Assembly: GCF_023276355.1 (NCBI RefSeq)
Contig: NZ_JALLPL010000001.1
Coordinates: 1,736,001-1,800,000, forward strand
DNA from: Haloplanus sp. XH21
Lineage (GTDB): Archaea; Halobacteriota; Halobacteria; Halobacteriales; Haloferacaceae
Reading direction: 5' to 3'
DNA: 64,000 bases
The position numbers and the translations under genes were made by a program. The notes under the pieces were generated by a model, which did not search any database, was not told the DNA's origin, and saw nothing but the letters and a program-made list of their open reading frames with translations. This document shows positions 1-64,000 of this stretch, one piece after another. How positions within the stretch are numbered: the first letter of the stretch is position 1; the number at the start of each line of letters is the position of its first letter.

Positions 1-70
1 TGACCGAGACGGCGACGCGACGACAGCGCGTGGAGAATCGCGACCCGGTGTCTTGATCGTCCAACGCCGG

Positions 71-1303
71 TCAGGACCGCCGCGGACTGTCCGGCGCCAG
101 CGCGTCGTCGTAGATGGTGATGTAGAGGTCGGCGATTTCCTCGCGCGTCGGTTTCCGCGGGTTGTTGTCGGGCGACCCCGAGTCGATGGCGTCTTGGGCC
201 ATCTCGTCGACGACGTCGAGATACTCCTCGCGGTCGGGTACCTCGCCGAAGTCGTCGAGATAGCCCGTGAGATCCAGATCGTCACAGAGGCTGAGGATGC
301 CGTCGGCGGCCGCGTCGGCGGCCTCGCGCGTCGGGTCGTCGGCGTCGGCGGCGCCGAGGACCCGCGCTACTTCGGCGTACTTCTCCGGTGCCGCCATCGC
401 CGAGAAGTCGACGACGTAGGGGAGGATGAGCCCGTTCGCGAGGCCGTGCGGGATGTGGAGCTGAGCCCCCAGCGGGCGCGCGAGGCCGTGGACCAGCGCG
501 ACCGAGGCGTTGGTGAAGGCCTGCCCCGCCTGGAGTTGGCCGACCATCATGTCGGCGCGGGCGTCGAGGTCGTCGCCGTTGGCCCACGCGATCGGGAGCG
601 ATCGGGCGATGCGCTCCATCGCCGCCTCGGCGTAGCCGTCGGGGACGCTGTAGGATTTCACCGAGACGTACGCCTCGATGGCGTGGGTCAGGGCGTCGAT
701 GCCAGTGAAGGCGGTGTGGCTCTTGGGGAGCGAGACGGTGAGTTCGGGGTCCTCGATGGCCACGTCGGGGACGACGTTCGCGGAGACGATGAGGAACTTC
801 GTGGACGTGGACTCGTCGCTGACGACGACCGAGCGGGTCGCCTCGCTGCCCGTCCCGGCTGTCGTGTTGACGGCGATGAGCGGCGGGATGGGGTTCGGAA
901 CGCCCTCGTAGCCGGTGCGGTCGACGCCGAAGTCGCGGATCGACCCCTCGTTGGTCGCGAGAATACCGACGCCCTTGCCGGTGTCGATGGAGGACCCGCC
1001 GCCGAGAGTGACGATGACGTCGCCGTCGTGGCGCTCGTACAGCGCGTGGGCGCTCTCGATGTTGTCGACAGTGGGGTCGGGACGAACGTCGGTGTAGACG
1101 ACGGGGTCGACGCCCGCGGCTTCGAGGTGCTCAGTGATGGTCTCGCCGTGGAACTCGAAGATCTGTTCGGTCGCGACGACGAGCGCCGTATCGCCGTGAC
1201 GGGCGGCGTGTGCCCCGACTGACTCTACGGCGCCGACGCCGAGTTCGATCCGTCCCGGCGAGACGACCGTGCGCGCCTCGCTCGACAGTACGGTGTCGTG
1301 CAT
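71..1303 (-). CDS. Iron-containing alcohol dehydrogenase (410 aa)
   Basis: Group III (iron-type) alcohol dehydrogenase, expected to interconvert alcohols and aldehydes or ketones with NAD(P). The cofactor-loop motif GGGSSIDTGKG is present. A C-terminal block containing HGLARPLG and HIPHGLANG supplies the histidine metal ligands. The ATG at 1303 is chosen because the homologous protein begins near MHDTVLSS; a longer reading frame upstream would run into the divergent neighbour. A second enzyme of the same family lies at 2057-3262, so the two may serve one small-alcohol pathway. The substrate is unknown. Confidence 0.88.
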   Translation of the reverse strand: MHDTVLSSEARTVVSPGRIELGVGAVESVGAHAARHGDTALVVATEQIFEFHGETITEHLEAAGVDPVVYTDVRPDPTVDNIESAHALYERHDGDVIVTLGGGSSIDTGKGVGILATNEGSIRDFGVDRTGYEGVPNPIPPLIAVNTTAGTGSEATRSVVVSDESTSTKFLIVSANVVPDVAIEDPELTVSLPKSHTAFTGIDALTHAIEAYVSVKSYSVPDGYAEAAMERIARSLPIAWANGDDLDARADMMVGQLQAGQAFTNASVALVHGLARPLGAQLHIPHGLANGLILPYVVDFSAMAAPEKYAEVARVLGAADADDPTREAADAAADGILSLCDDLDLTGYLDDFGEVPDREEYLDVVDEMAQDAIDSGSPDNNPRKPTREEIADLYITIYDDALAPDSPRRS

Positions 1304-1387
1304 GTCACCCGCGAAATCGGGTTTGTGTCTCTTATAAGCTCGGTCGGGTGTCGAAGGTTTATCCCTGCGCCCCGCGGTGTGACGTGT

Positions 1388-2056
1388 ATGCCACAGGTCA
1401 GCGTCGAGACCATCGAGTCGGTCGGAGAGCGAACCGTCGCGATCGAACTCCGGACGCCCGAAGGGTTCGACGCCGACCCCGGACAGTTCGTCCTCGTCCG
1501 TGCGACCGTCGACGGCAGCGAGGAGCAACGCTCCTCTGGAAACCGGTCGGAGACCGGTGGCGTCGAAGAGACGGGGTACTACACCATCTCCTCGCCCGAC
1601 GTCGAGGAGACGTTGGAGATCACGGTCGAAGCCGCAGCGGAGGGCACGCTCGCGCCCTGGTTGGCCGAACGTTCACCCGGCGACACCGTCGAAATCGAGG
1701 GGCCCTTCGGCGACGTTCGGTACACGGGCGACGGACCGGTCGTCGTCCTCGCCGAGGGGCCGGGCATCGGTCCGGCCGTCGGCATCGCGGAACGCGCCCA
1801 GCGCGCGGGTCACGACGCGACGGTCGTGTTCTGGGGCGAGTCCCCGCCGCACCAGGAGCGCCTCGACGCCCTCGAAGACGAGGGGGGGACGGTCCTCCTC
1901 GTCGGGTCGCTCGACGAGGCGGCCGATATGCTCGCCGGCGTCGAAGACGAGACGGTGTACGTCTTCGGCTTCGAGTCGTTCGTCAGGGACGCCAAGACGG
2001 TCGCCGAAGCGGTCGGCGTCGACGACCTGCAGACCGAGAGTTTCGGCGCGCGGTAA
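1388..2056 (+). CDS. Ferredoxin-reductase-like FAD/NAD-binding protein (222 aa)
   Basis: Resembles the flavin- and nucleotide-binding part of the ferredoxin-NADP reductase superfamily. An N-terminal beta-barrel region carries GYYTISSP, the usual RxYS/T flavin site in altered form. It is followed by a nucleotide-binding segment with AEGPGIGPAVG. Residues about 43-60 are a low-complexity insertion whose DNA contains short palindromes. It starts at 1388, divergent from the dehydrogenase at 71-1303. It ends with no spacer against the stop codon of the opposite-strand gene at 2057. No iron-sulfur domain is visible, so the redox partner is unknown. Confidence 0.75.
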   Translation: MPQVSVETIESVGERTVAIELRTPEGFDADPGQFVLVRATVDGSEEQRSSGNRSETGGVEETGYYTISSPDVEETLEITVEAAAEGTLAPWLAERSPGDTVEIEGPFGDVRYTGDGPVVVLAEGPGIGPAVGIAERAQRAGHDATVVFWGESPPHQERLDALEDEGGTVLLVGSLDEAADMLAGVEDETVYVFGFESFVRDAKTVAEAVGVDDLQTESFGAR

Positions 2057-3262
2057 TCACCAGGCCGACTCCAGCACCGCGAGCACGTCGTCGTGGGTCG
2101 GATTCAGTCCGTCGGGAACGGTCCCCATCAGCGAGTCGTCCATGATTCGGTCGGCCACGTCGTTCAACTCGTCCCGCGCGAGGCCGTCGATCGACCGGAG
2201 TGCGGACGGCAGTCCCAGGTCGTCGCGCACGTCGGCAACGGCGTCGACGACGGCCGTCGCCACCTCGTCGTCGCTCAGGTCGTCAGTGGAAACACCGAGT
2301 GCCTCCGCGAGCAACCGCCGGCGGCCGTCGACTTCGTCGAAGAGAGAGCGCAGGACGTGCGGCGCGACGATGCCGTGGACGACGCCCTGATGCACGTCGT
2401 AGCCGCGGGAGACGCCGTGGCCGAAGGCGTGGATGATCGAGAGTTTGTACTGGCCGGGCATCGAGACGCCGTACTGGACACAGACGATCCCCGCCAGCAC
2501 GTCGTCCAGTCGGTCGGCGTCCATCGGCTCCTCGCGAAGCGTCGGGAGGCCGGCGCCCAGCAGTCTGAGGCCGCGGGCGGCGGTACCGTCGGTGACCGGC
2601 GTCGAGTGCCGCGTGTAGAGCGCCTCGATACCCTTATCGAAGCCGTTCATCGCCGAGGCCGTCAGCACGGACTCCGGCGTCGTCCGGTAGAGTTCGGCGT
2701 CGTAAAACAGGGCTGCGGGCATGAGCCGCGCGTCGCCGACGCCGCCGCTCGGCGCGTCGGACTCGTCGCCCATCCCGAACGTCACGCCCGCGACCACCGA
2801 CAGGTCGGCGCCAGCGAGCGTCGTCGGCACGGCGGCGATGGGGAGGGGATCGGCGTCGACGTCGAGCGACGCCTCCGCGATGGCCCGTCGCCCGACTGCC
2901 TCGGGGTCGTCGCGCGCGGCGAGGGTGGCGGTGACCTTCGCCACGTCGAGGGAACTCCCGCCGCCGACGGCGACGAGTGCGTCGACGTCCTCGCTGGCGG
3001 CCCGCTTTGCGCCGTCGATGGCCGTCCCGAGATACTTCTCGGGCGTCGTCTCGTCGAAGACGCCGGCGAGGTGGTCGCCGAGACCCGCCCGAACCGGGTC
3101 CATCACGGCGGGCGTCGATCCGACGGTCCGGCCACAGACGACGAGAACGCGGTCCCAGCCGTGCCGGTCGCACACCGCGCCGAGGTCGGCAACTGCGCCG
3201 GGACGGCAGACGATGGCCCCCGGTTGGTAGTCGAACGCGAACCGCTGGCGGTCGTCGCTCAT
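2057..3262 (-). CDS. Iron-containing alcohol dehydrogenase (401 aa)
   Basis: A second group III alcohol dehydrogenase, clearly distinct from the one at 71-1303. It has GGGSSLDVAKV for nucleotide binding, and HAFGHGVSRGYDVHQG with the metal-binding histidines. Its start overlaps the end of the acyl-CoA synthetase by 4 bp (ATGA type), so the two are almost certainly co-transcribed and translationally coupled. A plausible role is oxidising an alcohol to an aldehyde or ketone whose acid is activated by the neighbouring ligase. The actual substrate cannot be read from the sequence. Confidence 0.88.
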   Translation of the reverse strand: MSDDRQRFAFDYQPGAIVCRPGAVADLGAVCDRHGWDRVLVVCGRTVGSTPAVMDPVRAGLGDHLAGVFDETTPEKYLGTAIDGAKRAASEDVDALVAVGGGSSLDVAKVTATLAARDDPEAVGRRAIAEASLDVDADPLPIAAVPTTLAGADLSVVAGVTFGMGDESDAPSGGVGDARLMPAALFYDAELYRTTPESVLTASAMNGFDKGIEALYTRHSTPVTDGTAARGLRLLGAGLPTLREEPMDADRLDDVLAGIVCVQYGVSMPGQYKLSIIHAFGHGVSRGYDVHQGVVHGIVAPHVLRSLFDEVDGRRRLLAEALGVSTDDLSDDEVATAVVDAVADVRDDLGLPSALRSIDGLARDELNDVADRIMDDSLMGTVPDGLNPTHDDVLAVLESAW

Positions 3263-5265
3263 CGTGCCGCTTCGATGGCGTCCAGCGCCTCGGGGTTCTC
3301 GATGCTGCTCATATCCCCGAGTTCCTCGCCGCGGTACACCGACGCGATGGCGCGACGAATGATCTTCCCGCTCTGCGTTTTGGGCAGGGCGTCGACGAAC
3401 AGGACCTCACGCGGGCGGAAGGGCTTGCCGAGTTCCGCGCCGACGGTGTCCCGGATGGCCGCGCGCAGGTCGTCGTCCACCGTCGCGTCGGGGTCGGGGA
3501 CGACGTAGAGAACGACGGCCGTTCCCGTCGTCTCGTCGGGCGCGCCGACGGCGGCGGCCTGGTTCACCGCGTCGTGTTCCATCGCCGCTCCTTCGACTTC
3601 CGCCGGGCCGACCTTCCGCCCCGCGACGTTCAGCGCGTCGTCGGCGCGGCCGTGCAGGAACCAGAAGCCGTCTTCGTCTTGCTGCGCCCAGTCGCCGTGG
3701 TCCCAGAGGCCGTCCCAGGTGCTCCAGTACTCCGCCAGATACCGCTCGTCGCCGCTCCAGAGGGACTTGGTCATGCTCGGACAGGAGTCACGCGCGACGA
3801 GGAAGCCCCGTTCGTGGGTGTCGGCGATGGAGTCGCCGTCGCTGTCCACGATGTCGATATCCATCCCCAGGCCCGGCCCGCCGAGCGTGCAGGGCTTGAG
3901 CGATTGAATCGGCAGGGGCATCAGGAAACAGCCCATGATTTCGGTCCCGCCCGAGATGTTGATGATGGGCGTGTCGCCGCCGCCGACTTCCTCGAAGAAC
4001 CAGAGCCAGGACTCGGGGTCCCAGGGTTCGCCCGTCGACCCCAACACGCGGAGACTGGAGAGGTCATAGCCCTCGATCCATTCGTCGCCCCGCTTGCGGA
4101 GCGCGCGGATGGCGGTCGGCGAGATGCCGAACTGGGTGAGTTCGTGGTCGTCGATCATGCGCCAGAACCGGTCGGGGTTCGGATGGTCCGGCGCGCCCTC
4201 GTACATGAACACCGTGCCGCCGTGGGCGTGGGTGCCCATCAGCGACCACGGCCCCATCATCCACCCGATGTCGCTCACCCAGAAGAAGCGGTCGGCGGGC
4301 TTGAGATCCATCCCGAAGTACACTTCCTTGGCGGCCTGAACGAGGGCGCCGGCGTGGGTGTGGACGATGCCTTTCGGTTTCCCCGTCGTCCCCGAGGAGT
4401 ACAGCAGCATCGACTCCTGGCTGGAGTCGAGCGATTTCGTCTCGTATGCGTCGTCGGCCGCACCGACGCTCTCCGCCCAGTGGTCGTCGCGCGCGTCGTC
4501 CCACGGGATCTCGCCGTCGCTCGCGAGGCCGAGACGGTCGTAGACAACCGTCTGCTCGACGTGGCCCGCCTGCTCGATGGCCGCGTCGGCGTCCGCTTTC
4601 AGGCGGACGTGGTCGCCGCGCCGGTAGAAGCCGTCGCCCGTGAACAGGACGCGGGGTTCGGAATCGGCGATGCGGGTGGCCGTCGCGTCGACGCCGAACC
4701 CCGAGAAGATGGGCACCGCGATGGCGCCCACCTTGAAACAGCCGTAGAGGATGGCGGCGACTTCGGGCACCATCGGCATATAGAGGCCGACGGTGTCGCC
4801 CGTGCCGACGCCCCGCGATTCGAGGTAGTTCGCCACCCGGTTGGCGTCCCGGTGGAGTTCGTGGTAGGTCACCTCGCGCACGTCGCCCGGTTCGCCCTCC
4901 CAGATGCAGGCGACTTTGTTGCGCCGTTCGGCGTCCGTCGCGGCGTGCCGGTCGAGGACGTTGTGGGCGGCGTTGAGTCGCCCGCCGGGGTACCACTCCG
5001 TGAACTGCGGGCCGTCGGCGTCGTTGCGGACGGCGTCGTACCCCTCGTCGAACTCGATGTCCAGATAGTCGACGAGTTCGTCCCAGAACCAGTCGACTCC
5101 CGACTGCGGTTCGCCCTCCACCGTCGACGTGGTGCGCTCGATCAACTCGGCGTAGTCGTCGATGTCGTACGTCCGCATGAACTCCCAGACGTTCGTCGAC
5201 TCGACGAAGGACCGAGACGGGTGATAGACGACCGATTCCGTCCCGTACTCCCGTTCGCGTGACAT
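3259..5265 (-). CDS. AMP-forming acyl-CoA synthetase, acetyl-CoA synthetase-like (668 aa)
   Basis: ANL-superfamily acid-thiol ligase that activates a carboxylic acid as an acyl-AMP and then an acyl-CoA. The P-loop SSGTTGKPKG is near residues 291-299. The A5-type segment with GGTEIMG follows, and the C-terminal PKTQSGKIIRR carries the acylation-sensitive lysine. The length and the N-terminal FWDELVDYLDI-type extension fit the acetyl/propionyl-CoA synthetase subfamily. It is the first gene of a two-gene operon with the dehydrogenase at 2057. An 82-bp palindromic repeat lies just upstream. Short-chain specificity is an inference. Confidence 0.86.
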   Translation of the reverse strand: MSREREYGTESVVYHPSRSFVESTNVWEFMRTYDIDDYAELIERTTSTVEGEPQSGVDWFWDELVDYLDIEFDEGYDAVRNDADGPQFTEWYPGGRLNAAHNVLDRHAATDAERRNKVACIWEGEPGDVREVTYHELHRDANRVANYLESRGVGTGDTVGLYMPMVPEVAAILYGCFKVGAIAVPIFSGFGVDATATRIADSEPRVLFTGDGFYRRGDHVRLKADADAAIEQAGHVEQTVVYDRLGLASDGEIPWDDARDDHWAESVGAADDAYETKSLDSSQESMLLYSSGTTGKPKGIVHTHAGALVQAAKEVYFGMDLKPADRFFWVSDIGWMMGPWSLMGTHAHGGTVFMYEGAPDHPNPDRFWRMIDDHELTQFGISPTAIRALRKRGDEWIEGYDLSSLRVLGSTGEPWDPESWLWFFEEVGGGDTPIINISGGTEIMGCFLMPLPIQSLKPCTLGGPGLGMDIDIVDSDGDSIADTHERGFLVARDSCPSMTKSLWSGDERYLAEYWSTWDGLWDHGDWAQQDEDGFWFLHGRADDALNVAGRKVGPAEVEGAAMEHDAVNQAAAVGAPDETTGTAVVLYVVPDPDATVDDDLRAAIRDTVGAELGKPFRPREVLFVDALPKTQSGKIIRRAIASVYRGEELGDMSSIENPEALDAIEAAR

Positions 5266-5309
5266 GGCTGGAACTCTGCGCCGTGGAGTAAGAGGTTTTT
5301 CGTCGGTCT

Positions 5310-5391
5310 ATAGTAGCGTTTGGAACTGTTTGCACACCTGATCGCACGCAATCCTTCGATCAGGTGTGCGCTGACTTACAACGGCTACTAT
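5310..5391. repeat. 82-bp palindromic intergenic repeat, copy 1
   Basis: An imperfect palindrome with an outer stem TAGTAGC/GCTACTA and an inner stem GCACACCTGATCG/CGATCAGGTGTGC, joined by conserved GTTTGGAAC and GACTTACAA. A second copy of identical length lies at 27441-27522. There the outer stem is TAGTTGC/GCAACTA, a compensated change. The TAG of this copy, read on the minus strand, is the stop codon of the SDR gene at 5388. It may be a structured transcript end, a terminator or a mobile palindromic repeat. Confidence 0.8.
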
Positions 5392-6158
5392 TCGAACGCG
5401 TCGGCGGTGAAGCCGTCGTCGACGGTCAACACGCTCCCGTTGGTGTAACTCGCGGCGTCGCTGACGAGGTAGATGGCTGCGCCGACGATCTCCGCGGGGT
5501 CGGCGAGGCGGCCGGTGGTCGTCCGCTCGGCGATCTCCTCGTGGCGCGGCGTGCCCTCGGCGTAGGTGCCCGCGGTCTGTTCCGAGCGCACGAAGCCGGG
5601 TTTGACGGCGTTGACCCGGATCTCGGGGCCGAGCTCCTTCGCCGCGACGCGCGTCAGGGAGTCGACACCGCCTTTGGCCGCCGTGTACGGCACGAGATCC
5701 GGAATCGCGAGATCGTTCGAGATGGAGGAGATGTTGAGGATCGCTCCCTCGTCCATGCGCTCGGCGAACACCTGGGTGGCGCGGTACGTGCCGGCGAGTT
5801 GGACGTCGAGCACCGTCTCCCAGTCCTCGTCGGTGCCGTTCGCGAGGTTCGTCCGCGAGACGGCGCCCTGGGAGGTGACGAGGATGTCGATGCCGCCGAG
5901 CGCATCGATCGTGGCGTCCCGCAGCGCCGTGAGCGTGTCTCGCTCCGTCACGTCACAGGTCACCTCGACCGTCTCGGCACCGAGGTCGCGCAGTTCCGCC
6001 GCCGTCTCGGCGACGCTGTCCTCGCTCCGACTCGTCGCGACGACATCCGCGCCGTCGGCAGCGAACCCCCGGGCAATCGCTCGGCCGATGCCGCTCGTCC
6101 CACCGATCACGACCGCTCGCTTGTCCGCAACCGTCACCGGCGTGTGGTCGTACACCAT
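5388..6158 (-). CDS. Short-chain dehydrogenase/reductase (256 aa)
   Basis: Classical SDR of the FabG-like type. The N-terminal nucleotide motif GGTSGIGRAIA is followed by an NNAG-equivalent SQGAV, a catalytic Ser in ILNISSIS, and the YTAAK motif with catalytic Tyr and Lys. The length is normal for the family. The ATG at 6158 follows a short intergenic region divergent from the lyase gene. The stop codon lies inside an 82-bp palindromic repeat. The substrate is unknown; the neighbouring dehydrogenases suggest general alcohol or ketone metabolism. Confidence 0.88.
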   Translation of the reverse strand: MVYDHTPVTVADKRAVVIGGTSGIGRAIARGFAADGADVVATSRSEDSVAETAAELRDLGAETVEVTCDVTERDTLTALRDATIDALGGIDILVTSQGAVSRTNLANGTDEDWETVLDVQLAGTYRATQVFAERMDEGAILNISSISNDLAIPDLVPYTAAKGGVDSLTRVAAKELGPEIRVNAVKPGFVRSEQTAGTYAEGTPRHEEIAERTTTGRLADPAEIVGAAIYLVSDAASYTNGSVLTVDDGFTADAFE

Positions 6159-6271
6159 ACGCCTCCGTCACGCGGTGAGGACTTATACTGTCGGCCGTCG
6201 GCAGAGAGCGCCAGTCACAGCGCGACCCGCCAGAAGTAACCCTTTAGTACGGTCTGTCGATATCTGCGTGC

Positions 6272-7537
6272 ATGCTTTGGGAGAACACCGAGCACTCGGC
6301 GAGCGAGGCCACCCTGCAATATACGATGGAGCCGAAGGCGTTCGAGAACCGGTTTCTCCCGTACGACGTGCTGACGAACCTCGCGCACGTGACGATGCTG
6401 AACCGGCAGGGGTTCGTCACCGACGACGAACTCGCGGAACTCCGCGCGGCGCTCACGGACCTCTATCACGAGGCCGACGAGGTGGAAGGCGAGGACGTTC
6501 ACACCTTCGTCGAAGAGCAGGTCACCCAGCGGACGGAGGCTGGCAAGAAGATGCATCTCGCCCGGTCGCGCAACGACCAGATCTTCGTCGACACGCGTCT
6601 CTTCATGAAGGACGCGACCATCGACCTGGCCCACCGGATCCTGGCGTTCATCGACGCCCTCGACGAGTTCGCGGCGGAGAAGAACATGCTGATCCCGGGC
6701 TACACCCACCAGCAACAGGCGATGCCGTCCTCGACGGGGCTGTGGGCGTCGAGTTACGCCGACGCGCTCGTCGACGACCTGAAATCGCTGCGAGCGACCT
6801 TCCGCATCATCGACGCCAACCCCCTCGGCGCCGCCGCGTCGTACGGCACCACGCTCGACATCGACCGCGACCTGACGACGGAACTGCTCGGCTTCTCCCA
6901 GAAACAGCACAATCCGATCTACTGCTCGAACCGCGGGAAGCAGGAACTGCAACTGCTCCAGACACTCGATCTGGTGATGCTCGACATCCAGAAGATGGCC
7001 GAGGACCTCATCAACTTCTCGGAGGACCAGCAGTTCTTCGAGTTGCCCGACGAGTACTGCACGGGCAGCAGCATCATGCCCCAGAAGCGGAACCCGGACA
7101 TCCTCGAACTCGCGCGGGCGAAAGCCGAGGAGGTGTCGGCGAGCAAGGAGGCCATCCGGCGCATCATCGGCAAACTCCCGAGCGGCTACAACCGCGACAG
7201 CCAGCAGACCAAAGGGCACCTCATCGAGTCGGTGGATACGGTGCGGGCGACGGTCGACATCCTCACACCACTGGTCGAGGAGCTAGAACTTGCCGACGAC
7301 TTCGACATCGACGAGGGCATCTTCGCCGCCTACACCGCGAACCAGAAGGTGAAAGCGGGCATGTCGTTCCGCGACGCCTACCACGAGGTCAAGCAGAGCC
7401 AGGAGTACGAGGTGCACGACGAGGTGGCCGAACCGGTGCGACAGCCGCTCGGTGACCTGCGCGAGTTCTGGAGCGAGGAGCGGGCGGACTTCGACGCGAT
7501 GAGCGAGCGACTCCTGACCGCTGCCGACGAAGAATAG
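6272..7537 (+). CDS. Argininosuccinate lyase-like enzyme of the fumarase/aspartase superfamily (421 aa)
   Basis: The signature GSSIMPQKRNPD at residues 265-276 marks the fumarase/aspartase/ASL superfamily. HLARSRNDQ and GYTHQQQAMP match argininosuccinate lyase blocks (usually HTGRSRNDQ and GYTHLQRAQP). The protein is shorter than typical ArgH, and the usual opening WGGRF is absent. It is not beside other arginine genes. It may be the housekeeping ArgH of this lineage or a paralogue acting on another N-substituted aspartate. The subfamily is well supported; the exact reaction is not. Confidence 0.72.
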   Translation: MLWENTEHSASEATLQYTMEPKAFENRFLPYDVLTNLAHVTMLNRQGFVTDDELAELRAALTDLYHEADEVEGEDVHTFVEEQVTQRTEAGKKMHLARSRNDQIFVDTRLFMKDATIDLAHRILAFIDALDEFAAEKNMLIPGYTHQQQAMPSSTGLWASSYADALVDDLKSLRATFRIIDANPLGAAASYGTTLDIDRDLTTELLGFSQKQHNPIYCSNRGKQELQLLQTLDLVMLDIQKMAEDLINFSEDQQFFELPDEYCTGSSIMPQKRNPDILELARAKAEEVSASKEAIRRIIGKLPSGYNRDSQQTKGHLIESVDTVRATVDILTPLVEELELADDFDIDEGIFAAYTANQKVKAGMSFRDAYHEVKQSQEYEVHDEVAEPVRQPLGDLREFWSEERADFDAMSERLLTAADEE

Positions 7538-7622
7538 TCGCCTTATAGGATTATCGTAACTGGCCATCGATTCTCGCCGTGACGGGTCGGCGAGAATCGA
7601 TGATGACTCCCGATAATTCCGA

Positions 7623-7862
7623 TTACAGCGTCGGTTCGTCGTCGCCTTCATTGCGGATGGCGGGATCCTGCTGGTCCTCGACGACCTGCGTGAACAGATC
7701 TTCTTCGGCCTGTTCGGTCGACTCTTCGGTGGTGTACGCCGAGACGCCGAGCGAGAGCAGTTCCTCGACGGCCTGATCCCGGTTGATGAACTCCCCTTCG
7801 TTGACGAGCTGGGTGATCTCCATATCGACGTCGTCCGGTAGCGAGACTTCGGCGGAAGGCAT
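7623..7862 (-). CDS. Small CopG/RHH-like protein (79 aa)
   Basis: A short acidic protein opening with MPSAEVSLPDDVDMEI and then a helix pair (TQLVNEGEFINRDQAVEELL). This is the beta-strand/helix/helix pattern of ribbon-helix-helix regulators. The C-terminal third is acidic and probably disordered. A paralogue lies at 18051-18266 with the same first 40-residue plan. DNA binding is inferred from the fold pattern; no partner toxin is adjacent, so an antitoxin role is not supported. Confidence 0.7.
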   Translation of the reverse strand: MPSAEVSLPDDVDMEITQLVNEGEFINRDQAVEELLSLGVSAYTTEESTEQAEEDLFTQVVEDQQDPAIRNEGDDEPTL

Positions 7863-7988
7863 ATCGTCTAGTCCGGCGTTCCACCGTGTTAAAAACCCGG
7901 TTTCGTGAGAGTGATTGTGAATCGGCCGGACCGGCGGGCGAATATGTTCGCCCAGAGGTCGAGAGGGGCCGAGCCCGTAGCGTCGTCC

Positions 7989-9302
7989 ATGTCCATCGTA
8001 CCCGGAGGCGTCGAGACGGACCGCCAGCCACCGCTCTCGATTCCGTTGCGGCATTTCGTCGTCGCGTTGGGGTTCCTGCTCGTCGGCTCCGCGCTCGGCG
8101 TCGCGCACGCCCTCGGCGCCGTCTCGGGGCTCGCGCGCCTCGCGCACGTCCACCTCCTGCTCGTCGGCTTCGTCTGTCTCACCATCGCGGGAGCGATGAC
8201 GCAGTTCGTCCCGGTGTGGTCGGGGACGGATCTTCACTCCCACCGCCTGGCGCGAGGACAACTGTGGCTCATCACCGGGGGGGTGGTCGGCTTCGCCGCT
8301 GCGTTGCTGGCGTCGCGGCCGGCCCTCCTGCCGGTGTTCGGCGTCGCCATGCTCGCCGGGTTCTGGACGCTCGCGTACAACGTCGGCCGGACGCTCGCCA
8401 CGGCCCGACCGCTGGACATCACCGAGCAGCATTTCGTGACGGCGCTCGGGTTTTTCCTCCTGCTCACGGTCCTCGGCGTTGCGCTCGCCGTCGGACTCTC
8501 GACGCCGCTGTTTCCCGGGGCGCGGGGGGCGGTCGTCGCCGCCCACGCCACGCTCGCGGTGTTCGGCGCCGTCCTGACGACCGTCTTCGGCGCGCTGTAC
8601 CAACTCGTGACGATGTTCGGGCAGACGGAACTTCGGGGGTCCGACCACGCGCTCCAGCGGGTCGAGACGGTGGGCTACCCGCTCGGCGTCGTCGGTCTCG
8701 CGCTCGGCCGACTCGTCGCGAACCCGGTGCTGGCCCGCGCGGGCGCCGCACTCCTGCTCACGGGCAGCCTCGCCTTTCTCGTCGTTCTCGCGCGACGGCT
8801 CCGGGACGCGCGCAGCGACTGGACGCCGATGCTGGCCCGCTACGCGCTCCTCGTTCCCGCGCTGCTCTGTTGGGCGCTCCTGACGCTCCCCGTGTGGCTC
8901 CGGACGCCGCTCGGCGAGGACGCCCTGTTCGGCGCCCCCGGGACGAGTCACCTGCTCGCCCTGGTCGTCGTCCTCGTCGTCGTCGGGACGCTCTACCACG
9001 TCGTCCCCTTCCTCGTCTGGGTCCACCGCTACAGCGACCACCTGGGGTTCGCGGACGTCCCCATGATCGACGACCTGTACGACGAGCGGCTCGCGACGGT
9101 CGATCTCGTCCTCGTCGCGGGCGGCGGCACGCTCCTCGTCGCCGGCGACTGGACCGCCCGCACCGACCTCTCACTCGCCGGTGGCGTCGCCCTCGCAGTG
9201 GGATTCGTCGTCTTCGCGGCGAACCTGCTGCACGTCCTGTGGCGACACGCGCCCGACTCCGTTCGCCGGGGGCGGGCGGCCGAGACATCGAGAGACGACT
9301 GA
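7989..9302 (+). CDS. Polytopic membrane protein, heme-copper oxidase subunit I-like (437 aa)
   Basis: About twelve hydrophobic segments. Two histidine-bearing helices read HVHLLLVGF and AHATLAVFG, and a later helix has LYHVVPFLVW. This spacing resembles proteins related to heme-copper oxidase subunit I or NnrS, but the canonical copper-site motif is not seen, so oxidase activity is doubtful. The ATG at 7989 is preferred to an upstream one that would add a hydrophilic tail. It ends directly against the stop codon of 9303-9866. The adjacent opposite-strand cluster with a radical SAM enzyme suggests a heme or metal-cofactor connection, which is an inference. Confidence 0.65.
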   Translation: MSIVPGGVETDRQPPLSIPLRHFVVALGFLLVGSALGVAHALGAVSGLARLAHVHLLLVGFVCLTIAGAMTQFVPVWSGTDLHSHRLARGQLWLITGGVVGFAAALLASRPALLPVFGVAMLAGFWTLAYNVGRTLATARPLDITEQHFVTALGFFLLLTVLGVALAVGLSTPLFPGARGAVVAAHATLAVFGAVLTTVFGALYQLVTMFGQTELRGSDHALQRVETVGYPLGVVGLALGRLVANPVLARAGAALLLTGSLAFLVVLARRLRDARSDWTPMLARYALLVPALLCWALLTLPVWLRTPLGEDALFGAPGTSHLLALVVVLVVVGTLYHVVPFLVWVHRYSDHLGFADVPMIDDLYDERLATVDLVLVAGGGTLLVAGDWTARTDLSLAGGVALAVGFVVFAANLLHVLWRHAPDSVRRGRAAETSRDD

Positions 9303-9866
9303 TCAGAACGGCGCCGTCGATCCGTCCATCGCGCCCGCCGTTTCGACGGCGTCCACGAGTTCGTCGTCACCCTCCGGCACGTCACCCGTCTCGCGAACCG
9401 ACTGCTCCATCGCCGCGAGGCGGTCGTTGATACGGGCGCTCTGGCCGTGCATCGGCGCCACCCGGACGCGCACGAGGTCGAACTCGTGGCCCGCGTCGTC
9501 GGCGTTCCACGCGCGGAACGACGCGATCGCGAGGGTGTCGCTCTGCGGGCAGAACTCCGTCGTCGGCGTGAACTCAGCGCGGAGCACCGCGGGGTCGTCC
9601 GCCTGCACCGCGTACCGGTAGCCGGCGTCCGGATGGCGGGTGTCGAGGTTCAGCCGCGCCAGGTTGTAGCCGAACGTCACGTCGTAGACGGTGCGCTCCT
9701 CGAACCGGTCGCGCGTCAGGCGGTGGAACGCGGCGTGAGCCCGTCCCGTCAACACGTCGTGATCCCCGAGGAAGGGGCCGGGGGCCGGTAGATGCGCCGG
9801 GCAGACGGAGTCGTAGTCGTCGAAGTCGCTCTCGTCGCTCGACCAGGGGCGGGGGACGATGGGCAT
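9303..9866 (-). CDS. Divergent DUF59/MIP18-like protein (187 aa)
   Basis: The central segment EFTPTTEFCPQSDTLA followed by VRVRVAPMHGQSARINDRL parallels the MIP18/DUF59 pattern: an EFTPT-x-HC block, a strand, then a glycine/histidine turn and an INxQL helix. DUF59 proteins act in iron-sulfur cluster delivery. The extended N-terminus (about 90 residues) is not recognised. It is the last gene of the minus-strand set that starts with the CGCGG-tailed protein at 11665, 29 bp after the preceding gene. The family assignment rests on eye alignment. Confidence 0.5.
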   Translation of the reverse strand: MPIVPRPWSSDESDFDDYDSVCPAHLPAPGPFLGDHDVLTGRAHAAFHRLTRDRFEERTVYDVTFGYNLARLNLDTRHPDAGYRYAVQADDPAVLRAEFTPTTEFCPQSDTLAIASFRAWNADDAGHEFDLVRVRVAPMHGQSARINDRLAAMEQSVRETGDVPEGDDELVDAVETAGAMDGSTAPF

Positions 9867-9895
9867 GACCGGTTCGAGGTACGGCTTCGGGCTGC

Positions 9896-10249
9896 CTATC
9901 TCCGGTCCCGAACATCTTCGACCGGACCGAACAGGCGCCGGACCGTCGGCGCGGCCTCGCTCCCGTCGTCGTCGACCGCCCGCCGCGCGGGGGCGAGTAC
10001 GCCCGCAGCGATTCGATCGGCCATCCGTGCCACGGTACGCCGCTGTGCCGGCATCAGTTCATCGAGCGATCCGAGGGCGGTCTCCAGCTCTCGCCCCGCG
10101 ATGGCGACGCCGTACTCGCGGAGGAAGCCGTCGAGCGGGTCGGTCTGGGTCTCGGTCGCGGGGGGCGCCGAAGGGCAACTGCCCCCGTCTGGGTCGTCCC
10201 GCTCCCCCGGATCCGGCAGTTCCCCGTCGAGTACGGACTGGGCTGGCAT
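9896..10249 (-). CDS. Small protein resembling the C-terminal dimerisation domain of glutamyl-tRNA reductase (117 aa)
   Basis: After a Pro/Asp-rich N-terminus of about 35 residues comes a helical region. It reads ALGSLDELMPAQRRTVARMA and then ADRIAAGVLAPARRAV, the pattern of the helical dimerisation domain of GluTR (HemA). The catalytic and NADPH domains of HemA are absent. It lies 2 bp downstream of the radical SAM gene and 29 bp upstream of the DUF59-like gene, so it is in the same operon. A tetrapyrrole link is plausible but unproven. Confidence 0.5.
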   Translation of the reverse strand: MPAQSVLDGELPDPGERDDPDGGSCPSAPPATETQTDPLDGFLREYGVAIAGRELETALGSLDELMPAQRRTVARMADRIAAGVLAPARRAVDDDGSEAAPTVRRLFGPVEDVRDRR

Positions 10250-10251
10250 GG

Positions 10252-11355
10252 TCAGTCCCCCGTCGCGGCCGACGGTCGGTCGTCGGGCAGCGGCCCCTCG
10301 TAGCCGTCCGGGACGTACGCACAGAGCGGGTCGCTCGCCAGCGGGTCGCCGGTTCGGGCGTAGGCGCGCGACCGGCTCCCGCCACAGACCTCGCGGAACT
10401 CGCAGGCGCCACACTTCCCGCGGAGGGCGTCGGCGTTCCGTAGCGAGGTGAACAGGTCCGACTCGCGGTAGCAGTCCACAAGGCTCGTCTCGCGGACGTT
10501 GCCGGCGGACTCGGGGAGAAAGCCAGACGGGAACACCTCGCCGACGTGGCTGACGAACGCGAACCCGTCGCCGGCGGTGATGCCGACCCGGCGGCCGAGG
10601 GCGTCGGCCGCGTCCGTCGCTACGCCGTCGTCGCGTCGCCGCTGGAGCGCCACCCGGCGGTAGTGCGGGGCCTCGGTCGTCTTGATGTCGAACGGGGCTT
10701 CGTCGTCGACGGCGGCCAGCCACTCCATCACGCGCTCGGCGCGGTCCGGCGAGATGGAGTCGAGGACGGCGCCGCGGCCGATCGGGACGAGGAAGAACAC
10801 CGACCAGAGCACGGCGCCGAGGTCGGCGACCAGATCCCGAATCGCCGGGAGTTCGGCCACCGTCTCGGCGCAGACGGTGGTGTTGATCTGGAGCGGCAGG
10901 CCGGCGTCGTTGGCGGCCCGCGCCGCCTCGATGGTCGATTCGAAACTGCCGGGTTCGCCGCGGAACTCGTCGTGGGCGGCCCGCGATCCGCCGTCGATGC
11001 TGAGGGCCATGCGGCGGGCGCCGGCGTCCGCCAAGGCGTCGACCCGCTCCGGCGTCAGCGACGCCGTCCCGCTCGGAGTGAGCGTCATCAGGAGCCCCTG
11101 CTCGGCGCCGTAGTCCACGAGTTCGACGGTGTCGTCGCGGGCCAGCGGGTCACCGCCCGAGAGGACGACGAGCTGGTTCTCGCCGAAGCGCCGCGCCTCG
11201 TCGAGCAGCGCCTTCCCCTCCGCCGTCATGAGTTCGTCGGGGTGGCGCTCGGGCTGGGCGTCGGCCCGGCAGTGTTTGCAGGTGAGTTCGCACGCCCGCG
11301 TGCGTTCCCAGACGAGCACGAACGGCCGTCGGTCGGTGTCGATGGTTTGGTGCAT
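10252..11355 (-). CDS. Radical SAM/SPASM enzyme (367 aa)
   Basis: The radical SAM cluster motif CELTCKHC lies at residues 22-29. The C-terminal SPASM region contains CGACEFREVCGG and a final SDPLC, supplying auxiliary iron-sulfur ligands. The GGSRSRAYARTGDPLASDPLC tail resembles the AhbD/TIGR04053 group, in which some members act in alternative heme synthesis and others modify peptides. The ATG at 11355 (MHQTIDTD) is chosen over a longer frame. It is 16 bp downstream of a small protein ending in CGCGG plus seven residues, which suggests a peptide substrate. Confidence 0.82.
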   Translation of the reverse strand: MHQTIDTDRRPFVLVWERTRACELTCKHCRADAQPERHPDELMTAEGKALLDEARRFGENQLVVLSGGDPLARDDTVELVDYGAEQGLLMTLTPSGTASLTPERVDALADAGARRMALSIDGGSRAAHDEFRGEPGSFESTIEAARAANDAGLPLQINTTVCAETVAELPAIRDLVADLGAVLWSVFFLVPIGRGAVLDSISPDRAERVMEWLAAVDDEAPFDIKTTEAPHYRRVALQRRRDDGVATDAADALGRRVGITAGDGFAFVSHVGEVFPSGFLPESAGNVRETSLVDCYRESDLFTSLRNADALRGKCGACEFREVCGGSRSRAYARTGDPLASDPLCAYVPDGYEGPLPDDRPSAATGD

Positions 11356-11371
11356 CGTAGTCGGAGGAGAC

Positions 11372-11665
11372 TTAGACGTGAACGCGCGTGACGTGGCCGC
11401 CACAGCCACACTGATCGACGTACTCCACGGTCGCGTCCTCGAAGGCGTCCCGCAGCTCGGCGTAGAGATACGCCTCGGGGTGGCCGTGGTCGCCGTGGGT
11501 CACGATATTGACGTGGTTGCCCGGCGCGGTGTGTTCGACGGCCGCGATGGCCTGCTCGACGACGAGGCTGTGGTCGGCGGCGTGGGCCGGCGTTTCGAGG
11601 TTCGCCGACCACGACGTCTCGTGGACCGTCTCGGTGATGGGTTCGACGCTGTCGTGATGGCGCAT
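11372..11665 (-). CDS. CGCGG-type small protein, candidate radical-SAM-modified peptide precursor (97 aa)
   Basis: A 97-residue His- and Asp-rich protein ending VDQCGCGGHVTRVHV. I recall a haloarchaeal family described as CGCGG putative rSAM-modified RiPP, and this fits it. The gene directly precedes the radical SAM/SPASM enzyme with a 16-bp gap on the same strand, the normal arrangement of a precursor and its maturase. The N-terminal 80 residues look like a small folded leader domain (EPITETVHETSWSANLETP). The RiPP role is an inference. Confidence 0.65.
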   Translation of the reverse strand: MRHHDSVEPITETVHETSWSANLETPAHAADHSLVVEQAIAAVEHTAPGNHVNIVTHGDHGHPEAYLYAELRDAFEDATVEYVDQCGCGGHVTRVHV

Positions 11666-11752
11666 ACCTCACCGTTTGGCTTCCCCCGTGCAAAGCCGTC
11701 CCCCGAACACGTTCGGTTTCGCTGCCGGCTGTCCGTCGAACCAGGGACAATA

Positions 11753-12166
11753 TCACTCGGCGGCCGATTCGAGAGACTCCAGTTGGGCGGTGAGTTCCCG
11801 GCGGCGCTGTCGGCTGACGACCGTCGCGTCCAGCAGTTCGCCGACGAGCGAGACATCGAGAGCGAAGTCGGTCGTCGCCTCGACGCGCGTTCCGTCGTCG
11901 ACGTCTTCGAGGTGGTAGACGGTGCGCATCGACTCGAACATCCCCTCGTGTTGTTCGTAGGCGAGGACGGCGTCCGGGTCGTCGACGCGTTCGACCGTCA
12001 ACTCGATCTCGGCGAGGCCGACCCGGTTCGTCAGATCGATGATGTCGCCGTCGACATCGACTTCGTCGAACCCGGCGGCGCGCATGAAGGGTTCGACATC
12101 CAGGATCGCCTCTCGGACGGCCGATTCGGGCGCCGCAATCGTGCGCGTGACGGTGACGGTCTCCAT
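11753..12166 (-). CDS. SRPBCC-family (START/polyketide cyclase-like) protein (137 aa)
   Basis: Starts METVTVTRTIAAPESAVREAI, the typical first strand and helix of the SRPBCC fold, and ends with a long C-terminal helix. Proteins of this fold bind hydrophobic ligands or lipids; the ligand here is unknown. The ATG at 12166 is chosen because the upstream extension lacks the family pattern. It lies 87 bp upstream of the CGCGG gene on the same strand and might be co-transcribed with it. Confidence 0.72.
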   Translation of the reverse strand: METVTVTRTIAAPESAVREAILDVEPFMRAAGFDEVDVDGDIIDLTNRVGLAEIELTVERVDDPDAVLAYEQHEGMFESMRTVYHLEDVDDGTRVEATTDFALDVSLVGELLDATVVSRQRRRELTAQLESLESAAE

Positions 12167-12270
12167 ATCGTGTGTTCGCTCCGGGAGTCCCAAGAAGCCC
12201 CGCTCTCGTGACGACCGTGCCGAACCCGTTCGGGACAAACCCCTCGATAGCGGCGGCCCTCGTGACGGGT

Positions 12271-12534
12271 ATGTCGAGCGTCGAATCGATCCTGGCCGAG
12301 ACGAACGCGCCCACGAACGCCAGCCACGAGGTACTCAACGTGCGTGACCTCCCGCCGCCGGAACCGCTGAAGCTCACGCTGGAGACACTCGCCGACGCGG
12401 ACGACGACACCGTGATCGTGCAGGTGAGCGACCGGGTTCCCCAGCACCTCTTCCCTCGTCTGGACGACCGTGGGTTCACGTACGACACTATCGAGCGCGA
12501 CGACCGCGTCGTGACGGCCATCTGGAACGGCTAG
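12271..12534 (+). CDS. DUF2249-family protein (87 aa)
   Basis: Shows the DUF2249 pattern: LNVRDLPPPEPLKLTLETL, then VIVQVSDRVPQHLFPRLDDRG and a terminal strand with VVTAIW. In haloarchaea such proteins often lie near nitrogen or redox genes and resemble TusA-like folds; the function is not established. The ATG at 12271 follows a TATA-poor gap divergent from the SRPBCC gene. It precedes the aldehyde dehydrogenase by 57 bp on the same strand. Confidence 0.72.
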   Translation: MSSVESILAETNAPTNASHEVLNVRDLPPPEPLKLTLETLADADDDTVIVQVSDRVPQHLFPRLDDRGFTYDTIERDDRVVTAIWNG

Positions 12535-12591
12535 TGGTCGTTCAGCGAACCCACCATCAGGACTAACCGTCAGCCAGACGAACTTTGGCGC

Positions 12592-14103
12592 ATGGGAGAC
12601 CGCTCTGAACCCACAGGTCCAGCGCTGACGACCGACGCCCAGTGGGACGTGCTGTACATCGACGGCGAGTGGCGGCCCGCGGACGGGGACGAAACTATCC
12701 CCGTCATGGATCCGTCGACGCGCGATCAGGTGGCTCGCGTGCCGGCCGGCACCGAGGGTGACGTCGATGCGGCCTACGAGGCGGCCGCCGAGGCCGCGAC
12801 CGAGTGGGCCGAAACGACGCCGGATCGCCGCGAGACGGTCCTCAACGAGTTCCTTCAAGCGTTCGACGACAACAAGGAGGCGATCATCGAACTGCTCGAA
12901 GACGAAGCCGGCGGCTCACGGATCATGGGCGAGACCTCCATCGGCATCGCCCGCGATCACGCCCGCGAAGCGTCGACGTACCCTCGTCGAGTCAAGGGCG
13001 AACACAAGGAATCCTCGATTCCCGGCAAGGAGAACATCGTTCGCCGGGAACCGGCCGGCGTCGTCACCGTCATCACGCCCTGGAACTTCCCGCTCAACCT
13101 CACGATGCGAGCGGTGGCGCCCGCCGTCGCGACCGGCAACACGGTAGTGATCAAGCCGGCGACGAACACCCCGATCACCGGCGGACTGGTGTTCGCACGG
13201 CTGTTCGAGGAGACGTCGCTGCCCGACGGCGTCGTGAACGTCGTGACGGGCCGTGGCTCCGAAATCGGGGACCGTGTCGCCGGGCACCCCGAGAGCGATG
13301 TCGTCACGTTCACCGGATCGACGCCAGTCGGGCGACAGGTGGCCGCAACCGCCGCGGAGAACCTCGCCACGCCGGTGATGGAACTGGGCGGTAACAACGC
13401 CCACATCGTCACCGCCGACGCCGATCTCGATGCGGCGGTCGACGGCGGCGTTTTCGGCTCGTTCGTCCATCAGGGACAGGTCTGTATCTCCATCAATCGC
13501 CACGTCGTCCACGAGGACGTCTACGACGAGTACGTCGACCGCCTCACGCAACGCGCCGAGGCGCTCCCGGTCGGGAGCGCCCACGACCCGGACACCGTCG
13601 TCGGCCCCATCATCGACGAGTCCCAGCGCGACGAGATGTTGGGCTACGTCGAGGAGACGGTCGACGCGGGCGCGACGCTCGAAACCGGCGGCGAGACGGT
13701 GGATCTTCCGGGCGTCGAGGACTCGCTGGTCGTCGCACCCACCGTCCTCTCGGAGGTGACGAACGACATGTCGGCGGCCTGTTTCGAGCATTTCGGGCCG
13801 ATTGCGCCGGTGATCCCGTTCTCCACCGTCGAGGAAGCCATCGACATCGCCAACGACACCGCGTACGGTCTCTCGGGGTCGGTCCACGCGGGCGACGAGG
13901 GCACGGGCCAATCCATCGCGCGGCGGCTGGACACCGGTCACGTCCACGTCGACGATCAGCCGATCAACGACGAGGCCCACGTCCCTTTCAGCGGCATCAA
14001 CGCCTCCGGGATGGGTGGGTTCAACAGCGACCGCATCCTCGATGCGATCACCGAGACGAAATGGATCTCGGTCCAACACGAACCGCGCGAGTTCCCATTC
14101 TGA
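12592..14103 (+). CDS. NAD(P)-dependent aldehyde dehydrogenase (503 aa)
   Basis: ALDH superfamily enzyme oxidising an aldehyde to a carboxylate. VTPWNFPLNL starts the Rossmann region. The general-base Glu lies in VMELGGNNAH and the nucleophilic Cys in GQVCISINRH. The length is normal. The substrate class is not clear; similarity to benzaldehyde or succinate-semialdehyde type enzymes is possible. It stands as a single gene followed closely by the Trm112-like gene. Confidence 0.9.
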   Translation: MGDRSEPTGPALTTDAQWDVLYIDGEWRPADGDETIPVMDPSTRDQVARVPAGTEGDVDAAYEAAAEAATEWAETTPDRRETVLNEFLQAFDDNKEAIIELLEDEAGGSRIMGETSIGIARDHAREASTYPRRVKGEHKESSIPGKENIVRREPAGVVTVITPWNFPLNLTMRAVAPAVATGNTVVIKPATNTPITGGLVFARLFEETSLPDGVVNVVTGRGSEIGDRVAGHPESDVVTFTGSTPVGRQVAATAAENLATPVMELGGNNAHIVTADADLDAAVDGGVFGSFVHQGQVCISINRHVVHEDVYDEYVDRLTQRAEALPVGSAHDPDTVVGPIIDESQRDEMLGYVEETVDAGATLETGGETVDLPGVEDSLVVAPTVLSEVTNDMSAACFEHFGPIAPVIPFSTVEEAIDIANDTAYGLSGSVHAGDEGTGQSIARRLDTGHVHVDDQPINDEAHVPFSGINASGMGGFNSDRILDAITETKWISVQHEPREFPF

Positions 14104-14162
14104 GCGACACTGGCGCCTCGGCACCCGTGGATTTTTACCGACCGGCCGCCACCTGCCGAGTA

Positions 14163-14348
14163 ATGAAAGAATCCCTGATGGACATCCTCTGTGACCCGCT
14201 CGATAAGAGCGACCTCGAACTCGAAGTCGAGGAGCGCGACGGCGAAGAGATACTCGAGGGGCGACTCGTCGGCACCGTCACCGGCGAGGAGTATCCGATC
14301 GAGGACGGCATCCCGAATCTGCTCCCGCCGGACATGCGCGAGGAGTGA
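14163..14348 (+). CDS. Trm112-like methyltransferase activator (61 aa)
   Basis: A very short protein, MKESLMDILCDPLDKSDLELE and then GEEYPIEDGIPNLLPPDM. This matches the Trm112/UPF0434 zinc-ribbon-like family, although only one Cys (C10) remains, as in other haloarchaeal members. Trm112 proteins stabilise several tRNA, rRNA and translation-factor methyltransferases. The ATG at 14163 follows a TTTTTACC promoter-like stretch; starts further upstream give non-homologous sequence. Confidence 0.82.
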   Translation: MKESLMDILCDPLDKSDLELEVEERDGEEILEGRLVGTVTGEEYPIEDGIPNLLPPDMREE

Positions 14349-14466
14349 GACGGTTACTGTACGTCAGTACCGGACCGTCTCGGCGAACCACCGGGACACA
14401 ATTACAACGGTCCGTATGAGACTGTCGGCCTGAACCTTTTTCGTCCCTCGGCCCGACCGTCGTCGT

Positions 14467-15048
14467 GTGACTCCGGTATTGCTCGTCGAGTTGAACCGTG
14501 GGGAGCTTCACAACGTCGAGGCCCCGGCGGAGTTTTCGACATCCGAGGCGTTCTCGGTCGAGCTCCGCAATCACGGTGAAGCCGTCCACGTCCATCTCCG
14601 CGCCGACGACCCGCTGTCCGCGGTTGCGCGCATCGATTCCGACGGCAACGTTTTCGTCGAGCACGGGACGACCCAGTCGGTCCCCGTCAGCGTCGGCGAT
14701 GTCGGCTCGCCGGTGACGGGGTCCCTCGAAATTTCGACCGGCTACGGCGCCGAGGGCCAGTCCATAGCGGTGACGGTCGAGCCAGAATCCGAGGAGAACG
14801 AGGTCGACGTCGACGAGACGCTCTCCCGCCCCCCGAACGCCGACCAGAACACCGAGACGGTGCCGATCGGCGAGCGCTTCGAAACGCTCATCCCCAGTCG
14901 TCGGACGGCGTCGCTGGTTCTCCTCGGCATCCTCGCAATCGCCGTCGCGGCGGCCGTCGCCAGCGCCGTCCAGAGTACGGCGGTCCTCATCGGCACCGGC
15001 GTCGTCGTCGGCGCGGTGCTCGCCGCGCTCGTCATGGCGTTCCGGTAG
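14467..15048 (+). CDS. Haloarchaeal membrane-anchored protein of unknown function (193 aa)
   Basis: GTG start at 14467. The first 130 residues are acidic and beta-rich (VELRNHGEAVHVHLRADDP), like an extracellular or cytoplasmic Ig-type domain. They are followed by an acidic linker and two C-terminal membrane helices (ASLVLLGILAIAVAAAVASA and a valine/alanine-rich second one). Haloarchaeal proteins of this layout exist without known function. It is a single gene between the Trm112 and DUF2071 genes, all on the plus strand. Confidence 0.7.
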   Translation: MTPVLLVELNRGELHNVEAPAEFSTSEAFSVELRNHGEAVHVHLRADDPLSAVARIDSDGNVFVEHGTTQSVPVSVGDVGSPVTGSLEISTGYGAEGQSIAVTVEPESEENEVDVDETLSRPPNADQNTETVPIGERFETLIPSRRTASLVLLGILAIAVAAAVASAVQSTAVLIGTGVVVGAVLAALVMAFR

Positions 15049-15085
15049 GCCACGGAGTTTTCGCCCTGGGATCCCACATCTCGCT

Positions 15086-15787
15086 ATGGTCCTCTCGCTG
15101 AAGATGGGGTGGCGACACCTGCTGTTCGAGAACTGGCCGGTCGATGCGTCGATCGTCGCCGCCCACCTCCCCGACGCGCTCGACGTCGACGAACACGACG
15201 GCCGCGCGTGGCTCTCGGTGGTGCCCTTTACCAACGTCGCGGTCCGCCCCGTGGGCGTCCCGGCCCGTCTCGGCGTCGCACTGCCCGAACTCAACCTGCG
15301 GACGTACGTCACCTGCGACGGCGAACCCGGCGTCTACTTCTTCAGTCTCGACGCGCAGGGTGTGCTGAGCGTCCTCGCGGCTCGCCTCCTCCAGCATCTC
15401 CCCTACTACTACGCACGGATCGCGCTCGAATCGGTCGACGGGCGGGTCCGGTTCACCAGCCGTCGTCGCCACCCCGGCGCGCGCCCCGCCGACTACGCGG
15501 CCGACTACTGGCCGACCGGCGAGGCGTTCGTCCCGAGCGACGACTCGCTCGCCGCGTTCCTCGTCGAACGCTACCGCTTCTACACGCAGGCGCCGGACGG
15601 GTCGCTCGGATACACGGACATCGACCACGACCCGTGGACGCTCTACCCGGCGGCCGCCGAGACGCGGACGAACACGCTGTTTGCGGCCAACGGGTTCGCG
15701 GAGCCGGAATCGGCGCCCGTCCGGTATTACAGTCCGGGACTCGACGTGACGGCGACCGCGAGCCAGCGCTGGACGACGCCCGAATGA
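15086..15787 (+). CDS. DUF2071 (YqjF-like) protein (233 aa)
   Basis: Begins MVLSLKMGWRHLLFENWPVD and contains WLSVVPFTNVAV, LNLRTYV, GVYFFSLDA and YPLPYYYA-like blocks characteristic of the DUF2071/YqjF family. No enzymatic activity is assigned to the family. The protein is complete and of normal length. It is 37 bp downstream of the membrane protein gene and may share its transcript. Confidence 0.78.
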   Translation: MVLSLKMGWRHLLFENWPVDASIVAAHLPDALDVDEHDGRAWLSVVPFTNVAVRPVGVPARLGVALPELNLRTYVTCDGEPGVYFFSLDAQGVLSVLAARLLQHLPYYYARIALESVDGRVRFTSRRRHPGARPADYAADYWPTGEAFVPSDDSLAAFLVERYRFYTQAPDGSLGYTDIDHDPWTLYPAAAETRTNTLFAANGFAEPESAPVRYYSPGLDVTATASQRWTTPE

Positions 15788-15839
15788 CCCCGGTTAGGCC
15801 GGCGTTTTTATCGCCGGGCGACCGATTTCGCGGACGACG

Positions 15840-16139
15840 ATGAGTGACGACAGCACATCCGAGACGGAACAGGGGCCGACGGCGAAAATCGAGGAGCTCG
15901 ACGAGCGGATCCCGGAGGACGGCGTCGTATTCAAACGTCTCTCGGCCGCGCGCAGTCGCATCGCGGAGTACAAAGCGGCCGAAGGCGAGTCCGAGCGCGC
16001 GGACCTCCGCGAGCAGATCGAATCCGAACTCGAGGAGGTGCGGACCGCCATCGAATCCGAACTCGACGAAGGCAAGGAGAAAGCCCACGGCCTCGTCGAC
16101 GACATCGAGTCACGACTCTCCCGGCTGTGGGGGAAATAG
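15840..16139 (+). CDS. Acidic helical haloarchaeal protein (99 aa)
   Basis: A small highly charged protein with predicted long helices (RIAEYKAAEGESERADLREQ, then EVRTAIESELDEGKEKAHG), probably a coiled coil. Nothing indicates a catalytic site or membrane segment. The upstream TTTTTATCG stretch about 30 bp before the ATG suits a leaderless haloarchaeal promoter. Function unknown; only haloarchaeal-type hypothetical proteins come to mind. Confidence 0.68.
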   Translation: MSDDSTSETEQGPTAKIEELDERIPEDGVVFKRLSAARSRIAEYKAAEGESERADLREQIESELEEVRTAIESELDEGKEKAHGLVDDIESRLSRLWGK

Positions 16140-16201
16140 TGGGCCGCGTCGACAGTCGACCGTACCGGCGACACGCGCTTTTCGACGTATCGCCGGCGGT
16201 G

Positions 16202-16630
16202 TCACTCCTCGCGGTCACACACCGTCAGAACCGGCCGGTCGACCGTCCGGAGGACGCGCGACGCCGTGCTGCCGAGTAACCGTCGGGAGAGTCCCGCCCG
16301 ACCGTGCCGCCCCATCACCACGAGGTCGATGTCGTTCTCGCGGACGTAGTCGGCGATCACCTCGTGGGGGACGCCGGCGCGAAGCGCCGTCCGAACGGAC
16401 AGTGATCGCTCGCGACACGCGTCGGCGACGGCCGCCGTCGGTGGCGACTCCTGCAGCAGGTCCCGCAGAGCCGACTCATCCATCGAGGGCGTGATCGGAC
16501 TCATACGGCTGTCGACGACGTACAGTGCGTGGACGGTCGCGTCGTACTGCGCGGCGAGTTCGAGTGCGTGTTCCGTCGCCTCGGCCGCGGGGTCGCTACG
16601 GTCGGTGGGGATCAGGATATTGTCGTACAT
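16202..16630 (-). CDS. Universal stress protein, UspA family (142 aa)
   Basis: Opens with MYDNILIPTDRSDPAAEA and ends with the ATP-binding pattern VVMGRHGRAGLSRRLLGSTASRVLR (G-2x-G-9x-G-S/T). It is therefore a nucleotide-binding type Usp. The length is typical. It stands alone and divergent from the SIMPL lipoprotein gene. The function is a stress-related nucleotide-binding protein; no specific target is evident. Confidence 0.88.
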   Translation of the reverse strand: MYDNILIPTDRSDPAAEATEHALELAAQYDATVHALYVVDSRMSPITPSMDESALRDLLQESPPTAAVADACRERSLSVRTALRAGVPHEVIADYVRENDIDLVVMGRHGRAGLSRRLLGSTASRVLRTVDRPVLTVCDREE

Positions 16631-16810
16631 CGATGGGATTCGGTGGCCGCCGGGACGGCCACCATCGGCGTGGGCGACGTTTCGCCCTCGGGCCGTATAT
16701 ATGTCGGCCGTCGAGCGCGGAGCGCCACTGCTCGATGAGCGACGAGTATCTCAAACCACCGTTTGTGTCTACGAGAGACATATACCGTGCCCGAACGATC
16801 CTCCAGTCAC

Positions 16811-17578
16811 ATGCAACGTCATACGATCGCTGCCATAGGTGTCGCGGTACTGCTCGTACTCGCAGGGTGTTCGACCGGACCGTCGTCCTCGGCGTCGCCC
16901 ACGCCGGAGCAACCGAACAGCACGATTCACGTCGCCGGGAGCGGCAGCGCCGACGCGGAACCGAACCAGGCGGTGCTGCAGGTCGCCGTCGTCGCGACGG
17001 CGCCCGACGCCGCGACCGCGCGGCAGCGACTCGCCGAGAACACGTCCCGGATGCGGGACGCGCTCCAGGGAATCGGCATCGACGACGAGCACATCCGGAC
17101 GGAGCGCTACGACATCTACCGCGACCGGACGCCGCCGCGTGAGGAGGGGGAGGAACCGCCCGTCCGGTACCGCGCCTCTCACGACTTCGAAATCACGGTG
17201 GACGACCCCGACCGGGTAGGGACGGTCCTCGACACCGCGGTCCAGAACGGCGCGACCGAGGTCAACGACGTCACGTTCACGCTCTCATCGGATCGGCGCC
17301 GCCAGCTCGAACAGCAGGCCCGGAGCGCCGCGATGGCGGACGCCAGAGCGAAAGCAGAGATGCTGGCGTCCACCGAGAACCTCACGGTTACCGGCGTCGA
17401 CGTGATCCGGACCACGAGCGGCGACTCGCCGCTCCCCGTCGACGAGTACGCCGCCGCGACGGCGACGCCGGCGCCCACGGCGGGCGCGGCCTCCGACATC
17501 GAGTCCGGCCCGGTGACGGTGCGAACGACCGTCCGCGTCGTCTACGAGGCGTCCCCGTCGGAGAACGCGACGGCGTAG
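16811..17578 (+). CDS. SIMPL (DUF541) domain lipoprotein (255 aa)
   Basis: The N-terminal signal peptide ends in a lipobox LLVLAGC, so the protein is predicted to be a membrane-anchored secreted lipoprotein. The following domain has the DUF541/SIMPL pattern (HVAGSGSADAEPNQAVLQVAVVA, then RTERYDIYRD and TFTLSSDRRRQLEQQA). The ATG at 16811 is chosen because it puts the lipobox about 20 residues from the start. The function of SIMPL proteins outside the cell is not well defined. Confidence 0.84.
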   Translation: MQRHTIAAIGVAVLLVLAGCSTGPSSSASPTPEQPNSTIHVAGSGSADAEPNQAVLQVAVVATAPDAATARQRLAENTSRMRDALQGIGIDDEHIRTERYDIYRDRTPPREEGEEPPVRYRASHDFEITVDDPDRVGTVLDTAVQNGATEVNDVTFTLSSDRRRQLEQQARSAAMADARAKAEMLASTENLTVTGVDVIRTTSGDSPLPVDEYAAATATPAPTAGAASDIESGPVTVRTTVRVVYEASPSENATA

Positions 17579-17621
17579 CGGTCGCTCGCGGCCGGCGAAC
17601 CGCGAGAGAAGTGGATCGCGT

Positions 17622-17900
17622 TCAGAGTTTGCTTTCCGCGTCTTCGGCGAGTTCGGCCATGCGCTTGCCGACGCGGCCGGCGTCGGAGAACTCGTCTTCG
17701 CTCATCGCCGTCGCCAAGGCGTTGCCGAGGACGAACACGGCGTGCTTGTGCTCGCTTTTCGATTTGTGGACGTGCGAGGGGTCGACGCTCAGCGATTCGT
17801 AGGGCTCGAAGATGGAGTCGTCGACCGTTTCCTGGCTGCGGAAGTAGTTCATGATCGTCACCATCTGCTCGTGGAGTTCGAGGAGTTCCTCCTTGTGCAT
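17622..17900 (-). CDS. UPF0058 family protein (92 aa)
   Basis: Matches the archaeal UPF0058 family: MHKEELLELHEQMVTIMNYF, the SVDPSHVHKSKSEHKHAVFVLG block, and a C-terminal helix. The family is restricted largely to haloarchaea and methanogens and has no assigned function. The His-rich centre could bind a metal. It is a single gene with a complete ATG-to-TGA frame. Confidence 0.85.
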   Translation of the reverse strand: MHKEELLELHEQMVTIMNYFRSQETVDDSIFEPYESLSVDPSHVHKSKSEHKHAVFVLGNALATAMSEDEFSDAGRVGKRMAELAEDAESKL

Positions 17901-18050
17901 ACCCTCTCTACGGTCGTAGGCCGGTTAAGGATTATTGCGGTACCATCGCACACGCAGTTCGGGCGGAAGCCACGCGCTGTGCGGCGTCGGCAGTCGATGC
18001 GGGAGACGAACCCTGGTCGGGCGAGACGTCATCGCGGTCGAGGCGGCCTG

Positions 18051-18266
18051 TTAGAACACGTACTCGTCTTCGTGTCCCATCATGCCGCCTTCCTCTTCGA
18101 ACCCCGGTTCTTCCTCCTCGATCGGGCCGCTGGTCTTGTAGGCTCGAAGCCCGGTCGAGAGCAGTTCGCTGATGGCTTCCTCCCGATTGACGAACTCGCC
18201 CTTCTCGATCAACTGGGCGATCTGCATCTCCAGGTGTTCCGGAACCGTTATTTCCACTTGTGGCAT
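18051..18266 (-). CDS. Small CopG/RHH-like protein (71 aa)
   Basis: Starts MPQVEITVPEHLEMQIAQLIEKG and continues with EFVNREEAISELLSTGLRAYK, a ribbon-helix-helix-like pattern. It then has an acidic Gly/Met tail. It is a paralogue of the 79-residue protein at 7623-7862. It is preceded by a GTATTTAAATTC promoter-like sequence on the minus strand. DNA binding is inferred; targets are unknown. Confidence 0.72.
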   Translation of the reverse strand: MPQVEITVPEHLEMQIAQLIEKGEFVNREEAISELLSTGLRAYKTSGPIEEEEPGFEEEGGMMGHEDEYVF

Positions 18267-18435
18267 CTGAACGTGGGGGGGTTTGGAAGGCCCGTATTTA
18301 AATTCTGCGGGCTAATTTTGATTCCGATAACTGAAACTTCGAGTCAGCCAGGTAATTCATCACGAGCACGAAACGGAGTTTCGGAAAACGATACTCGACC
18401 GACACGCATAGATGAATGGAGGGCGACGTGTCGGT

Positions 18436-19032
18436 ATGGTCAGGGACGTCACGGATCTGTACCGCGAGTTCGGCGACGAGCGGCTCCCGCCGGGCCAGCA
18501 CCGCACCGAGTCGTTCCCGGTGCTCTCGAAGGGGAACGTCCCGCGAGTGCCTCGCGAGGAGTGGTCCGTTTCGGTGAGCGGCGCCGTCGACGACGCCGTG
18601 ACGTTCGACTGGGACGCGTTCACGGCGCTCGGCACGGAGACGCAGCGACAGGACTTCCACTGTGTCACCGGGTGGAGCCGGTTCGACTGCGAGTTCACCG
18701 GCGTTCCCTTCCCCACGCTCGCCGAGCACGTCGGCGTCCACGACGACGCGGAACACGTCCTCTTTCATGCCGCCGATGATTACACGACGGACCTCCCGCT
18801 GGACGCCTGTCTCCGCCCGGAGACGCTGCTGGCGTTCGACTTCGACGGCGACCCGTTGCCGCGGGACCACGGCGGCCCGGTACGGATCGTCACGCCTCAC
18901 AGATACGCCTACAAGGGTGCGAAGTGGGTGACGGGCGTGGAGTTCCTCACGGAACCGGAACGCGGGTTCTGGGAGAAGCGGGGCTACTCCGTCACCGCGA
19001 ACCCGTGGCAGGAAGAGCGCTACAGCGGATAG
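18436..19032 (+). CDS. Sulfite oxidase-like molybdopterin-binding oxidoreductase (198 aa)
   Basis: Contains only the molybdopterin-binding domain of the sulfite oxidase/YedY family. The molybdenum-ligating Cys is in DFHCVTGWSRFD, and RYAYKGAKWVTGVEFL forms the last conserved block. No Tat signal or heme domain is visible, so it is probably cytoplasmic. The ATG at 18436 is favoured because residues before it do not fit the family. The substrate is unknown; protein-methionine-sulfoxide or sulfite-type reactions are possible. Confidence 0.8.
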   Translation: MVRDVTDLYREFGDERLPPGQHRTESFPVLSKGNVPRVPREEWSVSVSGAVDDAVTFDWDAFTALGTETQRQDFHCVTGWSRFDCEFTGVPFPTLAEHVGVHDDAEHVLFHAADDYTTDLPLDACLRPETLLAFDFDGDPLPRDHGGPVRIVTPHRYAYKGAKWVTGVEFLTEPERGFWEKRGYSVTANPWQEERYSG

Positions 19033-19068
19033 TTAGGTAAAAGAGTGCGGCGGCCTCACGGGTTTATA

Positions 19069-20409
19069 ATGGGTGTCCCGCGAAGCGACGAGGCGGGAAC
19101 GCGCCTCGTCAGCCGGTCGGTTCGGGCGTCGGTTCCGTCGCTCCGTGCCGCCCTCGACGCCATACCGGCCCCGCGTACGTTCTGGACCGGCCCCGACGAG
19201 GCGACGGTCGTCGGCGGCGGCGCCGCTGCGACCATCGCTGCCGACGGCGACGACCGGTTCGCCGCCGTCCGCGAGGGGATCGACCGGGTGTTGCGCGCCG
19301 GCGACGTCCACGCCGGTACCGAGGCCGCCTGCCCCCGCCTGTTCGGTGGCTTCGCCTTCCACGACGAGAGGAGCGACGGCGGGACGTGGGCCGACTTTCC
19401 CGGCGCGCGCTTTGTCCTCCCGCGCGTTCAGGTGACCGACACCGACCGCGGGACGTGGCTGACGGTCAACGCCTTCGACCCCGAGGCGTCGCCGGCCGCC
19501 GTCGAAACCCGCCTCGCCGACGAGCGGGACCGTCTCGAATCGCTGACTGATGAAGGCTCGGACACGTCTCCCGCGATCGTCTCGCGGACGCGCACGACCC
19601 CGCGGTCGGCGTGGCGCGAGTCCGTCGAGGCCGCCATCGAACGCATCCGCGCCGGCGATCTGCAGAAGGTCGTCCTCGCCCAGGCGCTCGACGTATCGCT
19701 CGACCGCCCGCTGTCGGTGCCGGACGTCCTCCACCGTCTCGGAGAGACCTACCCCGACTGCTACCGATTCCTGGTGGAGCCGACGGCAGAGGACGACGCG
19801 AACCGCCCGAGTTTCTTCGGCGCCACGCCCGAGCGACTGGTCCGGCGACAGGGCCGGACCGTCACGACGGGGGCGCTCGCGGGCACGACCGGGCGGGGCG
19901 ACACGCCCGCCGAAGACGACTGGCTGGCCGAGGAACTGCTCGCCGACGAGAAGAACGTCCACGAACACGAACTCGTCGCGGAGACCATCCGCGATCAACT
20001 GGCGCCCTTTGCCTCCTCCATCACCGCGGGCCAGCGCCGCGTCCGCCGCCTGGAGACCGTCCAACACCTCTTTACGCCCATCACCGCGACGCTCGACAGC
20101 GACACGCACGTCCTCGACCTGGTGGAGGCGCTGCATCCGACGCCCGCCGTCGGCGGGCTGCCGCCCGAGCGCGCGCTGGCGACCATCCGCGAGACGGAGC
20201 CGTTCGACCGTGGCTGGTACGCAGCGCCCGTGGGCTGGGTCGACGCCGCCGGCAACGGCTCCTTCGCCGTCGCCATCCGGTCGGCGCTCGCCCGCGATAC
20301 GGACGTCACGCTGTTCGCCGGCGTCGGCGTCGTCGCCGACTCCGACCCCGACCGCGAGTGGGACGAAGTGCAACTCAAATACCGGCCGATCCTGGACGAA
20401 CTAGAATGA
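19069..20409 (+). CDS. menF: Isochorismate synthase (446 aa)
   Basis: Converts chorismate to isochorismate, the first committed step of menaquinone synthesis. Conserved chorismate-binding blocks are present: QKVVLAQALDV, FFGATPERLVR, TTGALAGTTGRG, HPTPAVGGLP and WYAAPVGWVDAAGNGSFAVAIRS. An alternative GTG start lies 24 bp upstream at 19045. It overlaps menD by 4 bp (ATGA), so menF and menD are coupled. It begins the men cluster that continues to 27444. Confidence 0.9.
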   Translation: MGVPRSDEAGTRLVSRSVRASVPSLRAALDAIPAPRTFWTGPDEATVVGGGAAATIAADGDDRFAAVREGIDRVLRAGDVHAGTEAACPRLFGGFAFHDERSDGGTWADFPGARFVLPRVQVTDTDRGTWLTVNAFDPEASPAAVETRLADERDRLESLTDEGSDTSPAIVSRTRTTPRSAWRESVEAAIERIRAGDLQKVVLAQALDVSLDRPLSVPDVLHRLGETYPDCYRFLVEPTAEDDANRPSFFGATPERLVRRQGRTVTTGALAGTTGRGDTPAEDDWLAEELLADEKNVHEHELVAETIRDQLAPFASSITAGQRRVRRLETVQHLFTPITATLDSDTHVLDLVEALHPTPAVGGLPPERALATIRETEPFDRGWYAAPVGWVDAAGNGSFAVAIRSALARDTDVTLFAGVGVVADSDPDREWDEVQLKYRPILDELE

Positions 20410-22178
20410 GCGCACCCAACCGAAACGTCCTCTGGGGGCGGGCGCTGGTCGACGAACTCGTCCGCGCGGGCGTCGAGAACGTCGTCGTCTCGCCCGGCAG
20501 TCGCTCGACGCCGCTCGTCACCGCCGTCGACGAACACGACGACCTGACCGTGCACTCCGTCCTCGACGAGCGCTCGGCGGCCTACTTCGCCCTCGGCCGC
20601 GCGCGCCGGACCGGCGACGTGACGCCGCTCGTCTGCACCTCGGGCACGGCGGCCGCGAACTACCATCCCGCCGTCGTCGAGGCCGACGAGGGTCGGGTCC
20701 CACTCCTTCTCCTCACGGCCGACCGCCCTCCGGAACTCCGGGACAGCGGCGCCAACCAGACCGTCGATCAGGAGAAGCTCTACGGCGACGCCGTCCGGTG
20801 GTATAAGGACCTGCCCGAACCCGAGGCCGACGCGCGCAAACTTCGGAGCCTGCGGACGACCGTCGCCCGTGCGCTCGCGGAGGCCACGGGGACCCCCTCG
20901 GGACCGGTCCATCTCAACTGCCCGTTCCGCAAGCCCCTGGAACCGACGCCCGTCGCCGGCGACGTGCCCGCCGACCTCGATACCCTCGCCGCGGCCGGCC
21001 GCGACGACGACCGTCCGTTCGTCTCGACGACGGCGGGGACGCCACAGCTCGACCGGAGCGACCTCACCCCGCTCGTCGACGCGCTGGCGGTCGAGCGCGG
21101 TCTTATCGTCGCCGGTCCCGCGGACCCGCCGGGCGTCGACCCCGAAGCGGTCACCGCGCTCGCTCACGCCACCGGTTTCCCCATCCTCGCCGATCCGCTC
21201 TCCGGCCTCCGGTTCGGCGGGCACACCCGCGTCACGACGACGTGTGGCGGCTACGACGGCTATCTCGATTCGCGCGTGACGGCGGACTGGCCCGCCCCCG
21301 ACACCGTCCTCCGCCTCGGCGCCTCGCCCACCTCGAAGCGCCTGCGCAACTACCTCGCTCGCACCGGCGCGCGGCAGTTCGTCGTCGACCCCGCGGGCGC
21401 GTGGCGCGAGGCCGAGTTCCGGGCGACCGACCTCGTCGTCGCGGACCCGTCGCGCCTGACGGCGCGCCTCGCCGAACTCGTCGGTGGCGCCGGCGACCCC
21501 GACTGGCGCGGCCGATGGGAGACGGCCGAGCGCACCCATCAGGATGTCGCAGGCGACGTGACGACCGACGAATCGGGCGGCTACTTCGAGGGGGCCGTCC
21601 TCGCCGACGTGACCGACCTCGCGCCCGAACCCGCGACGCTCGTGGTGTCGAACTCGACGCCCGTCCGCGACGCCGACCGGTACGCCGAACCCCAGGCCGC
21701 GGGCTACACCGTCCTCGGGAACCGCGGCGCGTCGGGCATCGACGGCGTCGTCTCCACCGCCCTCGGCGCCGGCAGCGCCACCACGGACCACCTGACGCTC
21801 GTCGTCGGCGACCTGGCCTACTACCACGACAGCAACGGTCTGCTGTCGGCGCTTCGCTGCGGCGTCGAGGCGACCATCGTCTGCGTCAACAACGACGGCG
21901 GCGGCATCTTCCATCGCCTCCCCATCGAGTCGTTCGACCCCCCCTTCAGCGAGTCGTTCAAGACGCCCCACGGCCTCGAGTTCGAACCGACGACCGACCT
22001 CTACGACCTGGGGTACACTGCCGTCGATGACCGGGAGGGGTTCCGCGACGCCTACGCCGAGTCCGTCGCGAGCGACGGCACCGATGTCATCGAGGTGCGG
22101 ACGGACGCCGAGGCGAGCCAGCGCACCCGCGAGCGGTTGGTCGAGGAGACGGTTTCGGAACTGGAAGACCGGATTTAG
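20406..22178 (+). CDS. menD: 2-succinyl-5-enolpyruvyl-6-hydroxy-3-cyclohexene-1-carboxylate synthase (590 aa)
   Basis: Thiamine-diphosphate enzyme that joins isochorismate and 2-oxoglutarate. The N-terminal VSPGSRSTPLV and CTSGTAAANYHPAVVEA blocks are MenD-specific. The C-terminal domain has VVGDLAYYHDSNGLL and CVNNDGGGIFHRLP, the ThDP/Mg region. The length fits the family. The start ATG overlaps the menF stop. It is followed 26 bp later by a small membrane protein gene on the same strand. Confidence 0.92.
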   Translation: MSAPNRNVLWGRALVDELVRAGVENVVVSPGSRSTPLVTAVDEHDDLTVHSVLDERSAAYFALGRARRTGDVTPLVCTSGTAAANYHPAVVEADEGRVPLLLLTADRPPELRDSGANQTVDQEKLYGDAVRWYKDLPEPEADARKLRSLRTTVARALAEATGTPSGPVHLNCPFRKPLEPTPVAGDVPADLDTLAAAGRDDDRPFVSTTAGTPQLDRSDLTPLVDALAVERGLIVAGPADPPGVDPEAVTALAHATGFPILADPLSGLRFGGHTRVTTTCGGYDGYLDSRVTADWPAPDTVLRLGASPTSKRLRNYLARTGARQFVVDPAGAWREAEFRATDLVVADPSRLTARLAELVGGAGDPDWRGRWETAERTHQDVAGDVTTDESGGYFEGAVLADVTDLAPEPATLVVSNSTPVRDADRYAEPQAAGYTVLGNRGASGIDGVVSTALGAGSATTDHLTLVVGDLAYYHDSNGLLSALRCGVEATIVCVNNDGGGIFHRLPIESFDPPFSESFKTPHGLEFEPTTDLYDLGYTAVDDREGFRDAYAESVASDGTDVIEVRTDAEASQRTRERLVEETVSELEDRI

Positions 22179-22204
22179 GTACCCGGCGTCGACAGTCAGG
22201 AGCG

Positions 22205-22552
22205 ATGCCCTCCATCGACATGACCTGGCGGACGGTCAGTATCGCCCTCGCAGTCGCCGTCCTCGGCTACGCCGTCGTCATCGCCACCCACGTCCTGCTC
22301 GGCGTCTTCCTCGCGGCCGTCGTCTATCTCGTCGCGTGGCTGGTCGACCGCGTCTCGCCCGGGAGTCCGCTCGACGACATGAGCCAGGCGCGGATCACGG
22401 CGGCGGGAGCCGTCTCCCTTCTTGTCCTCGGGTATTCGATCGTAATCGTCGCGAACATCCTCCTTGGCGTCATCGTCGCGGTGACGGTGTTCGTCGTCGC
22501 GTGGATTACCAGCCCCATTGGACCGGTCGCCCGGTGGCTCGACGCGCGCTGA
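22205..22552 (+). CDS. Small haloarchaeal membrane protein (115 aa)
   Basis: Two similar halves, each with hydrophobic segments: TVSIALAVAVLGYAVVIATH followed by a VYLVAWLVD stretch, and later VSLLVLGYSIVIVANILLGV followed by FVVAWITS. This suggests an internal duplication of a two-helix unit. It lies between menD and menB on the same strand. A role with the membrane quinone pathway would be speculative. Confidence 0.7.
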   Translation: MPSIDMTWRTVSIALAVAVLGYAVVIATHVLLGVFLAAVVYLVAWLVDRVSPGSPLDDMSQARITAAGAVSLLVLGYSIVIVANILLGVIVAVTVFVVAWITSPIGPVARWLDAR

Positions 22553-22595
22553 TCGCACGAACATCTTTTTGCGCGCGCCGTCCCCGTCTCGACGT

Positions 22596-23522
22596 ATGGT
22601 TTCTGACCTCTTCGACGCCGACCGCTGGACTGCCGTCACCGACGATTTTCAGGACGTGACCTACCACCGCGCGGACGACGTTCCCGCCGTCCGCATCGCC
22701 ATCGACCGGCCGAAGGTGCGCAACGCCTTCCGCCCCCGCACCGTCGACGAACTCTACGCGGCGCTGGATCACGCCCGTCAGCAGTCCGACATCGGCTGTA
22801 TCCTCCTCACCGGTAACGGCCCGTCGCCGAAAGACGGCGGGTGGGCGTTCTCCGCGGGCGGCGACCAGGCGATTCGCGGGGAGTCGGGCTACGAGTACGA
22901 GGGCGACGAGGACGACGCGGACGGCGCCGAGACGGGTGACGCGGAACTCGACACGGAGACGCCGACGGTCGGCCGCCTCCACATCCTCGAAGTCCAGCGC
23001 ATGATTCGGTTCATGCCGAAACCCGTCGTCGCCGTCGTGCCGGGGTGGGCCGTCGGCGGCGGGCACTCCCTCCACGTCATCTGTGACCTCACGCTCGCGA
23101 GCGAGGAACACGCGAAGTTCCTCCAGACCGACCCCGACGTGGCCTCCTTCGACGCCGGGTTCGGCTCCGCCTACCTCGCCCGGCAGGTGGGGCAGAAGAA
23201 AGCCCGCGAGATATTCTTCCTCGGCAAGACCTACGACGCCGACGAGGCCGCGGAGATGGGGATGGTGAACGAGTCGGTGCCCCACGAGGAGTTGGAGGCG
23301 GTGGCGCTGGAGTGGGCCGAGACGATGACCGCGAAGAGTCCGACGGCGATGCGGATGCTGAAATACGCGTTCAACCTCGCGGACGACGGCATGGTCGGCC
23401 AGCAGATGTTCGCGGGCGAGGCGACGCGACTCGCGTACATGACCGACGAGGCAAGCGAGGGACGAGACGCCTTCCTCGAAGGGCGGGAGCCGGACTTCTC
23501 GGACGTGCCCTGGCATTACTGA
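22596..23522 (+). CDS. menB: 1,4-dihydroxy-2-naphthoyl-CoA synthase (308 aa)
   Basis: Crotonase-fold enzyme closing the naphthoate ring from o-succinylbenzoyl-CoA. DRPKVRNAFRPRTVDEL, the oxyanion-type block FSAGGDQ, GWAVGGGHSLHVICDLTLAS and the C-terminal EGRDAFLEGREPDFS are typical MenB motifs. There is a haloarchaeal acidic insertion of about 25 residues around position 90-115 (YEGDEDDADGAETGDAEL). The ATG at 22596 follows a CTTTTTGCG stretch. Confidence 0.92.
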   Translation: MVSDLFDADRWTAVTDDFQDVTYHRADDVPAVRIAIDRPKVRNAFRPRTVDELYAALDHARQQSDIGCILLTGNGPSPKDGGWAFSAGGDQAIRGESGYEYEGDEDDADGAETGDAELDTETPTVGRLHILEVQRMIRFMPKPVVAVVPGWAVGGGHSLHVICDLTLASEEHAKFLQTDPDVASFDAGFGSAYLARQVGQKKAREIFFLGKTYDADEAAEMGMVNESVPHEELEAVALEWAETMTAKSPTAMRMLKYAFNLADDGMVGQQMFAGEATRLAYMTDEASEGRDAFLEGREPDFSDVPWHY

Positions 23523-23649
23523 GGGGTCTCGGCGGCCATCGAGACGGGCGGCCGCGACGTTCAGAGGCGGGGAGAGAACGCCGGCGATCACAGGACGATA
23601 GCCGACGGTATATATGTGCGCGCGACAAATTTGCCGTACGTGGTGACTG

Positions 23650-24132
23650 ATGAATCCGAATCGTGTTGATTTTCTGGTCGACTTGGCGTACGGCGTGGTT
23701 ATCCTTCTCGCGGCGGCGCTCATCCTGCTCGTCGGCACCGGTGCCGGCGTCGCGTTCGGTATCGGTGCGATCGTCTCGTACGTGATTCACGTCGTCTGGA
23801 AGATGGCACGGTTCGACCCGCAGTGGATGTCCGAAGAGGTGACCGAAGAGGTGACCGAGAAAGTCGAGGAGACGCTCGCAGAGGAAGTCACCGAGGAGGT
23901 CACGGAGAGCGTCGAACAGACCGTCACCGAGGAGGTGACCGAAGAGGTGACCGAGAAAGTCGAGGAGACGGTCAAAGCGGAGGTCACGGAGAACGTCGAG
24001 CGGACCATCTCCGAGGAAGTGAACGACATCATCGACAAACTGGAGCAGGTGAACGAACGCGTCGATCGCCGCCCTCGGGCGGATCAGATCGACGCGATGA
24101 CGAAAGGCGAAAAGGAGGAGGACGAGTCGTGA
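23650..24132 (+). CDS. Two-helix membrane protein with EEVTEEV repeat coiled coil (160 aa)
   Basis: Residues about 8-50 form two membrane segments (LVDLAYGVVILLAAALILLV and GVAFGIGAIVSYVIHVVW). Then come three near-identical 16-residue blocks starting EEVTEEVTE(K/S)VE and a decayed fourth. They should form an amphipathic acidic helix or coiled coil. The corresponding DNA carries a near-exact repeat of about 38 bp (around 23838 and 23938). It lies between menB and the phosphate permease. Function unknown. Confidence 0.7.
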   Translation: MNPNRVDFLVDLAYGVVILLAAALILLVGTGAGVAFGIGAIVSYVIHVVWKMARFDPQWMSEEVTEEVTEKVEETLAEEVTEEVTESVEQTVTEEVTEEVTEKVEETVKAEVTENVERTISEEVNDIIDKLEQVNERVDRRPRADQIDAMTKGEKEEDES

Positions 24133-24163
24133 TTTCGAACGCTACGGGAGGGTCCGTGACAGT

Positions 24164-25339
24164 ATGATCGGCGCGCTCCTTCTCGTCGGGTTCGCCGTCT
24201 CGCTTTTCGTCGGGTTCAACATCGGCGGTTCGAACACCGGACCGGCGTTCGGCCCCGCCGTGGGCGCGAACGTCATCTCGAAACTCCTCGCCGGCGCGCT
24301 CATGTCGGTGTTTTTCTTCATCGGTGCGTGGACCATCGGTCGGCGGGTCGTCGACACGCTGGGCCGGGAACTGGTGACCGACCCCGGCGTGTTCACGATC
24401 GAATCCAGCATCGTCGTCCTCTTTTTCATCGGCGGCGCGCTGTTCATCGGCAACTACGCCGGCGTGCCGGCGTCGACATCGATGACGGCCGTCGGCGCCA
24501 TCGCGGGGCTCGCGCTCGCGGCGGGCGAACTCAACTGGGCCGTCATGGGCGAAATCGCAGTCTGGTGGATCGTCGCCCCGCTCGTCGGCTTCTGGGTCTC
24601 CGGCGTCGTCGGGCGGTATTTCTACCCGACGATCAACCGCTGGGTGGCCATCGAGGGGTCCGCCGGGTCGTTACTCGAGGTCGACCGGTCGGGGACGATC
24701 CCCTCCGTCGGACTCGGCCCCGACACGACGCCGCGGGAGGTCGTCGGCGCGACGGTCGTCATCGCCATCGGCTGTCTGATGGCCTTCTCCTCGGGCACGT
24801 CGAACATCGCCAATGCCATCGCGCCGCTGTACGGCGCCGGCGTCGACATGAACCTCCTGATCCTGCTCGGCTGTGGCTCGGTGGCCATCGGCGCGCTCAC
24901 CATCGCCCGGCGGACGCTCGATACGCTCGGCAACGATATCACTGACCTCCCGCTGACGGCGGCCATCGTCGTCGCCGTCATCTCCTCCGGCATCGTCATC
25001 GCCCTCTCGGCCATCGGCATCCCCGCCTCGTTCGTCATCATCGCCACCATGTCCATCGTGGGCCTGGGATGGGGGCGAGCGACGCGGGCGATCACCGTCT
25101 CCGAAGGGATGCGCGGCGAGGCGAAACCCAACGTCTCGGTCGGCGCGCTGACGGCCGACGAACCCGGTGAGGAGGCGCCCGACATCGGCGAAGAGGACCC
25201 GGACGAGACGCCGAGCGCCGCCGAACTGTTCAACCCCGAGACGACGGGGCGAGTCGTCCTGATGCAGAACGTGGTGCCGCTGCTCTCGACCATCGGCGCG
25301 TACGCGACGTTCCGACTGCTGTTCGCGTTCTGGTGGTAG
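24164..25339 (+). CDS. Inorganic phosphate transporter, PiT family (391 aa)
   Basis: A polytopic protein with the duplicated PiT signature: FNIGGSNTGPAFGPAVGAN in the first half and SSGTSNIANAIAPLYGAG in the second. Such permeases take up phosphate (or sulfate) with protons or Na+. A cytoplasmic acidic loop with TADEPGEEAPDIGEED precedes the last helix. No PhoU-like regulator is adjacent. It is 31 bp after the preceding gene and is embedded in the men cluster. Confidence 0.86.
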   Translation: MIGALLLVGFAVSLFVGFNIGGSNTGPAFGPAVGANVISKLLAGALMSVFFFIGAWTIGRRVVDTLGRELVTDPGVFTIESSIVVLFFIGGALFIGNYAGVPASTSMTAVGAIAGLALAAGELNWAVMGEIAVWWIVAPLVGFWVSGVVGRYFYPTINRWVAIEGSAGSLLEVDRSGTIPSVGLGPDTTPREVVGATVVIAIGCLMAFSSGTSNIANAIAPLYGAGVDMNLLILLGCGSVAIGALTIARRTLDTLGNDITDLPLTAAIVVAVISSGIVIALSAIGIPASFVIIATMSIVGLGWGRATRAITVSEGMRGEAKPNVSVGALTADEPGEEAPDIGEEDPDETPSAAELFNPETTGRVVLMQNVVPLLSTIGAYATFRLLFAFWW

Positions 25340-25393
25340 GTCCCCGACCCGAAGCGGCAGTCTTTACGCCGCTGGCGTTCGGACCGGTAGACG

Positions 25394-26338
25394 ATGAGCG
25401 CACAGGCAGAGATCAGTCGCTCGCGCGCGTGGCTGATGGCCGCGCGGCCACAGACGCTCCCCGCGGCGGCCGCGCCCGTCGTCGTCGGCACCGGTCTCGC
25501 CGTCGGCGAGGGTGTCATCCACCTCCCCGCGGCGGTCGCGGCGCTGCTCGGCGCCGCCCTGATTCAGATCGGCACCAACTTCGCCAACGACTACTACGAC
25601 GCCGTGAAAGGCGCCGACACCGACGAGCGCGAGGGATTCACCCGCGTCACGCAGTCGGGGCTGATCCCCGCCGAATCGGTCAAGCGCGCCACCTACCTCA
25701 CGTTCGCTGCGGCCATCCTCGTCGGGACGGGACTGGTCTATGTCGGTGGCCTCCCCATCCTGATCGTCGGCCTCGTTTCGGTCGCCGCCGGACTCGCCTA
25801 CACGGGCGGTCCCTATCCGCTCGGCTACCACGGTCTCGGCGACCTCTTCGTCTTCGTCTTTTTCGGCGTCGTCGCCGTCACCGGCACCTACTACGTGCAG
25901 GCGGCGGCCGTCTTCGCCGATCCGCTGCCGCTCGCGATTCCGCCGGGGACGTTGCCACCGGTCGCGTTCGTGGCTAGCCTCCCGATCGCCGCTCTGTCGA
26001 CAAACATCCTCGTCGTGAACAACATTCGTGACCTGGAGACGGACGCCCGCGCGGGCAAGCGCACGCTGGCGGTCCGCCTCGGCTACCGCTGGAGTCGCGT
26101 CCAGTACGTCGCGCTCCTCGCGCTGGCTTACCTCGTGCCACCCGCACTGTGGCTGATCGGCCCCGCCTCACCCATCGTCCTACTTCCACTGCTGACGCTC
26201 CCGCTGGCCGTCGCCGTCGCGCGCACCGTCTGCACCCGGACGTCGGGCGAGGCGCTCAATCCCGCGCTCGAACGCACCGGGAAACTGCTCGCGGCGTACG
26301 CCGCGCTGTTCGGTATCGGCCTCGCCGTGGGATTGTAA
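25394..26338 (+). CDS. menA: 1,4-dihydroxy-2-naphthoate polyprenyltransferase (314 aa)
   Basis: UbiA-superfamily membrane prenyltransferase that attaches the isoprenoid tail to DHNA. Both aspartate motifs are present: NFANDYYDAVKGADTDER near residues 60-77 and NNIRDLETDARAGKRTLAVRLG in the second half. About eight membrane segments are visible. Its TAA stop overlaps the menC ATG by one base, so the two are coupled. Confidence 0.9.
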   Translation: MSAQAEISRSRAWLMAARPQTLPAAAAPVVVGTGLAVGEGVIHLPAAVAALLGAALIQIGTNFANDYYDAVKGADTDEREGFTRVTQSGLIPAESVKRATYLTFAAAILVGTGLVYVGGLPILIVGLVSVAAGLAYTGGPYPLGYHGLGDLFVFVFFGVVAVTGTYYVQAAAVFADPLPLAIPPGTLPPVAFVASLPIAALSTNILVVNNIRDLETDARAGKRTLAVRLGYRWSRVQYVALLALAYLVPPALWLIGPASPIVLLPLLTLPLAVAVARTVCTRTSGEALNPALERTGKLLAAYAALFGIGLAVGL

Positions 26339-27444
26339 TGCACCGCCACGCGTTCTCGCTCGACCTGGCGCGACCGCTCTCGACCGCTCACGGGCCGATT
26401 CGGGAGCGCGAGGGGGTCCTGCTCGGCGTTGAGCGCGAAGGGGAAGTCGTCGGCGTCGGCGAGGCGACGCCGCTCCCCGACTGGACGGAGTCGCTCGCGG
26501 CGTGCCGGACGGCGCTCGACGCCGTCACCGGGGTCGAGAACGTCGACGAGATACTCCGATCGCTCGGCACCGAGAGCGACGCCACCGACCCGCTCAACGA
26601 CGCGCCCGCCGCCATCACCGACCCGCTCGCCGACGCCCCCGCCGCCCGGCACGCCGTCGAACTGGCAGTGCTCGACGCGCGGGGGCGACACCGGGGACCA
26701 CCCCTCGCCGACCTGCTGGCCGCGTCGCCGGCGTCGGCGGTCCCGGTGAACGCGACGGTCGGCGACGCCGACGCCGAAGCGACCGTCGAGGCGGCCATCG
26801 AAGCGGTCGACGCCGGGTTCGACTGCCTGAAGATGAAAGTCGGCGTCGGCGCCCTCGAACGCGACGTGGCGCGTCTCCGGGCGGTGCGAGACGCCGTCGG
26901 ACCGGACATCGCTCTCCGTGCCGACGCCAACGGGGCGTGGGACCGCGAGACGGCGACCGAAGCGATCGACGCGCTCGCGCCCCTCGACCTGGCGTATCTC
27001 GAACAGCCCTTGCCCGCGTCGGATCTGTCCGGCCACACCGCGCTCCGGGGCCGCGGCGTCGACATCGCGCTGGACGAGACACTCACTGTCGCGTCGACCG
27101 ACGCGGTCTTCGAGGCCGCCGCGGCGGACATCCTCGTGTTGAAGCCGATGGCGCTCGGTGGCCCCGCGCGGGCGCTCTCGGCGGCACGGGCCGCCGAGCG
27201 GGCGGGCGTCGCCCCCGTCGTGACGACTACCGTCGACGCGGCGCCGGCGCGGACGGCGGCGGTCCACGTCGCCGCCGCCATCCCCGACGTTCGCCCCTGC
27301 GGGCTGGCGACCGGGGATGCGCTCGCGGCCGATCTGATCGACGACCCGGTGCCCGTCGACGACGGATCGGTCGCCGTCCCCACGGTGCCCGGAATCGCGG
27401 GCGACGCCTTCGATCACGTGTTCGACCGACTGTTGGAGCAATAG
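26338..27444 (+). CDS. menC: o-Succinylbenzoate synthase, enolase superfamily (368 aa)
   Basis: Enolase-superfamily enzyme. A muconate-cycloisomerase-like capping domain is followed by a barrel with KMKVGVG (catalytic Lys region), LRADANGAW and DLAYLEQPL (metal ligands) and ILVLKPMALGG. Position after menA supports OSB synthase over dipeptide epimerase. The ATG at 26338 overlaps the menA stop. The TAG stop at 27442-27444 is part of the 82-bp palindromic repeat that begins at 27441. No menE follows. Confidence 0.85.
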   Translation: MHRHAFSLDLARPLSTAHGPIREREGVLLGVEREGEVVGVGEATPLPDWTESLAACRTALDAVTGVENVDEILRSLGTESDATDPLNDAPAAITDPLADAPAARHAVELAVLDARGRHRGPPLADLLAASPASAVPVNATVGDADAEATVEAAIEAVDAGFDCLKMKVGVGALERDVARLRAVRDAVGPDIALRADANGAWDRETATEAIDALAPLDLAYLEQPLPASDLSGHTALRGRGVDIALDETLTVASTDAVFEAAAADILVLKPMALGGPARALSAARAAERAGVAPVVTTTVDAAPARTAAVHVAAAIPDVRPCGLATGDALAADLIDDPVPVDDGSVAVPTVPGIAGDAFDHVFDRLLEQ

Positions 27445-27522
27445 TTGCGTTTGGAACGGTTTGCACACCTGATCGCCGGGGTGCGTGCGGTCAGGTGTGC
27501 TCCGACTTACAAAGGCAACTAT
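27441..27522. repeat. 82-bp palindromic intergenic repeat, copy 2
   Basis: Same length and plan as the copy at 5310-5391. The outer stem is TAGTTGC/GCAACTA and the inner stem GCACACCTGATCG/CGGTCAGGTGTGC, with the shared blocks GTTTGGAAC and GACTTACAA. The outer stem differs from copy 1 by a compensated base pair and the inner stem by a G-U wobble, so pairing has been conserved. The TAG within its first bases is the menC stop codon. A transcript-end structure or a mobile palindrome is possible. Confidence 0.8.
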
Positions 27523-27548
27523 ATGAGAATCCGGTCCGAACGGCGGCT

Positions 27549-27650
27549 ATGACGACCGGCCGTCTGCTCTACGTCCTTGCCCTGTTCGCGGTGCTCGTGT
27601 TCTGTCTCGGGTTCGTCGTTATCTGGGCGCTCTCGTACGGCCCGCTGTAG
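27549..27650 (+). CDS. Single-helix membrane microprotein (33 aa)
   Basis: ATG at 27549 opens a 34-codon frame encoding MTTGRLLYVLALFAVLVFCL and a short hydrophobic continuation ending SYGPL. A single membrane helix fills most of it. A TATATGAG-like stretch about 25 bp upstream would suit a leaderless transcript. It lies just after the 82-bp repeat and ends 12 bp before the convergent gene at 27662. Function unknown. Confidence 0.6.
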   Translation: MTTGRLLYVLALFAVLVFCLGFVVIWALSYGPL

Positions 27651-27661
27651 GGGGTCACGTG

Positions 27662-28504
27662 TCACTCGCCGGCGTCGCCGTGGGTGACGCCCTCGCGACT
27701 GTCGGCCCGGCGCCGACGGATCGCCGCCGCGGCGTTGCTCGCGTCGTAGCCGAAGTAGACGGCGTCGGCGGACGCCTCCGCGACAGCCGTGGCGCCGATC
27801 AGGGCGTCGACGTCGACATCGACGGCGTACAGTTCGACCGCGAACCGGGCGCCCGTGGCTTCGAGACGACTCTCGAACCCCTTCGCAATGGTCTCCAGCC
27901 AGTAGGTCGTCCCGTAGGCCGTGTCGTACAGCGGGACGACGAACTCCTCGACGAGCGGTGCGAGCGCCTCGACATCGACGCCGCTCCGGGAGCGCAGGTG
28001 GCCGGGGTAAGGATCGGGATAGAGGGTGAGATAGAGGTCGCCGGGCACCCGGTCGCGTACGGCGGTGACGAAGTCCGTCACCACCGCAGCCCGCCAGTCC
28101 TCGCGGTCGTCGTGTGCGCTCTCGGCGAATCGGCGGTCACACCGCTCACACCGGCAGTAGCCGTCGCGGGGAAAGCCAACGTCGTCGAGGCGGAGGTGTG
28201 GCGACTCGGCGACGCAGTCGTCGACGATTTCGAGCAGTCCCTCGCGGTAGCGGTCGTGGGTCGGACAGACGGACGACCAGTCGAAGTACGGACGATCGCG
28301 GGTCGCCGGGCGGCCCTCGCTGTCGACGGCCGCGAGGTCGGGGTCGTCGCCGACGGCGGCGTTGTCGCCGAAGGCCGACACCATGTTGACGCCGGCCGAG
28401 AGCGGGGCCGACGCCCGCCCAGTCACGTCTTTCACCTCGTAGAAGCCGCGGTCGAAAGCGTCCCACTCCAGTTCCTCGGCGTTGCGCGTGACGACCCCGT
28501 ACAT
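27662..28504 (-). CDS. Uncharacterised protein, probable TIM-barrel hydrolase-like fold (280 aa)
   Basis: Alternating strand/helix segments are seen: LRLDDVGFPRDGYCRCERC, DLYLTLYPDPYPGHL, EEFVVPLYDTAYG, RFAVELYAVDVDVD and ADAVYFGYD. They look like beta strands of a glycoside-hydrolase-type barrel, with acidic residues at strand ends. A CRCERC pair after a CPTHDRY segment might bind zinc. I do not recognise a named family, and no neighbour suggests a pathway. Confidence 0.6.
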   Translation of the reverse strand: MYGVVTRNAEELEWDAFDRGFYEVKDVTGRASAPLSAGVNMVSAFGDNAAVGDDPDLAAVDSEGRPATRDRPYFDWSSVCPTHDRYREGLLEIVDDCVAESPHLRLDDVGFPRDGYCRCERCDRRFAESAHDDREDWRAAVVTDFVTAVRDRVPGDLYLTLYPDPYPGHLRSRSGVDVEALAPLVEEFVVPLYDTAYGTTYWLETIAKGFESRLEATGARFAVELYAVDVDVDALIGATAVAEASADAVYFGYDASNAAAAIRRRRADSREGVTHGDAGE

Positions 28505-28582
28505 GTCCCTGGCCAGGCGAGCGCGGCGGGTAATACTGTCGGCTATAAGTGATTCGCTCGCCTCCGCGGCGAGCGAGACGGA

Positions 28583-28687
28583 TTACTCTTCGACGTCGAC
28601 TTCGACCGGGTTCTTATCGCCCGAAAGCAGGACGTAGCCGATTGCGATCAGTGCCATCACCAGAATGAACTTCGTCTTTCCGGACAT
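28583..28687 (-). CDS. Small single-helix membrane protein (34 aa)
   Basis: The reverse strand from 28687 reads MSGKTKFILVMALIAIGYVL and ends LSGDKNPVEVDVEE before a TAA stop. That is one membrane helix with a positively charged N-terminus and an acidic tail. It lies 21 bp downstream of pyrI on the same strand, so it could be on the pyrBI transcript. It is too short for most gene callers, but the amino-acid pattern is convincing. Function unknown. Confidence 0.6.
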   Translation of the reverse strand: MSGKTKFILVMALIAIGYVLLSGDKNPVEVDVEE

Positions 28688-28708
28688 GGGCGTCCATTGG
28701 ACCACCGG

Positions 28709-29194
28709 TCACAAAGCGGTTTCGCCCGATCGGCCCACGTCGATGTGTTCGGCCACGTCGTCCTCGCGGACGATGGTGCCGCAGTACGAACAGCGAACGC
28801 CTTCTTCGAGCACCTCGAACGCGGTCTGGACGGGTTCGTCGGCGTTCGTGATGCAGTCGTGATTCGGGCAGACGAGGATGCCGGTCACCGATTCGGTGCG
28901 TTCGACCCGGTTTTTCTCGATTACCTCGAAGTCGCGGATGATGTTGATCGTCGCCTCGGGGGCGATCAGCGAGAGGACGTCCACCTCGGACTGGCTGAGT
29001 TCGCGCCCCTCGACTTTCACCACGTCCTTCCGTCCCAGTTTGTCGCTGGGGACGTTCATCCCGATGCTGACGCTCTCGCCACCGCTGCCGTCGATGCCGA
29101 GGATGGCGAGGACGTTCAGCGCCTGCCCGGCGGTGACGTGGTCGATGACGGTTCCGTTGCGGATCTTGCTCACGCGGAGTTCTCTGTCGTTCAT
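28709..29194 (-). CDS. pyrI: Aspartate carbamoyltransferase regulatory chain (161 aa)
   Basis: Regulatory subunit binding nucleotides and stabilising the PyrB trimers. The N-terminal allosteric domain ([20 protein letters not shown]) precedes the zinc domain with CPNHDC and CSYC, four Cys ligands. Its ATG overlaps the pyrB stop by 4 bp, so the subunits are translationally coupled. The length is normal for archaea. Confidence 0.95.
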
Positions 29195-30105
29195 GATCGG
29201 TCACCCAGGAGGTTGTCGAGGAGGGCCATCCGGACCGGCACGCCGTTGTGTGCCTGCTCGAAGTATTTCGCGCGCGCCGTCTCGTCGACTTCGGGCGCGA
29301 TCTCGTCGACGCGGGGGAGCGGGTGCATGACGGTCAGGTCGTCGCTGGCGTCCGCGAGCACGTCGTTGTCGATGCGGTATTCGCCGGCGACGGCGCGGTA
29401 TTCGCGTTCCTCGGGGAAGCGTTCGCGCTGAATCCGGGTGACATAGAGCACGTCGAGTTCGGGCAACACGTCGTCCAGGTCGGTGTGTTCACGCACTTTC
29501 CCGCCGGCCTCGTGGAGGTCGTACCGGACGTTCCGCGGCAGGCGCAGGCTCTCCGGACTGATGAAATGCTGGCGCACGTCGAAGTTGGTCAGCGCCTGGG
29601 CCAGCGAGTGGACGGTGCGACCGTATTTCAGGTCGCCCATGATTCCGATTGTGATGTCGTCGAGGCCGGCGTTCTCTCGGATGGTGTAGAGGTCGAGGAG
29701 GGTCTGGCTGGGATGCTGCCCGGCGCCGTCGCCCGCGTTCACGAGGGGCACCTCGACGAACTCCGAGGCGAGTTTCGCCGACCCCTCGCTCGGATGCCGG
29801 AGCACGATGGCGTCGGCGTAGCCCTCGATGACGCGCATCGTGTCCGCGAGGCTTTCGCCTTTCTTGACCGACGAGGACTCGACCGATCCCATGTCGACGG
29901 TGTCGCCGCCGAGACGCTTCATCGCCGCCTCGAAACTCATCTTCGTCCGCGTGCTCGGTTCGAAAAAGCAGAGCGCGAGCACGCGTCCGGCGTGCCGTCC
30001 CTCGACGATGGAGGGATCGCCGTCGATGGCCGCCGCGCGGTCGAGTACCGCCTCGATGTCGGCCCGCGAGAGGTGGCCCGCGCTGATGAGGTGGTCCTGC
30101 AACAT
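29191..30105 (-). CDS. pyrB: Aspartate carbamoyltransferase catalytic chain (304 aa)
   Basis: Catalyses carbamoyl transfer to aspartate in pyrimidine synthesis. The carbamoyl-phosphate loop [13 protein letters not shown] and the [21 protein letters not shown] block are diagnostic. The C-terminal [10 protein letters not shown] closes the active site. The gene leads the pyrBI operon. It is divergent from nothing nearby and follows gdh after 45 bp on the same strand. Confidence 0.95.
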
Positions 30106-30150
30106 TACGTGTGTGAGCCACCCGCGACGCCTTGAATCCCCCGGGAACGA

Positions 30151-31404
30151 TTAGGGCCAGACGCCCCGGTCGTCGGCCGCGTCGGCCACCCGCTCGATGG
30201 CGACGACGTACGCCGCGGTCCGGACGTTCGGCACGTCGTGCGCCTCGTAGGCGTCGACCAGGCGGTCGAAGGCGTCCGTGACGATGCGTTCGAGTTCGTC
30301 GTTGACCCGCTGTTCGGTCCAGGCGAACCGCTGGCGGTTCTGCACCCACTCGAAGTAGGAGACGGTCACGCCGCCCGCGTTCGCGAGGATGTCGGGGAAG
30401 ACGTAGACGTCGCGCTCGGTGAGCACGTCGTCGGCGTCGGGCGTCAGCGGCCCGTTCGCCGCTTCGACGATGACGTCTGCCTGCACGTCGCGGGCGATAT
30501 CGGCGTCGACGGCGTTCTCCAAGGCCGCGGGCACCAGCAGATCCACGTCGAGCGTGAGCAGGTCCTCGTTCGACAACTCTCTCCCCGCGTCGGGGTAGCC
30601 GACGACCGACCCCGTCTCGCGTTTGTGCGCTTTGACCGCGCTCGTGTCGAGGCCGTCGGCGTCGTAGATCCCCCCCTGCGAGTCGCTGACGGCGACCACC
30701 GTCGCCTCCACGTCGTCGAGGAGTTCGGCGGCGACCGACCCGGCGTTGCCGTAGCCCTGGACGGCGACGGTCGCGTCCTCGATGCCCCGACCTAGATAGT
30801 CGAACGCCTCGCGGGCGGTGAGCATCGTCGACCGGCCGGTGGCCTCGACGCGGCCCGCGCTCCCGCCGGAGGAGGGTGCCTTCCCGGTGACTGCGCCGGG
30901 TTCGGTCGTTCGCTCCAGCGTCTCGTAGGTGTCTTTGATCCAGTTCATCTCCCGCTGGCCGGTGTTCACGTCGGGTGCGGGGATGTCGCGGTCCTCGCCG
31001 ATGATCGGGCGGAGTTCCGTCGCGAACGCCCGCGTGATGCGCTCGACCTCGCTCGCGGAGTACTCCCGCGGATCGAACGCGATGCCGCCTTTCGCGCCGC
31101 CGTACGGGATGTCGACGACGGCGCATTTGTACACCATCCACCCCGCGAGCGCCGTCACCTCGTCTTCGGAGACGTTCGGGTGGTAACGAATGCCACCCTT
31201 GTACGGGCCGCGGTCGCCGTTGAACTGGACCCGGTAGGCCGGGAACTGCTCGACATCGCCGCCGTCCATCTCGACCGAGAGCGTCGCCGACAGGGTTCGC
31301 TCGGGGCGTTTGAGCCGGTCGATCACGTCGGGTGCGACGTCGAGATAGGCGGCCGCGTCGTCGATCTGCTCCTGGAGGCTCTCGAACGGGTTGATTTCCG
31401 CCAT
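30151..31404 (-). CDS. gdh: Glutamate dehydrogenase (417 aa)
   Basis: Glu/Leu/Phe/Val dehydrogenase family enzyme interconverting glutamate and 2-oxoglutarate. The catalytic block [13 protein letters not shown] contains the active lysine. [11 protein letters not shown] precedes it and the Rossmann [11 protein letters not shown] follows. The length agrees with archaeal GDH. The coenzyme (NAD or NADP) cannot be decided confidently from sequence alone. Confidence 0.93.
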
Positions 31405-31481
31405 CTGCCGTCACGTTCGGCCGCCGGGACTACAGTCCTTTCGTCCCGGTGCGAGGCTCTCGACGGTTAGAATACTCCCGC

Positions 31482-32327
31482 TCAGGCCAGCGCGGCTTCG
31501 AGACGGTCGATGAGCGTCGCGTTCCCGAGATACACCGGCGTTCGCCCGTGGAGGTCCGTGGCATCGGCGTCGAGCAGCGATGCCGACCCGTCCGAACTCC
31601 GACCGCCGGCCGCTTCGATGATGTAACCGACGGGATTACCCTCGAACTGCAGGCGGAGTTTGCCCTCGGGTGCCGACTCCACCGAGGGGTAGGCGAAGAT
31701 ACCGCCGTAGGTGAGCACCTGGTTCACGTCGCCGATCATCGCGCCGCCGTAGCGGAGTTTGAGTTCGGATTCGATCTCTTCGGCGTAGGCGGTGAACGCC
31801 GTGGACCACTCGGGGACGCGCCCGCCGAAGCCGTACACCGTCGGCTCGTCGGGGAGCGTCACGTCCTCGCGGATGGGCGTGGCGTCGCCGTCCTCGATCA
31901 GATACTCGGTGACGGCGCCCTCGTGGGCGAACACCATCGTCGTGATCGGTCCGTAGAGGACGTAGCCGGCGGCCACCAGATCGCGTCCTCGGGCGGGGAG
32001 CGGGGCGTCGTAGACGCCGACGATGGTGCCCATGACGTTGTTGGGCTTGAGGTTCGACGAGCCGTCGAGGGGGTCGACCGCGACGGCGTACCCCTCGCCG
32101 GTGTCGACGGTGTCCTTCTGTTCCTCGCTCGCGTACTCGCCGACGCCGTCGATGAGGCCGAGTCGGGTTTCGAGCAGGTCGTCGGCGTACTCGTCGGCCG
32201 CGAGCCGGCGGTCGCCGGAGGGGTTCTCCGCGTCCGACTTCTCGCGCCGCCCGGGCAGGCCGGCGCGGATCTCGGGAGCCGCCGCCGCCAGCGCTGCCCG
32301 AATCTCGGCGACCGTGTCGTGCGTCAT
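31482..32327 (-). CDS. fbp: Fructose-1,6-bisphosphatase, class I (281 aa)
   Basis: Gluconeogenic phosphatase. The metal-binding motif [13 protein letters not shown] is present, together with [10 protein letters not shown] and the C-terminal [13 protein letters not shown]. The ATG at 32327 overlaps the aldolase stop by 4 bp (ATGA), so the two gluconeogenic enzymes are coupled in one operon. The length is slightly shorter than bacterial FBPase but normal for haloarchaea. Confidence 0.92.
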
Positions 32328-33139
32328 CGGTCGTCTGATTCGAGGGCGTCGTTGGTTGCGAGCGCCTCGGCGACGGACGCGTCCTCGAAGATGATGGCCT
32401 CGAGGCCGTCGAGGATGGCCTCGGGATGTTCGCGCTGGAACACGTTGCGCCCGACGGCCAGCCCCGACGCGCCGGCGTCCATCGCGCTCCGGACCGTCGA
32501 GAGGAAGGCCTCGTCGCTCGTCTTCGAGCCGCCACTCATGACGACTTTCGTGTTGGCCGCGCTGTCGACGGCCCACTCCATCGCATCGCGCGACCCAGGG
32601 TATTTCACCTTCGCGATGTCGGCACCGAGTTCGAGGCCGAGGCGGGCCGAGTAGGCGATTGAGTCGGGACTGCTGGCGTTTCGCAAGCCCTGCCCGCGCG
32701 GGTACGACCACATCACGACGCCCATGTCGTGCGCGCGGGCTTTCTCCTGGGCCTGCCGGAACTCTTCGGCCATCTCGACTTCGTTGTTCGAGCCGCCGTA
32801 CAGCGTGAAGCCGATGGCGTCCGCGCCGAGTTCGGCCGCGTAGTCGACCGACCAGTTGACCGCCGAGTCGGGTTCGCCCCGCCAGAGGTTGCTGGTGCCG
32901 TTGAGTTTCGCCAGAAGGGACACGTCGTCCTCGTAGGACGGGTAGTACGCCTCGGCGACGCCCTTCTGGACGGCGGTTGCCGTCACCGCGTCGTGGGTGG
33001 CGACATCGAAGACGGTCGCGGGATCGGTCGTCTCCGGCACCGGTTCGAAGTCGACCGGGCCGTGTTCGAGACCGTGGTCGTACGCGAGAATCAACGCCTT
33101 GCCGTCGCGAGTGATCGCGTCGTCAGCGCCGGGAATCAT
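32324..33139 (-). CDS. fba: Archaeal class I fructose-bisphosphate aldolase, DhnA type (271 aa)
   Basis: The DhnA-family barrel begins [14 protein letters not shown]. The Schiff-base lysine lies in [15 protein letters not shown] and the phosphate site in [11 protein letters not shown]. Coupling with fructose bisphosphatase favours aldolase over the related ADH/ADTH synthase of aromatic biosynthesis. It is first gene of the fba-fbp operon. Confidence 0.88.
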
Positions 33140-33270
33140 GTATACAACGTTCCGACGAAATCACACATAAAGCGTGTGGTCGTGGCCGGACCGTGGTCGA
33201 CGCTCCCGTGGCGGTCGGAATCGTCTCCTGTCGCCCGAACCCTTATGTCAGAGAGCGGTGCATTTGACGT

Positions 33271-33513
33271 ATGCCCATCTCAGCCCTCCAGTTCGGCGTA
33301 CCGGGCGGTCCAGAGCTGTTGATCCTGTTTCTCGTCTTGCTCATGTCGTTTGCCGTCCCGCTCGTCGTCTCTTTCCTCGTCTACCGCGACGCGAAGCGTC
33401 GGCACAGCAGCCACGCCCTCGCGTGGGGTGTGGGCGCGTTCTTCGGGAGTATCGTCGTCTGGCTGCTGTATTTCGTCGTGCGCGACGAGGTCGGGGAGGG
33501 TCACCGGACGTAG
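33271..33513 (+). CDS. Small membrane protein (80 aa)
   Basis: Two predicted membrane helices: ELLILFLVLLMSFAVPLVVSF and ALAWGVGAFFGSIVVWLLYF. They are separated by a basic loop YRDAKRRHSS, giving a hairpin topology. It resembles short haloarchaeal hypothetical membrane proteins. It sits alone between the aldolase and the 3-hydroxyacyl-CoA dehydrogenase genes, divergent from the former. Function unknown. Confidence 0.7.
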   Translation: MPISALQFGVPGGPELLILFLVLLMSFAVPLVVSFLVYRDAKRRHSSHALAWGVGAFFGSIVVWLLYFVVRDEVGEGHRT

Positions 33514-33567
33514 CCGGAACCGGGCGCTGGCGCTACCCTTACAACCTTCCCCGACCCACGAGCGGAC

Positions 33568-34428
33568 ATGCGAGGATTCGAGGACATCGACACTGTCGGA
33601 GTCGTCGGCGCCGGGACGATGGGTAGCGGCATCGCGCAGGTGGCCGCCACCGCCGGCTACGACGTGGTGATGCGCGATATCGAGCCGCCGCTGATCGAGG
33701 ACGGCTTCGACCGCATCGAAGACAGTCTCTCGAAGTTCGTCGAGAAGGAGCAGCTCACAGGGGCGGAGGCTGACGCCGTCGTCGACCGCGTGACCGGCAC
33801 GACCGACCTCGCCGACCTCGCCGAGTGCGACTACGTCATCGAGGCCGCAGTGGAGAACATGGATGTCAAACAGGATATCTTCGCCGACCTCGACGACACC
33901 GTCGACGACGACGTGGTGCTCGCGACCAACACCTCGACGCTCTCGATCACGACCATCGCGTCGGCGACCGATCGGCCGGAACTCGTCGTCGGCCTCCACT
34001 TCATGAACCCCGCGCCGCTGATGGAGGGGCTCGAACTCGTCGTCGGCGAGAAGACGGCTGACGACGTGGTCGACTGCTCCCACGCCTTGGCCGAGGACTT
34101 CGGCAAGACCACCTGGGAGGCGGACGACAAACCCGGCTTCGTCGTCAACCGCGTGCTGATGCCCTGGATCAACGAGGGTATCCGCGCTTACGACGAGGGG
34201 GTCGCCACCAAGGACGACATGGACGAGGGGCTGAAACTCGGCACGAACGTCCCGATGGGGCCGCTCGAACTCGCCGACCACATCGGCCTCGACGTCTGTC
34301 TCGACGCCAGCGAAACGCTCCACGAGGAACTGGGCGACCGCTACAAGCCGCCCTATCTGCTCAAGCGGAAAGTTGATGCGGGCGACCTGGGCCGGAAGAC
34401 GGGGAAGGGCTTCTACGAGTACGACTGA
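33568..34428 (+). CDS. 3-hydroxyacyl-CoA dehydrogenase (286 aa)
   Basis: NAD-dependent dehydrogenase of fatty-acid oxidation or polyhydroxyalkanoate metabolism. The N-terminal GAGTMGSGIAQVAATAGYDV binds NAD. GLHFMNPAPLMEGLELV holds the catalytic His, and PGFVVNRVLMPWINEG is the family C-terminal block. It is a stand-alone HBD form with no enoyl-CoA hydratase fusion. No other beta-oxidation gene is adjacent. Confidence 0.92.
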   Translation: MRGFEDIDTVGVVGAGTMGSGIAQVAATAGYDVVMRDIEPPLIEDGFDRIEDSLSKFVEKEQLTGAEADAVVDRVTGTTDLADLAECDYVIEAAVENMDVKQDIFADLDDTVDDDVVLATNTSTLSITTIASATDRPELVVGLHFMNPAPLMEGLELVVGEKTADDVVDCSHALAEDFGKTTWEADDKPGFVVNRVLMPWINEGIRAYDEGVATKDDMDEGLKLGTNVPMGPLELADHIGLDVCLDASETLHEELGDRYKPPYLLKRKVDAGDLGRKTGKGFYEYD

Positions 34429-34449
34429 TCGAAATCGGGACGCCGCCCG

Positions 34450-35997
34450 TCACCACCGCCAGAACGACGGCGTGAAGATGACCAGCACCGAGAGCACCTC
34501 CAGCCGTCCGATCCACATCAGGAAGACCATATAGAGCTTCGCGGCGTCCGAAAAGGGGAGAAAGCTGTTCATCGGTCCAACGACGCCGTAGCCGGGGCCG
34601 ACGTTCCCCAGAGTGGCGATGGCGACGCTCATCGCGTCGAGACCGGATAGCGACACGGCGGGCGTGCGGAAGCTATCGAGATAGAGCAGGATCGTCGAGA
34701 GCGCAAAGAGTCCAAAAAAGAGCAGGACGAACACGAAGACGCCCTGGATCGTTTCCTCGTCGACGCTCTCGTCGCCGAGTCGGACCGGTCTGATGGCGTC
34801 GGGGTGGACCGACGTGAACAGTGACCGGGCGATGGCCTTCTTGACGAGCACCCACCGCACGATCTTGATCGATCCGGCGGCCGACCCCGCGGAGCCACCG
34901 AGGAAGTACGCGAACAGCAGGATGGTCTGTGCGGAGGCGTCCCACGTGTTGAGGTCCATGCTCGCGTACCCGGTCGTCGTTACGATGGCGATCACCTGAA
35001 AGAGCCCCTGCCGGAGCGCGTTCTCGACGTTTCCGGGGATCACGTCGACGTTCGCCGGGACTTCAGCGAGACCGACGCCGGTGTAGAGGACCGCCGAGAT
35101 GACGGCCCCGAATCCGGCGATAGCGAGCAGGTACGACCGGAACTCGGCGTTGTCGGTGAGGCGGCGCGGCTTCCCCTTCAGGACGTACCAGAACAGCGCG
35201 AAGTTCGTCCCCGCGACGAGCATGAACGGCATGAAGGCCCACTGTATTGCAGGGGTGAACGCCTCGACGCTGCGTGCCTTGGGCGAGAATCCGCCGGTCG
35301 GCAGCGTCGTGAGCGCGTGCGCAACGGCGTTATACAGGTCCATGTTGGGAGCGACGCCAGCCAGATGGAGTCCGTAGTAGACGACTGCCGCGAGGACAGT
35401 GACGCCGGCGTAGATGCCCCACAGTGCGCGCGCCGTCCCCTGGATCCGCGGCGTCAGTTTCTCGAAACTGAGCCCGGGCGCCTCCTGGTTGATGACTTGC
35501 GCGCCACCGACCGACAGCTCGGGCAGGATCGCGACCATCAACACGAGGATGCCCATTCCGCCGAGCCACTGGGTGAGCTGTCGCCACATCAGCATGGCGT
35601 GGCCGTGCCGTTCGACCGAGATCTCGCCGAGGACGGTCGCCCCGGTCGTCGTGAACCCGCTCATGCTCTCGAAGAGTGCGTTGACGGGCGTCGCGATGGT
35701 CCCCGTCCCGGCGACGAGATACGGCACCGTCCCGACGAGCGGGACGACAAGCCACGCGAGACTCACCAGCAAGAAGGCCTCTCGGGTGCCCAGTTCACCG
35801 TCGCCCGCGACCTGCTCCAAGAGGAGCCCACCCCCGACCATGACGACGATCGTCGCGAGAAACGGGACCGGATCCTCACCGTAGTAAAACGCCAGGGCGA
35901 GCGGGAACAGCGGCGCCACGCCGATATACTTGAGCACGGTGCCGACGTAGGCCACGGCTACCCCGGCATCGAGATACGCGTTCCGTGTTCGAGCCAT
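34450..35997 (-). CDS. TrkH-type potassium transporter (515 aa)
   Basis: A membrane subunit of the Trk/Ktr K+ uptake systems. The selectivity-filter-like blocks FESMSGFTTTGATVL and, later, TTTGYASMDLNTW and GNVGPGYGVVG mark the repeated pore loops. About ten hydrophobic segments are visible. The ATG at 35997 (MARTRNAY) is chosen because upstream codons are hydrophilic and arginine-rich. No trkA-like gene is adjacent; it must be elsewhere. Confidence 0.9.
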   Translation of the reverse strand: MARTRNAYLDAGVAVAYVGTVLKYIGVAPLFPLALAFYYGEDPVPFLATIVVMVGGGLLLEQVAGDGELGTREAFLLVSLAWLVVPLVGTVPYLVAGTGTIATPVNALFESMSGFTTTGATVLGEISVERHGHAMLMWRQLTQWLGGMGILVLMVAILPELSVGGAQVINQEAPGLSFEKLTPRIQGTARALWGIYAGVTVLAAVVYYGLHLAGVAPNMDLYNAVAHALTTLPTGGFSPKARSVEAFTPAIQWAFMPFMLVAGTNFALFWYVLKGKPRRLTDNAEFRSYLLAIAGFGAVISAVLYTGVGLAEVPANVDVIPGNVENALRQGLFQVIAIVTTTGYASMDLNTWDASAQTILLFAYFLGGSAGSAAGSIKIVRWVLVKKAIARSLFTSVHPDAIRPVRLGDESVDEETIQGVFVFVLLFFGLFALSTILLYLDSFRTPAVSLSGLDAMSVAIATLGNVGPGYGVVGPMNSFLPFSDAAKLYMVFLMWIGRLEVLSVLVIFTPSFWRW

Positions 35998-36153
35998 GGA
36001 TAGCGATACTCGTCGCGCGGAGACGGATGGCAGTTTCGGCACGGCAGTCCCGTGGACGGACGGGACTCGCCGACCGACGTGGCGCTGTCGGTCGCGTGAC
36101 GCCCGCCCCGTCGCATCCGTCCGTTTTTGGTCACGGCCCACCTCACGTCGCCA

Positions 36154-36912
36154 ATGGAAGTCGTCATTCTCACCGTCGGGGACGAAGTGCTCGCGGGAGA
36201 CACGACGAACACGAACGCGACGTGGTTGGCGAAGCAAGTGACCGACCGCGGCGCCACCGTCGCGCGCATCCTCACCGTCCCGGACGACTGCGCGGTCATC
36301 GAGCGCGTCGTCCGCGAGTGGTCAGCGGCGTTCGACGCCGTGATCGTCACCGGCGGGCTTGGCGGCACGCCCGACGACGTGACTGCCGACGCCATCGCCG
36401 ACGCCTTCGGCCGGGACTTGGCCGTCGACCCTACCGTCCGAGAGGACGTCCTCGAAACCGTCGCCGCCTACCGCGAGGCGAACCCGGAGACCATCGAGGC
36501 CCACGACGTCGACATCGATGTCGACGCCTGGGCGGCCCTGCCGGCGGGGAGCCGTCCGCTCATCAACCCCGAGGGGTTGTGCCCGGGGTGTGTCCTCGAG
36601 AACGTCTACGCCTTCCCGGGCGTGCCGGCGGAGATGCGCGCGCTCTTCGAGCAGGTCGCCGGCGAGTTCGGCGGCGACACCGTCTCGATGACGCTTCACA
36701 CCCCACAGCCGGAGGGGTCGATGGTCGACGCGCTCACGACGGTCCGCGAGCAGTTCGACGTGACGGTCGGGAGCTATCCGAGCGGTACGGAGTTGAACCG
36801 GCTGAAGATCACGGGGACCGACGCCGACGCCGTCGAACGGGCGGCGCGGTGGCTCGGCGAGCACGTCGCGATCACGGACGCCCCCGACGGTGCGGCAGCG
36901 GAGAGGGACTAA
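36154..36912 (+). CDS. MoaB/CinA N-terminal-like molybdopterin-binding domain protein (252 aa)
   Basis: Opens MEVVILTVGDEVLAGDTTNTN and has the MPT-binding pattern VIVTGGLGGTPDDVT. It is followed by a CinA-like second region (NPEGLCPGCVLENVYAFPGVP). Archaeal members of this kind are annotated as competence/damage-inducible protein A-like; the substrate may be a nucleotide or cofactor. The ATG at 36154 is chosen at the usual first strand. It is divergent from trkH. Confidence 0.8.
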   Translation: MEVVILTVGDEVLAGDTTNTNATWLAKQVTDRGATVARILTVPDDCAVIERVVREWSAAFDAVIVTGGLGGTPDDVTADAIADAFGRDLAVDPTVREDVLETVAAYREANPETIEAHDVDIDVDAWAALPAGSRPLINPEGLCPGCVLENVYAFPGVPAEMRALFEQVAGEFGGDTVSMTLHTPQPEGSMVDALTTVREQFDVTVGSYPSGTELNRLKITGTDADAVERAARWLGEHVAITDAPDGAAAERD

Positions 36913-36984
36913 TTCTCCCGACCCTCCCTCTGAGACGCGTCGCCACCCCGAAACACACTCAAGGCCCGCGCCGAAGGGGAGCGT

Positions 36985-37287
36985 ATGGGATTCGGAAGCA
37001 CGGCGAAGAAGCTCCAGCAGGTCACGGACATGGCCGAGGATGTCTACACGCGTTTGAACAAGCTTCGCGAGCAGGTCGACGAGACGCGGGACGCCGTCGA
37101 CGAGACCCGCAAGCGCGTCGACGATATCGACCGCGAACTCGCCGAACAGCGAGCCATTCTCGATGCCATCGCCACCGAACAGGGGATCGACGTCGAGACG
37201 CTGATCGCGGAGGCGCACGTCGTCGACGCCGAGGAAGTCGCCGGTGAGGAGAACGACGAGCAGTCCAAGACGGGATCGGACGCCTGA
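36985..37287 (+). CDS. Coiled-coil haloarchaeal protein (100 aa)
   Basis: A short protein with a long heptad-containing helix (MAEDVYTRLNKLREQVDETR, then DAVDETRKRVDDIDREL). A second helix and an acidic tail follow. I recall DUF5798-type haloarchaeal proteins with this layout. There is no catalytic motif. It ends 7 bp before the convergent CoA-binding protein gene. Confidence 0.7.
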   Translation: MGFGSTAKKLQQVTDMAEDVYTRLNKLREQVDETRDAVDETRKRVDDIDRELAEQRAILDAIATEQGIDVETLIAEAHVVDAEEVAGEENDEQSKTGSDA

Positions 37288-37294
37288 CGCCGTC

Positions 37295-37717
37295 TCAGCC
37301 CCGGAACTGCTGGTGGGTCACCTTGAGACAGCGGTCCTGAACGACGGTCAGGCCGGCTTCGCGGGCCCGTGTCGCCGCCTCGTCGTCACGGATGCCGCGC
37401 TGGAGCCAGAGGCCGCGCACGTCGCCGCGCTCGGCCACGCGGTCGAGCACCGCATCGACGATGCCGCTCACTTCCTCGCTCGGCCGAAACACGTCGACTA
37501 GATCGATCCGTTCGCTCACGTCGGCGAGCGTATCGTAGGCCGGGCGGCCGAGCACGGCGTCGTGGTGTGGGTTGATCGGTACGATGTCGTACCCCTGGTG
37601 CTGGAGATACGCGGGCACGTCGTGGGCCGCCTTTCCGGGCGTGGCCGAACAGCCGATCACGGCGATGGTGTTCACGTCGAGCAGGTCGCGGATGTCGGCA
37701 TCGGTGGCGGTGGGCAT
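37295..37717 (-). CDS. CoA-binding domain protein (140 aa)
   Basis: A stand-alone CoA-binding Rossmann domain like YccU. It shows IAVIGCSATPGKAAHDVPAY, then YDIVPINPHHDAVLG and a final GLWLQRGIRDDEAATRA block. Such proteins bind CoA and have an unclear role. The ATG at 37717 is chosen at the start of the homologous region. It is 68 bp downstream of the KaiC-like gene on the same strand. Confidence 0.82.
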   Translation of the reverse strand: MPTATDADIRDLLDVNTIAVIGCSATPGKAAHDVPAYLQHQGYDIVPINPHHDAVLGRPAYDTLADVSERIDLVDVFRPSEEVSGIVDAVLDRVAERGDVRGLWLQRGIRDDEAATRAREAGLTVVQDRCLKVTHQQFRG

Positions 37718-37785
37718 GGGCGACGGTACGCCCTCTCGACCCATGAATCGTCCGCCGTCAGAGAGAACACAGCGACGGTGCTCAC

Positions 37786-38397
37786 TCAGTTCCCGGGCAA
37801 CCTCGCGGTCGGTTCCGCGTCCTCGCGGGTCTCGATGACGCCGTCGAACAGCTGTTTGAGCGTGTTCATCGTCTTGTCGTCGTGGGCCGAGGAGTCGATG
37901 GCGTAGAGACCGAGGCCGTCGACGCTCTGGACGCGTCCGGTGAACACGTGAAGGAACCGGAAGACAGTCTGCAGGTCCGAGTACATCAAAAGCGTCGACA
38001 GGGAGTCCAAGAACACCCGATTGCGCTCGATCCCGCGCTCCTCGTAGAACTCCTGGAGGAGTTCGGAGAACTTGATCCCGACGCCCGTCATGTCGACGGG
38101 CGAGGAGGTGTACCGGATCCGGGGGTCGTCACGGATGTCGCTGACGCCCTGCTGCCGGGTCACGCAGTCGACGACGGCGAGCGGGCGGTCCTCGTAGTCG
38201 ATACGCTCCGAGAACGCTTCGAAGACGCGTTTGGCGCCGTCGGTGTTGCTGACGACGATCGCCCCTTCGTCGTTGCGAACGCCGGTCGTCAGGATGTCGA
38301 ACGCCAGCTCCTTTTTGCCGGTGAGCGCCGGGCCCGAGAGCAAGAGATTCGTCCCCTCGTCAACCTCGGCGTTCAGCGGTGGGCCGAGGTCATACAT
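37786..38397 (-). CDS. KaiC/RecA-like ATPase domain protein (203 aa)
   Basis: A short RecA-superfamily protein. The Walker A-like loop SGPALTGKKEL lies near residues 21-31 and a Walker B-type strand RVFLDSLSTLLMY follows. No C-terminal catalytic extension is present. Haloarchaea have many such KaiC-like single-domain proteins linked to signalling. It is the last chromosomal gene before the tRNA-Arg and the integrated element. Its ATG at 38397 begins MYDLGPPLN. Confidence 0.75.
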   Translation of the reverse strand: MYDLGPPLNAEVDEGTNLLLSGPALTGKKELAFDILTTGVRNDEGAIVVSNTDGAKRVFEAFSERIDYEDRPLAVVDCVTRQQGVSDIRDDPRIRYTSSPVDMTGVGIKFSELLQEFYEERGIERNRVFLDSLSTLLMYSDLQTVFRFLHVFTGRVQSVDGLGLYAIDSSAHDDKTMNTLKQLFDGVIETREDAEPTARLPGN

Positions 38398-38560
38398 CGC
38401 GAACCCTCTCAGGGGTCGATAGAAACGGTGGAGTCTCGCCCTGTGGACGACACGGCTCACCGGAGATCATGAGGTGGTATGAACATATAGTGAGCCGGTA
38501 ATATTCTTTTTGATTGTCGTAGAATCGCGCGGTGAGACGCCGATACTGGAGCGTTCAGCC

Positions 38561-38572
38561 GGTGTGCACACC
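38561..38572. promoter_or_regulatory. 12-bp perfect palindrome upstream of tRNA-Arg
   Basis: The sequence GGTGTGCACACC is a perfect dyad in the gap between the KaiC-like gene and tRNA-Arg. It could be a regulator site or chance. No bound factor can be named. Confidence 0.3.
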
Positions 38573-38651
38573 GCAAATTCCTCATGAACCTGACGAATCG
38601 TGTCGCGAACCGCGGCACTTAACAGCGACCGCCGAGTTCGACTGCACTACG

Positions 38652-38726
38652 GGGCGCTTAGCTCAGCCTGGACAGAGTGTCTGGCTTCGGACCAGATTGT
38701 CGCGGGTTCAAATCCTGCAGCGCCCA
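38652..38726 (+). tRNA. tRNA-Arg(TCG), integration target
   Basis: A full cloverleaf: acceptor GGGCGCT/AGCGCCC, D-arm GCTC...GAGT, anticodon loop CTTCGGA with anticodon TCG (reads CGA), T-arm GCGGG-TTCAAAT-CCTGC and discriminator A. No intron. The last 22 nt belong to the direct repeat that bounds the integrated element, so integration regenerated an intact gene here. Confidence 0.92.
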
Positions 38727-38741
38727 TCATTCTGCGTGACG
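38705..38741. repeat. attL direct repeat (tRNA 3' end)
   Basis: A 37-bp repeat of 54837-54873. The first 24 bp are identical (from GGTTCAAATCCTG to GCCCATC), one base differs at 38729, and the last 12 bp TTCTGCGTGACG are identical. It begins in the T-arm of tRNA-Arg and extends 15 bp beyond the gene. This is the classical left attachment site of a tRNA-integrating element. Confidence 0.9.
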
Positions 38742-39002
38742 GGCAACATTTGGCAGACGGCAGTACGGCGTTTATAAAAGAACCCCTCTTCGGCCGATCT
38801 GATTTCATCACGTTTCGGAACGGGGGTCGCCAGTGTCATGCGATTCGCTTGCATTTGAATGACACCGCGAGGACATAATACTTGGGTAGAGAGTGTAATT
38901 GGCGGCGCGCGCGAGAGACTTTGGCGTCCAACTTCGGCCCCCTCCACTCAACTCAGCACTTCAGATATAGATCCCGTCTGCATCCGCGCAGTTCCTCGTA
39001 CC
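38742..39002. other. Gene-poor left end of the element
   Basis: About 260 bp downstream of attL. I see a TTTATAAAAG promoter-like stretch near 38771 and no convincing frame on either strand. Several short frames cross it but have no protein-like composition. Confidence 0.4.
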
Positions 39003-39329
39003 TCACAGTTCCTGTTCCATCTTCTCGAAAAGGGTACGCCATCGTTCAGGCACGTCGTCAGTGTCGTACACCCCTTCGTTCGCCAATTCTAAGAGGCGGA
39101 TGGCTTCCTCCTCGGTGAGGTTCTGAAGATTCAGCTCCTCCACGGTCTTTTCGCGCGCCCACTCCGTGCTCATTGGTCGGTCGCGTTTGATCGCTCCGTA
39201 GAAATGGAACCAGAACATGAGATTGCCTTCGGACGGAACGGGTTGGCGCTTATCCTGACGGACTTGGTCGGGGATCAGCGGAAGTGACGGTACTGCTGAG
39301 AGAGTCCCGAGGAACGACCGTCGAAACAT
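39003..39329 (-). CDS. Hypothetical element protein (108 aa)
   Basis: A frame starting MFRRSFLGTLSAVPSLPLIP with a charged helical C-terminal half (TEWAREKTVEELNLQNLTEE, then AIRLLELANEGVYDTDDVPE). The C-terminal region looks protein-like. The true start might be the later MSTEWARE. An 8-bp inverted repeat lies in the upstream gap near 39392-39427. No family is recognised. Confidence 0.5.
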   Translation of the reverse strand: MFRRSFLGTLSAVPSLPLIPDQVRQDKRQPVPSEGNLMFWFHFYGAIKRDRPMSTEWAREKTVEELNLQNLTEEEAIRLLELANEGVYDTDDVPERWRTLFEKMEQEL

Positions 39330-39391
39330 GCCGTCGACAAAGTGACTCCCCTCCTAAAATCTACCTCCGCCTAGGGTACGTGCCTATGTAC

Positions 39392-39427
39392 GTACTCACG
39401 TAGATACGCAGGTGCGTGTGTGAGTAC
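39392..39427. promoter_or_regulatory. Inverted repeat GTACTCAC-N20-GTGAGTAC
   Basis: Perfect 8-bp arms at 39392-39399 and 39420-39427 lie in a gap rich in GTACGT and GTGCGTG. They are upstream of the minus-strand gene at 39003. This might be an operator or part of an element replication or partition site. Confidence 0.4.
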
Positions 39428-39526
39428 TCGCCTGGTGGTGTAGGCTGGTCGGAGTATTGTCTAACGGAATTCGTTCAGTAGACGCGACAACATATCCCTA
39501 TTCGGGCAATGCTGCGAGTGACTCGG

Positions 39527-39790
39527 CTACTTCGATTTAGCGTCGGACTCGCTGCTCGCTTCGAGGATCTCGGCCGCCACGTCCTTTACGTGTTGCTGAT
39601 GAGACGCCGGGGTCTGTACGCTCTGGGCCGCATTGAGTTGGTCGTTGACGACAGCGTTTTGTTGTGGCCCCCAATTCTCGGGCGGCTCTGATTTGATGTA
39701 GTCGACCCACCGCTTGATGCTCTCGATGCGCTGCTCGCGGTTGCGTTCGTGCTTCGCGTCGAGGTGCTCAGGCGCGTTTGAGTCGCTCAT
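39527..39790 (-). CDS. Hypothetical element protein (87 aa)
   Basis: A small polar helical protein beginning MSDSNAPEHLDAKHERNREQ and rich in Glu, Gln and Ser. It contains a WVDYIKSEPPENWGPQQNAV segment. There is no motif or membrane segment. It lies 26 bp downstream of the winged-helix gene on the same strand and is probably co-transcribed with it. Confidence 0.55.
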   Translation of the reverse strand: MSDSNAPEHLDAKHERNREQRIESIKRWVDYIKSEPPENWGPQQNAVVNDQLNAAQSVQTPASHQQHVKDVAAEILEASSESDAKSK

Positions 39791-39816
39791 ATTTGTCTTC
39801 GACGTCGTTCCAACTG

Positions 39817-40158
39817 CTACTCATCACCGACGCTGTTGAGCGCGCCGTTCAACTCGAAGAGTTCTCGGACGACATTGCTGTCTGCGACCCGGTATCGACG
39901 TGGAGACGTATTCGGGACCTCCTCAATAAGCTCGACTTCAAGCAGAAGGTCGGTGTAGTTACCAACGGTCTGGCGTGTGACGCCGGCGTGTCCTGCGAGT
40001 TCAGTTTTGTTGAACTCACAGTTCGGCGGAAGATCGAGTAACGCATCTACGAGGATCGGGATCGCGTCGTGCTGCGTAAGGTAGAGCCATCCGCTAGGAT
40101 GCTCCCGACGGAGTTCCTTCTTATCCACGCGGTCACCCGCGTATTCCATGTTGCTCAT
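39817..40158 (-). CDS. Winged-helix DNA-binding protein (113 aa)
   Basis: Contains a clear HTH: CEFNKTELAGHAGVTRQTVG followed by NYTDLLLEVELIEEVPNTSP and a wing (RRYRVADSNVV). This is the layout of small haloarchaeal plasmid and virus regulators. Two ATG starts (40158 and 40149) are possible; a CATAAATCG TATA-like box about 20 bp upstream does not decide between them. It probably regulates element genes. Confidence 0.7.
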   Translation of the reverse strand: MSNMEYAGDRVDKKELRREHPSGWLYLTQHDAIPILVDALLDLPPNCEFNKTELAGHAGVTRQTVGNYTDLLLEVELIEEVPNTSPRRYRVADSNVVRELFELNGALNSVGDE

Positions 40159-40207
40159 ACAGAGAGCCAACCGCATAAATCGTCGGGAGAGGCGTGTTCT
40201 TGACACC

Positions 40208-40501
40208 TCATCCGATCCGCTCAATTGACTCAAGGCCAGGGACCTCGGCGAGCCGTCTCCTCACCTGCGCATCGGTCATTGTCGTGGTCCAACGAATGGT
40301 GATGCCGACGGTGATGGTCGTTGCCGAAAGCTTCGGAGCGATACCGTGCAGGTCGTCAACCGTGACGGCATCGATGTCCTCGGGACGTGAGATGCGCTCT
40401 TCAGCGTCGGTGACGAGGTCGCCGTCTGCGCCACACGGGATGCGGATCGTGACGACAGCAGTCGTCATCGGCTCTGGGTCGTTGTCACTGGAGATTGCCA
40501 T
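40208..40501 (-). CDS. Hypothetical element protein (97 aa)
   Basis: Begins MAISSDNDPEPMTTAVVTIR; an upstream ATG at 40546 or a downstream one at 40468 is possible. It has alternating beta-type segments (AVVTIRIPCG, AVTVDDLHG, TITVGITIRWTT) and a terminal helix, suggesting a small alpha/beta ferredoxin-like fold. The family is not recognised. It lies between the winged-helix gene and the TROVE gene, all on the minus strand. Confidence 0.55.
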   Translation of the reverse strand: MAISSDNDPEPMTTAVVTIRIPCGADGDLVTDAEERISRPEDIDAVTVDDLHGIAPKLSATTITVGITIRWTTTMTDAQVRRRLAEVPGLESIERIG

Positions 40502-40661
40502 GATGTCACCTCTGTTGAAGAGCGTCGCTCGGGCTGTCTGATTCACGAGCTGCGCTCCGAGTGCGCGAGGGACGATTCGAACGCCCGTCTCGGTCGTGGC
40601 ACGACCGCGTGATACCGAACTACACTACTCGCACTTGACGGGGAAAGATGAGAGGGCAACA

Positions 40662-42191
40662 CTATGCAGGTTCGAAGGCCTCGATTTCATCGATGACCTG
40701 CTTCGGATTTTCGGCGTGTTCGATGAACGAGAGGACGTTCTCCGACCAGCCGGAAACGTTGTAGACGTTCTCGTATCCCTCCGGCGTCACGAGGTCGCCG
40801 TAGGACGCGAGATCGACGAGATACAATGCGGTGTCCGAGGAGACCTCGTCCCGATACGCGTCGAACGCCGCCTTGACCGTCTGGGTATCGCGTGCTGTGA
40901 ATGGCGTGCTGTCCCAAATCTGCATGTCGGTGAAGACGACGATACGCTCGACCGGCTCGCCTCGGTCGCGGAGGTACTCCAGTGCCTTCCAGCCGTTCGT
41001 CGAGTTCCCGACGTCCTCGTCGATGGCCAGTACCGCACCTTGACGCTGCAGTACTGGCGTGTTCACGTGCATCGGAACGGTCTGGAAGTCGTCACCGAAC
41101 CCGCCAACCTCGGCACCTTGGTCGGCCAGGATCGCACCGAACAACGCACCGATTTCCTTCAGCCTGAGCGTGCTGTTCGTGGATAGCGCCATGTCCATCG
41201 ACCCTGAGAGGTCCACGGCGACGAACGTGTCTCCGAGTCCGTCAGGCACCGTCTCGACAGCGACGTCGATTGCGTCCTCCAGCCACTGCTCGACCGCTGG
41301 TGCTTGGACGTCAGCATTCTGGAGCGCGGTGTACGCCTGGTAGTACCGGAACGGGTACAGCGGCGCGTACCGGACTGCTTCCAAGTCAAGGTGCCCTACG
41401 ACGGTGTCCTCGTCGACGCCGGCTTCGAGCATGTTCCGGAGGTTCCGGATCGACGCGAAGATCGGCAGCGTGTATTCGTCGTCTTCGAGGAGCGTCTCCC
41501 AAGCGTCCTGAGTGTTGCCGCGCTCGGAGATGACGGTTTCCCAGGTGTTGGGCGATGGCAACGGTTCGACGTCGGGATAGTCGTCGAGGTCGCCGCGCAT
41601 GAACTCCTCGAATAGCACCTCCTGGTCGGCGTCGACCGGCTTCGGGTGGACGCGATTGAACACGTCGTGCAGCGTTACCTCACGCCGCGACAGCTCGTAT
41701 TTGCCCAGCGTGTAGGCGTCCGCCATCGAAACGAGCGCGTCTTCGATGCCGCGTCGAAGCGGCCACGGGGCAGTCCCGCCGAACAACTGGTCGTGGATAG
41801 CGAGGGCGGTCGCCGTTTCATCCATCCGCTGGATGATCGCCGGTGCCCACTCGCGGATGAGTGACTCGGGTGAGTCATCCTTGAACCGGTCGTCGTTGGC
41901 TGCCAGTACGAGCAGGACCTGTGGAATGTCCCGCAGGTAGAGTTCCTGGCGCGCGTACGCGGCGAGCTTCAGGACGAACTCCGGATCCTCGTCTGCCGCG
42001 GCGTCGAACCGCCGGACGACAGCAGCGAGTTGCTCGTCATCGGTTTCGTAGAACGAGCCCTCCAGCAGTTGGTTGATCGTGCGCTTGTACAGTGCGAGTC
42101 GAGGGTCGGCAGGGTCGAACGCTTCCCCACCTTCGTAGTTGGTGGTTCGCGTCGCCTCCGCGACCGTTTGCTTTGGCTTGTTGAATTCCAT
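40662..42191 (-). CDS. Ro60-family protein: TROVE domain plus von Willebrand A domain (509 aa)
   Basis: TROVE HEAT-repeat ring, residues about 25-300: FVLKLAAYARQELYLRDIPQ, LIREWAPAIIQRMDE, LRRGIEDALVSMADAYTLGK, LPIFASIRNLRNMLEAG. It is followed by a vWA domain whose MIDAS reads DLSGS at residues 327-331 with VFTDMQ at about 419-424. This is the architecture of Ro60/Rsr, which binds Y RNAs and the ends of misfolded RNAs and works with exonucleases in RNA quality control. The length fits Ro60. Upstream on the same strand lie a tRNA-Arg and three tandem Y-like RNAs, matching the usual rsr-Y RNA arrangement of bacteria. Confidence 0.92.
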   Translation of the reverse strand: MEFNKPKQTVAEATRTTNYEGGEAFDPADPRLALYKRTINQLLEGSFYETDDEQLAAVVRRFDAAADEDPEFVLKLAAYARQELYLRDIPQVLLVLAANDDRFKDDSPESLIREWAPAIIQRMDETATALAIHDQLFGGTAPWPLRRGIEDALVSMADAYTLGKYELSRREVTLHDVFNRVHPKPVDADQEVLFEEFMRGDLDDYPDVEPLPSPNTWETVISERGNTQDAWETLLEDDEYTLPIFASIRNLRNMLEAGVDEDTVVGHLDLEAVRYAPLYPFRYYQAYTALQNADVQAPAVEQWLEDAIDVAVETVPDGLGDTFVAVDLSGSMDMALSTNSTLRLKEIGALFGAILADQGAEVGGFGDDFQTVPMHVNTPVLQRQGAVLAIDEDVGNSTNGWKALEYLRDRGEPVERIVVFTDMQIWDSTPFTARDTQTVKAAFDAYRDEVSSDTALYLVDLASYGDLVTPEGYENVYNVSGWSENVLSFIEHAENPKQVIDEIEAFEPA

Positions 42192-42259
42192 GCTATCACT
42201 CGGAGCCGCAACAGGCGACTCCGATACCAGTGCTGCTCACCTGCGGTGCAAGCAGCGAA

Positions 42260-42334
42260 CGTCCCCGGCACGATTCGAACGTGCGACACCCGGCTTCGAA
42301 GGCCGGTGCTCTGTCCAGGCTGAGCTACGGGAAC
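42260..42334 (-). tRNA. tRNA-Arg(TCG), element-encoded
   Basis: Acceptor GTTCCCG/CGGGGAC, D-arm GCTC-AGCCTGGACA-GAGC, anticodon loop CTTCGAA (TCG), T-arm GCACG-TTCGAAT-CGTGC, discriminator G. It has the same anticodon as the tRNA used as attachment site but a different body. It lies between the Y-like RNAs and the TROVE gene. Confidence 0.9.
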
Positions 42335-42340
42335 ATGAGA

Positions 42341-42475
42341 GTGGCCGGAAAACTGCTGGAGCCGGAACAGCGTGCTACCTGGTTACACTACGGTGGACGA
42401 ACGGATTCCACCGCCGGGATTCGAACCCGGACTTCCGGCTCCAGAGGCGAAGGATGGCTCCAACTCGACGGCCAC
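42341..42475 (-). ncRNA. Y-like RNA 1 with permuted tRNA-like domain (YrlA-type)
   Basis: The terminal helix GTGGCCG/CGGCCAC leads to an internal loop TCGAGT facing GCAGTTTTC, then a 7-bp helix TGGAGCC/GGCTCCA. The apical domain has a T-arm (CCGGG-TTCGAAT-CCCGG, 42414-42430). Next is an acceptor-like stem CGGTGGA/TCCACCG closed by a 9-nt loop, then a D-arm (GTGT...GCAC with GG in its loop, 42372-42388). This T-acceptor-D order is a circularly permuted tRNA, as in bacterial YrlA Y RNAs. A 12-bp pairing of 42433-42444 with 42356-42367 is an alternative inner stem. Ends are defined only by the helix. Confidence 0.8.
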
Positions 42476-42486
42476 GGGATGAGTGA

Positions 42487-42634
42487 TGGCGACCGGGAAA
42501 CTGTCGAGGCGGATCCGGTGTCGAGAGCACCCACGTGCTCTCTTTGTCCGGGATGTTCTCGATGGACGAGGCCACCGACAGGATTTGAACCTGCGAGTTC
42601 CTGGCGAAGCAACGCCCCGACTCGACGGTCGCCA
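42487..42634 (-). ncRNA. Y-like RNA 2 with T-arm
   Basis: The terminal helix TGGCGACCG/CGGTCGCCA (9 bp) is followed by loop TCGAGT facing ACAGTTTCC, then helix CGGGGCG/CGCCTCG. The apical part has a T-arm GCAGG-TTCAAAT-CCTGT (42578-42594), a CGGTG/CACCG pairing in the acceptor position, and an 8-bp hairpin GAGAGCAC/GTGCTCTC in place of a simple loop. The loops match those of RNAs 1 and 3 exactly in size. It abuts RNA 3 with no spacer. Confidence 0.75.
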
Positions 42635-42725
42635 CGTGCGGTCGGGAAACTGACGGCGCGACGGGCTATGACTCCCGGTGTGGGCCTTGCGGGCTGAAGG
42701 AACGCACCGTCTCGTCGACCGCACG
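42635..42725 (-). ncRNA. Y-like RNA 3, short form
   Basis: The terminal helix CGTGCGGTCG/CGACCGCACG (10 bp) leads to loop ACGAGA facing TCAGTTTCC, then inner helix CGGTGCG/CGCGCCG. The apex (about 40 nt) starts TTCCTTCAGCC, similar to the CTTCGCC of RNAs 1 and 2, and has no T-arm. It would be a Y RNA lacking the tRNA-like module. It is directly upstream of RNA 2 on the same strand. Confidence 0.72.
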
Positions 42726-42729
42726 CTAT

Positions 42730-42813
42730 GGGAACCGACAGAGGACGCGTCACCGGTCTGCGTCGCTACCTCGCTGGTACGACACAGAGCGTCACTGTCC
42801 ACTGCCAGTTCCC
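42730..42813 (-). ncRNA. Unclassified structured RNA or spacer hairpin
   Basis: The ends pair as GGGAACTG/CGGTTCCC. Inside, TCTGTGTCG pairs with CGACGCAGA (9 bp) and is extended by TACC/GGTA, giving one long hairpin. The WCGAGW and CAGTTTYC loops of the three Y-like RNAs are absent. It lies between tRNA-Glu(TTC) and Y-like RNA 3 and may be a further small RNA or a processing spacer. Confidence 0.4.
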
Positions 42814-42816
42814 GAG

Positions 42817-42892
42817 TGCTCCCGAGGGGAATCGAACCCCCGACCTCCAGTTTGAAAGACTGGCGTCCCTCGCCAACGGAGACTCCGGGAGC
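42817..42892 (-). tRNA. tRNA-Glu(TTC)
   Basis: Acceptor GCTCCCG/CGGGAGC, anticodon stem CCAGT/ACTGG with loop CTTTCAA (TTC), T-arm GGGGG-TTCGATT-CCCCT, discriminator A. Its D-arm sequence (GTCTCCGTTGGCGAGGGAC) is identical to that of tRNA-Gln at 44575, pointing to duplication between the two. Confidence 0.88.
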
Positions 42893-42913
42893 CTCACTGC
42901 AATTGGTTCCGAG

Positions 42914-42987
42914 CGCCTGAGGAAGGACTCGAACCTCCCGCGACCGGGGTAACAGCCCGGCACCCCCACCAGGGGGGTATCCCAGGC
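42914..42987 (-). tRNA. tRNA-Asn(GTT)
   Basis: Acceptor GCCTGGG/CTCAGGC, anticodon stem CCGGG/CCCGG with loop CTGTTAC (GTT), T-arm GGAGG-TTCGAGT-CCTTC, discriminator G. The D-stem is unusually C/G-rich (ACCCC/GGGGT) and base 8 is A rather than T. Confidence 0.82.
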
Positions 42988-42993
42988 ATCGAG

Positions 42994-43066
42994 AGGGCCC
43001 GACGGGATTCGAACCCGCTATCCTGCGGTTAAAAGCCGCTCGCCTGTCCTCATAGGCTCCGGGCCC
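42994..43066 (-). tRNA. tRNA-Lys(TTT)
   Basis: Acceptor GGGCCCG/CGGGCCC, D-arm GCCT...AGGC, anticodon loop CTTTTAA (TTT), T-arm GCGGG-TTCGAAT-CCCGT. The outermost anticodon-stem pair is an A-A mismatch and the apparent discriminator is T. Confidence 0.85.
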
Positions 43067-43069
43067 ACA

Positions 43070-43142
43070 TGCTCCAGCCCGGATTCGAACCGGGGGCTCG
43101 GCCGTGAGAGGGCCGTGAGTTTGGCCGCTACTCCACTGGAGC
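43070..43142 (-). tRNA. tRNA-Glu(CTC)
   Basis: Acceptor GCTCCAG/CTGGAGC, D-arm GAGT...ACTC, anticodon stem CGGCC/GGCCG with loop CTCTCAC (CTC), T-arm CCCGG-TTCGAAT-CCGGG, discriminator A. A second Glu acceptor besides Glu(TTC). Confidence 0.88.
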
Positions 43143-43176
43143 GGGTTGGCCTCTCCTGGAAAGGGTCATCGGCCAG

Positions 43177-43301
43177 TGGGACGGGCAGGATTCGAACCTG
43201 CGTGTTCTCGTTACAAGTGAGATGAAGGAGCCCTCACCGTCGCACCGGATCTCCGGTAAAAACTCGGCGAGAGCGTGAATGCCAGGCTCTTCCACCGTCC
43301 C
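43177..43301 (-). tRNA. tRNA-Thr(TGT) candidate with abnormal 5' half
   Basis: The 3' half is normal: stem TCTCA/CGAGA with loop CTTGTAA (TGT), T-arm GCAGG-TTCGAAT-CCTGC and acceptor CCGTCCC, discriminator A. Two 5' halves are possible. A perfect acceptor GGGACGG at 43301 with a normal-looking D-arm gives 125 nt. A 6-of-7 match GCGACGG at 43243 with a stunted D-arm gives 67 nt. It may be a partial duplication, a non-canonical insertion or a decaying gene. Confidence 0.5.
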
Positions 43302-43305
43302 GCAG

Positions 43306-43377
43306 TCTCCCCGGCACGACTCGAACGTGCGTCTCCTCCTCTACAGGGAGGCATCGTAGCCGCTAGACCACAGGGAG
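43306..43377 (-). tRNA. tRNA-Tyr(GTA)
   Basis: Acceptor CTCCCTG/CGGGGAG with the C1-G72 pair expected for archaeal tRNA-Tyr. Anticodon stem CCTCC/GGAGG with loop CTGTAGA (GTA), T-arm GCACG-TTCGAGT-CGTGC, discriminator A. Confidence 0.88.
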
Positions 43378-43380
43378 AAA

Positions 43381-43463
43381 TGTCGCCGCGAGGATTCGAA
43401 CCTCGGAAGGACCTACGCCAGCGGTTCTGAGCCGCTTCCCGTTGACCACTTGGGTACGGCGAC
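43381..43463 (-). tRNA. tRNA-Leu(CAG)
   Basis: A type II tRNA with a long variable arm. Acceptor GTCGCCG/CGGCGAC, anticodon stem AGCGG/CCGCT with loop CTCAGAA (CAG), T-arm CGAGG-TTCGAAT-CCTCG, discriminator A. Confidence 0.9.
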
Positions 43464-43503
43464 AGGGAATACAGGGAATCGTGTACCGGTACAGTGACCG
43501 GCA

Positions 43504-43585
43504 TGCCGCCACCAGGATTCGAACCTGGGAAGGACTAACCACACGGTCCTCGACCGTGTCCGTTTGACCACTCTGGCATGGCGGC
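43504..43585 (-). tRNA. tRNA-Leu(GAG)
   Basis: A type II tRNA: acceptor GCCGCCA/TGGCGGC, anticodon stem CACGG/CCGTG with loop TCGAGGA (GAG), T-arm CCAGG-TTCGAAT-CCTGG, discriminator A. Position 33 is C instead of the near-universal T. Confidence 0.85.
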
Positions 43586-43632
43586 ACAATTCGAGAATCG
43601 CTAATGACTCTGCGAATCACTTCGGCACGCAG

Positions 43633-43718
43633 CGGCGGGAGAGTGATTTGAACACTCGTGCCCTCGCGGACGCCGCGCTTCCAACGCGGTCCCTTGGCCG
43701 GGCTAGGGAAATCCCGCC
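43633..43718 (-). tRNA. tRNA-Ser(GGA)
   Basis: A type II tRNA: acceptor GGCGGGA/TCCCGCC, D-stem TCCC/GGGA, anticodon stem CCGCG/CGCGG with loop TTGGAAG (GGA), long variable arm, T-arm GAGTG-TTCAAAT-CACTC, discriminator G. Confidence 0.88.
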
Positions 43719-43720
43719 AA

Positions 43721-43802
43721 CGGTGAGACGGAGAGTCGAACTCCGAAGCCTCGCAGCTCTCGGTTTCAAACCGAGCGCAGTCACCAATCTGCTTGTCTCA
43801 CC
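43721..43802 (-). tRNA. tRNA-Ser(TGA)
   Basis: A type II tRNA: acceptor GGTGAGA/TCTCACC, D-stem GCAG/CTGC, anticodon stem CTCGG/CCGAG with loop TTTGAAA (TGA), long variable arm, T-arm CGGAG-TTCGACT-CTCCG, discriminator G. Only 2 bp separate it from tRNA-Ser(GGA). Confidence 0.86.
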
Positions 43803-43944
43803 ACACGCCGTCGGAGCAAGCCCCAACGAGCCCCCTTCGCGCTACTCACGGGATGTCGGAAGATGCGTATTGCTCAGCTTCTGACCCTCGCTTTTGGAGT
43901 AAGCGAGGTCACCAACACCCAGTCACGGTAGGGGCGAAAGGCGG
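43803..43944. other. Spacer with a strong hairpin in the tRNA block
   Basis: On the minus strand TGACC-TCGCTT pairs with AAGCGA-G-GGTCA across a loop ACTCCAA (about 43882-43913), a long stem with one bulge. It could end or process the transcript of the small zinc-ribbon gene. No acceptor or T-arm surrounds it, so it is not a tRNA. Confidence 0.45.
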
Positions 43945-44085
43945 TCACCTCGTTCCGTGGAAGTAAGCGCCGTCGCCGGTGACGCAGATTCTCACACTTC
44001 CAATCGTGTCGATGGACGTTGTTTCACCGAGCGGGACGTGGCGGAACGCTTCCTCGTTGCAGTCAGGGCAAATATTCTTTGACAT
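43945..44085 (-). CDS. Zinc-ribbon microprotein inside the tRNA array (46 aa)
   Basis: ATG at 44085 opens MSKNICPDCNEEAFRHVPLG, continuing with a beta-type VRICVTGDGAYFHGTR. The single CPDC knuckle resembles haloarchaeal small zinc-finger proteins, although a second CxxC is missing. It lies between tRNA-Ser(GCT) (3 bp upstream) and tRNA-Ser(TGA), so it must be expressed from the same transcript region. Confidence 0.55.
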   Translation of the reverse strand: MSKNICPDCNEEAFRHVPLGETTSIDTIGSVRICVTGDGAYFHGTR

Positions 44086-44087
44086 CA

Positions 44088-44170
44088 CGCCGTGTCCCGG
44101 AGTTGAACCGGGAACCCGTCGCCGGGGCTGGCGTAGCAGGCCAGTGGGGTCACCATTCCCCAGACACGGC
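44088..44170 (-). tRNA. tRNA-Ser(GCT)
   Basis: A type II tRNA: acceptor GCCGTGT/ACACGGC, D-stem GGGG/CCCC, anticodon stem CTGGC/GCCAG with loop CTGCTAC (GCT), long variable arm, T-arm CCCGG-TTCAACT-CCGGG, discriminator G. Confidence 0.9.
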
Positions 44171-44174
44171 ACAC

Positions 44175-44247
44175 TGAGCCGACGAGGATTCGAACCTCGG
44201 TCCTGTGCGCCCAAGGCACAGATCGTCGCCCGCTGGACCATCGGCTC
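44175..44247 (-). tRNA. tRNA-Pro(TGG)
   Basis: Acceptor GAGCCGA/TCGGCTC, anticodon stem TGTGC/GCACA with loop CTTGGGC (TGG), T-arm CGAGG-TTCGAAT-CCTCG, discriminator A. Confidence 0.88.
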
Positions 44248-44497
44248 ACGGATACTGCCGAGCGTTCGGCAGTTGATTATCTATCTGTACGACTTTCCAA
44301 CTGCGCAACCACGAACGGGTAGTCGTGATTGTGCGTCTCATCGCGGGGGCGTACTTCGGGTGCTCCCGGGAATACCACACCGGCTCATGTAGGTTGCAGA
44401 CCCTGCTGGGCCCAGCATCGTGGGAACGATCCAGCTGATCGCACCAACGGGCTGCCTACCTCGATGGGTATCCCCACGTGGCCACGCCACGCATCCA
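44248..44497. other. Hairpin-rich 250-bp spacer in the tRNA array
   Basis: No tRNA or convincing frame. Several stems are visible: ACTGCCGA/TCGGCAGT (44255-44274); a 12-bp imperfect stem around GCGCAACCACGA/TCGTGATTGTGC (about 44303-44334); the 14-bp palindrome TGCTGGGCCCAGCA (44404-44417); then TCGT/ACGA and CGATC/GATCG hairpins. It may encode another structured RNA. Confidence 0.45.
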
Positions 44498-44571
44498 CGC
44501 CGACGCCGGGATTTGAACCCGGATCACGGCCGTGACAGGACCGTATGCTCGCCGGATTACACCACGTCGGC
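44498..44571 (-). tRNA. tRNA-Asp(GTC)
   Basis: Acceptor GCCGACG/CGTCGGC, anticodon stem CGGTC/GGCCG with loop CTGTCAC (GTC), T-arm CCGGG-TTCAAAT-CCCGG, discriminator G. Confidence 0.9.
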
Positions 44572-44574
44572 ATG

Positions 44575-44650
44575 TCGCCCCGGCCGGAATCGAACCGGCG
44601 ACCTCCGGATTCAAAGTCCGGCGTCCCTCGCCAACGGAGACTCCGGGGCT
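44575..44650 (-). tRNA. tRNA-Gln(TTG), first tRNA of the array
   Basis: Acceptor AGCCCCG/CGGGGCG with an unpaired A1-G72, anticodon stem CCGGA/TCCGG with loop CTTTGAA (TTG), T-arm GCCGG-TTCGATT-CCGGC, discriminator A. The D-arm equals that of tRNA-Glu(TTC). An open first pair is compatible with glutaminyl systems that favour weak 1-72 pairs. Confidence 0.85.
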
Positions 44651-44880
44651 CGACGTAGCCGCAGCTAACGCTGCGGAGATGTGTGCTAGCGACTCCTCGT
44701 ACGCTCAGCGCGTACTGAATCGCTCGTTCGTTCCACTGTCAGGAACGAACGCAGACCAAACTGCCGCGAGCTTCAGTCGCCGTACTCGCGTGCCGCGGTG
44801 AGCGGAGCGAGTCCTAGGCGAAAGCAGGCGGCAATCCCGTGTTCCCCAGCCCCTGACGGGTAGTCCGCGTGGGAGCCGGG

Positions 44881-45105
44881 TTATGCGGGTGAGAGTGTCC
44901 GGAGATCGCCGGACTGCGTCGCACTTTCGCGTTCGATAGCGACGCAAACCCAGCGATTCTCGGCCGAACTCTTCGCACCCTGGTCTTGTAGATACTCGCC
45001 GAACACGCGACCCGCGGCTAAGCGAGAACGAGCACGCCGCGGTTTGAAGCGAGTATCGACCATGTAGCGAAATTCTCCGTTTTCGAGATTTGTTTCGGAC
45101 GTCAA
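44881..45105 (-). CDS. Possible small leader protein upstream of the tRNA array (74 aa)
   Basis: A frame beginning at a TTG (45105) or an in-frame ATG 14 codons later encodes MVDTRFKPRRARSRLAAGRV and a C-terminal NRWVCVAIERESATQSG. The codon pattern is only moderately protein-like. A TTTAATA box sits about 26 bp upstream of the TTG, as for a leaderless haloarchaeal gene. It could equally be the untranslated leader of the tRNA transcript. Confidence 0.35.
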   Translation of the reverse strand: MTSETNLENGEFRYMVDTRFKPRRARSRLAAGRVFGEYLQDQGAKSSAENRWVCVAIERESATQSGDLRTLSPA

Positions 45106-45123
45106 TTACGGGATATCGTGGCA

Positions 45124-45140
45124 ACTGTATTAAAGTTAGT
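45124..45140 (-). promoter_or_regulatory. Putative promoter for the minus-strand tRNA/Ro60 block
   Basis: The minus strand reads CTAACTTTAATACAG, a plausible BRE/TATA combination. It lies in the 230-bp gap between the divergent gene at 45336 and the array. Transcription would start near 45105 and run toward tRNA-Gln. Confidence 0.4.
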
Positions 45141-45335
45141 CAGGGTGTGGTAACCACAGACAAGGAGGTCATGAAGTCCTGCGCCAAGTATATTGTTAGA
45201 GGTCACTGCTGGAGCGCACAGAAACTATTTACAGCAAACTGCTGTCTAATACTGCAGATGGTTGGTCTACCGTCGGTCCGGCTCTAGCCGGGAACCCAGT
45301 CACAGACGTGACTGATGGTTCTCGGTTAGAGACCA

Positions 45336-45944
45336 ATGACCGAGAATACTGACGCAGGCAAGTCTGAACAGACAGAGTGTAGCGACGCGCCTCCTCAACC
45401 GATTGACCCTACCGACTGTTCTTCGTGTCGGGAGACAAGCTCCATCCTGGCGTGCGATGCGTGCAACACCACGCACTATGCCGAACTCCACGATGTCTCG
45501 CTTGGTGACTCTGAGTACGATGTGTGTAGCGACTGCCTCCAGTTGCTCGTCGATCAGGTCGAGCGATACTACTGGTGGGAACGCCTGACTGAGGCGCACT
45601 ACAACCGCGCAGCGGAATTCCTTCGGTCACTCGATGAAGTTTGGTGCGTCAAGGATCAGGCGTACGCTGGCGGCGAGTTGTGGGTTCATACGCCATATTG
45701 TGATGCGGCAGTCGTCAGAGATGTTTGCGACCACTTCGGGTTCCAAATCCGGTGGTTCAGCGTCGTAACTCCCAGTGACGAAGGATTTGATTGCGTCTCA
45801 GATCATGGACCCTGTATCGAAATTAACCTCACCTACACGAATCGCCCCTCGAACCCGCTCCCGTTAGAATACGACATCCAGGATGACGTGACGTACCACG
45901 AGATCGAGTGGCTCGAAAACCATCACCGCCTGTTCGACCAGTGA
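45336..45944 (+). CDS. Cys-rich element protein (202 aa)
   Basis: The N-terminal third has CSSCRETSSILACDACN and DVCSDCLQL, three CxxC-type pairs likely to bind zinc. It is followed by an acidic alpha/beta domain (EFLRSLDEVWCVKDQAYAGG, then VRDVCDHFGFQIRWFSVVTP). The family is not recognised. The ATG at 45336 lies 4 bp upstream-coupled to the regulator gene that follows. It is divergent from the tRNA array across a shared promoter region. Confidence 0.6.
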   Translation: MTENTDAGKSEQTECSDAPPQPIDPTDCSSCRETSSILACDACNTTHYAELHDVSLGDSEYDVCSDCLQLLVDQVERYYWWERLTEAHYNRAAEFLRSLDEVWCVKDQAYAGGELWVHTPYCDAAVVRDVCDHFGFQIRWFSVVTPSDEGFDCVSDHGPCIEINLTYTNRPSNPLPLEYDIQDDVTYHEIEWLENHHRLFDQ

Positions 45945-46017
45945 CTGATTGGAACAGGATATCGTAAACTCATTTCCGATAACACTTATTACTGATTCAC
46001 TATTCTATTTTACAGCA

Positions 46018-46968
46018 GTGCTTACAAACGCGGGACTCGAACTCATCGACGCCCTTCACGATGGGCGTGAAGCGACCGTGCACGAGCTCGCAGACGAAAC
46101 TGGACTCAGCACTTCGCAGATCTACCGAACGGCCAACGAGTTACGCACCAAAGGGCTCATTGGCGAGTCCAGGGAGCACCACAATCAGCGGCTTCTACGC
46201 GTTACTGGCCACCCCGTGATCGAAGCGTACCGAGGCCTGGTCTCTAAACTGGGGCACGTCGAGTGGGCCGATTTGCTCTCACCGGCAACAGTACGCATTT
46301 GCTGGTTTCTGGATGGACCTCGACGCGCAACGACAATCGCAGATCGACTTGACATCACTCGACAGGCGGTCCACCACGCGTTGGACCCGTTGAAACATCG
46401 CGCGATGCTCGCCCCATCCGGGCCGGAATATGCGTTCGTCCCCGGCCTACAACCGTTACACGACTTCGCAGAAGCTGTTATCCTGCACGAGCACCGCACC
46501 CGTGTCCGGCGTCTCGCGCCAAGTGCCACAGTCGAGTGGTTCGATCCCGAGCGGGCACTCGTCCACGTCCACACCAAAGACGATACCGCGGCTCTCGAAG
46601 CCGCTGACGAGTGGGAGATGACTGGACTTGCGCGGTTCGCCGCATTCGACCTGCAGTTCTTCTTGGCAGGTGAACCGGCGTTTTGGTACGCACCGGACGA
46701 GCCCCTCACTCCTGCCCAAGTTGTCTGTCACAGTCTCGTGAACGACACTGGGTCGAGGCGAGTGAGCTACGCGCTCCTCCTCATCGAGCACGTACAAATC
46801 GACGAGGAAGAGCTACGCAATACCGCAACATGGTACGGTTTGGAATCCACAGTCTCGGACCTCTATGCGTTTCTCAAGGACGGAGTCGAGAAGCGGAGTG
46901 GTGGCGACACAGTGCTTCCGAATCCTACCGAGTATGAGTCGTTGAAGTCACAGTACGGAGTCACGTAG
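46018..46968 (+). CDS. Winged-helix transcription regulator with two HTH domains (316 aa)
   Basis: Two HTH units: TVHELADETGLSTSQIYRTA near the start and TTIADRLDITRQAVHHALDP at about residue 120. A C-terminal alpha/beta region with FAAFDLQFFLAGEPAFWYAP follows. The GTG at 46018 lies just after an AT-rich stretch (CTTATTACTG, TTCTATTTT). A longer frame could start at a TTG at 45949, 4 bp after the preceding gene. Haloarchaeal elements often carry such regulators; targets are unknown. Confidence 0.68.
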   Translation: MLTNAGLELIDALHDGREATVHELADETGLSTSQIYRTANELRTKGLIGESREHHNQRLLRVTGHPVIEAYRGLVSKLGHVEWADLLSPATVRICWFLDGPRRATTIADRLDITRQAVHHALDPLKHRAMLAPSGPEYAFVPGLQPLHDFAEAVILHEHRTRVRRLAPSATVEWFDPERALVHVHTKDDTAALEAADEWEMTGLARFAAFDLQFFLAGEPAFWYAPDEPLTPAQVVCHSLVNDTGSRRVSYALLLIEHVQIDEEELRNTATWYGLESTVSDLYAFLKDGVEKRSGGDTVLPNPTEYESLKSQYGVT

Positions 46969-47007
46969 CTCAAAGAGCGAATCTTCGGCTGAAAAACAGA
47001 CTAGGCA

Positions 47008-48903
47008 TCAGATCACTTGCTGGAGCAGACTGTTGAGACGCTCTAACACCGATTCACAATCGCCATTTTCTCTGGCAGTTTCGCACAACTCGTCGAATAG
47101 GTCGGCTAGAGTCGCCACGATAGGTTCTTTGAGCGATGTCGGATCGATAACGGGGAGTTCGTTGAGCGCGTTAATACTGAGTTTCTCGTAGCCGCCTTGC
47201 TGCGGTTGTGTCTGTGCTTGGATCACCTGCTGTCCGATGTTGCTATTCAGGTATGCGAGCAACGCTTTCAGCTCAGTTTCATCAAGGGACACGTCGTAGA
47301 ATCCACGGAAGTTGTTGATGTTTCTCGCCGTTGTCTCGTTGAGGATGAACGTGAAGCCGTCTCGACCGGCGTCTTGCACCAAGAACCGAGGCGAGGCTTG
47401 TCGACGGGGGCGATACCAGTACGGGCGGTTCTCGATTACGTTCGCTCCGAGCGGATTGGTCCGGTAGACGCTATCCTGTAGATACGAAACGACGTTCGGC
47501 ACCTCGCCGTTGCTGTTCCTTGGGAGCGAGTCAGCGTTGAATAGCACTTGCTTCTCGAAGTCCTCCCGTGACTTCTGGACTCCTGGTAGTTTGTCTGGGT
47601 CTAGTAGCCACACCTCCTCACCAGCAGCCTGTAATTTCTCCCAATCCTCTCCACGGAAATCGTACCCCTGGACGAGCTTTGGTTGGCGAATGAGTTGAGA
47701 CAAGTGTTTCTCAGAGATTCCGGACTCGTCGACTTCGTCCTGGGTCAGGCAGAAAAAGGTCACATCGCCGGTGGACTTCCCGCGGTGGATCGTGACGAAC
47801 TCGCCGAGCTCAGTCAGCTCGCTTGTATCTACGTCGCAGGGATCGAATAGTGCTGCCCAGTTTTGCCCGGGTACGAGATCCGCTTGCGGCACGTGATTGA
47901 TGAATCCCCACTCAGTCTCACCCTGCTCCCCATTCTGCACTGCGTTACGAAGCGTACTCGAATCGATGGACTCGTCCACGCGAATAAAGCGCGTCACCCC
48001 CTCGTTACCACCAGAACTTGCTTCTAAGAAGGAAACGAGTGCGGTGACTTGGGCGTCCTCGAAGACCGACTCGCCTTTTGGGTCGAACTGAACGAGCGCG
48101 GTGATGGAAAACTCGTCAAGTAGGAACTGTTTGAGTGAGTCGCCGTAGGCCGTCGTGAGGGAACTATCCGGCGTGAGGAACGCTGCACGGTCGCCCGAAG
48201 ATAGGAACGACCGACTGTGGTACATGAAGTACGTGTAGAGTGGTGACCGCGCACTGACGTCGATTCCTGTCGATTGCTCTATGTCGGCGTTGATCTGTTC
48301 TTTGTACTCTTTCGGGAGCGCGTCCCCGCTCGTGTATGGGGGGTTACACACGATCCCGCCGATGTCGTGTTGCAGTTCGTCTGGATCAAGAGTGAGGAAG
48401 TCGTGTGTTCGCGGCGTATTCAGCTGTCCACCCAACGTGAGTGCTGTCGCGCCCATGAGCCGTGCGAGGGGGCTACGTTCGATCCCGTCGACGTGCGTGG
48501 GGTCAGTGTTCAGACTCCAGCGCGGGTGAAACGTGCTGGATAGTACGCCGGCTCCCATTCCAGGGTCGAGAAGGTGGTCGACATCGCGGTTTGCCCAGGA
48601 CTTCATCGTCACTGCAATTTCCGGCGGTGTCCGAAACTGCCCGAGTGACTGTCGATACTCACTCGGTGTCAGCTCCGCGTAGAGCTTCCCAATCTCTTCC
48701 GTTGGCTGGGGTGTGAAGAGCAATCGATCCCGGTGAGCCAACGTAGCTTCCAGGAGGTCCTCATCAGCCAGTTCCGCGACGTGGTCAAGAACGAACTGAT
48801 CGAACGCTCTGTCCATTGTCTGCTTCCGTGCGTTGTGAAACGCCTGTTGTACCGAATCGGAGAGTGGTGGAACAACGCCGCGACACCGGTACCACTCGTA
48901 CAC
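47008..48903 (-). CDS. N6-adenine DNA methyltransferase, Eco57I/type IIG-like (631 aa)
   Basis: Motif I DPGMGAGVL (from residue 113) and the catalytic NPPY (187-190) identify a gamma-class adenine methyltransferase. The C-terminal half with two target-recognition-like stretches (WLLDPDKLPGVQKSREDFEK; NSNIGQQVIQAQTQPQQGGY) fits an Eco57I-like specificity module. No PD-(D/E)XK nuclease motif is seen and no restriction gene adjoins, so it is probably a solitary methylase. The GTG at 48903 gives 631 residues; an ATG at 48816 is an alternative start. Confidence 0.82.
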   Translation of the reverse strand: MYEWYRCRGVVPPLSDSVQQAFHNARKQTMDRAFDQFVLDHVAELADEDLLEATLAHRDRLLFTPQPTEEIGKLYAELTPSEYRQSLGQFRTPPEIAVTMKSWANRDVDHLLDPGMGAGVLSSTFHPRWSLNTDPTHVDGIERSPLARLMGATALTLGGQLNTPRTHDFLTLDPDELQHDIGGIVCNPPYTSGDALPKEYKEQINADIEQSTGIDVSARSPLYTYFMYHSRSFLSSGDRAAFLTPDSSLTTAYGDSLKQFLLDEFSITALVQFDPKGESVFEDAQVTALVSFLEASSGGNEGVTRFIRVDESIDSSTLRNAVQNGEQGETEWGFINHVPQADLVPGQNWAALFDPCDVDTSELTELGEFVTIHRGKSTGDVTFFCLTQDEVDESGISEKHLSQLIRQPKLVQGYDFRGEDWEKLQAAGEEVWLLDPDKLPGVQKSREDFEKQVLFNADSLPRNSNGEVPNVVSYLQDSVYRTNPLGANVIENRPYWYRPRRQASPRFLVQDAGRDGFTFILNETTARNINNFRGFYDVSLDETELKALLAYLNSNIGQQVIQAQTQPQQGGYEKLSINALNELPVIDPTSLKEPIVATLADLFDELCETARENGDCESVLERLNSLLQQVI

Positions 48904-49271
48904 CGTCGCTTTTAGAAGAACACTCAGGACGGCGTGTCGCGCAACAGTTCTCTGTACTGCCCCTGTTTCTATCGACCCGATCCCGTGCAGTTCGCACCAC
49001 CCCTGGAGTTGTTTGTGGAGCGACTCGGACAGTTTCGTGTCATAGAATTCAACACAGCCATGTGCAATTGTGTCAGAGTTTGGAGATTATCGTTCGGGAT
49101 GATCGTAGGGGCAATTATGAGGTCTGTGAGTACTGGGTGTGCGACCGCCGCCCTCTTGGGCTGGTATTAAAAATTTGCCGGTGATACATATTTTGATCGT
49201 CCACAAATCCCCACGAGATACATATTTGTATGTTGACAAGAGATATTTTACCACCACCGTAATGGGGAGAT
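48904..49271. promoter_or_regulatory. Intergenic region with direct repeats before the integrase pair
   Basis: About 370 bp without a gene. GATACATATTT occurs twice in the same orientation (49183-49193 and 49217-49227). ACAAAT/ATTTGT arms at 49203-49208 and 49224-49229 form a dyad. These AT-rich sites sit 45-90 bp before the integrase ATG and look like operators or recombinase arm sites. Confidence 0.5.
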
Positions 49272-50576
49272 ATGGCGAACAGGCCAGAAGACAACTCAAA
49301 CGAACCCGAAGGGTATCGTGACTGGAGCCACGATCTGGCTACCCTTCAGGAAATCGGGGAAGAACTCCTCGAAGAATGGAGAACAGATCACCAACAATCA
49401 CCACGGGATTACCCGGCAGTGCGATGGCTGACCGATAACGGCTACTCGCACCTCCGGTGGGTACTCCGTGAGAAACACGATATGGGAACGCCCGAATTCT
49501 TCATTCTACTCACCTCAGCAGGCGGATCGGAAGAGTACGAATGGAGCATCGACGACGTCGCTACCATCGAACGGGCTAACGCATACCTCGATGATCGCAT
49601 CGAGTGTCGCGGTTGGAGACCCTCCACGACGCGGACACAGCGTGCGCGGATCAACGAGGTTCTCCGTCGGTTCGCAAACGAATACGACGATGACAGAATC
49701 CTCGCCATAGCAAACGACCCCGGACGTAAGACCGATGTCTACGAATCCTTCAAGGAGGTCGTCAAGAGCCTCCGAGAGGAGCTGACCTCGGACGATTCGA
49801 CCCACCATCACGTGCGCGCTGCACATCGATTCTTCGAGTGGCTCGACCGATCCGACCGCATTGCCTACGATCCGATGGAGAACATTGAAGATGAGTTCCG
49901 GTGGGACTGGCAGTCTGACTCGACGCCTCTGACGCCTGACCAGATTCGGAGACTGTGGGTCGTCGCCGAGACGGACGAAGAGCGAATGCTGATAATTGGG
50001 TACTGCGTCTGGGGTGTTCGCACGAAGGAACTCCCCGCCGTCCATGTGGACCAGATCACGCTCGACGTACACGATTCATACATCGAATTCGAGGAACCTG
50101 ACCGAAAGAACGGACAGGGTCAAGTTTCCCTCATGTTCGGCCTCGATGCACTCGCTAACTTGCTCGACGAACGGGCACAGCGACCAAACTGGAATGGGTA
50201 CCTCTTCCCGAGTGACGCACCGAACCGGTCGTTCTTGAGCCCTAAACAGATGCGTCGGCGGTTCAAAGACTTGTGCCGGAAAGCTGGCGTGAAAGTTGAC
50301 GGTAAAGCGGGTACTCCGAAGCACGGCCGAGCCTTCTACTACAACATCTTGGCGGATGCAGAGTCAGACTTGTTGGAAACCGCGGGTGAAATCGCCGAGG
50401 AGCAGGGCGCAACCGATGCCAAAGCCGTCCGGGATTTCTACCTCACTCCTGAGAAACGGAGACGGTACAGACGCATCCTATTCAGGCAACACATCCGTCG
50501 AATCCTACCGGACGACGCCCACACACAGTACAGCACGCGCACCGACTTCGACAGCTCACTTGACGATTTCAAGTGA
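49272..50576 (+). CDS. Tyrosine recombinase/phage integrase (434 aa)
   Basis: A SAM-like core-binding region (residues about 95-200) precedes a catalytic domain. The Arg is in CVWGVRTKEL (R250), the H-x-R is PKHGRAF (H351, R353), and the Tyr nucleophile is in AVRDFYLTPEKRR (Y390). It is followed 41 bp later by a second integrase in the same direction. It is not adjacent to an att site, so it may belong to an internal or older insertion. Confidence 0.82.
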   Translation: MANRPEDNSNEPEGYRDWSHDLATLQEIGEELLEEWRTDHQQSPRDYPAVRWLTDNGYSHLRWVLREKHDMGTPEFFILLTSAGGSEEYEWSIDDVATIERANAYLDDRIECRGWRPSTTRTQRARINEVLRRFANEYDDDRILAIANDPGRKTDVYESFKEVVKSLREELTSDDSTHHHVRAAHRFFEWLDRSDRIAYDPMENIEDEFRWDWQSDSTPLTPDQIRRLWVVAETDEERMLIIGYCVWGVRTKELPAVHVDQITLDVHDSYIEFEEPDRKNGQGQVSLMFGLDALANLLDERAQRPNWNGYLFPSDAPNRSFLSPKQMRRRFKDLCRKAGVKVDGKAGTPKHGRAFYYNILADAESDLLETAGEIAEEQGATDAKAVRDFYLTPEKRRRYRRILFRQHIRRILPDDAHTQYSTRTDFDSSLDDFK

Positions 50577-50617
50577 GACGCGCCCACCACGAAACTCCAA
50601 ACTAACAATCCCAACCA

Positions 50618-51799
50618 ATGCCCGACCATCTCGACGACGTAGAGTTCCTCAAACAACACCTCTCGGGTGATCCTCCAGAGGAATTACTCGAACAAATTGC
50701 GTCCACAGTCGTGGACCACATGGCGGACTCATTTCCCGAGTTATCACTGAAGTCCCGCCCCATGGAGGCGGTCTTGGATGAGTTCCGTGAAAAGAAATTG
50801 GAAGAAGTCGAATCAACAGGACAGTACAGGCGGAAACTAGACTACCTCCAGACGTACCTCAAAGACGAGGCGCTCATCGAATCGACCGAGGACCTCACGA
50901 GTGAGGACGTTGAGCAATACGATAAATGGCGGAAGTACGAGTCCTTGCCGCGGGACGAACCATTAGCGGACACGACGCTTAGCGACGATATGTACCTCTT
51001 CCGCGAGTTCATTCAGTATCTGATCGAACATCGGATGGCTCCGGTTCGCTTCGAGAAGTCCGTCAAAATCCCGGAAATAGACTATGCTGGGGGAGAAGGT
51101 GTCGACGAGAAGAAGCTTGACCCGGAGATAGCGAAAGCATCGCTGGACTACCTTCGGAAATACGAGTACGCCGATGTAGAGCATGTCTCGATGGAGTTAC
51201 TGTGTCAGTCAGGTCCTCGGAAAGGTGGATTGATCGGCCGTGATGTGCCTGACTTCGCCTACGAGGAGCGGATTCTCCAGTACGAAACCGACGAAACAAC
51301 ACCGCTCAAGAATGACGAGAGTAGCGAACGGGAGATAACCCTCTACGGTGATGTTCCAGAGATCATTCAGGATTATCTCAATGATCAGAGACCGCCCGCG
51401 ACTGACGAGGAGGGGAGAGAACCATTGCTCACCAAAGGTGACGGGAGAATGAGTCCGTCGACGCTACAGAAGATCGCCTACAAGTGGACTCGACCGTGCG
51501 CGGTAGGTTTAGACTGTCCACACGACCGCGATCCCGAGGACTGCGAAGCAGCGCAGAAGAACAACTCCGCCTTCAAGTGTCCCAGTAGTCGAGCCCCGCA
51601 CCACATCCGGAGCGGGTATATCACCGATCAGAAGAATAGGGGCGTCTCAGCGGAGGGTATTGAGCAGCGGTGCGATGTCTCACCGCGGGTTCAGAAGCTC
51701 CATTACGACCTCCCGGACGACACTGAAGAACGCGAACGTTTCGAGGACGAGTTCCGGAACGCCGACGATGATCCCAACTCGGGTTTCAATCACGACTAA
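50618..51799 (+). CDS. Tyrosine recombinase/integrase (393 aa)
   Basis: The catalytic domain has Arg in CQSGPRKGGL, H-x-x-R in APHHIRSG and Tyr in QKLHYDLPD. Between them is a Cys/His patch, YKWTRPC and CPHDRDPEDC then FKCPSS. It is shared almost exactly with the integrase at 53612, so the two are paralogues. A long acidic N-terminal extension is present. Tandem arrangement with the integrase at 49272 is unusual. Confidence 0.85.
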   Translation: MPDHLDDVEFLKQHLSGDPPEELLEQIASTVVDHMADSFPELSLKSRPMEAVLDEFREKKLEEVESTGQYRRKLDYLQTYLKDEALIESTEDLTSEDVEQYDKWRKYESLPRDEPLADTTLSDDMYLFREFIQYLIEHRMAPVRFEKSVKIPEIDYAGGEGVDEKKLDPEIAKASLDYLRKYEYADVEHVSMELLCQSGPRKGGLIGRDVPDFAYEERILQYETDETTPLKNDESSEREITLYGDVPEIIQDYLNDQRPPATDEEGREPLLTKGDGRMSPSTLQKIAYKWTRPCAVGLDCPHDRDPEDCEAAQKNNSAFKCPSSRAPHHIRSGYITDQKNRGVSAEGIEQRCDVSPRVQKLHYDLPDDTEERERFEDEFRNADDDPNSGFNHD

Positions 51800-51829
51800 T
51801 CGCTAGTTCTGCTGAGGAGATCACGCGGA

Positions 51830-52645
51830 TCAGGGTCTATACTGTTGACGGATCTCATCAGGCGTGGGCTCCCGATATCGGCATGTAGAACACCAGCGAA
51901 GCGGTAACTTACCGAATTCACCGGCGGGTACTTTGGGAGGTGTCTCACCCGCTGGATTGAATTGCGTGTTCTCAAGCTGTTCTAAGTGGGTACAGTCGAT
52001 GTGAGTGTGCACAACAGGTGCGTTATCCAATCTTGGTGACCCTATGGGTGCGTGGACACCTGGTACAGAGGTCGGACCACGCTCTCGGTCGTGGTCGTCC
52101 TTCTCTTCGTTCCGGATGTTTTCGAGAAGACTGTTTGGCCAATAGTCAGCGACCTGTTCTCCATTATCGGCGTCTACGACCTCGACCCACAGATCGTTGG
52201 CTGGCCATATCCTGATTCGATAGGTCTTGTCCTTTGACCACTGGTCGTCCCGATAGTCTCGATCATCGGTCAACGTCGGGATCGTCTCCCCTGTCTCCAC
52301 GAAGAGATCTGCCCCACGCCCGTGGAATGTCTTGACGCTCTCCTTGAGATTTACAATCCGATACTCCTCTTCATCAAAATGTTCTTCCAGAACTTCGAAT
52401 ACTGCATCCGAATCGATAGCCTCGAATTTTGTTTCGAGCAATTCACGGAACCGTTCCTCCCGTCCATACGTTCGGAGAAACGCCGCATCCCCCATCCCCG
52501 TTTTCGATGCCAAACTGAGTTGATACCCGTTCTTGCCCGGTCGAACCTGGATCAGGTACTCACCATCGTAGATATTCACTTTGAATCCAGAGTCGCTATC
52601 TTCTGAGACCTCGACTTCGGGTGTTCGTGGCTGTTCCGAGGGCAT
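51830..52645 (-). CDS. Unknown element protein (271 aa)
   Basis: Starts MPSEQPRTPEVEVSEDSDSG; a longer version from an ATG at 52741 is possible. The N-terminal half looks like a compact alpha/beta domain (GEYLIQVRPGKNGYQLSLAS, then FEVLEEHFDEEEYRIVNLKE). The C-terminus carries HTHIDCTHLEQ and RWCSTCRYREP, possibly one zinc site made of Cys and His. No family is recognised. It is convergent with the integrase gene. Confidence 0.6.
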   Translation of the reverse strand: MPSEQPRTPEVEVSEDSDSGFKVNIYDGEYLIQVRPGKNGYQLSLASKTGMGDAAFLRTYGREERFRELLETKFEAIDSDAVFEVLEEHFDEEEYRIVNLKESVKTFHGRGADLFVETGETIPTLTDDRDYRDDQWSKDKTYRIRIWPANDLWVEVVDADNGEQVADYWPNSLLENIRNEEKDDHDRERGPTSVPGVHAPIGSPRLDNAPVVHTHIDCTHLEQLENTQFNPAGETPPKVPAGEFGKLPLRWCSTCRYREPTPDEIRQQYRP

Positions 52646-52753
52646 GAATGACCGCAAGTGGTTCGAGAAACAGCAAAACGGTTTGGCCTCGCGGTGGGGG
52701 TAGGTAGATGGCGAAATCAGGTAGATTCCTTTATTCGACATCTCAAAGCCGAT

Positions 52754-53494
52754 CTACGGATACGCGTATACCATCTCCATCGGGAGATCACCGGTCGGAT
52801 CGCCCTGATCCCTCTCTAATCCCTCGTCAGGAAGAGTGTGAAGCGGGCCGGTCTTTGGACTGGCAGTAAGCGCTAACGCGAACGCATCGATGACGTCATC
52901 ATTACCGACCTCAGCATCGAGGTCGGTCGTAACATCGCGGACGGCATCAACGATAGAACCGTCGATGGCTTCGAGTATCTCGATTCGTTCCCAGAACGCC
53001 GCAGCCGGTTGGCCCGTTTTCGAGTACTCCGTGGAGGATTCCCCGTTCAGCGCCCAAAAGCAGACTTCAGGGTGGGATTCACGGATCGTTCCAACGGCAT
53101 CCGGCTCTGTCTTGCGGAGGAAGGTATCCAGTTCGGCAATCTTATCGGCGATACCCCACGACTGAACGCCGAGACTTCCATCAGTGCGGTCTTCCTGCGT
53201 CTCTTTTGCGTCCTCGTAACTTTCCTCGTGAACAGCAGCCCGCACTGGAACGGGAAACACGCTGGAGTGACGCTCCGGACGAAGTTTCCCACGAGCTGCA
53301 TCGTCGCACGGGCGCTTCGCGTTGGAGTTCTCCCGAAGACCGATTGGCACATCGATCAAGATCCTCTCCGCCGTCTCGCCGTATTCCTGCCAGAGCTCTT
53401 CGATATCCTTGTATAGACAAGAGGATTCGTAGCCGCCCTCGTTGAATTGAACTGTAATCCACCCGTCCGGACATCCATCGACACCGATGTACAT
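52754..53494 (-). CDS. DUF429 domain protein, predicted RNase H-fold nuclease (246 aa)
   Basis: The opening MYIGVDGCPDGWITVQF and the ILIDVPIGL strand are DUF429 hallmarks. RESHPEVCFWALNG and NDDVIDAFALALTA supply the remaining acidic residues. DUF429 is predicted to be an RNase H-like nuclease family; an activity has not been shown to my knowledge. Its presence on an element otherwise rich in RNA genes is notable but not proof of linkage. Confidence 0.8.
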   Translation of the reverse strand: MYIGVDGCPDGWITVQFNEGGYESSCLYKDIEELWQEYGETAERILIDVPIGLRENSNAKRPCDDAARGKLRPERHSSVFPVPVRAAVHEESYEDAKETQEDRTDGSLGVQSWGIADKIAELDTFLRKTEPDAVGTIRESHPEVCFWALNGESSTEYSKTGQPAAAFWERIEILEAIDGSIVDAVRDVTTDLDAEVGNDDVIDAFALALTASPKTGPLHTLPDEGLERDQGDPTGDLPMEMVYAYP

Positions 53495-53611
53495 GCGACT
53501 CTTCTCGTATCTCCGGCTATTGAAATATGATAGTCTGGCTCAGTTCAAAAATGGGTTCGGGTTGATCGACGAGCGATCCTAACCTCAACGGGCGTATTGC
53601 GTGAATATTGT

Positions 53612-54622
53612 CTACAGATTATCGAGGTAGTCCCTCCGCTGTTCCATCTTCTCCTGTTCCGTGCGGCGGTCGTAGTGCTGTTCGATCACTCTCGGACTGA
53701 CGTTCGCGCGGTCGCTGACGACCTTATCCGGCATATCGTTATTGAGGCTGTGCGTGATGCTTCCGCGCCGGATGGCGTGTGGGCTGACGCTCGATGGGCA
53801 CTTCGAGGCCGCGTGCTGGACGGTGCCCTCACAGGTTTCCGGATCGCGGTCATGAGGGCACTCTTCGCCGTACGTGCACGGACGCGTCCATCGGTACACG
53901 TAGGTGCGGAGTGTCGTCTTCTGCAGGCGACCTTGCCGAGAGGCCAGTAACGGCTCTCGGTCGTATTCGTCGGTTACGTTGGGTCGCTTGTTGTCCAGCC
54001 AGTCGTCGAGGAGATCGCAGATGTCGTCTGAGAGTGCAACGAGTCGCTCACCATCGCCCTTGTTCTTGATCGGGGTGCCGGTATCGGGGCGATGCCGGAT
54101 TTTCACGTACTGTTCTTCTGAGTTGTAGTCATCGACGTCTATCGCGTGGACGCCGCCGACTCGCATCATCGTGTGCCACATCAACGTGAGTGCGACGTGC
54201 TGCGGTTCGGCGTACTCGTATTTCTCCATGTGCGAGAGAACCGACGAGGCCTGGTCGCTGTCCATCATCACGTCCCGGGAGTTCTCGTCCGGGGTGATCG
54301 CCGGGGACAGCACTTTCTGGCTGAGATCCTGTTCGACGCCGTCGACGGCTTCCAGCCACCGAACGAACACTCGCAGGGTGTCCATCTGCGTCTTCTCACT
54401 GACCTTGTTCAGGTCGCCGTCGTCACGCCGCCAGAGTCGGTACTCGTGCAGCTGGCGACCCGTGAGGGTGTTGAGGTTCTCGATGCCCTTCTCGTGACAC
54501 CAGCGGACGAAGTGCTGGAGCCGGTACTTCTTCCCTTTGAGTGAGGCCTCAGCCAGTTCGTTCTGCTTGTCTTTCAGGTACAGTTCGAGCGCGGTCTCGG
54601 GATCGATTGGTTCGAGATCCAT
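53612..54622 (-). CDS. Tyrosine recombinase, likely integrase of this element (336 aa)
   Basis: XerC/D-like: core-binding domain (residues about 10-110), then Arg in HTMMRVGGVHA, H-x-x-R in SPHAIRRGS and Tyr in VIEQHYDRRTE. It has the same RPC...CPHDRDP...C...KCPSS patch as the integrase at 50618. The ATG at 54622 begins MDLEPIDPE. It lies about 215 bp from attR, with the gene pointing away from the att site. This placement suits the active integrase. Confidence 0.88.
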   Translation of the reverse strand: MDLEPIDPETALELYLKDKQNELAEASLKGKKYRLQHFVRWCHEKGIENLNTLTGRQLHEYRLWRRDDGDLNKVSEKTQMDTLRVFVRWLEAVDGVEQDLSQKVLSPAITPDENSRDVMMDSDQASSVLSHMEKYEYAEPQHVALTLMWHTMMRVGGVHAIDVDDYNSEEQYVKIRHRPDTGTPIKNKGDGERLVALSDDICDLLDDWLDNKRPNVTDEYDREPLLASRQGRLQKTTLRTYVYRWTRPCTYGEECPHDRDPETCEGTVQHAASKCPSSVSPHAIRRGSITHSLNNDMPDKVVSDRANVSPRVIEQHYDRRTEQEKMEQRRDYLDNL

Positions 54623-54739
54623 GGTTGGTCGTTTCGAGTCAAGCGAATCCCACGAGTCCCGGTTACTGCCTATCCCGAACCATCTACTACAGCGCCTGAG
54701 GCGGCCAAAATGAAGGGTAGTCACGCTCAATGACCAGGG

Positions 54740-54808
54740 CCTGCAGCGCCCACTTGCTGCCGCGAACAACCCCGTGAGCGGCAGCAATGGAACCGCGAAG
54801 GATTTGAA
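54740..54808. repeat. Recombination-arm region next to attR
   Basis: Three motifs lie between the integrase and attR. CCTGCAGCGCCCA (54740-54752) is a 13-bp copy of the tRNA 3' end. TTGCTGCCGC/GCGGCAGCAA (54754-54763, 54778-54787) is a 10-bp inverted repeat. AGGATTTGAA (54799-54808) is an inverted copy of the TTCAAATCCT inside attR. They may be integrase arm sites or remnants of earlier insertions. Confidence 0.6.
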
Positions 54809-54836
54809 TCAGGGAGCGAGTGCAGCGAGCGACCGT

Positions 54837-54873
54837 GGTTCAAATCCTGCAGCGCCCATCCTTCTGCGTGACG
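54837..54873. repeat. attR direct repeat
   Basis: Right copy of the 37-bp repeat at 38705-38741, with one mismatch at 54861. It carries only the tRNA T-arm 3' part and acceptor, not a full tRNA. The spacing between copies is 16,132 bp. Confidence 0.9.
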
Positions 54874-54924
54874 AACGGACTCTGCGACGGAGATCGCACG
54901 CCGCCGACACCCATCAGATCCGCC

Positions 54925-55305
54925 TCATCGTGATTCCGCGTCGCGTTCGAGCGCCTCTCGCCGCTGTTCGTACTCCTCGTCGGTCAGTTCGCCACGGGCG
55001 TAGGCGAGCCGGAGCTCTTCGAGCGCCCGGTCGGAGTCGCGCTCGCTGCCAGCGACCGCGCTGTAGAGGAGGTAGCCGCCGGCGACGAGGGTAGCAAGAA
55101 ACAGGAGCTGCATCACGATACCGACGACGAACATCCAGCCAGGCATCGTTCCGTCGCCCCACATTCCACCGCCCCACATACCGCCCATCATCGGGCCGAA
55201 ACCCATCATCCCGAAGCCCATGAAGAACATCGGGGAGATGATGAACGCACCGATGACGATGAGTAGAATCGTTACGAGTCGTGTGTCGTCCGTGTGTTGA
55301 GGCAT
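54925..55305 (-). CDS. SHOCT-domain membrane protein (126 aa)
   Basis: Two membrane segments (LVTILLIVIGAFIISPMFFM and FVVGIVMQLLFLATLVAGGY) flank a Met/Gly-rich loop (MMGFGPMMGGMWGGGMW). A C-terminal SHOCT motif (ALEELRLAYARGELTDEEYE) ends the protein. The Met-rich loop might touch copper, which suits the nearby copper genes. It lies just outside attR on the minus strand. Confidence 0.8.
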   Translation of the reverse strand: MPQHTDDTRLVTILLIVIGAFIISPMFFMGFGMMGFGPMMGGMWGGGMWGDGTMPGWMFVVGIVMQLLFLATLVAGGYLLYSAVAGSERDSDRALEELRLAYARGELTDEEYEQRREALERDAESR

Positions 55306-55483
55306 GTCTGTTTCCTCCGAGAGGCCGTCCCTAGTGTCAGGTACGTGATCCTGGGTTAATGCGATTGTGCCTTAGAACCATAGCTAGCCAAGGGGTTCAA
55401 TCTTTGAATCCGCAGTAGAGGTGTCGCCGAAGCGGATTATCCTAGGGGCAACTGCAATAGACGATCCCTACGATGGTACACCT

Positions 55484-56869
55484 ATGCAGGCAACGATACT
55501 GGGCGGCGTGTTCGAAGCACTCCGCATCGGCGTCGGATTCCTCTGGACGGCGGCGTGGGCGATCATCATGGGTCTCACGGTCACGAGTCTGGTCCAGGTC
55601 TACGTCTCCAAGGAGCAAATGGCTCAGGTTCTGGGCGATGGTGATCTGAACGGTCTCGCCAAGGCGACGGCGTTCGGCGCGGCGAGCAGCGGGTGCAGTT
55701 TCGGGGCCGTCGCCATCGGAAAGGGCTTGTTCAAGAAGGGCGCCCACGCGGTGAACTTCCTCGCGTTCATGTTCGCGTCGACGAACCTCATCGTCGAACT
55801 CGGACTGATGATCCTCATCCTCCTCGGCTGGGAGTTCCTCGTCGCGGAACTGCTCGGCGGCCTCATCCTCATCGCCGTCATGGCGGTCATCGTCCACCTC
55901 ACGCTCCCCGAGAACCTCTTCGACGAGGTTCGGGAGACGCTCAACGAGCGCGACCGTAGAGCGGGCGTCGCCGAGGACCCCACCTGCGGGATGGAAGGCA
56001 AAGACGAGTACACGCTCACGGCCGACGGCGGCGAGACGCTGAAGTTCTGCTCGGAGGGCTGTATGGAGACCTACCGCCAGGAGATGTCCAGCCGCGGCGG
56101 GTGGCGCGAGGAGTTGCGGTCGTGGGGAGGCTGGTACAAGGTCGGGAACCAGTTCCGCAAGGAGTGGTCGATGATCTGGAAGGACATCATCGCTGGCTTC
56201 CTCATCTCGGGGTTCGTCATCGTCTTCGTCCCGCAGTGGGTGTGGAACGCCCTGTTCATCCAGGGCGATGGCCTGCTCGTGACCGCCGAGAACGCCATCA
56301 TGGGCGTCGCCATCGCCGTCATCAGCTTCGTCGGCAGCATGGGCAACGTTCCCTTCGCCGTCGCCCTCTGGGGCGGGGGGATCAGCTTCGCCGGCGTCAT
56401 CGCCTTCGTCTACGCCGACCTCATCACGGTTCCCGTGTTGAACGTCTACCGAAAGTACTACGGCTGGAAGATCATGCTGTACATCCTCGGCGTCTTCTTC
56501 GTCACGATGGCGTTCACTGGCTTCCTCATGGAACTGCTGTTCGACGCCTTCGGCATCGTTCCGGATCTGGCCGGCGGGGAGACGGCGACCGAGCAGACGT
56601 ACTTCGAGCTCAACTACACGTTCTACCTCAACCTCATCGCGTTCGCGCTCTCCGGCTTTCTGGTGTACGTCTACCGCCGCGGCCTCGGTGCACCCGGTCA
56701 GTACCGGGATCCTGTCTGTGGGATGCGGACCGACGACAGCGAGCCATCGGCGACGCACGACGGCGAAACGTACTACTTCTGCTCGCAGACCTGCAAGGAG
56801 ACCTTCGAGGAGGACCCCGGCGAATACGCCACCGGGCATCCGATGGTGATGGAGGGACACGACCACTGA
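55484..56869 (+). CDS. Permease with two YHS metal-binding domains (461 aa)
   Basis: The DUF318/ArsP-like permease core is split in two halves (SSGCSFGAVAIGKGLFKKGA; FVGSMGNVPFAVALWGGG). Between the halves sits a YHS domain (EDPTCGMEGKDEY and LKFCSEGCMETY). A second YHS domain (RDPVCGMRTDD and YYFCSQTCKETF) forms the C-terminus. Each carries two to three Cys likely to bind copper or another soft metal. The ATG at 55484 is chosen because residues upstream are not homologous. It probably exports a metal or metalloid. Confidence 0.8.
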   Translation: MQATILGGVFEALRIGVGFLWTAAWAIIMGLTVTSLVQVYVSKEQMAQVLGDGDLNGLAKATAFGAASSGCSFGAVAIGKGLFKKGAHAVNFLAFMFASTNLIVELGLMILILLGWEFLVAELLGGLILIAVMAVIVHLTLPENLFDEVRETLNERDRRAGVAEDPTCGMEGKDEYTLTADGGETLKFCSEGCMETYRQEMSSRGGWREELRSWGGWYKVGNQFRKEWSMIWKDIIAGFLISGFVIVFVPQWVWNALFIQGDGLLVTAENAIMGVAIAVISFVGSMGNVPFAVALWGGGISFAGVIAFVYADLITVPVLNVYRKYYGWKIMLYILGVFFVTMAFTGFLMELLFDAFGIVPDLAGGETATEQTYFELNYTFYLNLIAFALSGFLVYVYRRGLGAPGQYRDPVCGMRTDDSEPSATHDGETYYFCSQTCKETFEEDPGEYATGHPMVMEGHDH

Positions 56870-56958
56870 CGGACATCTGAAGGTCCTCAAATCCCAGCTG
56901 AACATCCTTGGTGTCGACAGTTGGAGAACCGGGGGACGGTTTCGTTACGGCTGTAGAT

Positions 56959-56980
56959 GAAACTTCGAATTCAAAGTTTC
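56959..56980. promoter_or_regulatory. Operator-like palindrome before the copper chaperone gene
   Basis: GAAACTT-N8-AAGTTTC has perfect 7-bp arms in the 178-bp gap between the permease and the copZ-like gene. It lies about 70-90 bp before the ATG, a likely site for a metal-responsive regulator. Confidence 0.5.
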
Positions 56981-57047
56981 CCCTGTGGTGTATCAACATG
57001 ATCGAAGGGGAAATCCGCTAAAGAGAGGAGACCGTATGTATTCCTGT

Positions 57048-57251
57048 ATGACGACGACCATCACCGTAGAGGGAATGTCGTGCGGTCACTGTGAGCAGAC
57101 GGTCGAAGAGGCGCTTCAAGAGGTCTCAGGCGTGACTGACGTGACCGTCGACAGTGAGAGCGAACAGGCGAGCGTCGATGGTGAAACAGATGTCACAGCT
57201 CTCGTGGAGGCCGTCGCAGACGCGGGGTATACTGCTCAGGCCCGAGGATAG
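57048..57251 (+). CDS. copZ: Heavy-metal-associated (HMA) copper chaperone (67 aa)
   Basis: A single HMA domain: TTTITVEGMSCGHCEQTVEE with the metal-binding CGHC, and the usual beta-alpha-beta continuation ending DAGYTAQ. It matches CopZ-type chaperones that deliver Cu(I) to P-type ATPases. An ATG 12 bp upstream (57036) is also possible. It is followed by the CopB-type ATPase. Confidence 0.88.
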   Translation: MTTTITVEGMSCGHCEQTVEEALQEVSGVTDVTVDSESEQASVDGETDVTALVEAVADAGYTAQARG

Positions 57252-57374
57252 CACGGACCGCTTCGAGACAACGGCAACCTGTCTTTGAAGCTTGCCGACG
57301 CTGGTCCTGCTGGACAGTTTCGGGGGCGAAGATTCAGGAGGCCGGCGGATCCACCTCTACAGAGCATATGATCT

Positions 57375-59750
57375 ATGGTCGACCACAACGAGACAAATGA
57401 GAATCCCCAGGGAGGGGAACACCACCAAGACGACAGCAGTCACCAGCACGGCGAGCACGATGAAGCGGTCGCCGAATCTGACGAGCAACGGGTAGAACAG
57501 GAGCTACTGGAGGAAGAGGTTCACCCTGCTGCGGAGAGTGAGAGGGAGGTCCACGAGCAGCACGAGCCCGCTGGACACGAGGGCGGAGGGCACGGCCACG
57601 GCACTCACGAGGGACACGGCGAGGGTCATGGCGGGATGCACGAAGGCCACGAGCAGCTGTTCCGCCGGCGCTTCTTCGTCTCGACGCTCCTGTCGATTCC
57701 CGTCCTGCTGTACAGCGAGATGTTACAGGAGTGGCTCGGGTTCTCCGTCCCAGCGTTCCCGGGGAGCGAGTGGATCAATCCCGTCTTCGCAGTGATCGTC
57801 TTCGCGTACGGTGGGATTCCGTTCCTCCGGATGGCGGTGCCGGAGCTGAAAGACCGGTCGCCGGGGATGATGACGCTGATCTCGATGGCCGTCTCGGTCG
57901 CGTTCGTCTACAGTCTCGCGAGCGTGGTCTTTCCCACGCAGTCGGCATTCTTCTGGGAGCTCGTCACGCTGATCGACATTATGCTGTTGGGGCACTGGAT
58001 CGAGATGCGATCCGTGCGGCGTGCCTCGAGCGCGGTCGACGAACTGGCGAAGCTGATGCCCGATACCGCCGAGCGGATTACTGACGATGGAGAGACCGAG
58101 GAAGTCCCGGTGAGCGAACTCTCCGAGGACGATCTCGTCCTCGTCCGACCGGGCGCGAGTATCCCGGCCGACGGCGTCGTCGAGGAGGGCGATTCGGACA
58201 TCGACGAGTCGATGATCACGGGGGAGTCGAAACCGGTCTCGAAAGAACCCGGAGACGAGGTCATCGGCGGCACCATCAACGGCGACGGGAGTCTCCGCGT
58301 GCGTGTCGGTTCGACCGGCGAGGAGACGACGCTTGCGGGCATCATGCGCCTCGTCGAGGAAGCCCAGCAGAGTAAATCCAAGACACAGGTGCTGGCCGAC
58401 CGCGCGGCCGGCTGGCTGTTCTATGTCGCCCTCGGGGCGGCGGTCGTGACAGCAATCGCGTGGACGCTCGCGGTCTCGTTCGATGCGACCGTCATCGAGC
58501 GCGTCGTCACGGTGCTCGTCATCGCCTGCCCGCACGCGCTCGGACTCGCCATCCCGCTGGTCGTCGCGATCAACACGTCGCTCGCCGCGCGGAACGGGAT
58601 GCTCGTTCGCGACCGGATCGCGATGGAGGACGCGCGGAATCTGGACGCCATCATCTTCGACAAGACGGGGACGCTCACCGAGGGCGAGCACGGCGTCGTC
58701 GACATGGCGACCGTCGACGGCGTGAGCGAGGCCGACGCGCTCGCGCTGGCGGCGGCCGTCGAGAGCGACTCCGAACACATGATCGCGCGAGCGATCCGCG
58801 AGGCCGCCAACGAGCGAGACCTACCCGTTCCTGACGCGTCCGGCTTCGAGGCGATCAAGGGCCGAGGCGTCCGCGCGACCGTCGATGTCTCCGGCGTCGA
58901 CGGAGGCTCGGCGGACGCGTCCGACAGTGGAACCGAGGTGTACGTCGGTGGGCCGAACCTGTTGACCCAGCTCGATAGGGAGGTTCCCGATCATCTCCAG
59001 CGCTTCGCTGATGAAGCTGGTCAGAACGCCCAGACCGTGGTGTATCTCGTCCGCGAGGGCGAGCGGAGCGAGTCCTCGGACGGTGCGAGCGGCGAAGCCG
59101 CGAGCCGCGACGGAGAGTTGATCGCCGCCTTCGCGATGGCCGACGTGATTCGCGAGGAGAGTTTCCGCGTCGTCGACGCCCTCCACGACCTGGGCATCGA
59201 AGTAGCGATGCTGACTGGCGACTCTCAGGACGTCGCCGACGCCGTTGCCGTCGAACTGGGCATCGACACCGTGTTCGCGGAGGTCCTCCCCGAAGACAAG
59301 GACGAGAAAGTGCAGGAACTCCAGGACCAGGGCAAGCTCGTGGGGATGGTCGGCGACGGCGTGAACGACGCGCCGGCGCTGACGCGGGCCGACGTCGGCA
59401 TCGCTATCGGAAGCGGTACCGACGTCGCCGTGCAGTCGGCCGACGTCATCCTCGTCCAGAACAACCCGTTGGACGTGGTTCGGCTCGTGAAGCTGAGCAA
59501 GGCGAGCTACCGGAAGATGCAGGAGAATATCGTCTGGGCAGCCGGATACAACGTCTTCGCACTCCCGCTTGCAGCGGGCGTCCTTGCGCCGATCGGGATT
59601 CTGCTGTCGCCCGCTGTCGGTGCGCTCCTGATGTCGCTGAGTACGGTTATCGTCGCGATCAACGCGCAGTTGCTACGTCGTACTGATCTCGCGATCCCCG
59701 ACTTGCCACGAGAAGTTTCTCTATCTGCTGATTCCCAGAGTGCAGAGTGA
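57375..59750 (+). CDS. Copper-translocating P-type ATPase, CopB (P1B-3) type (791 aa)
   Basis: A His/Gly-rich N-terminal tail (about residues 60-95, [20 protein letters not shown]) replaces the HMA domains. The membrane motif CPH ([12 protein letters not shown], near residue 385), phosphorylation site [10 protein letters not shown] (near residue 429), TGES actuator and [10 protein letters not shown] hinge are all present. CPH plus a His-rich N-terminus is typical of CopB exporters of Cu(II) or Cu(I). Residues about 561-582 are an inserted low-complexity stretch with palindromic DNA. Confidence 0.92.
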
Positions 59751-59766
59751 GATGTAGCGACCCCAC

Positions 59767-60325
59767 TTAGATGAGGAGCTGAATATCGGCGTCAGCCATA
59801 TCCTGGATGGCCGTGGCAGCACCCACACCTGTCGTCACACCGTCGTAGAAGTCGTTCTCGTCGTAGCCCATCAGGTTGATCGTCATCTGACAGGCCTGGA
59901 ATTCGACGCCCATATCGAGGGACGTATCGATGAGTTCCTCGATCGTGGCCGTGTCGCTGTCATCGATCTTGTTCTCCATCAGCTTCGTCGTCACGCGGTC
60001 CATTCCGGGGAGAGGCGCCGACGGCATTCGGGACTGGCATGTTGGGGTTGCCCACCGAACTCAGCTTCAGGTTCTGCGAGCGTTCTTCGTGGAGGATGTC
60101 GAGCCCCCAGAACGTATGGAAGACGGTCACCTCGTAACCGAACGCGGCGGCCGTGCTCGCGAGGATGAGTGGCGGGTACGCCATGTCGAGCGTCCCCTTC
60201 GTGGCGATGATGCTCATCTTCTTGGTGTCGTCCTCGGCGAGCGCATCCTCGAGTGCGTCAACGCGCGCGGCCAGCGCTGCACGCGAGGGTGCCTCGGATG
60301 ACGCGTCAGGCGTGTCGGTACTCAT
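59767..60325 (-). pseudogene. DsrE/peroxiredoxin-like family gene with a frameshift
   Basis: The 5' part (from ATG 60325: DTKKMSIIATKGTLDMAYPP, FGYEVTVFHTFWGLDIL, SVGNPNMPVPN) and the 3' part (PLPGMDRVTTKLMENKIDD, GVEFQACQMTINLMGYDE) are consecutive segments of one DsrE/DsrF-like sulfur-transfer protein. They lie in different frames. The break is near 60010-60020, where one base changes the frame within GGCGCCTCTCCCC. A real mutation or a sequencing error is possible. It follows tusA by 2 bp. Confidence 0.75.
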
Positions 60326-60327
60326 GA

Positions 60328-60570
60328 TCACTCGGTCTTGCGCACGTAGTGTCTGTACACGTCGTCGCCCTCCTGCTGGTCGACGATCTCGACGCCATCG
60401 GTTGTATCGGCCCAGCCGCCGAGGTCACTCATACTTCCGGGATCGGTCGCGAGAACCTCGAGGATCGCGCCTTCAGCGAGCTGGTCGATGTTCTGCTTCG
60501 TCTTGACGACCGGCATTGGACAGTGTTCGCCCTTTACGTCGAGAGTCTCAGTGGCATCGTACTGTATCAT
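60328..60570 (-). CDS. TusA-family sulfur carrier (80 aa)
   Basis: A small sulfurtransferase: ETLDVKGEHCPMPVVKTKQN with the active Cys in the CPMP motif, then LEVLATDPGSMSDLGGW. TusA-like proteins pass persulfide sulfur, often together with DsrE-like proteins and rhodaneses, all of which are neighbours here. The ATG at 60570 is chosen at the normal start. It is divergent from the rhodanese fusion gene. Confidence 0.88.
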   Translation of the reverse strand: MIQYDATETLDVKGEHCPMPVVKTKQNIDQLAEGAILEVLATDPGSMSDLGGWADTTDGVEIVDQQEGDDVYRHYVRKTE

Positions 60571-60693
60571 GGTCTTGGCTTCATTACCCAATACTGCCCG
60601 GTCTTAGAAAAGCGTGCCGGTAGTAGTTCTACCTAAGTACAATACCCTTTTAGACATCCCTCCAAAACTCCTTTTTGGGGCCTAATTAGCAGA

Positions 60694-60705
60694 ATATCGC
60701 GATAT
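60694..60705. promoter_or_regulatory. Palindrome in the divergent tusA / rhodanese promoter region
   Basis: ATATCGCGATAT is a perfect 12-bp dyad, with a nearby GTATA...TATAC pair (about 60713-60734). The gap (60571-60773) is AT-rich, unlike its surroundings, and holds both promoters. A sulfur-responsive regulator site is plausible. Confidence 0.45.
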
Positions 60706-60773
60706 AGTGTTGTGTATAATATGAACTACTATACAAAGGCTTATTTGGCAGCAGTAGATAGACGAGAGTGACG

Positions 60774-62012
60774 ATGACCAAAGGGGAAGATGCCGATCCG
60801 GACGAAACGGTCGAATCGACGACGCCAACCGAACTGAAGCAGCGAATCGACAGCGGCGAGGACGTGTTCATCCTCGACGTACGCTCGGAGGGGGACTTCG
60901 AAGAGTGGCACATCGAAGCCGAGAACGTCACAATCGTGAACTACCCGTACTTCGAGTTACTCGATGGCATTCCTGAGGACCTTCATTCGGAGCTGCCTGA
61001 CGACCAGCGCAGTACGGTCCTCTGTGCGAAGGGCGGGTCGAGTGAGCTCGTCGCTGAGTACCTCGATGAAGACGGATACGATGTCGATCACCTCGCACGC
61101 GGTATGAACGGCTGGGCACGTATCTACGAGTACCAGGAGCTCGACGTTGACGTTCACGAATCGGGAAGCGGTTCGTTAGCCAACCGGAACGCAAAGCATT
61201 CTGGTGACGTCGACGCAACGATCGCCCAGTACCGGCGGCCGTCCAGCGGGTGCCTCGCGTATCTCATCGTTTCTGACGGCGAGGCCGCGGTCATTGATCC
61301 GCTTCGCGCGTTTACTGACGAGTACGTCCAGGACACGCGAACTCTGGGCGCCGACCTCACGTACGCCCTCGACACACACGTCCACGCCGACCACATCTCT
61401 GGCATTCGTGGTCTCGCCACCAGGACCGAGGCGACGGCAGTCCTTCCGAAGGCAGCTACCCAGCGTGGCGTCGAGTACGAGCGATCTTGCGAGACGGTCA
61501 CTGATGGGGACACCCTCGCCGTTGGTGATGTCGAAATCGAGGTCATTTCCACGCCCGGGCATACGACCGGTATGACCGCGTACAAAGTGGGCAACGTCCT
61601 GTTCACGGGCGACGGTCTCCTCACCGAGAGCGTTGCACGACCCGATCTCGAGGATCCCGAGGCGGCGAAGGATGCAGCCCGGACGCTCTATGAGAGCCTC
61701 CAGGAGCAGGTCCTGACGCTCCCGGAGGATACGATCGTCGCGCCGGCGCATGTCAGTGACTCGGCGACGCCGAACGCCGATGGCACCTACACCGCGGAAC
61801 TCGGCGACCTGATCGACCGGATGGACGCGCTCGCCATGGACGAAGACGAGTTCGTCGACTTCATCGTCGCCGACACGCCGCCGCAGCCGGCAAACTACGA
61901 GGGCATTATCGCGGCCAACCTCGGCCAGCAGGCTCCTGACGACGAAGCGGCGTTCGAACTCGAGCTCGGGCCGAACAACTGCGCCGCCAGCGAAGAGGCA
62001 CTGACTAACTAA
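60774..62012 (+). CDS. Rhodanese-persulfide dioxygenase (MBL-fold) fusion (412 aa)
   Basis: N-terminal rhodanese domain (residues about 15-125) with VFILDVRSEGDFEEWH and the active Cys in TVLCAKGGSS. C-terminal metallo-beta-lactamase domain like ETHE1/persulfide dioxygenase with THVHADHISG, TPGHTTG and FTGDGLL metal ligands. It would oxidise glutathione-type or low-molecular persulfides to sulfite. The order rhodanese-MBL is the reverse of the better known PDO-rhodanese fusions. Confidence 0.86.
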   Translation: MTKGEDADPDETVESTTPTELKQRIDSGEDVFILDVRSEGDFEEWHIEAENVTIVNYPYFELLDGIPEDLHSELPDDQRSTVLCAKGGSSELVAEYLDEDGYDVDHLARGMNGWARIYEYQELDVDVHESGSGSLANRNAKHSGDVDATIAQYRRPSSGCLAYLIVSDGEAAVIDPLRAFTDEYVQDTRTLGADLTYALDTHVHADHISGIRGLATRTEATAVLPKAATQRGVEYERSCETVTDGDTLAVGDVEIEVISTPGHTTGMTAYKVGNVLFTGDGLLTESVARPDLEDPEAAKDAARTLYESLQEQVLTLPEDTIVAPAHVSDSATPNADGTYTAELGDLIDRMDALAMDEDEFVDFIVADTPPQPANYEGIIAANLGQQAPDDEAAFELELGPNNCAASEEALTN

Positions 62013-62014
62013 CG

Positions 62015-62515
62015 ATGGCGTCACTCGTCCCGCTGCTCGCAGTGAGCGACCACTTCCCGCGCGGGATACTGCCGTATCTCCTCGGCGGGTTGCTCGTCGG
62101 GCTCGGCGCGGCGGTCATCTATCTCGCAACCGGGATCATCGCGGGCGCGAGCACGTTCCTCGAGTCGACACTCTCGTATGTCTCTACCGTCGACCGATTC
62201 AACCGGTTCAAGTACGTCCAATCGCGCGGCTGGCGAGTCGTGTTTACGCTCGGCATCGTCAGTGGTGCGGCCATCTGGGGGCTCGCCCTCGCACCCGATC
62301 CGACCATCTGGACGACTGACGTTCAGTGGTGGCGCCTGCTCGGCGGCGGCGTCCTCGTCGGCATCGGCACACGTCTCGGGAAAGGCTGTACGTCGGGCCA
62401 CGGCGTCTGTGGGGTCGGCTCGCTGTCGAACACCTCGTTGGTTAATGTCGTGACGTTCCTGGCGTTCGCGATCGGAACCGCCCAACTCGTGCAGGCACTG
62501 GGGGTGGCTCCATGA
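62015..62515 (+). CDS. YeeE/YedE family membrane protein, first half-type (166 aa)
   Basis: Half-length YeeE/YedE (DUF395) protein. It has AAVIYLATGIIAGASTFLES, and the family Cys motif GKGCTSGHGVCGVGSLS near residue 130. YeeE-like proteins import thiosulfate or related sulfur species. Its end overlaps the next gene by 4 bp (ATGA), so the two half-size proteins probably pair in the membrane. It begins 2 bp after the rhodanese fusion. Confidence 0.85.
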   Translation: MASLVPLLAVSDHFPRGILPYLLGGLLVGLGAAVIYLATGIIAGASTFLESTLSYVSTVDRFNRFKYVQSRGWRVVFTLGIVSGAAIWGLALAPDPTIWTTDVQWWRLLGGGVLVGIGTRLGKGCTSGHGVCGVGSLSNTSLVNVVTFLAFAIGTAQLVQALGVAP

Positions 62516-62964
62516 GTGACACCGCCCGCAGTCCGCTGGTCCTCCCCGTCATTTACATCGGGGGGCTGATCTTCGGACTGGGACTGGCCATCAGTGGGAT
62601 GGCCCGCCCGGAGGTCGTCTTGGACTTCCTCCAGCTCGAGGACTTCGGCCTCCTGTTCGTGATGGGAGGCGCCGCCATCGTCACGGGGATCACCTTCACC
62701 GTCGCGACGCGCTATCTGGACCGCGCGCCGCTCACCGCTAGTGAGTACACGCGGCGGGTGAAAGAGTTCGACCACAACGTCGTCATTGGGGGGGCCATCT
62801 TCGGCGTCGGCTGGGGTCTCTCCGGGATCTGCCCCGGCGCGGCCTACGCAAGCTTCGGCGTCGGCAACTACCCCATCCTCTGGGCGATTGCGGGCATGTT
62901 CCTCGGTGCGTACGTCCAGGGATACGCTCGCTCGTTCCGGGGCGGCGATACAGGAGGCAGCTAA
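62512..62964 (+). CDS. YeeE/YedE family membrane protein, second half-type (150 aa)
   Basis: The partner half of a YeeE/YedE transporter: PVIYIGGLIFGLGLAISGMA, then GWGLSGICPGAAYASFGVGN, with the conserved Cys in GICPG. The ATG overlaps the first half gene. Together the two proteins carry the pair of Cys motifs that a single full-length YeeE would have. Confidence 0.86.
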   Translation: MSDTARSPLVLPVIYIGGLIFGLGLAISGMARPEVVLDFLQLEDFGLLFVMGGAAIVTGITFTVATRYLDRAPLTASEYTRRVKEFDHNVVIGGAIFGVGWGLSGICPGAAYASFGVGNYPILWAIAGMFLGAYVQGYARSFRGGDTGGS

Positions 62965-63054
62965 TCCCTGTCCCACACGCTTACAGGATCGAGGCTGGCC
63001 AGTAATATTGTATAATGATGGAAATTCAAAGCAAGATAGCAGAGAGTCGGTCCC

Positions 63055-63204
63055 ATGTTCGGACTTGAGAGCTTGAGTAGTTCAACGCAGGCGGTAGCCA
63101 CCGTGGGACTCGTCCTTGCGGAGGCCATCGTCCTGTACGTTGGGTACGGTGCGCTCAGTAACACAGTCGGACCGGCCGTGGTCGACGCGATCGGGGGTGC
63201 CTGA
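63055..63204 (+). CDS. Small membrane protein (49 aa)
   Basis: A complete 50-codon frame, MFGLESLSSSTQAVATVGLV and a hydrophobic helix (LAEAIVLYVGYGALSNT) ending AIGGA. It lies 2 bp before the TauE gene ATG, so it is coupled to it. Small helices of this type are seen before TauE-like exporters in haloarchaea; a role as an accessory subunit is an inference. Confidence 0.68.
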   Translation: MFGLESLSSSTQAVATVGLVLAEAIVLYVGYGALSNTVGPAVVDAIGGA

Positions 63205-63206
63205 AG

Positions 63207-64000
63207 ATGGCCATCTTCGGCATGAGCCTCGTGATGCTCGCGGTGTTCGTCGGCTTCGGGCTGCTCATCGGGACCCTCTTCGGGTTCTTCGGCATGGGTG
63301 GATCGTTCCTCGTGACGCCCGCGCTGCTGGTGATGGGGTATCCGTCAACGGTCGCCGTTGGGAGCGGACTCGCGTTCGTCTTCGGGACGAGCGTTATTGG
63401 TGCGCTCCGCCACCGGGATCACGGACAGGTTGACTACAAACTCGCGGTGATCATGACGATAGCGATGACCCTCGGAATCGAGGGCGGGAAGAGCGTCGTG
63501 TTCTTCCTCGAAGCCACCGGGTTGGCCGACCTCATCATCAACGTCGCCTACGTCGGGCTTCTCGCCGCTGTCGGCCTGCTCACGCTGCGCGACGCATGGA
63601 CGGATGATGAGGACACCGAAGCCAGTGGCGACCTCGCAGACCGGGTTCAGTCAATCCACATCCCACCGATGGTGACGTTACGTGGCGGTATTCGCGTCTC
63701 GGGGACGCTCATCTTCGCTGTTGGGCTCGTCATCGGCATCCTCTCGGGGTTCCTCGGCGTCGGCGGTGGATTCCTCCTGATGCCCGCGATGATGTACGGG
63801 CTCGGCGTCCCTGCCGCTATCGCCGTCGGGACGGATATCCTCCAAATCACGATTTCGGGCGCGTTCGGCGCGTTCACGTACGCACAATCCGGGTCGGTCG
63901 CAGTCCCGGTCGTCGTCTTCCTGCTCGTTGGAAGCGCCCTCGGGGCACGCATCGGTGCGTGGGCGACGAATCTCGTCGATGAAGACGAGATTAAGGGGTA
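63207..64000 (+). CDS. TauE/SafE family sulfite/sulfonate exporter, cut by the window end
   Basis: ATG at 63207 opens MAIFGMSLVMLAVFVGFGLL with the TauE motif GTLFGFFGMGGSFLVTPALL. A second repeat SGFLGVGGGFLLMPAMM follows. At least six membrane segments are visible before the window ends without a stop (264 complete codons). Such proteins export sulfite or related anions, which fits the sulfur-oxidising neighbours. Confidence 0.85.
   Translation, partial: MAIFGMSLVMLAVFVGFGLLIGTLFGFFGMGGSFLVTPALLVMGYPSTVAVGSGLAFVFGTSVIGALRHRDHGQVDYKLAVIMTIAMTLGIEGGKSVVFFLEATGLADLIINVAYVGLLAAVGLLTLRDAWTDDEDTEASGDLADRVQSIHIPPMVTLRGGIRVSGTLIFAVGLVIGILSGFLGVGGGFLLMPAMMYGLGVPAAIAVGTDILQITISGAFGAFTYAQSGSVAVPVVVFLLVGSALGARIGAWATNLVDEDEIKG

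Follow-up and report, generated by a model that had tools for sequence, protein, structure and literature searches.

A Ro60 homologue, predicted Y RNAs and a tRNA array together on a haloarchaeal mobile element

The window analysed in this work (64,000 nucleotides of the Haloplanus sp. XH21 genome) contains a 16-kb element which carries a TROVE locus, both ends being formed by a 37-bp att repeat (97% match between the copies). The left repeat (38705-38741) lies inside a host tRNA-Arg (TCG) gene (38652..38741, plus strand; ARAGORN and repeat comparison), and the right one (54837..54873, plus strand; repeat comparison) adjoins an integrase-family (tyrosine recombinase) gene (53612..54787, minus strand; PF00589, 49 bits). 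A second copy of the Y RNA locus is present in the same genome. Downstream of the TROVE gene there is a conserved gene for a small protein (40208..40546, minus strand), which tblastn matches in 42 of 53 loci (the window counted in): 39 of these matches lie 1.6-2.6 kb past the TROVE start, two upstream and one far downstream. Scans of this protein against Pfam, PHROG and PADLOC gave no match.

The TROVE protein (509 aa; 40662..42191, minus strand) matches PF05731 with 70 bits (cut-off 23), as well as phrog_850, an RNA-binding protein; its C-terminal vWA part scores 25.6 bits with PF25045, just under the cut-off of 27.7. Residues D326, S328 and S330 are invariant across 42 sequences, and this DxSxS is presumably a metal-binding motif. 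The fold was taken from an alignment-based AlphaFold2 model of moderate confidence (mean pLDDT 74.5), a single-sequence prediction (pLDDT 36.4) being discarded. The top Foldseek matches to this model in the PDB were Ro60 of Thermus phage phiLo (9kop/9l5y), Xenopus Ro60, Rsr of D. radiodurans and human Ro60 (9kop, 9l5y, 1yvp, 2i91 and 2nvo: E 1.7e-19 to 2.1e-12, TM-score 0.53-0.62 on the query), and the matches to Ro60 structures span the full length of the predicted model. By profile and predicted fold, the protein is a Ro60 homologue.

Upstream of the TROVE gene and on the same (minus) strand, ARAGORN detected 14 tRNAs within 2.4 kb (42259-44650): tRNA-Arg (TCG; 42259..42335); tRNA-Glu (TTC; 42816..42892); tRNA-Asn (GTT), tRNA-Lys (TTT) and tRNA-Glu (CTC) (42913..43142); tRNA-Tyr (GTA), tRNA-Leu (CAG) and tRNA-Leu (GAG) (43305..43586); tRNA-Ser (GGA) and tRNA-Ser (TGA) (43632..43803); tRNA-Ser (GCT) and tRNA-Pro (TGG) (44087..44248); tRNA-Asp (GTC) and tRNA-Gln (TTG) (44497..44650). 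Directly downstream of TROVE, ARAGORN also called a tRNA-Gly (GCC; 40561..40634, minus strand), and a tRNA call is present at this position, just past TROVE, in 39 of 48 loci. Thirteen of the array tRNAs share 52-72% identity with the host isoacceptor, and position 37 is altered in four compared to the host. The array fits the archaeal TROVE-associated tRNA gene clusters (TROVE adjacent, at least 10 tRNAs, at least 2 per kb; numerical thresholds after the available text of PMC6333295). The original prediction of an archaeal Ro60 and a large same-strand tRNA array on a tRNA-integrated mobile element agrees with these results.

Four predicted Y-type RNAs share the minus strand with TROVE. Three of them are recognised by R1, a covariance model whose 14 rows come from relatives, the window sequences being excluded (one row is the second locus copy of the same genome): Yc (42340..42476; 47.7 bits, E 1e-9), in which the Y RNA is joined to a tRNA module in circularly permuted order (T arm, closed acceptor, D arm); Yb (42488..42633; 50.4 bits, E 2e-10), with a T arm, a closed hairpin resembling an acceptor, and one more hairpin; and Ya (42637..42723; 49.3 bits, E 4e-10), with two small apical hairpins and no clear tRNA likeness. 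The permuted module is thus clear in Yc, partial in Yb and not seen in Ya. Over the whole window, these were the only matches at E<0.01, the next one reaching 18.5 bits (E 0.06). The three structured RNAs originally proposed beside TROVE are therefore all real (47.7-50.4 bits), but the count of Y-type RNAs rises to four with the RNA described below. Ya, Yb and Yc are built alike. Each has two stems, outer and inner, an internal loop of the UCGA/RRUUUUC type and a motif of the UNCUUC type (WUNCUUC); compensatory changes occur in the stems, and the loop motifs are strongly conserved. The terminal stem is formed by the two RNA ends, with the internal loop within. None of the three matched the Rfam YrlA family (RF02553) up to E 5; they fall below its gathering score and therefore were not assigned to it, although by analogy they may work like YrlA. 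A YrlA match at 44500-44624 (25 bits, cut-off 69) was rejected as an artefact, two tandem tRNAs being read in permuted order.

Covariation of the Y RNA stems was analysed in three alignments (A1-A3) against shuffles and slid controls, their rows coming from descriptor matches, a choice which favours pairing. For Yc (A1, 15 sequences), 98.8% of the cells were paired and 11 pairs were changed on both sides, neither value being reached in any of 500 shuffles, and the compensatory changes include acceptor and D-arm pairs. For Yb (A3, 19 sequences; outer stem, inner stem and T arm), the values were 99.5% and 12 pairs (0/500 shuffles). Further pair types, one of five measures, were equalled in 8, 71 and 31 of 500 shuffles (A1-A3), and in 54 for the alignment of the fourth RNA (A7). 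The first Y descriptor gave 180 matches in 53 loci, compared with 0.55 per shuffle over 33 shuffles. With the motif descriptor, there were 0.5 matches per shuffled locus, and its lone matches were therefore trusted only together with a model or a fixed position.

The fourth RNA (43178..43301, minus strand), called by ARAGORN as a tRNA-Thr with an intron, appears to be a tRNA-Y chimera: its tRNA part comprises an acceptor, a T arm and an anticodon-like arm, and a capped Y domain lies 5' of this last arm. In alignment A7 (13 sequences), 99.3% of the cells were paired and 5 pairs were changed on both sides (0/500 shuffles). A permuted descriptor gave 46 matches, 23 of them with an acceptor and T-arm-like part, 21 explained by cross-pairing of neighbouring Y RNAs, and two neither. 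Yc corresponds to a composite opened at the Y stem, and the chimera to a similar composite opened at the acceptor end with the Y stem capped; consequently, the two seem to be circularly permuted versions of a single design, a tRNA that bears a Ro60 handle ahead of its anticodon arm. All four RNAs thus share a predicted Ro60-binding stem, and three have tRNA-like parts.

Recurrence was analysed in 391 Halobacteria genomes, scoring with R1 up to 11 first-look candidates per genome. There were 96 matches at E<=0.01 (the 14 R1 source sequences match by construction), and 93 of the 96 lie on the TROVE strand, no more than 884 nt upstream of the gene. TROVE loci do not, as a rule, lack nearby structured RNAs, the outcome that would have spoken against the original prediction: of the 43 genomes whose TROVE is near full length, 41 have an R1 match upstream of it, as do 41 of 42 haloarchaeal TROVE loci of a set of named genomes, the exception being a TROVE copy with an internal stop (many loci are closely related, and the named set overlaps the 391 genomes). 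Weak R1 matches (E 1e-3 to 6e-3) were also seen in three genomes without TROVE. Each haloarchaeal locus has one to about five Y RNAs, including short forms with the T arm alone. Three viral contigs (29-33% identity) gave no Y match. Of 48 full-length TROVE loci, 45 have at least five same-strand tRNAs in the 8 kb upstream, with two on the other strand in total; this count leaves out a locus whose contig was seen twice and four TROVE fragments. The array is not obligatory: two haloarchaeal loci (L187 and L188) and loci of a distant archaeal family (f16) have a Y-type RNA without a tRNA array in the stretch examined. The predicted recurrence beside TROVE thus stands for the Y-like RNAs and only in part for the array; the constant partner of TROVE is the Y RNAs, not the tRNA array.

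The identity of the locus as Ro60 plus Y RNAs is very probable. Taken as a whole, we consider it probable that it encodes Ro60 particles whose predicted Y RNAs help to monitor and take care of tRNAs, above all the divergent ones of the element; tRNA maintenance as the main role is proposed more tentatively. Ro60 would bind the four neighbouring RNAs, gripping the Y stem as a handle, and the tRNA-shaped part would either sit on the side where RNA enters the Ro60 ring or recruit tRNA-handling enzymes. Misfolded or damaged tRNAs might thereby be retained, refolded, repaired or handed over for decay, and the plasmid or virus could keep translating while host tRNAs are scarce or attacked. The locus would likely serve as a portable kit keeping the tRNAs of the element usable. 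Because a Y-type RNA occurs in L187, L188 and the f16 loci with no accompanying array, the function must extend beyond care for the tRNAs that the element itself carries.

Alternatively, the tRNA-shaped Y RNAs might be decoys that sequester or inhibit tRNA-cutting defence nucleases, with Ro60 mainly stabilising them and the array replacing lost tRNAs. The element and virus setting and the differences of the array tRNAs from those of the host (four at position 37) suit this explanation, and the available text of PMC7790460 voices the same idea for bacterial YrlA, reporting no YrlA fragments when tRNAs are cut. We regard it as unlikely, because Yc and the short Y RNAs lack the ordinary anticodon loop, the target of anticodon nucleases, or have it in altered form, and the f16 loci have no array to accompany their Y-type RNA. 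It is similarly improbable that the locus works mainly as an RNA-decay machine, in which the Y RNAs would link Ro60 with a 3'-5' nuclease of the host (in archaea, the exosome) so that structured RNA is degraded, the tRNAs being mere neighbours or substrates. The model would be the Rsr-Y RNA-PNPase complex of Deinococcus (cited in the available part of PMC7790460), and in Allomeiothermus a TROVE gene adjoins an RNB ribonuclease gene; however, no nuclease gene was found among the conserved TROVE neighbours in the ORFs checked, and the strong linkage to tRNA arrays would be left unexplained.

The ARAGORN call and the existence of intron-bearing tRNAs in the host would also allow 43178..43301 to be an ordinary tRNA gene whose intron is spliced out, and no Y RNA. 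This is very unlikely: the supposed intron carries the stems and loops of a Y domain with compensatory changes (A7), the anticodon triplet varies from locus to locus, similar RNAs occur in halovirus HGTV-1 and beside TROVE in four of five f16 loci, and the chimera adjoins TROVE even in lineages without an array. That array tRNAs decaying into pseudogenes account for the Y-like RNAs, with TROVE as a passenger, is hardly credible even if almost all archaeal tRNA clusters are reported with pseudogenes (PMC6333295, available text), given covariation beyond shuffles and slid controls, strongly conserved loop motifs, the specificity of R1 for TROVE loci and Y-type RNAs without arrays.

Returning to Ro60 particles that look after tRNAs, these RNAs may represent a separate lineage of archaeal Y RNAs, formed by grafting an entire tRNA on a Ro60-binding hairpin at the junction of D arm and anticodon arm. 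YrlA and the chimera would be the same composite opened at different ends, expanded by haloarchaeal plasmids and viruses into a translation-insurance kit (divergent tRNAs plus a guarding Ro60 particle); we put this forward as a plausible but provisional scenario. If true, archaea too have the Ro60-Y RNA particle, marked by a defined RNA signature, Y RNAs mimic tRNA in two circularly permuted forms, and Ro60 is tied to mobile tRNA arrays. The chimera suggests a route from tRNAs to permuted Y RNAs, offers a natural construct to probe the tRNA-like half, and indicates that automatic annotation can misfile Y RNAs as intron-containing tRNAs.

The composition of the system had been thought undescribed. 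Its TROVE/tRNA-cluster pairing was in fact published in 2019: Morgado and Vicente found a TROVE gene in 20 of 29 archaeal tRNA clusters, some of the TROVE-bearing ones on plasmid-like and provirus-like contigs (PMC6333295). These are the same kind of locus, and the available text of that paper counts pseudogenes and introns and does not mention Y RNAs or the chimera. We found no archaeal Y RNA in print, an earlier description in the core Y RNA literature being still possible. Jumbo phages and Borg elements are likewise mobile and carry TROVE, RNA ligases and tRNAs (5-23 tRNAs per Borg genome; PMC7824862, PMC11208441), Y RNA not being mentioned in the available text of these sources.

Halovirus HGTV-1 resembles the Haloplanus element in its TROVE protein (45% identical), its large tRNA set and its chimera, annotated as a tRNA with an intron. 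In contrast, its tRNA array lies about 13 kb away from TROVE, and the virus adds annotated RtcB, two RNA ligases and a tRNA nucleotidyltransferase; a lysyl-tRNA synthetase is annotated too. R1 gave no match in HGTV-1, and the motif descriptor gave two, with a sensible one at -3056 only. A Y RNA just 5' of the HGTV-1 TROVE gene was read by eye.

The bacterial rsr-yrlBA-rtcBA RNA repair operon, tied to tRNA damage in the available text of PMC7790460, also combines Ro60 with a tRNA-like Y RNA; unlike it, the Haloplanus region gave neither an RtcB nor an RtcA domain when 13 of its proteins (part of the ORFs of the element) were scanned with Pfam. The haloarchaeal loci differ from bacterial Rsr-YrlA (RF02553; structure 6CU1) in the absence of an RF02553 score, the variable number of Y RNAs, the T-arm-only short forms, the tRNA-ordered chimera and the large tRNA array. 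Four of nine bacterial TROVE loci had no YrlA match and two a weak one; R1 found nothing significant in four of the bacterial loci (L141-L144). The likenesses are a Y RNA gene adjoining the Ro60 gene, the permuted tRNA-like order shared by YrlA and Yc (T arm, closed acceptor, D arm) and a UNCUU motif conserved after the stem: three of the nine bacterial loci (L141, L144 and L150; by eye) have TTACTTC or TTCCTTC in the same place, L141 and L144 also have a GTTCYCC-like 3' stretch, and the Rfam YrlA consensus has AUGCUU at the matching place.

The TROVE gene (40662-42191, minus strand; 509 residues) lies within a 16-kb element flanked on each side by a 37-bp copy of the tRNA-Arg(TCG) end (38705-38741 and 54837-54873), the right one adjoined by an integrase-family gene. 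The minus strand of the element carries, from 44650 downward, 14 tRNA genes, four other structured RNAs and TROVE, followed 3' by a tRNA-Gly and a gene for a small conserved protein (40208-40546, minus strand). This protein, of no known family, is kept downstream of TROVE in 39 of the 53 TROVE loci compared and could be a partner of the Ro60 particle. The TROVE protein is a Ro60 homologue: a profile search matched PF05731 (70 bits, cut-off 23), the Ro60 vWA model scored slightly below its cut-off (25.6 against 27.7 bits), and the structure predicted from 42 homologues (mean pLDDT 74.5) matched the folds of Ro60 of Thermus phage phiLo, Xenopus Ro60, D. radiodurans Rsr and human Ro60. A sequence-only PDB search with the protein found 9l5y and 9kop alone. 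Directly 5' of the TROVE start codon there is a near-invariant hairpin (TCGGAGTCGCC..GGCTCCGA, 42200-42224, minus strand), a possible autoregulation site.

The predicted Y-like RNAs Ya (42637-42723), Yb (42488-42633) and Yc (42340-42476) share, on the TROVE strand, an outer stem of 7-9 pairs, an inner stem of 8-9 pairs, loops of ACGA or UCGA (5') and AGUUUYC (3'), and a WUNCUUC motif after the inner stem, followed by a variable apical part. A descriptor of this design gave 165 sense and 31 antisense matches over the 53 loci (background, 0.5 matches per shuffled locus in 36 shuffles), with at least one upstream match in all 48 loci carrying a full-length or near-full-length TROVE gene; four of the five loci left out had no match and one had a single match. 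Alignments and shuffles were added because single descriptor matches can be chance. The cells paired amounted to 98.8% in the Yc alignment (15 sequences), 98.3% in the short Y RNAs (14) and 99.5% in Yb (19), percentages that are partly built in because the aligned sequences were descriptor matches; this applies less to the compensatory changes (11, 8 and 12 pairs changed on both sides, respectively). Paired fraction and both-side changes were reached by 0 of 500 shuffles in all three alignments, and pairing fell to 31-56% in slid controls; for the measure of further pair types, one of five, 8, 71 and 31 of the 500 shuffles did as well (Yc, short Y, Yb). The stems of these predicted RNAs covary. 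Between tRNA-Glu and Ya lies a further long hairpin (42724-42813, minus strand); by eye it is conserved, with stems that vary yet stay paired, across most of the 32 loci aligned, and it is a possible fifth RNA.

The specificity of the design was assessed with R1, a covariance model built from 14 short Y RNAs of relatives, without any window sequence. R1 recovered all three RNAs of the original prediction (Yb, E 2e-10; Ya, E 4e-10; Yc, E 1e-9), and no match better than E 0.06 was found in the rest of the 64-kb window. The prediction's count of three structured RNAs held for the Y-like RNAs but fell short by one, the chimera described below. Structured RNAs also stand beside TROVE in other haloarchaea, the point on which the prediction was open to refutation: in 391 Halobacteria genomes, for each of which no more than 11 first-look candidates were scored, R1 gave 96 matches (E<=0.01) spread over 44 genomes. 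Of these, 93 lay on the strand of a TROVE gene and within 884 nt of it on the upstream side, and 41 of the 43 genomes with near-full-length TROVE had such a match. A search of the fetched loci gave matches in the other two as well (G022, E 2e-6; G329, E 4e-6); five further genomes with TROVE fragments only had no R1 match, and three weak matches fell in genomes without TROVE. Among the named genomes, 41 of 42 haloarchaeal TROVE loci had R1 matches, all upstream and on the same strand, in a set that overlaps the 391 genomes, the 14 training sequences being among both counts; the exception (L183) has a TROVE copy with an internal stop.

Arrays of tRNA genes beside TROVE likewise recur in other haloarchaea: 45 of the 48 loci have at least five tRNAs on the TROVE strand within 8 kb upstream, the exceptions being the halovirus HGTV-1, a contig end and L048. 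The proposal that Y RNAs and array form one module held in part: the Y RNAs are constant, but L048 (the same locus as the publicly named L188) has a Y RNA and no tRNA, and L187 has a Y RNA and no tRNA within 6 kb. The array tRNAs of the window are strongly diverged from those of the host: 13 share 52-72% identity with the host isoacceptor whose gene is intron-less, four (Arg, Glu(TTC), Gln, Leu(CAG)) carry A37 in place of G37, and the array (42259-44650) is without introns where host Lys and Gln tRNAs have them. They seem to be a set that belongs to the element and not to have been copied recently from the host. The array also holds a short ORF (43945-44085, minus strand) with a zinc-ribbon-like CPDC pair, matched in 23 of the 53 loci, window included, and a long tRNA-Asp to tRNA-Pro spacer (44249-44496, minus strand), structured-looking by eye with a TCGA-containing stem and giving no R1 match. 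A second locus copy in the same genome (L057, G000:C3:87581-89104) has Y RNAs, eight upstream tRNAs and a TROVE frame broken by one TGA. Six loci of a Haloarcula-like group (L040-L043, L045, L046) carry an extra Y class (GACTGGG-TCGA-GTGGGAG type) about 2-5 kb upstream of TROVE, just before tRNA-Tyr in five of the six.

Yc runs in the order T arm, closed acceptor, D arm and stem, and is predicted to be a circularly permuted tRNA with the Y stem in place of the anticodon side. Its acceptor pairs change together (for instance GGTGGA/TCCACC, GGCGGA/TCCGCC, GAGCGG/CCGCTC); most short Y RNAs retain the T arm only. ARAGORN calls the chimera (43178-43301, minus strand) a tRNA-Thr with intron. The insert is a permuted Y domain (inner strand, AGUUUU, tetraloop-capped outer stem, CGA, inner strand, UCCUUC), and 3' of this come an anticodon-like arm, a T arm and an acceptor. 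Its descriptor gave 46 sense matches, 1 antisense match and none in 36 shuffles; 23 of the 46 carry the acceptor and a T-arm-like part, 21 were rejected as cross-pairing of neighbouring Y RNAs and 2 were neither. Thirteen aligned copies showed 5 pairs changed on both sides (0 of 500 shuffles; further pair types, 54 of 500), and the anticodon triplet differs from locus to locus. HGTV-1 holds one chimera, annotated as a tRNA with intron; open Y-like RNAs precede this chimera (4945-5016) and, by eye only, the TROVE gene of the virus (about 7889-7990).

TROVE was present in five genomes of f16, a distant family of the same phylum (12 of 294 genomes overall). All five loci were examined, and four have a chimera directly upstream of TROVE (inner stems ACCGCTTC/GAAGTGGT in one, ACCGCCCC/GGGGTGGT in another), with no tRNA array in the 5-16 kb fetched around them; the fifth has a YrlA-like RNA (33 bits). 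The chimera and the permuted Y RNA thus look like a single composite, each form being opened at a different end. Between chimera and TROVE in L208, L210 and L211, another short Y-like RNA of the open form, with GGAGG/CCTCC as outer stem, was seen by eye (local R1 matches, E 0.0016 in L211 and 0.0063 in L210).

The locus joins a Ro60 homologue to tightly linked tRNA-like composites in a mobile setting. The constant partner of TROVE is the Y RNA, and the array is an addition, found here in haloarchaea. The Y RNAs would be expressed, bind Ro60 and function within a particle. A putative role in the surveillance and maintenance of tRNAs is favoured on these grounds: TROVE is linked to the array, the RNAs are shaped like tRNA, TROVE of HGTV-1 is accompanied by RtcB, RNA ligases and a tRNA nucleotidyltransferase, and the bacterial Ro60/YrlA operon is linked to tRNA damage (PMC7790460). 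The composition had been taken as undescribed; the association of TROVE with archaeal tRNA clusters is already published (PMC6333295), and archaeal Y RNAs and the chimera had no report in the literature searched, which did not extend to the main Y RNA papers.

Among nine bacterial TROVE loci (YrlA gathering score 69), YrlA matches of at least 40 bits stood near TROVE in three (Xanthomonas phage, Deinococcus plasmid, Rhizobium plasmid); the Brevundimonas and Microcystis phages reached 27-29 bits only, the Microcystis match spanning tRNAs, and the phage phiLo, Pseudomonas FeN3W, Vibrio phage Va1 and Allomeiothermus loci gave no YrlA match. TTACTTC or TTCCTTC was seen by eye after a stem upstream of TROVE in the Xanthomonas phage, Deinococcus and Allomeiothermus. 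In Xanthomonas phage 10KY502B (L144), TROVE is preceded by several YrlA-like RNAs in tandem, one of which overlaps an annotated tRNA-Thr; the Brevundimonas phage has a permuted tmRNA match (L143, 6773-7028; 57 bits) along with a tRNA downstream of TROVE; and the Allomeiothermus plasmid (L150) has an RNB-domain ribonuclease gene directly 3' of TROVE. Bacterial YrlA has the same order of T arm, closed acceptor and D arm as Yc, and its structure 6CU1 is described as a circularly permuted tRNA (PMC11472068).
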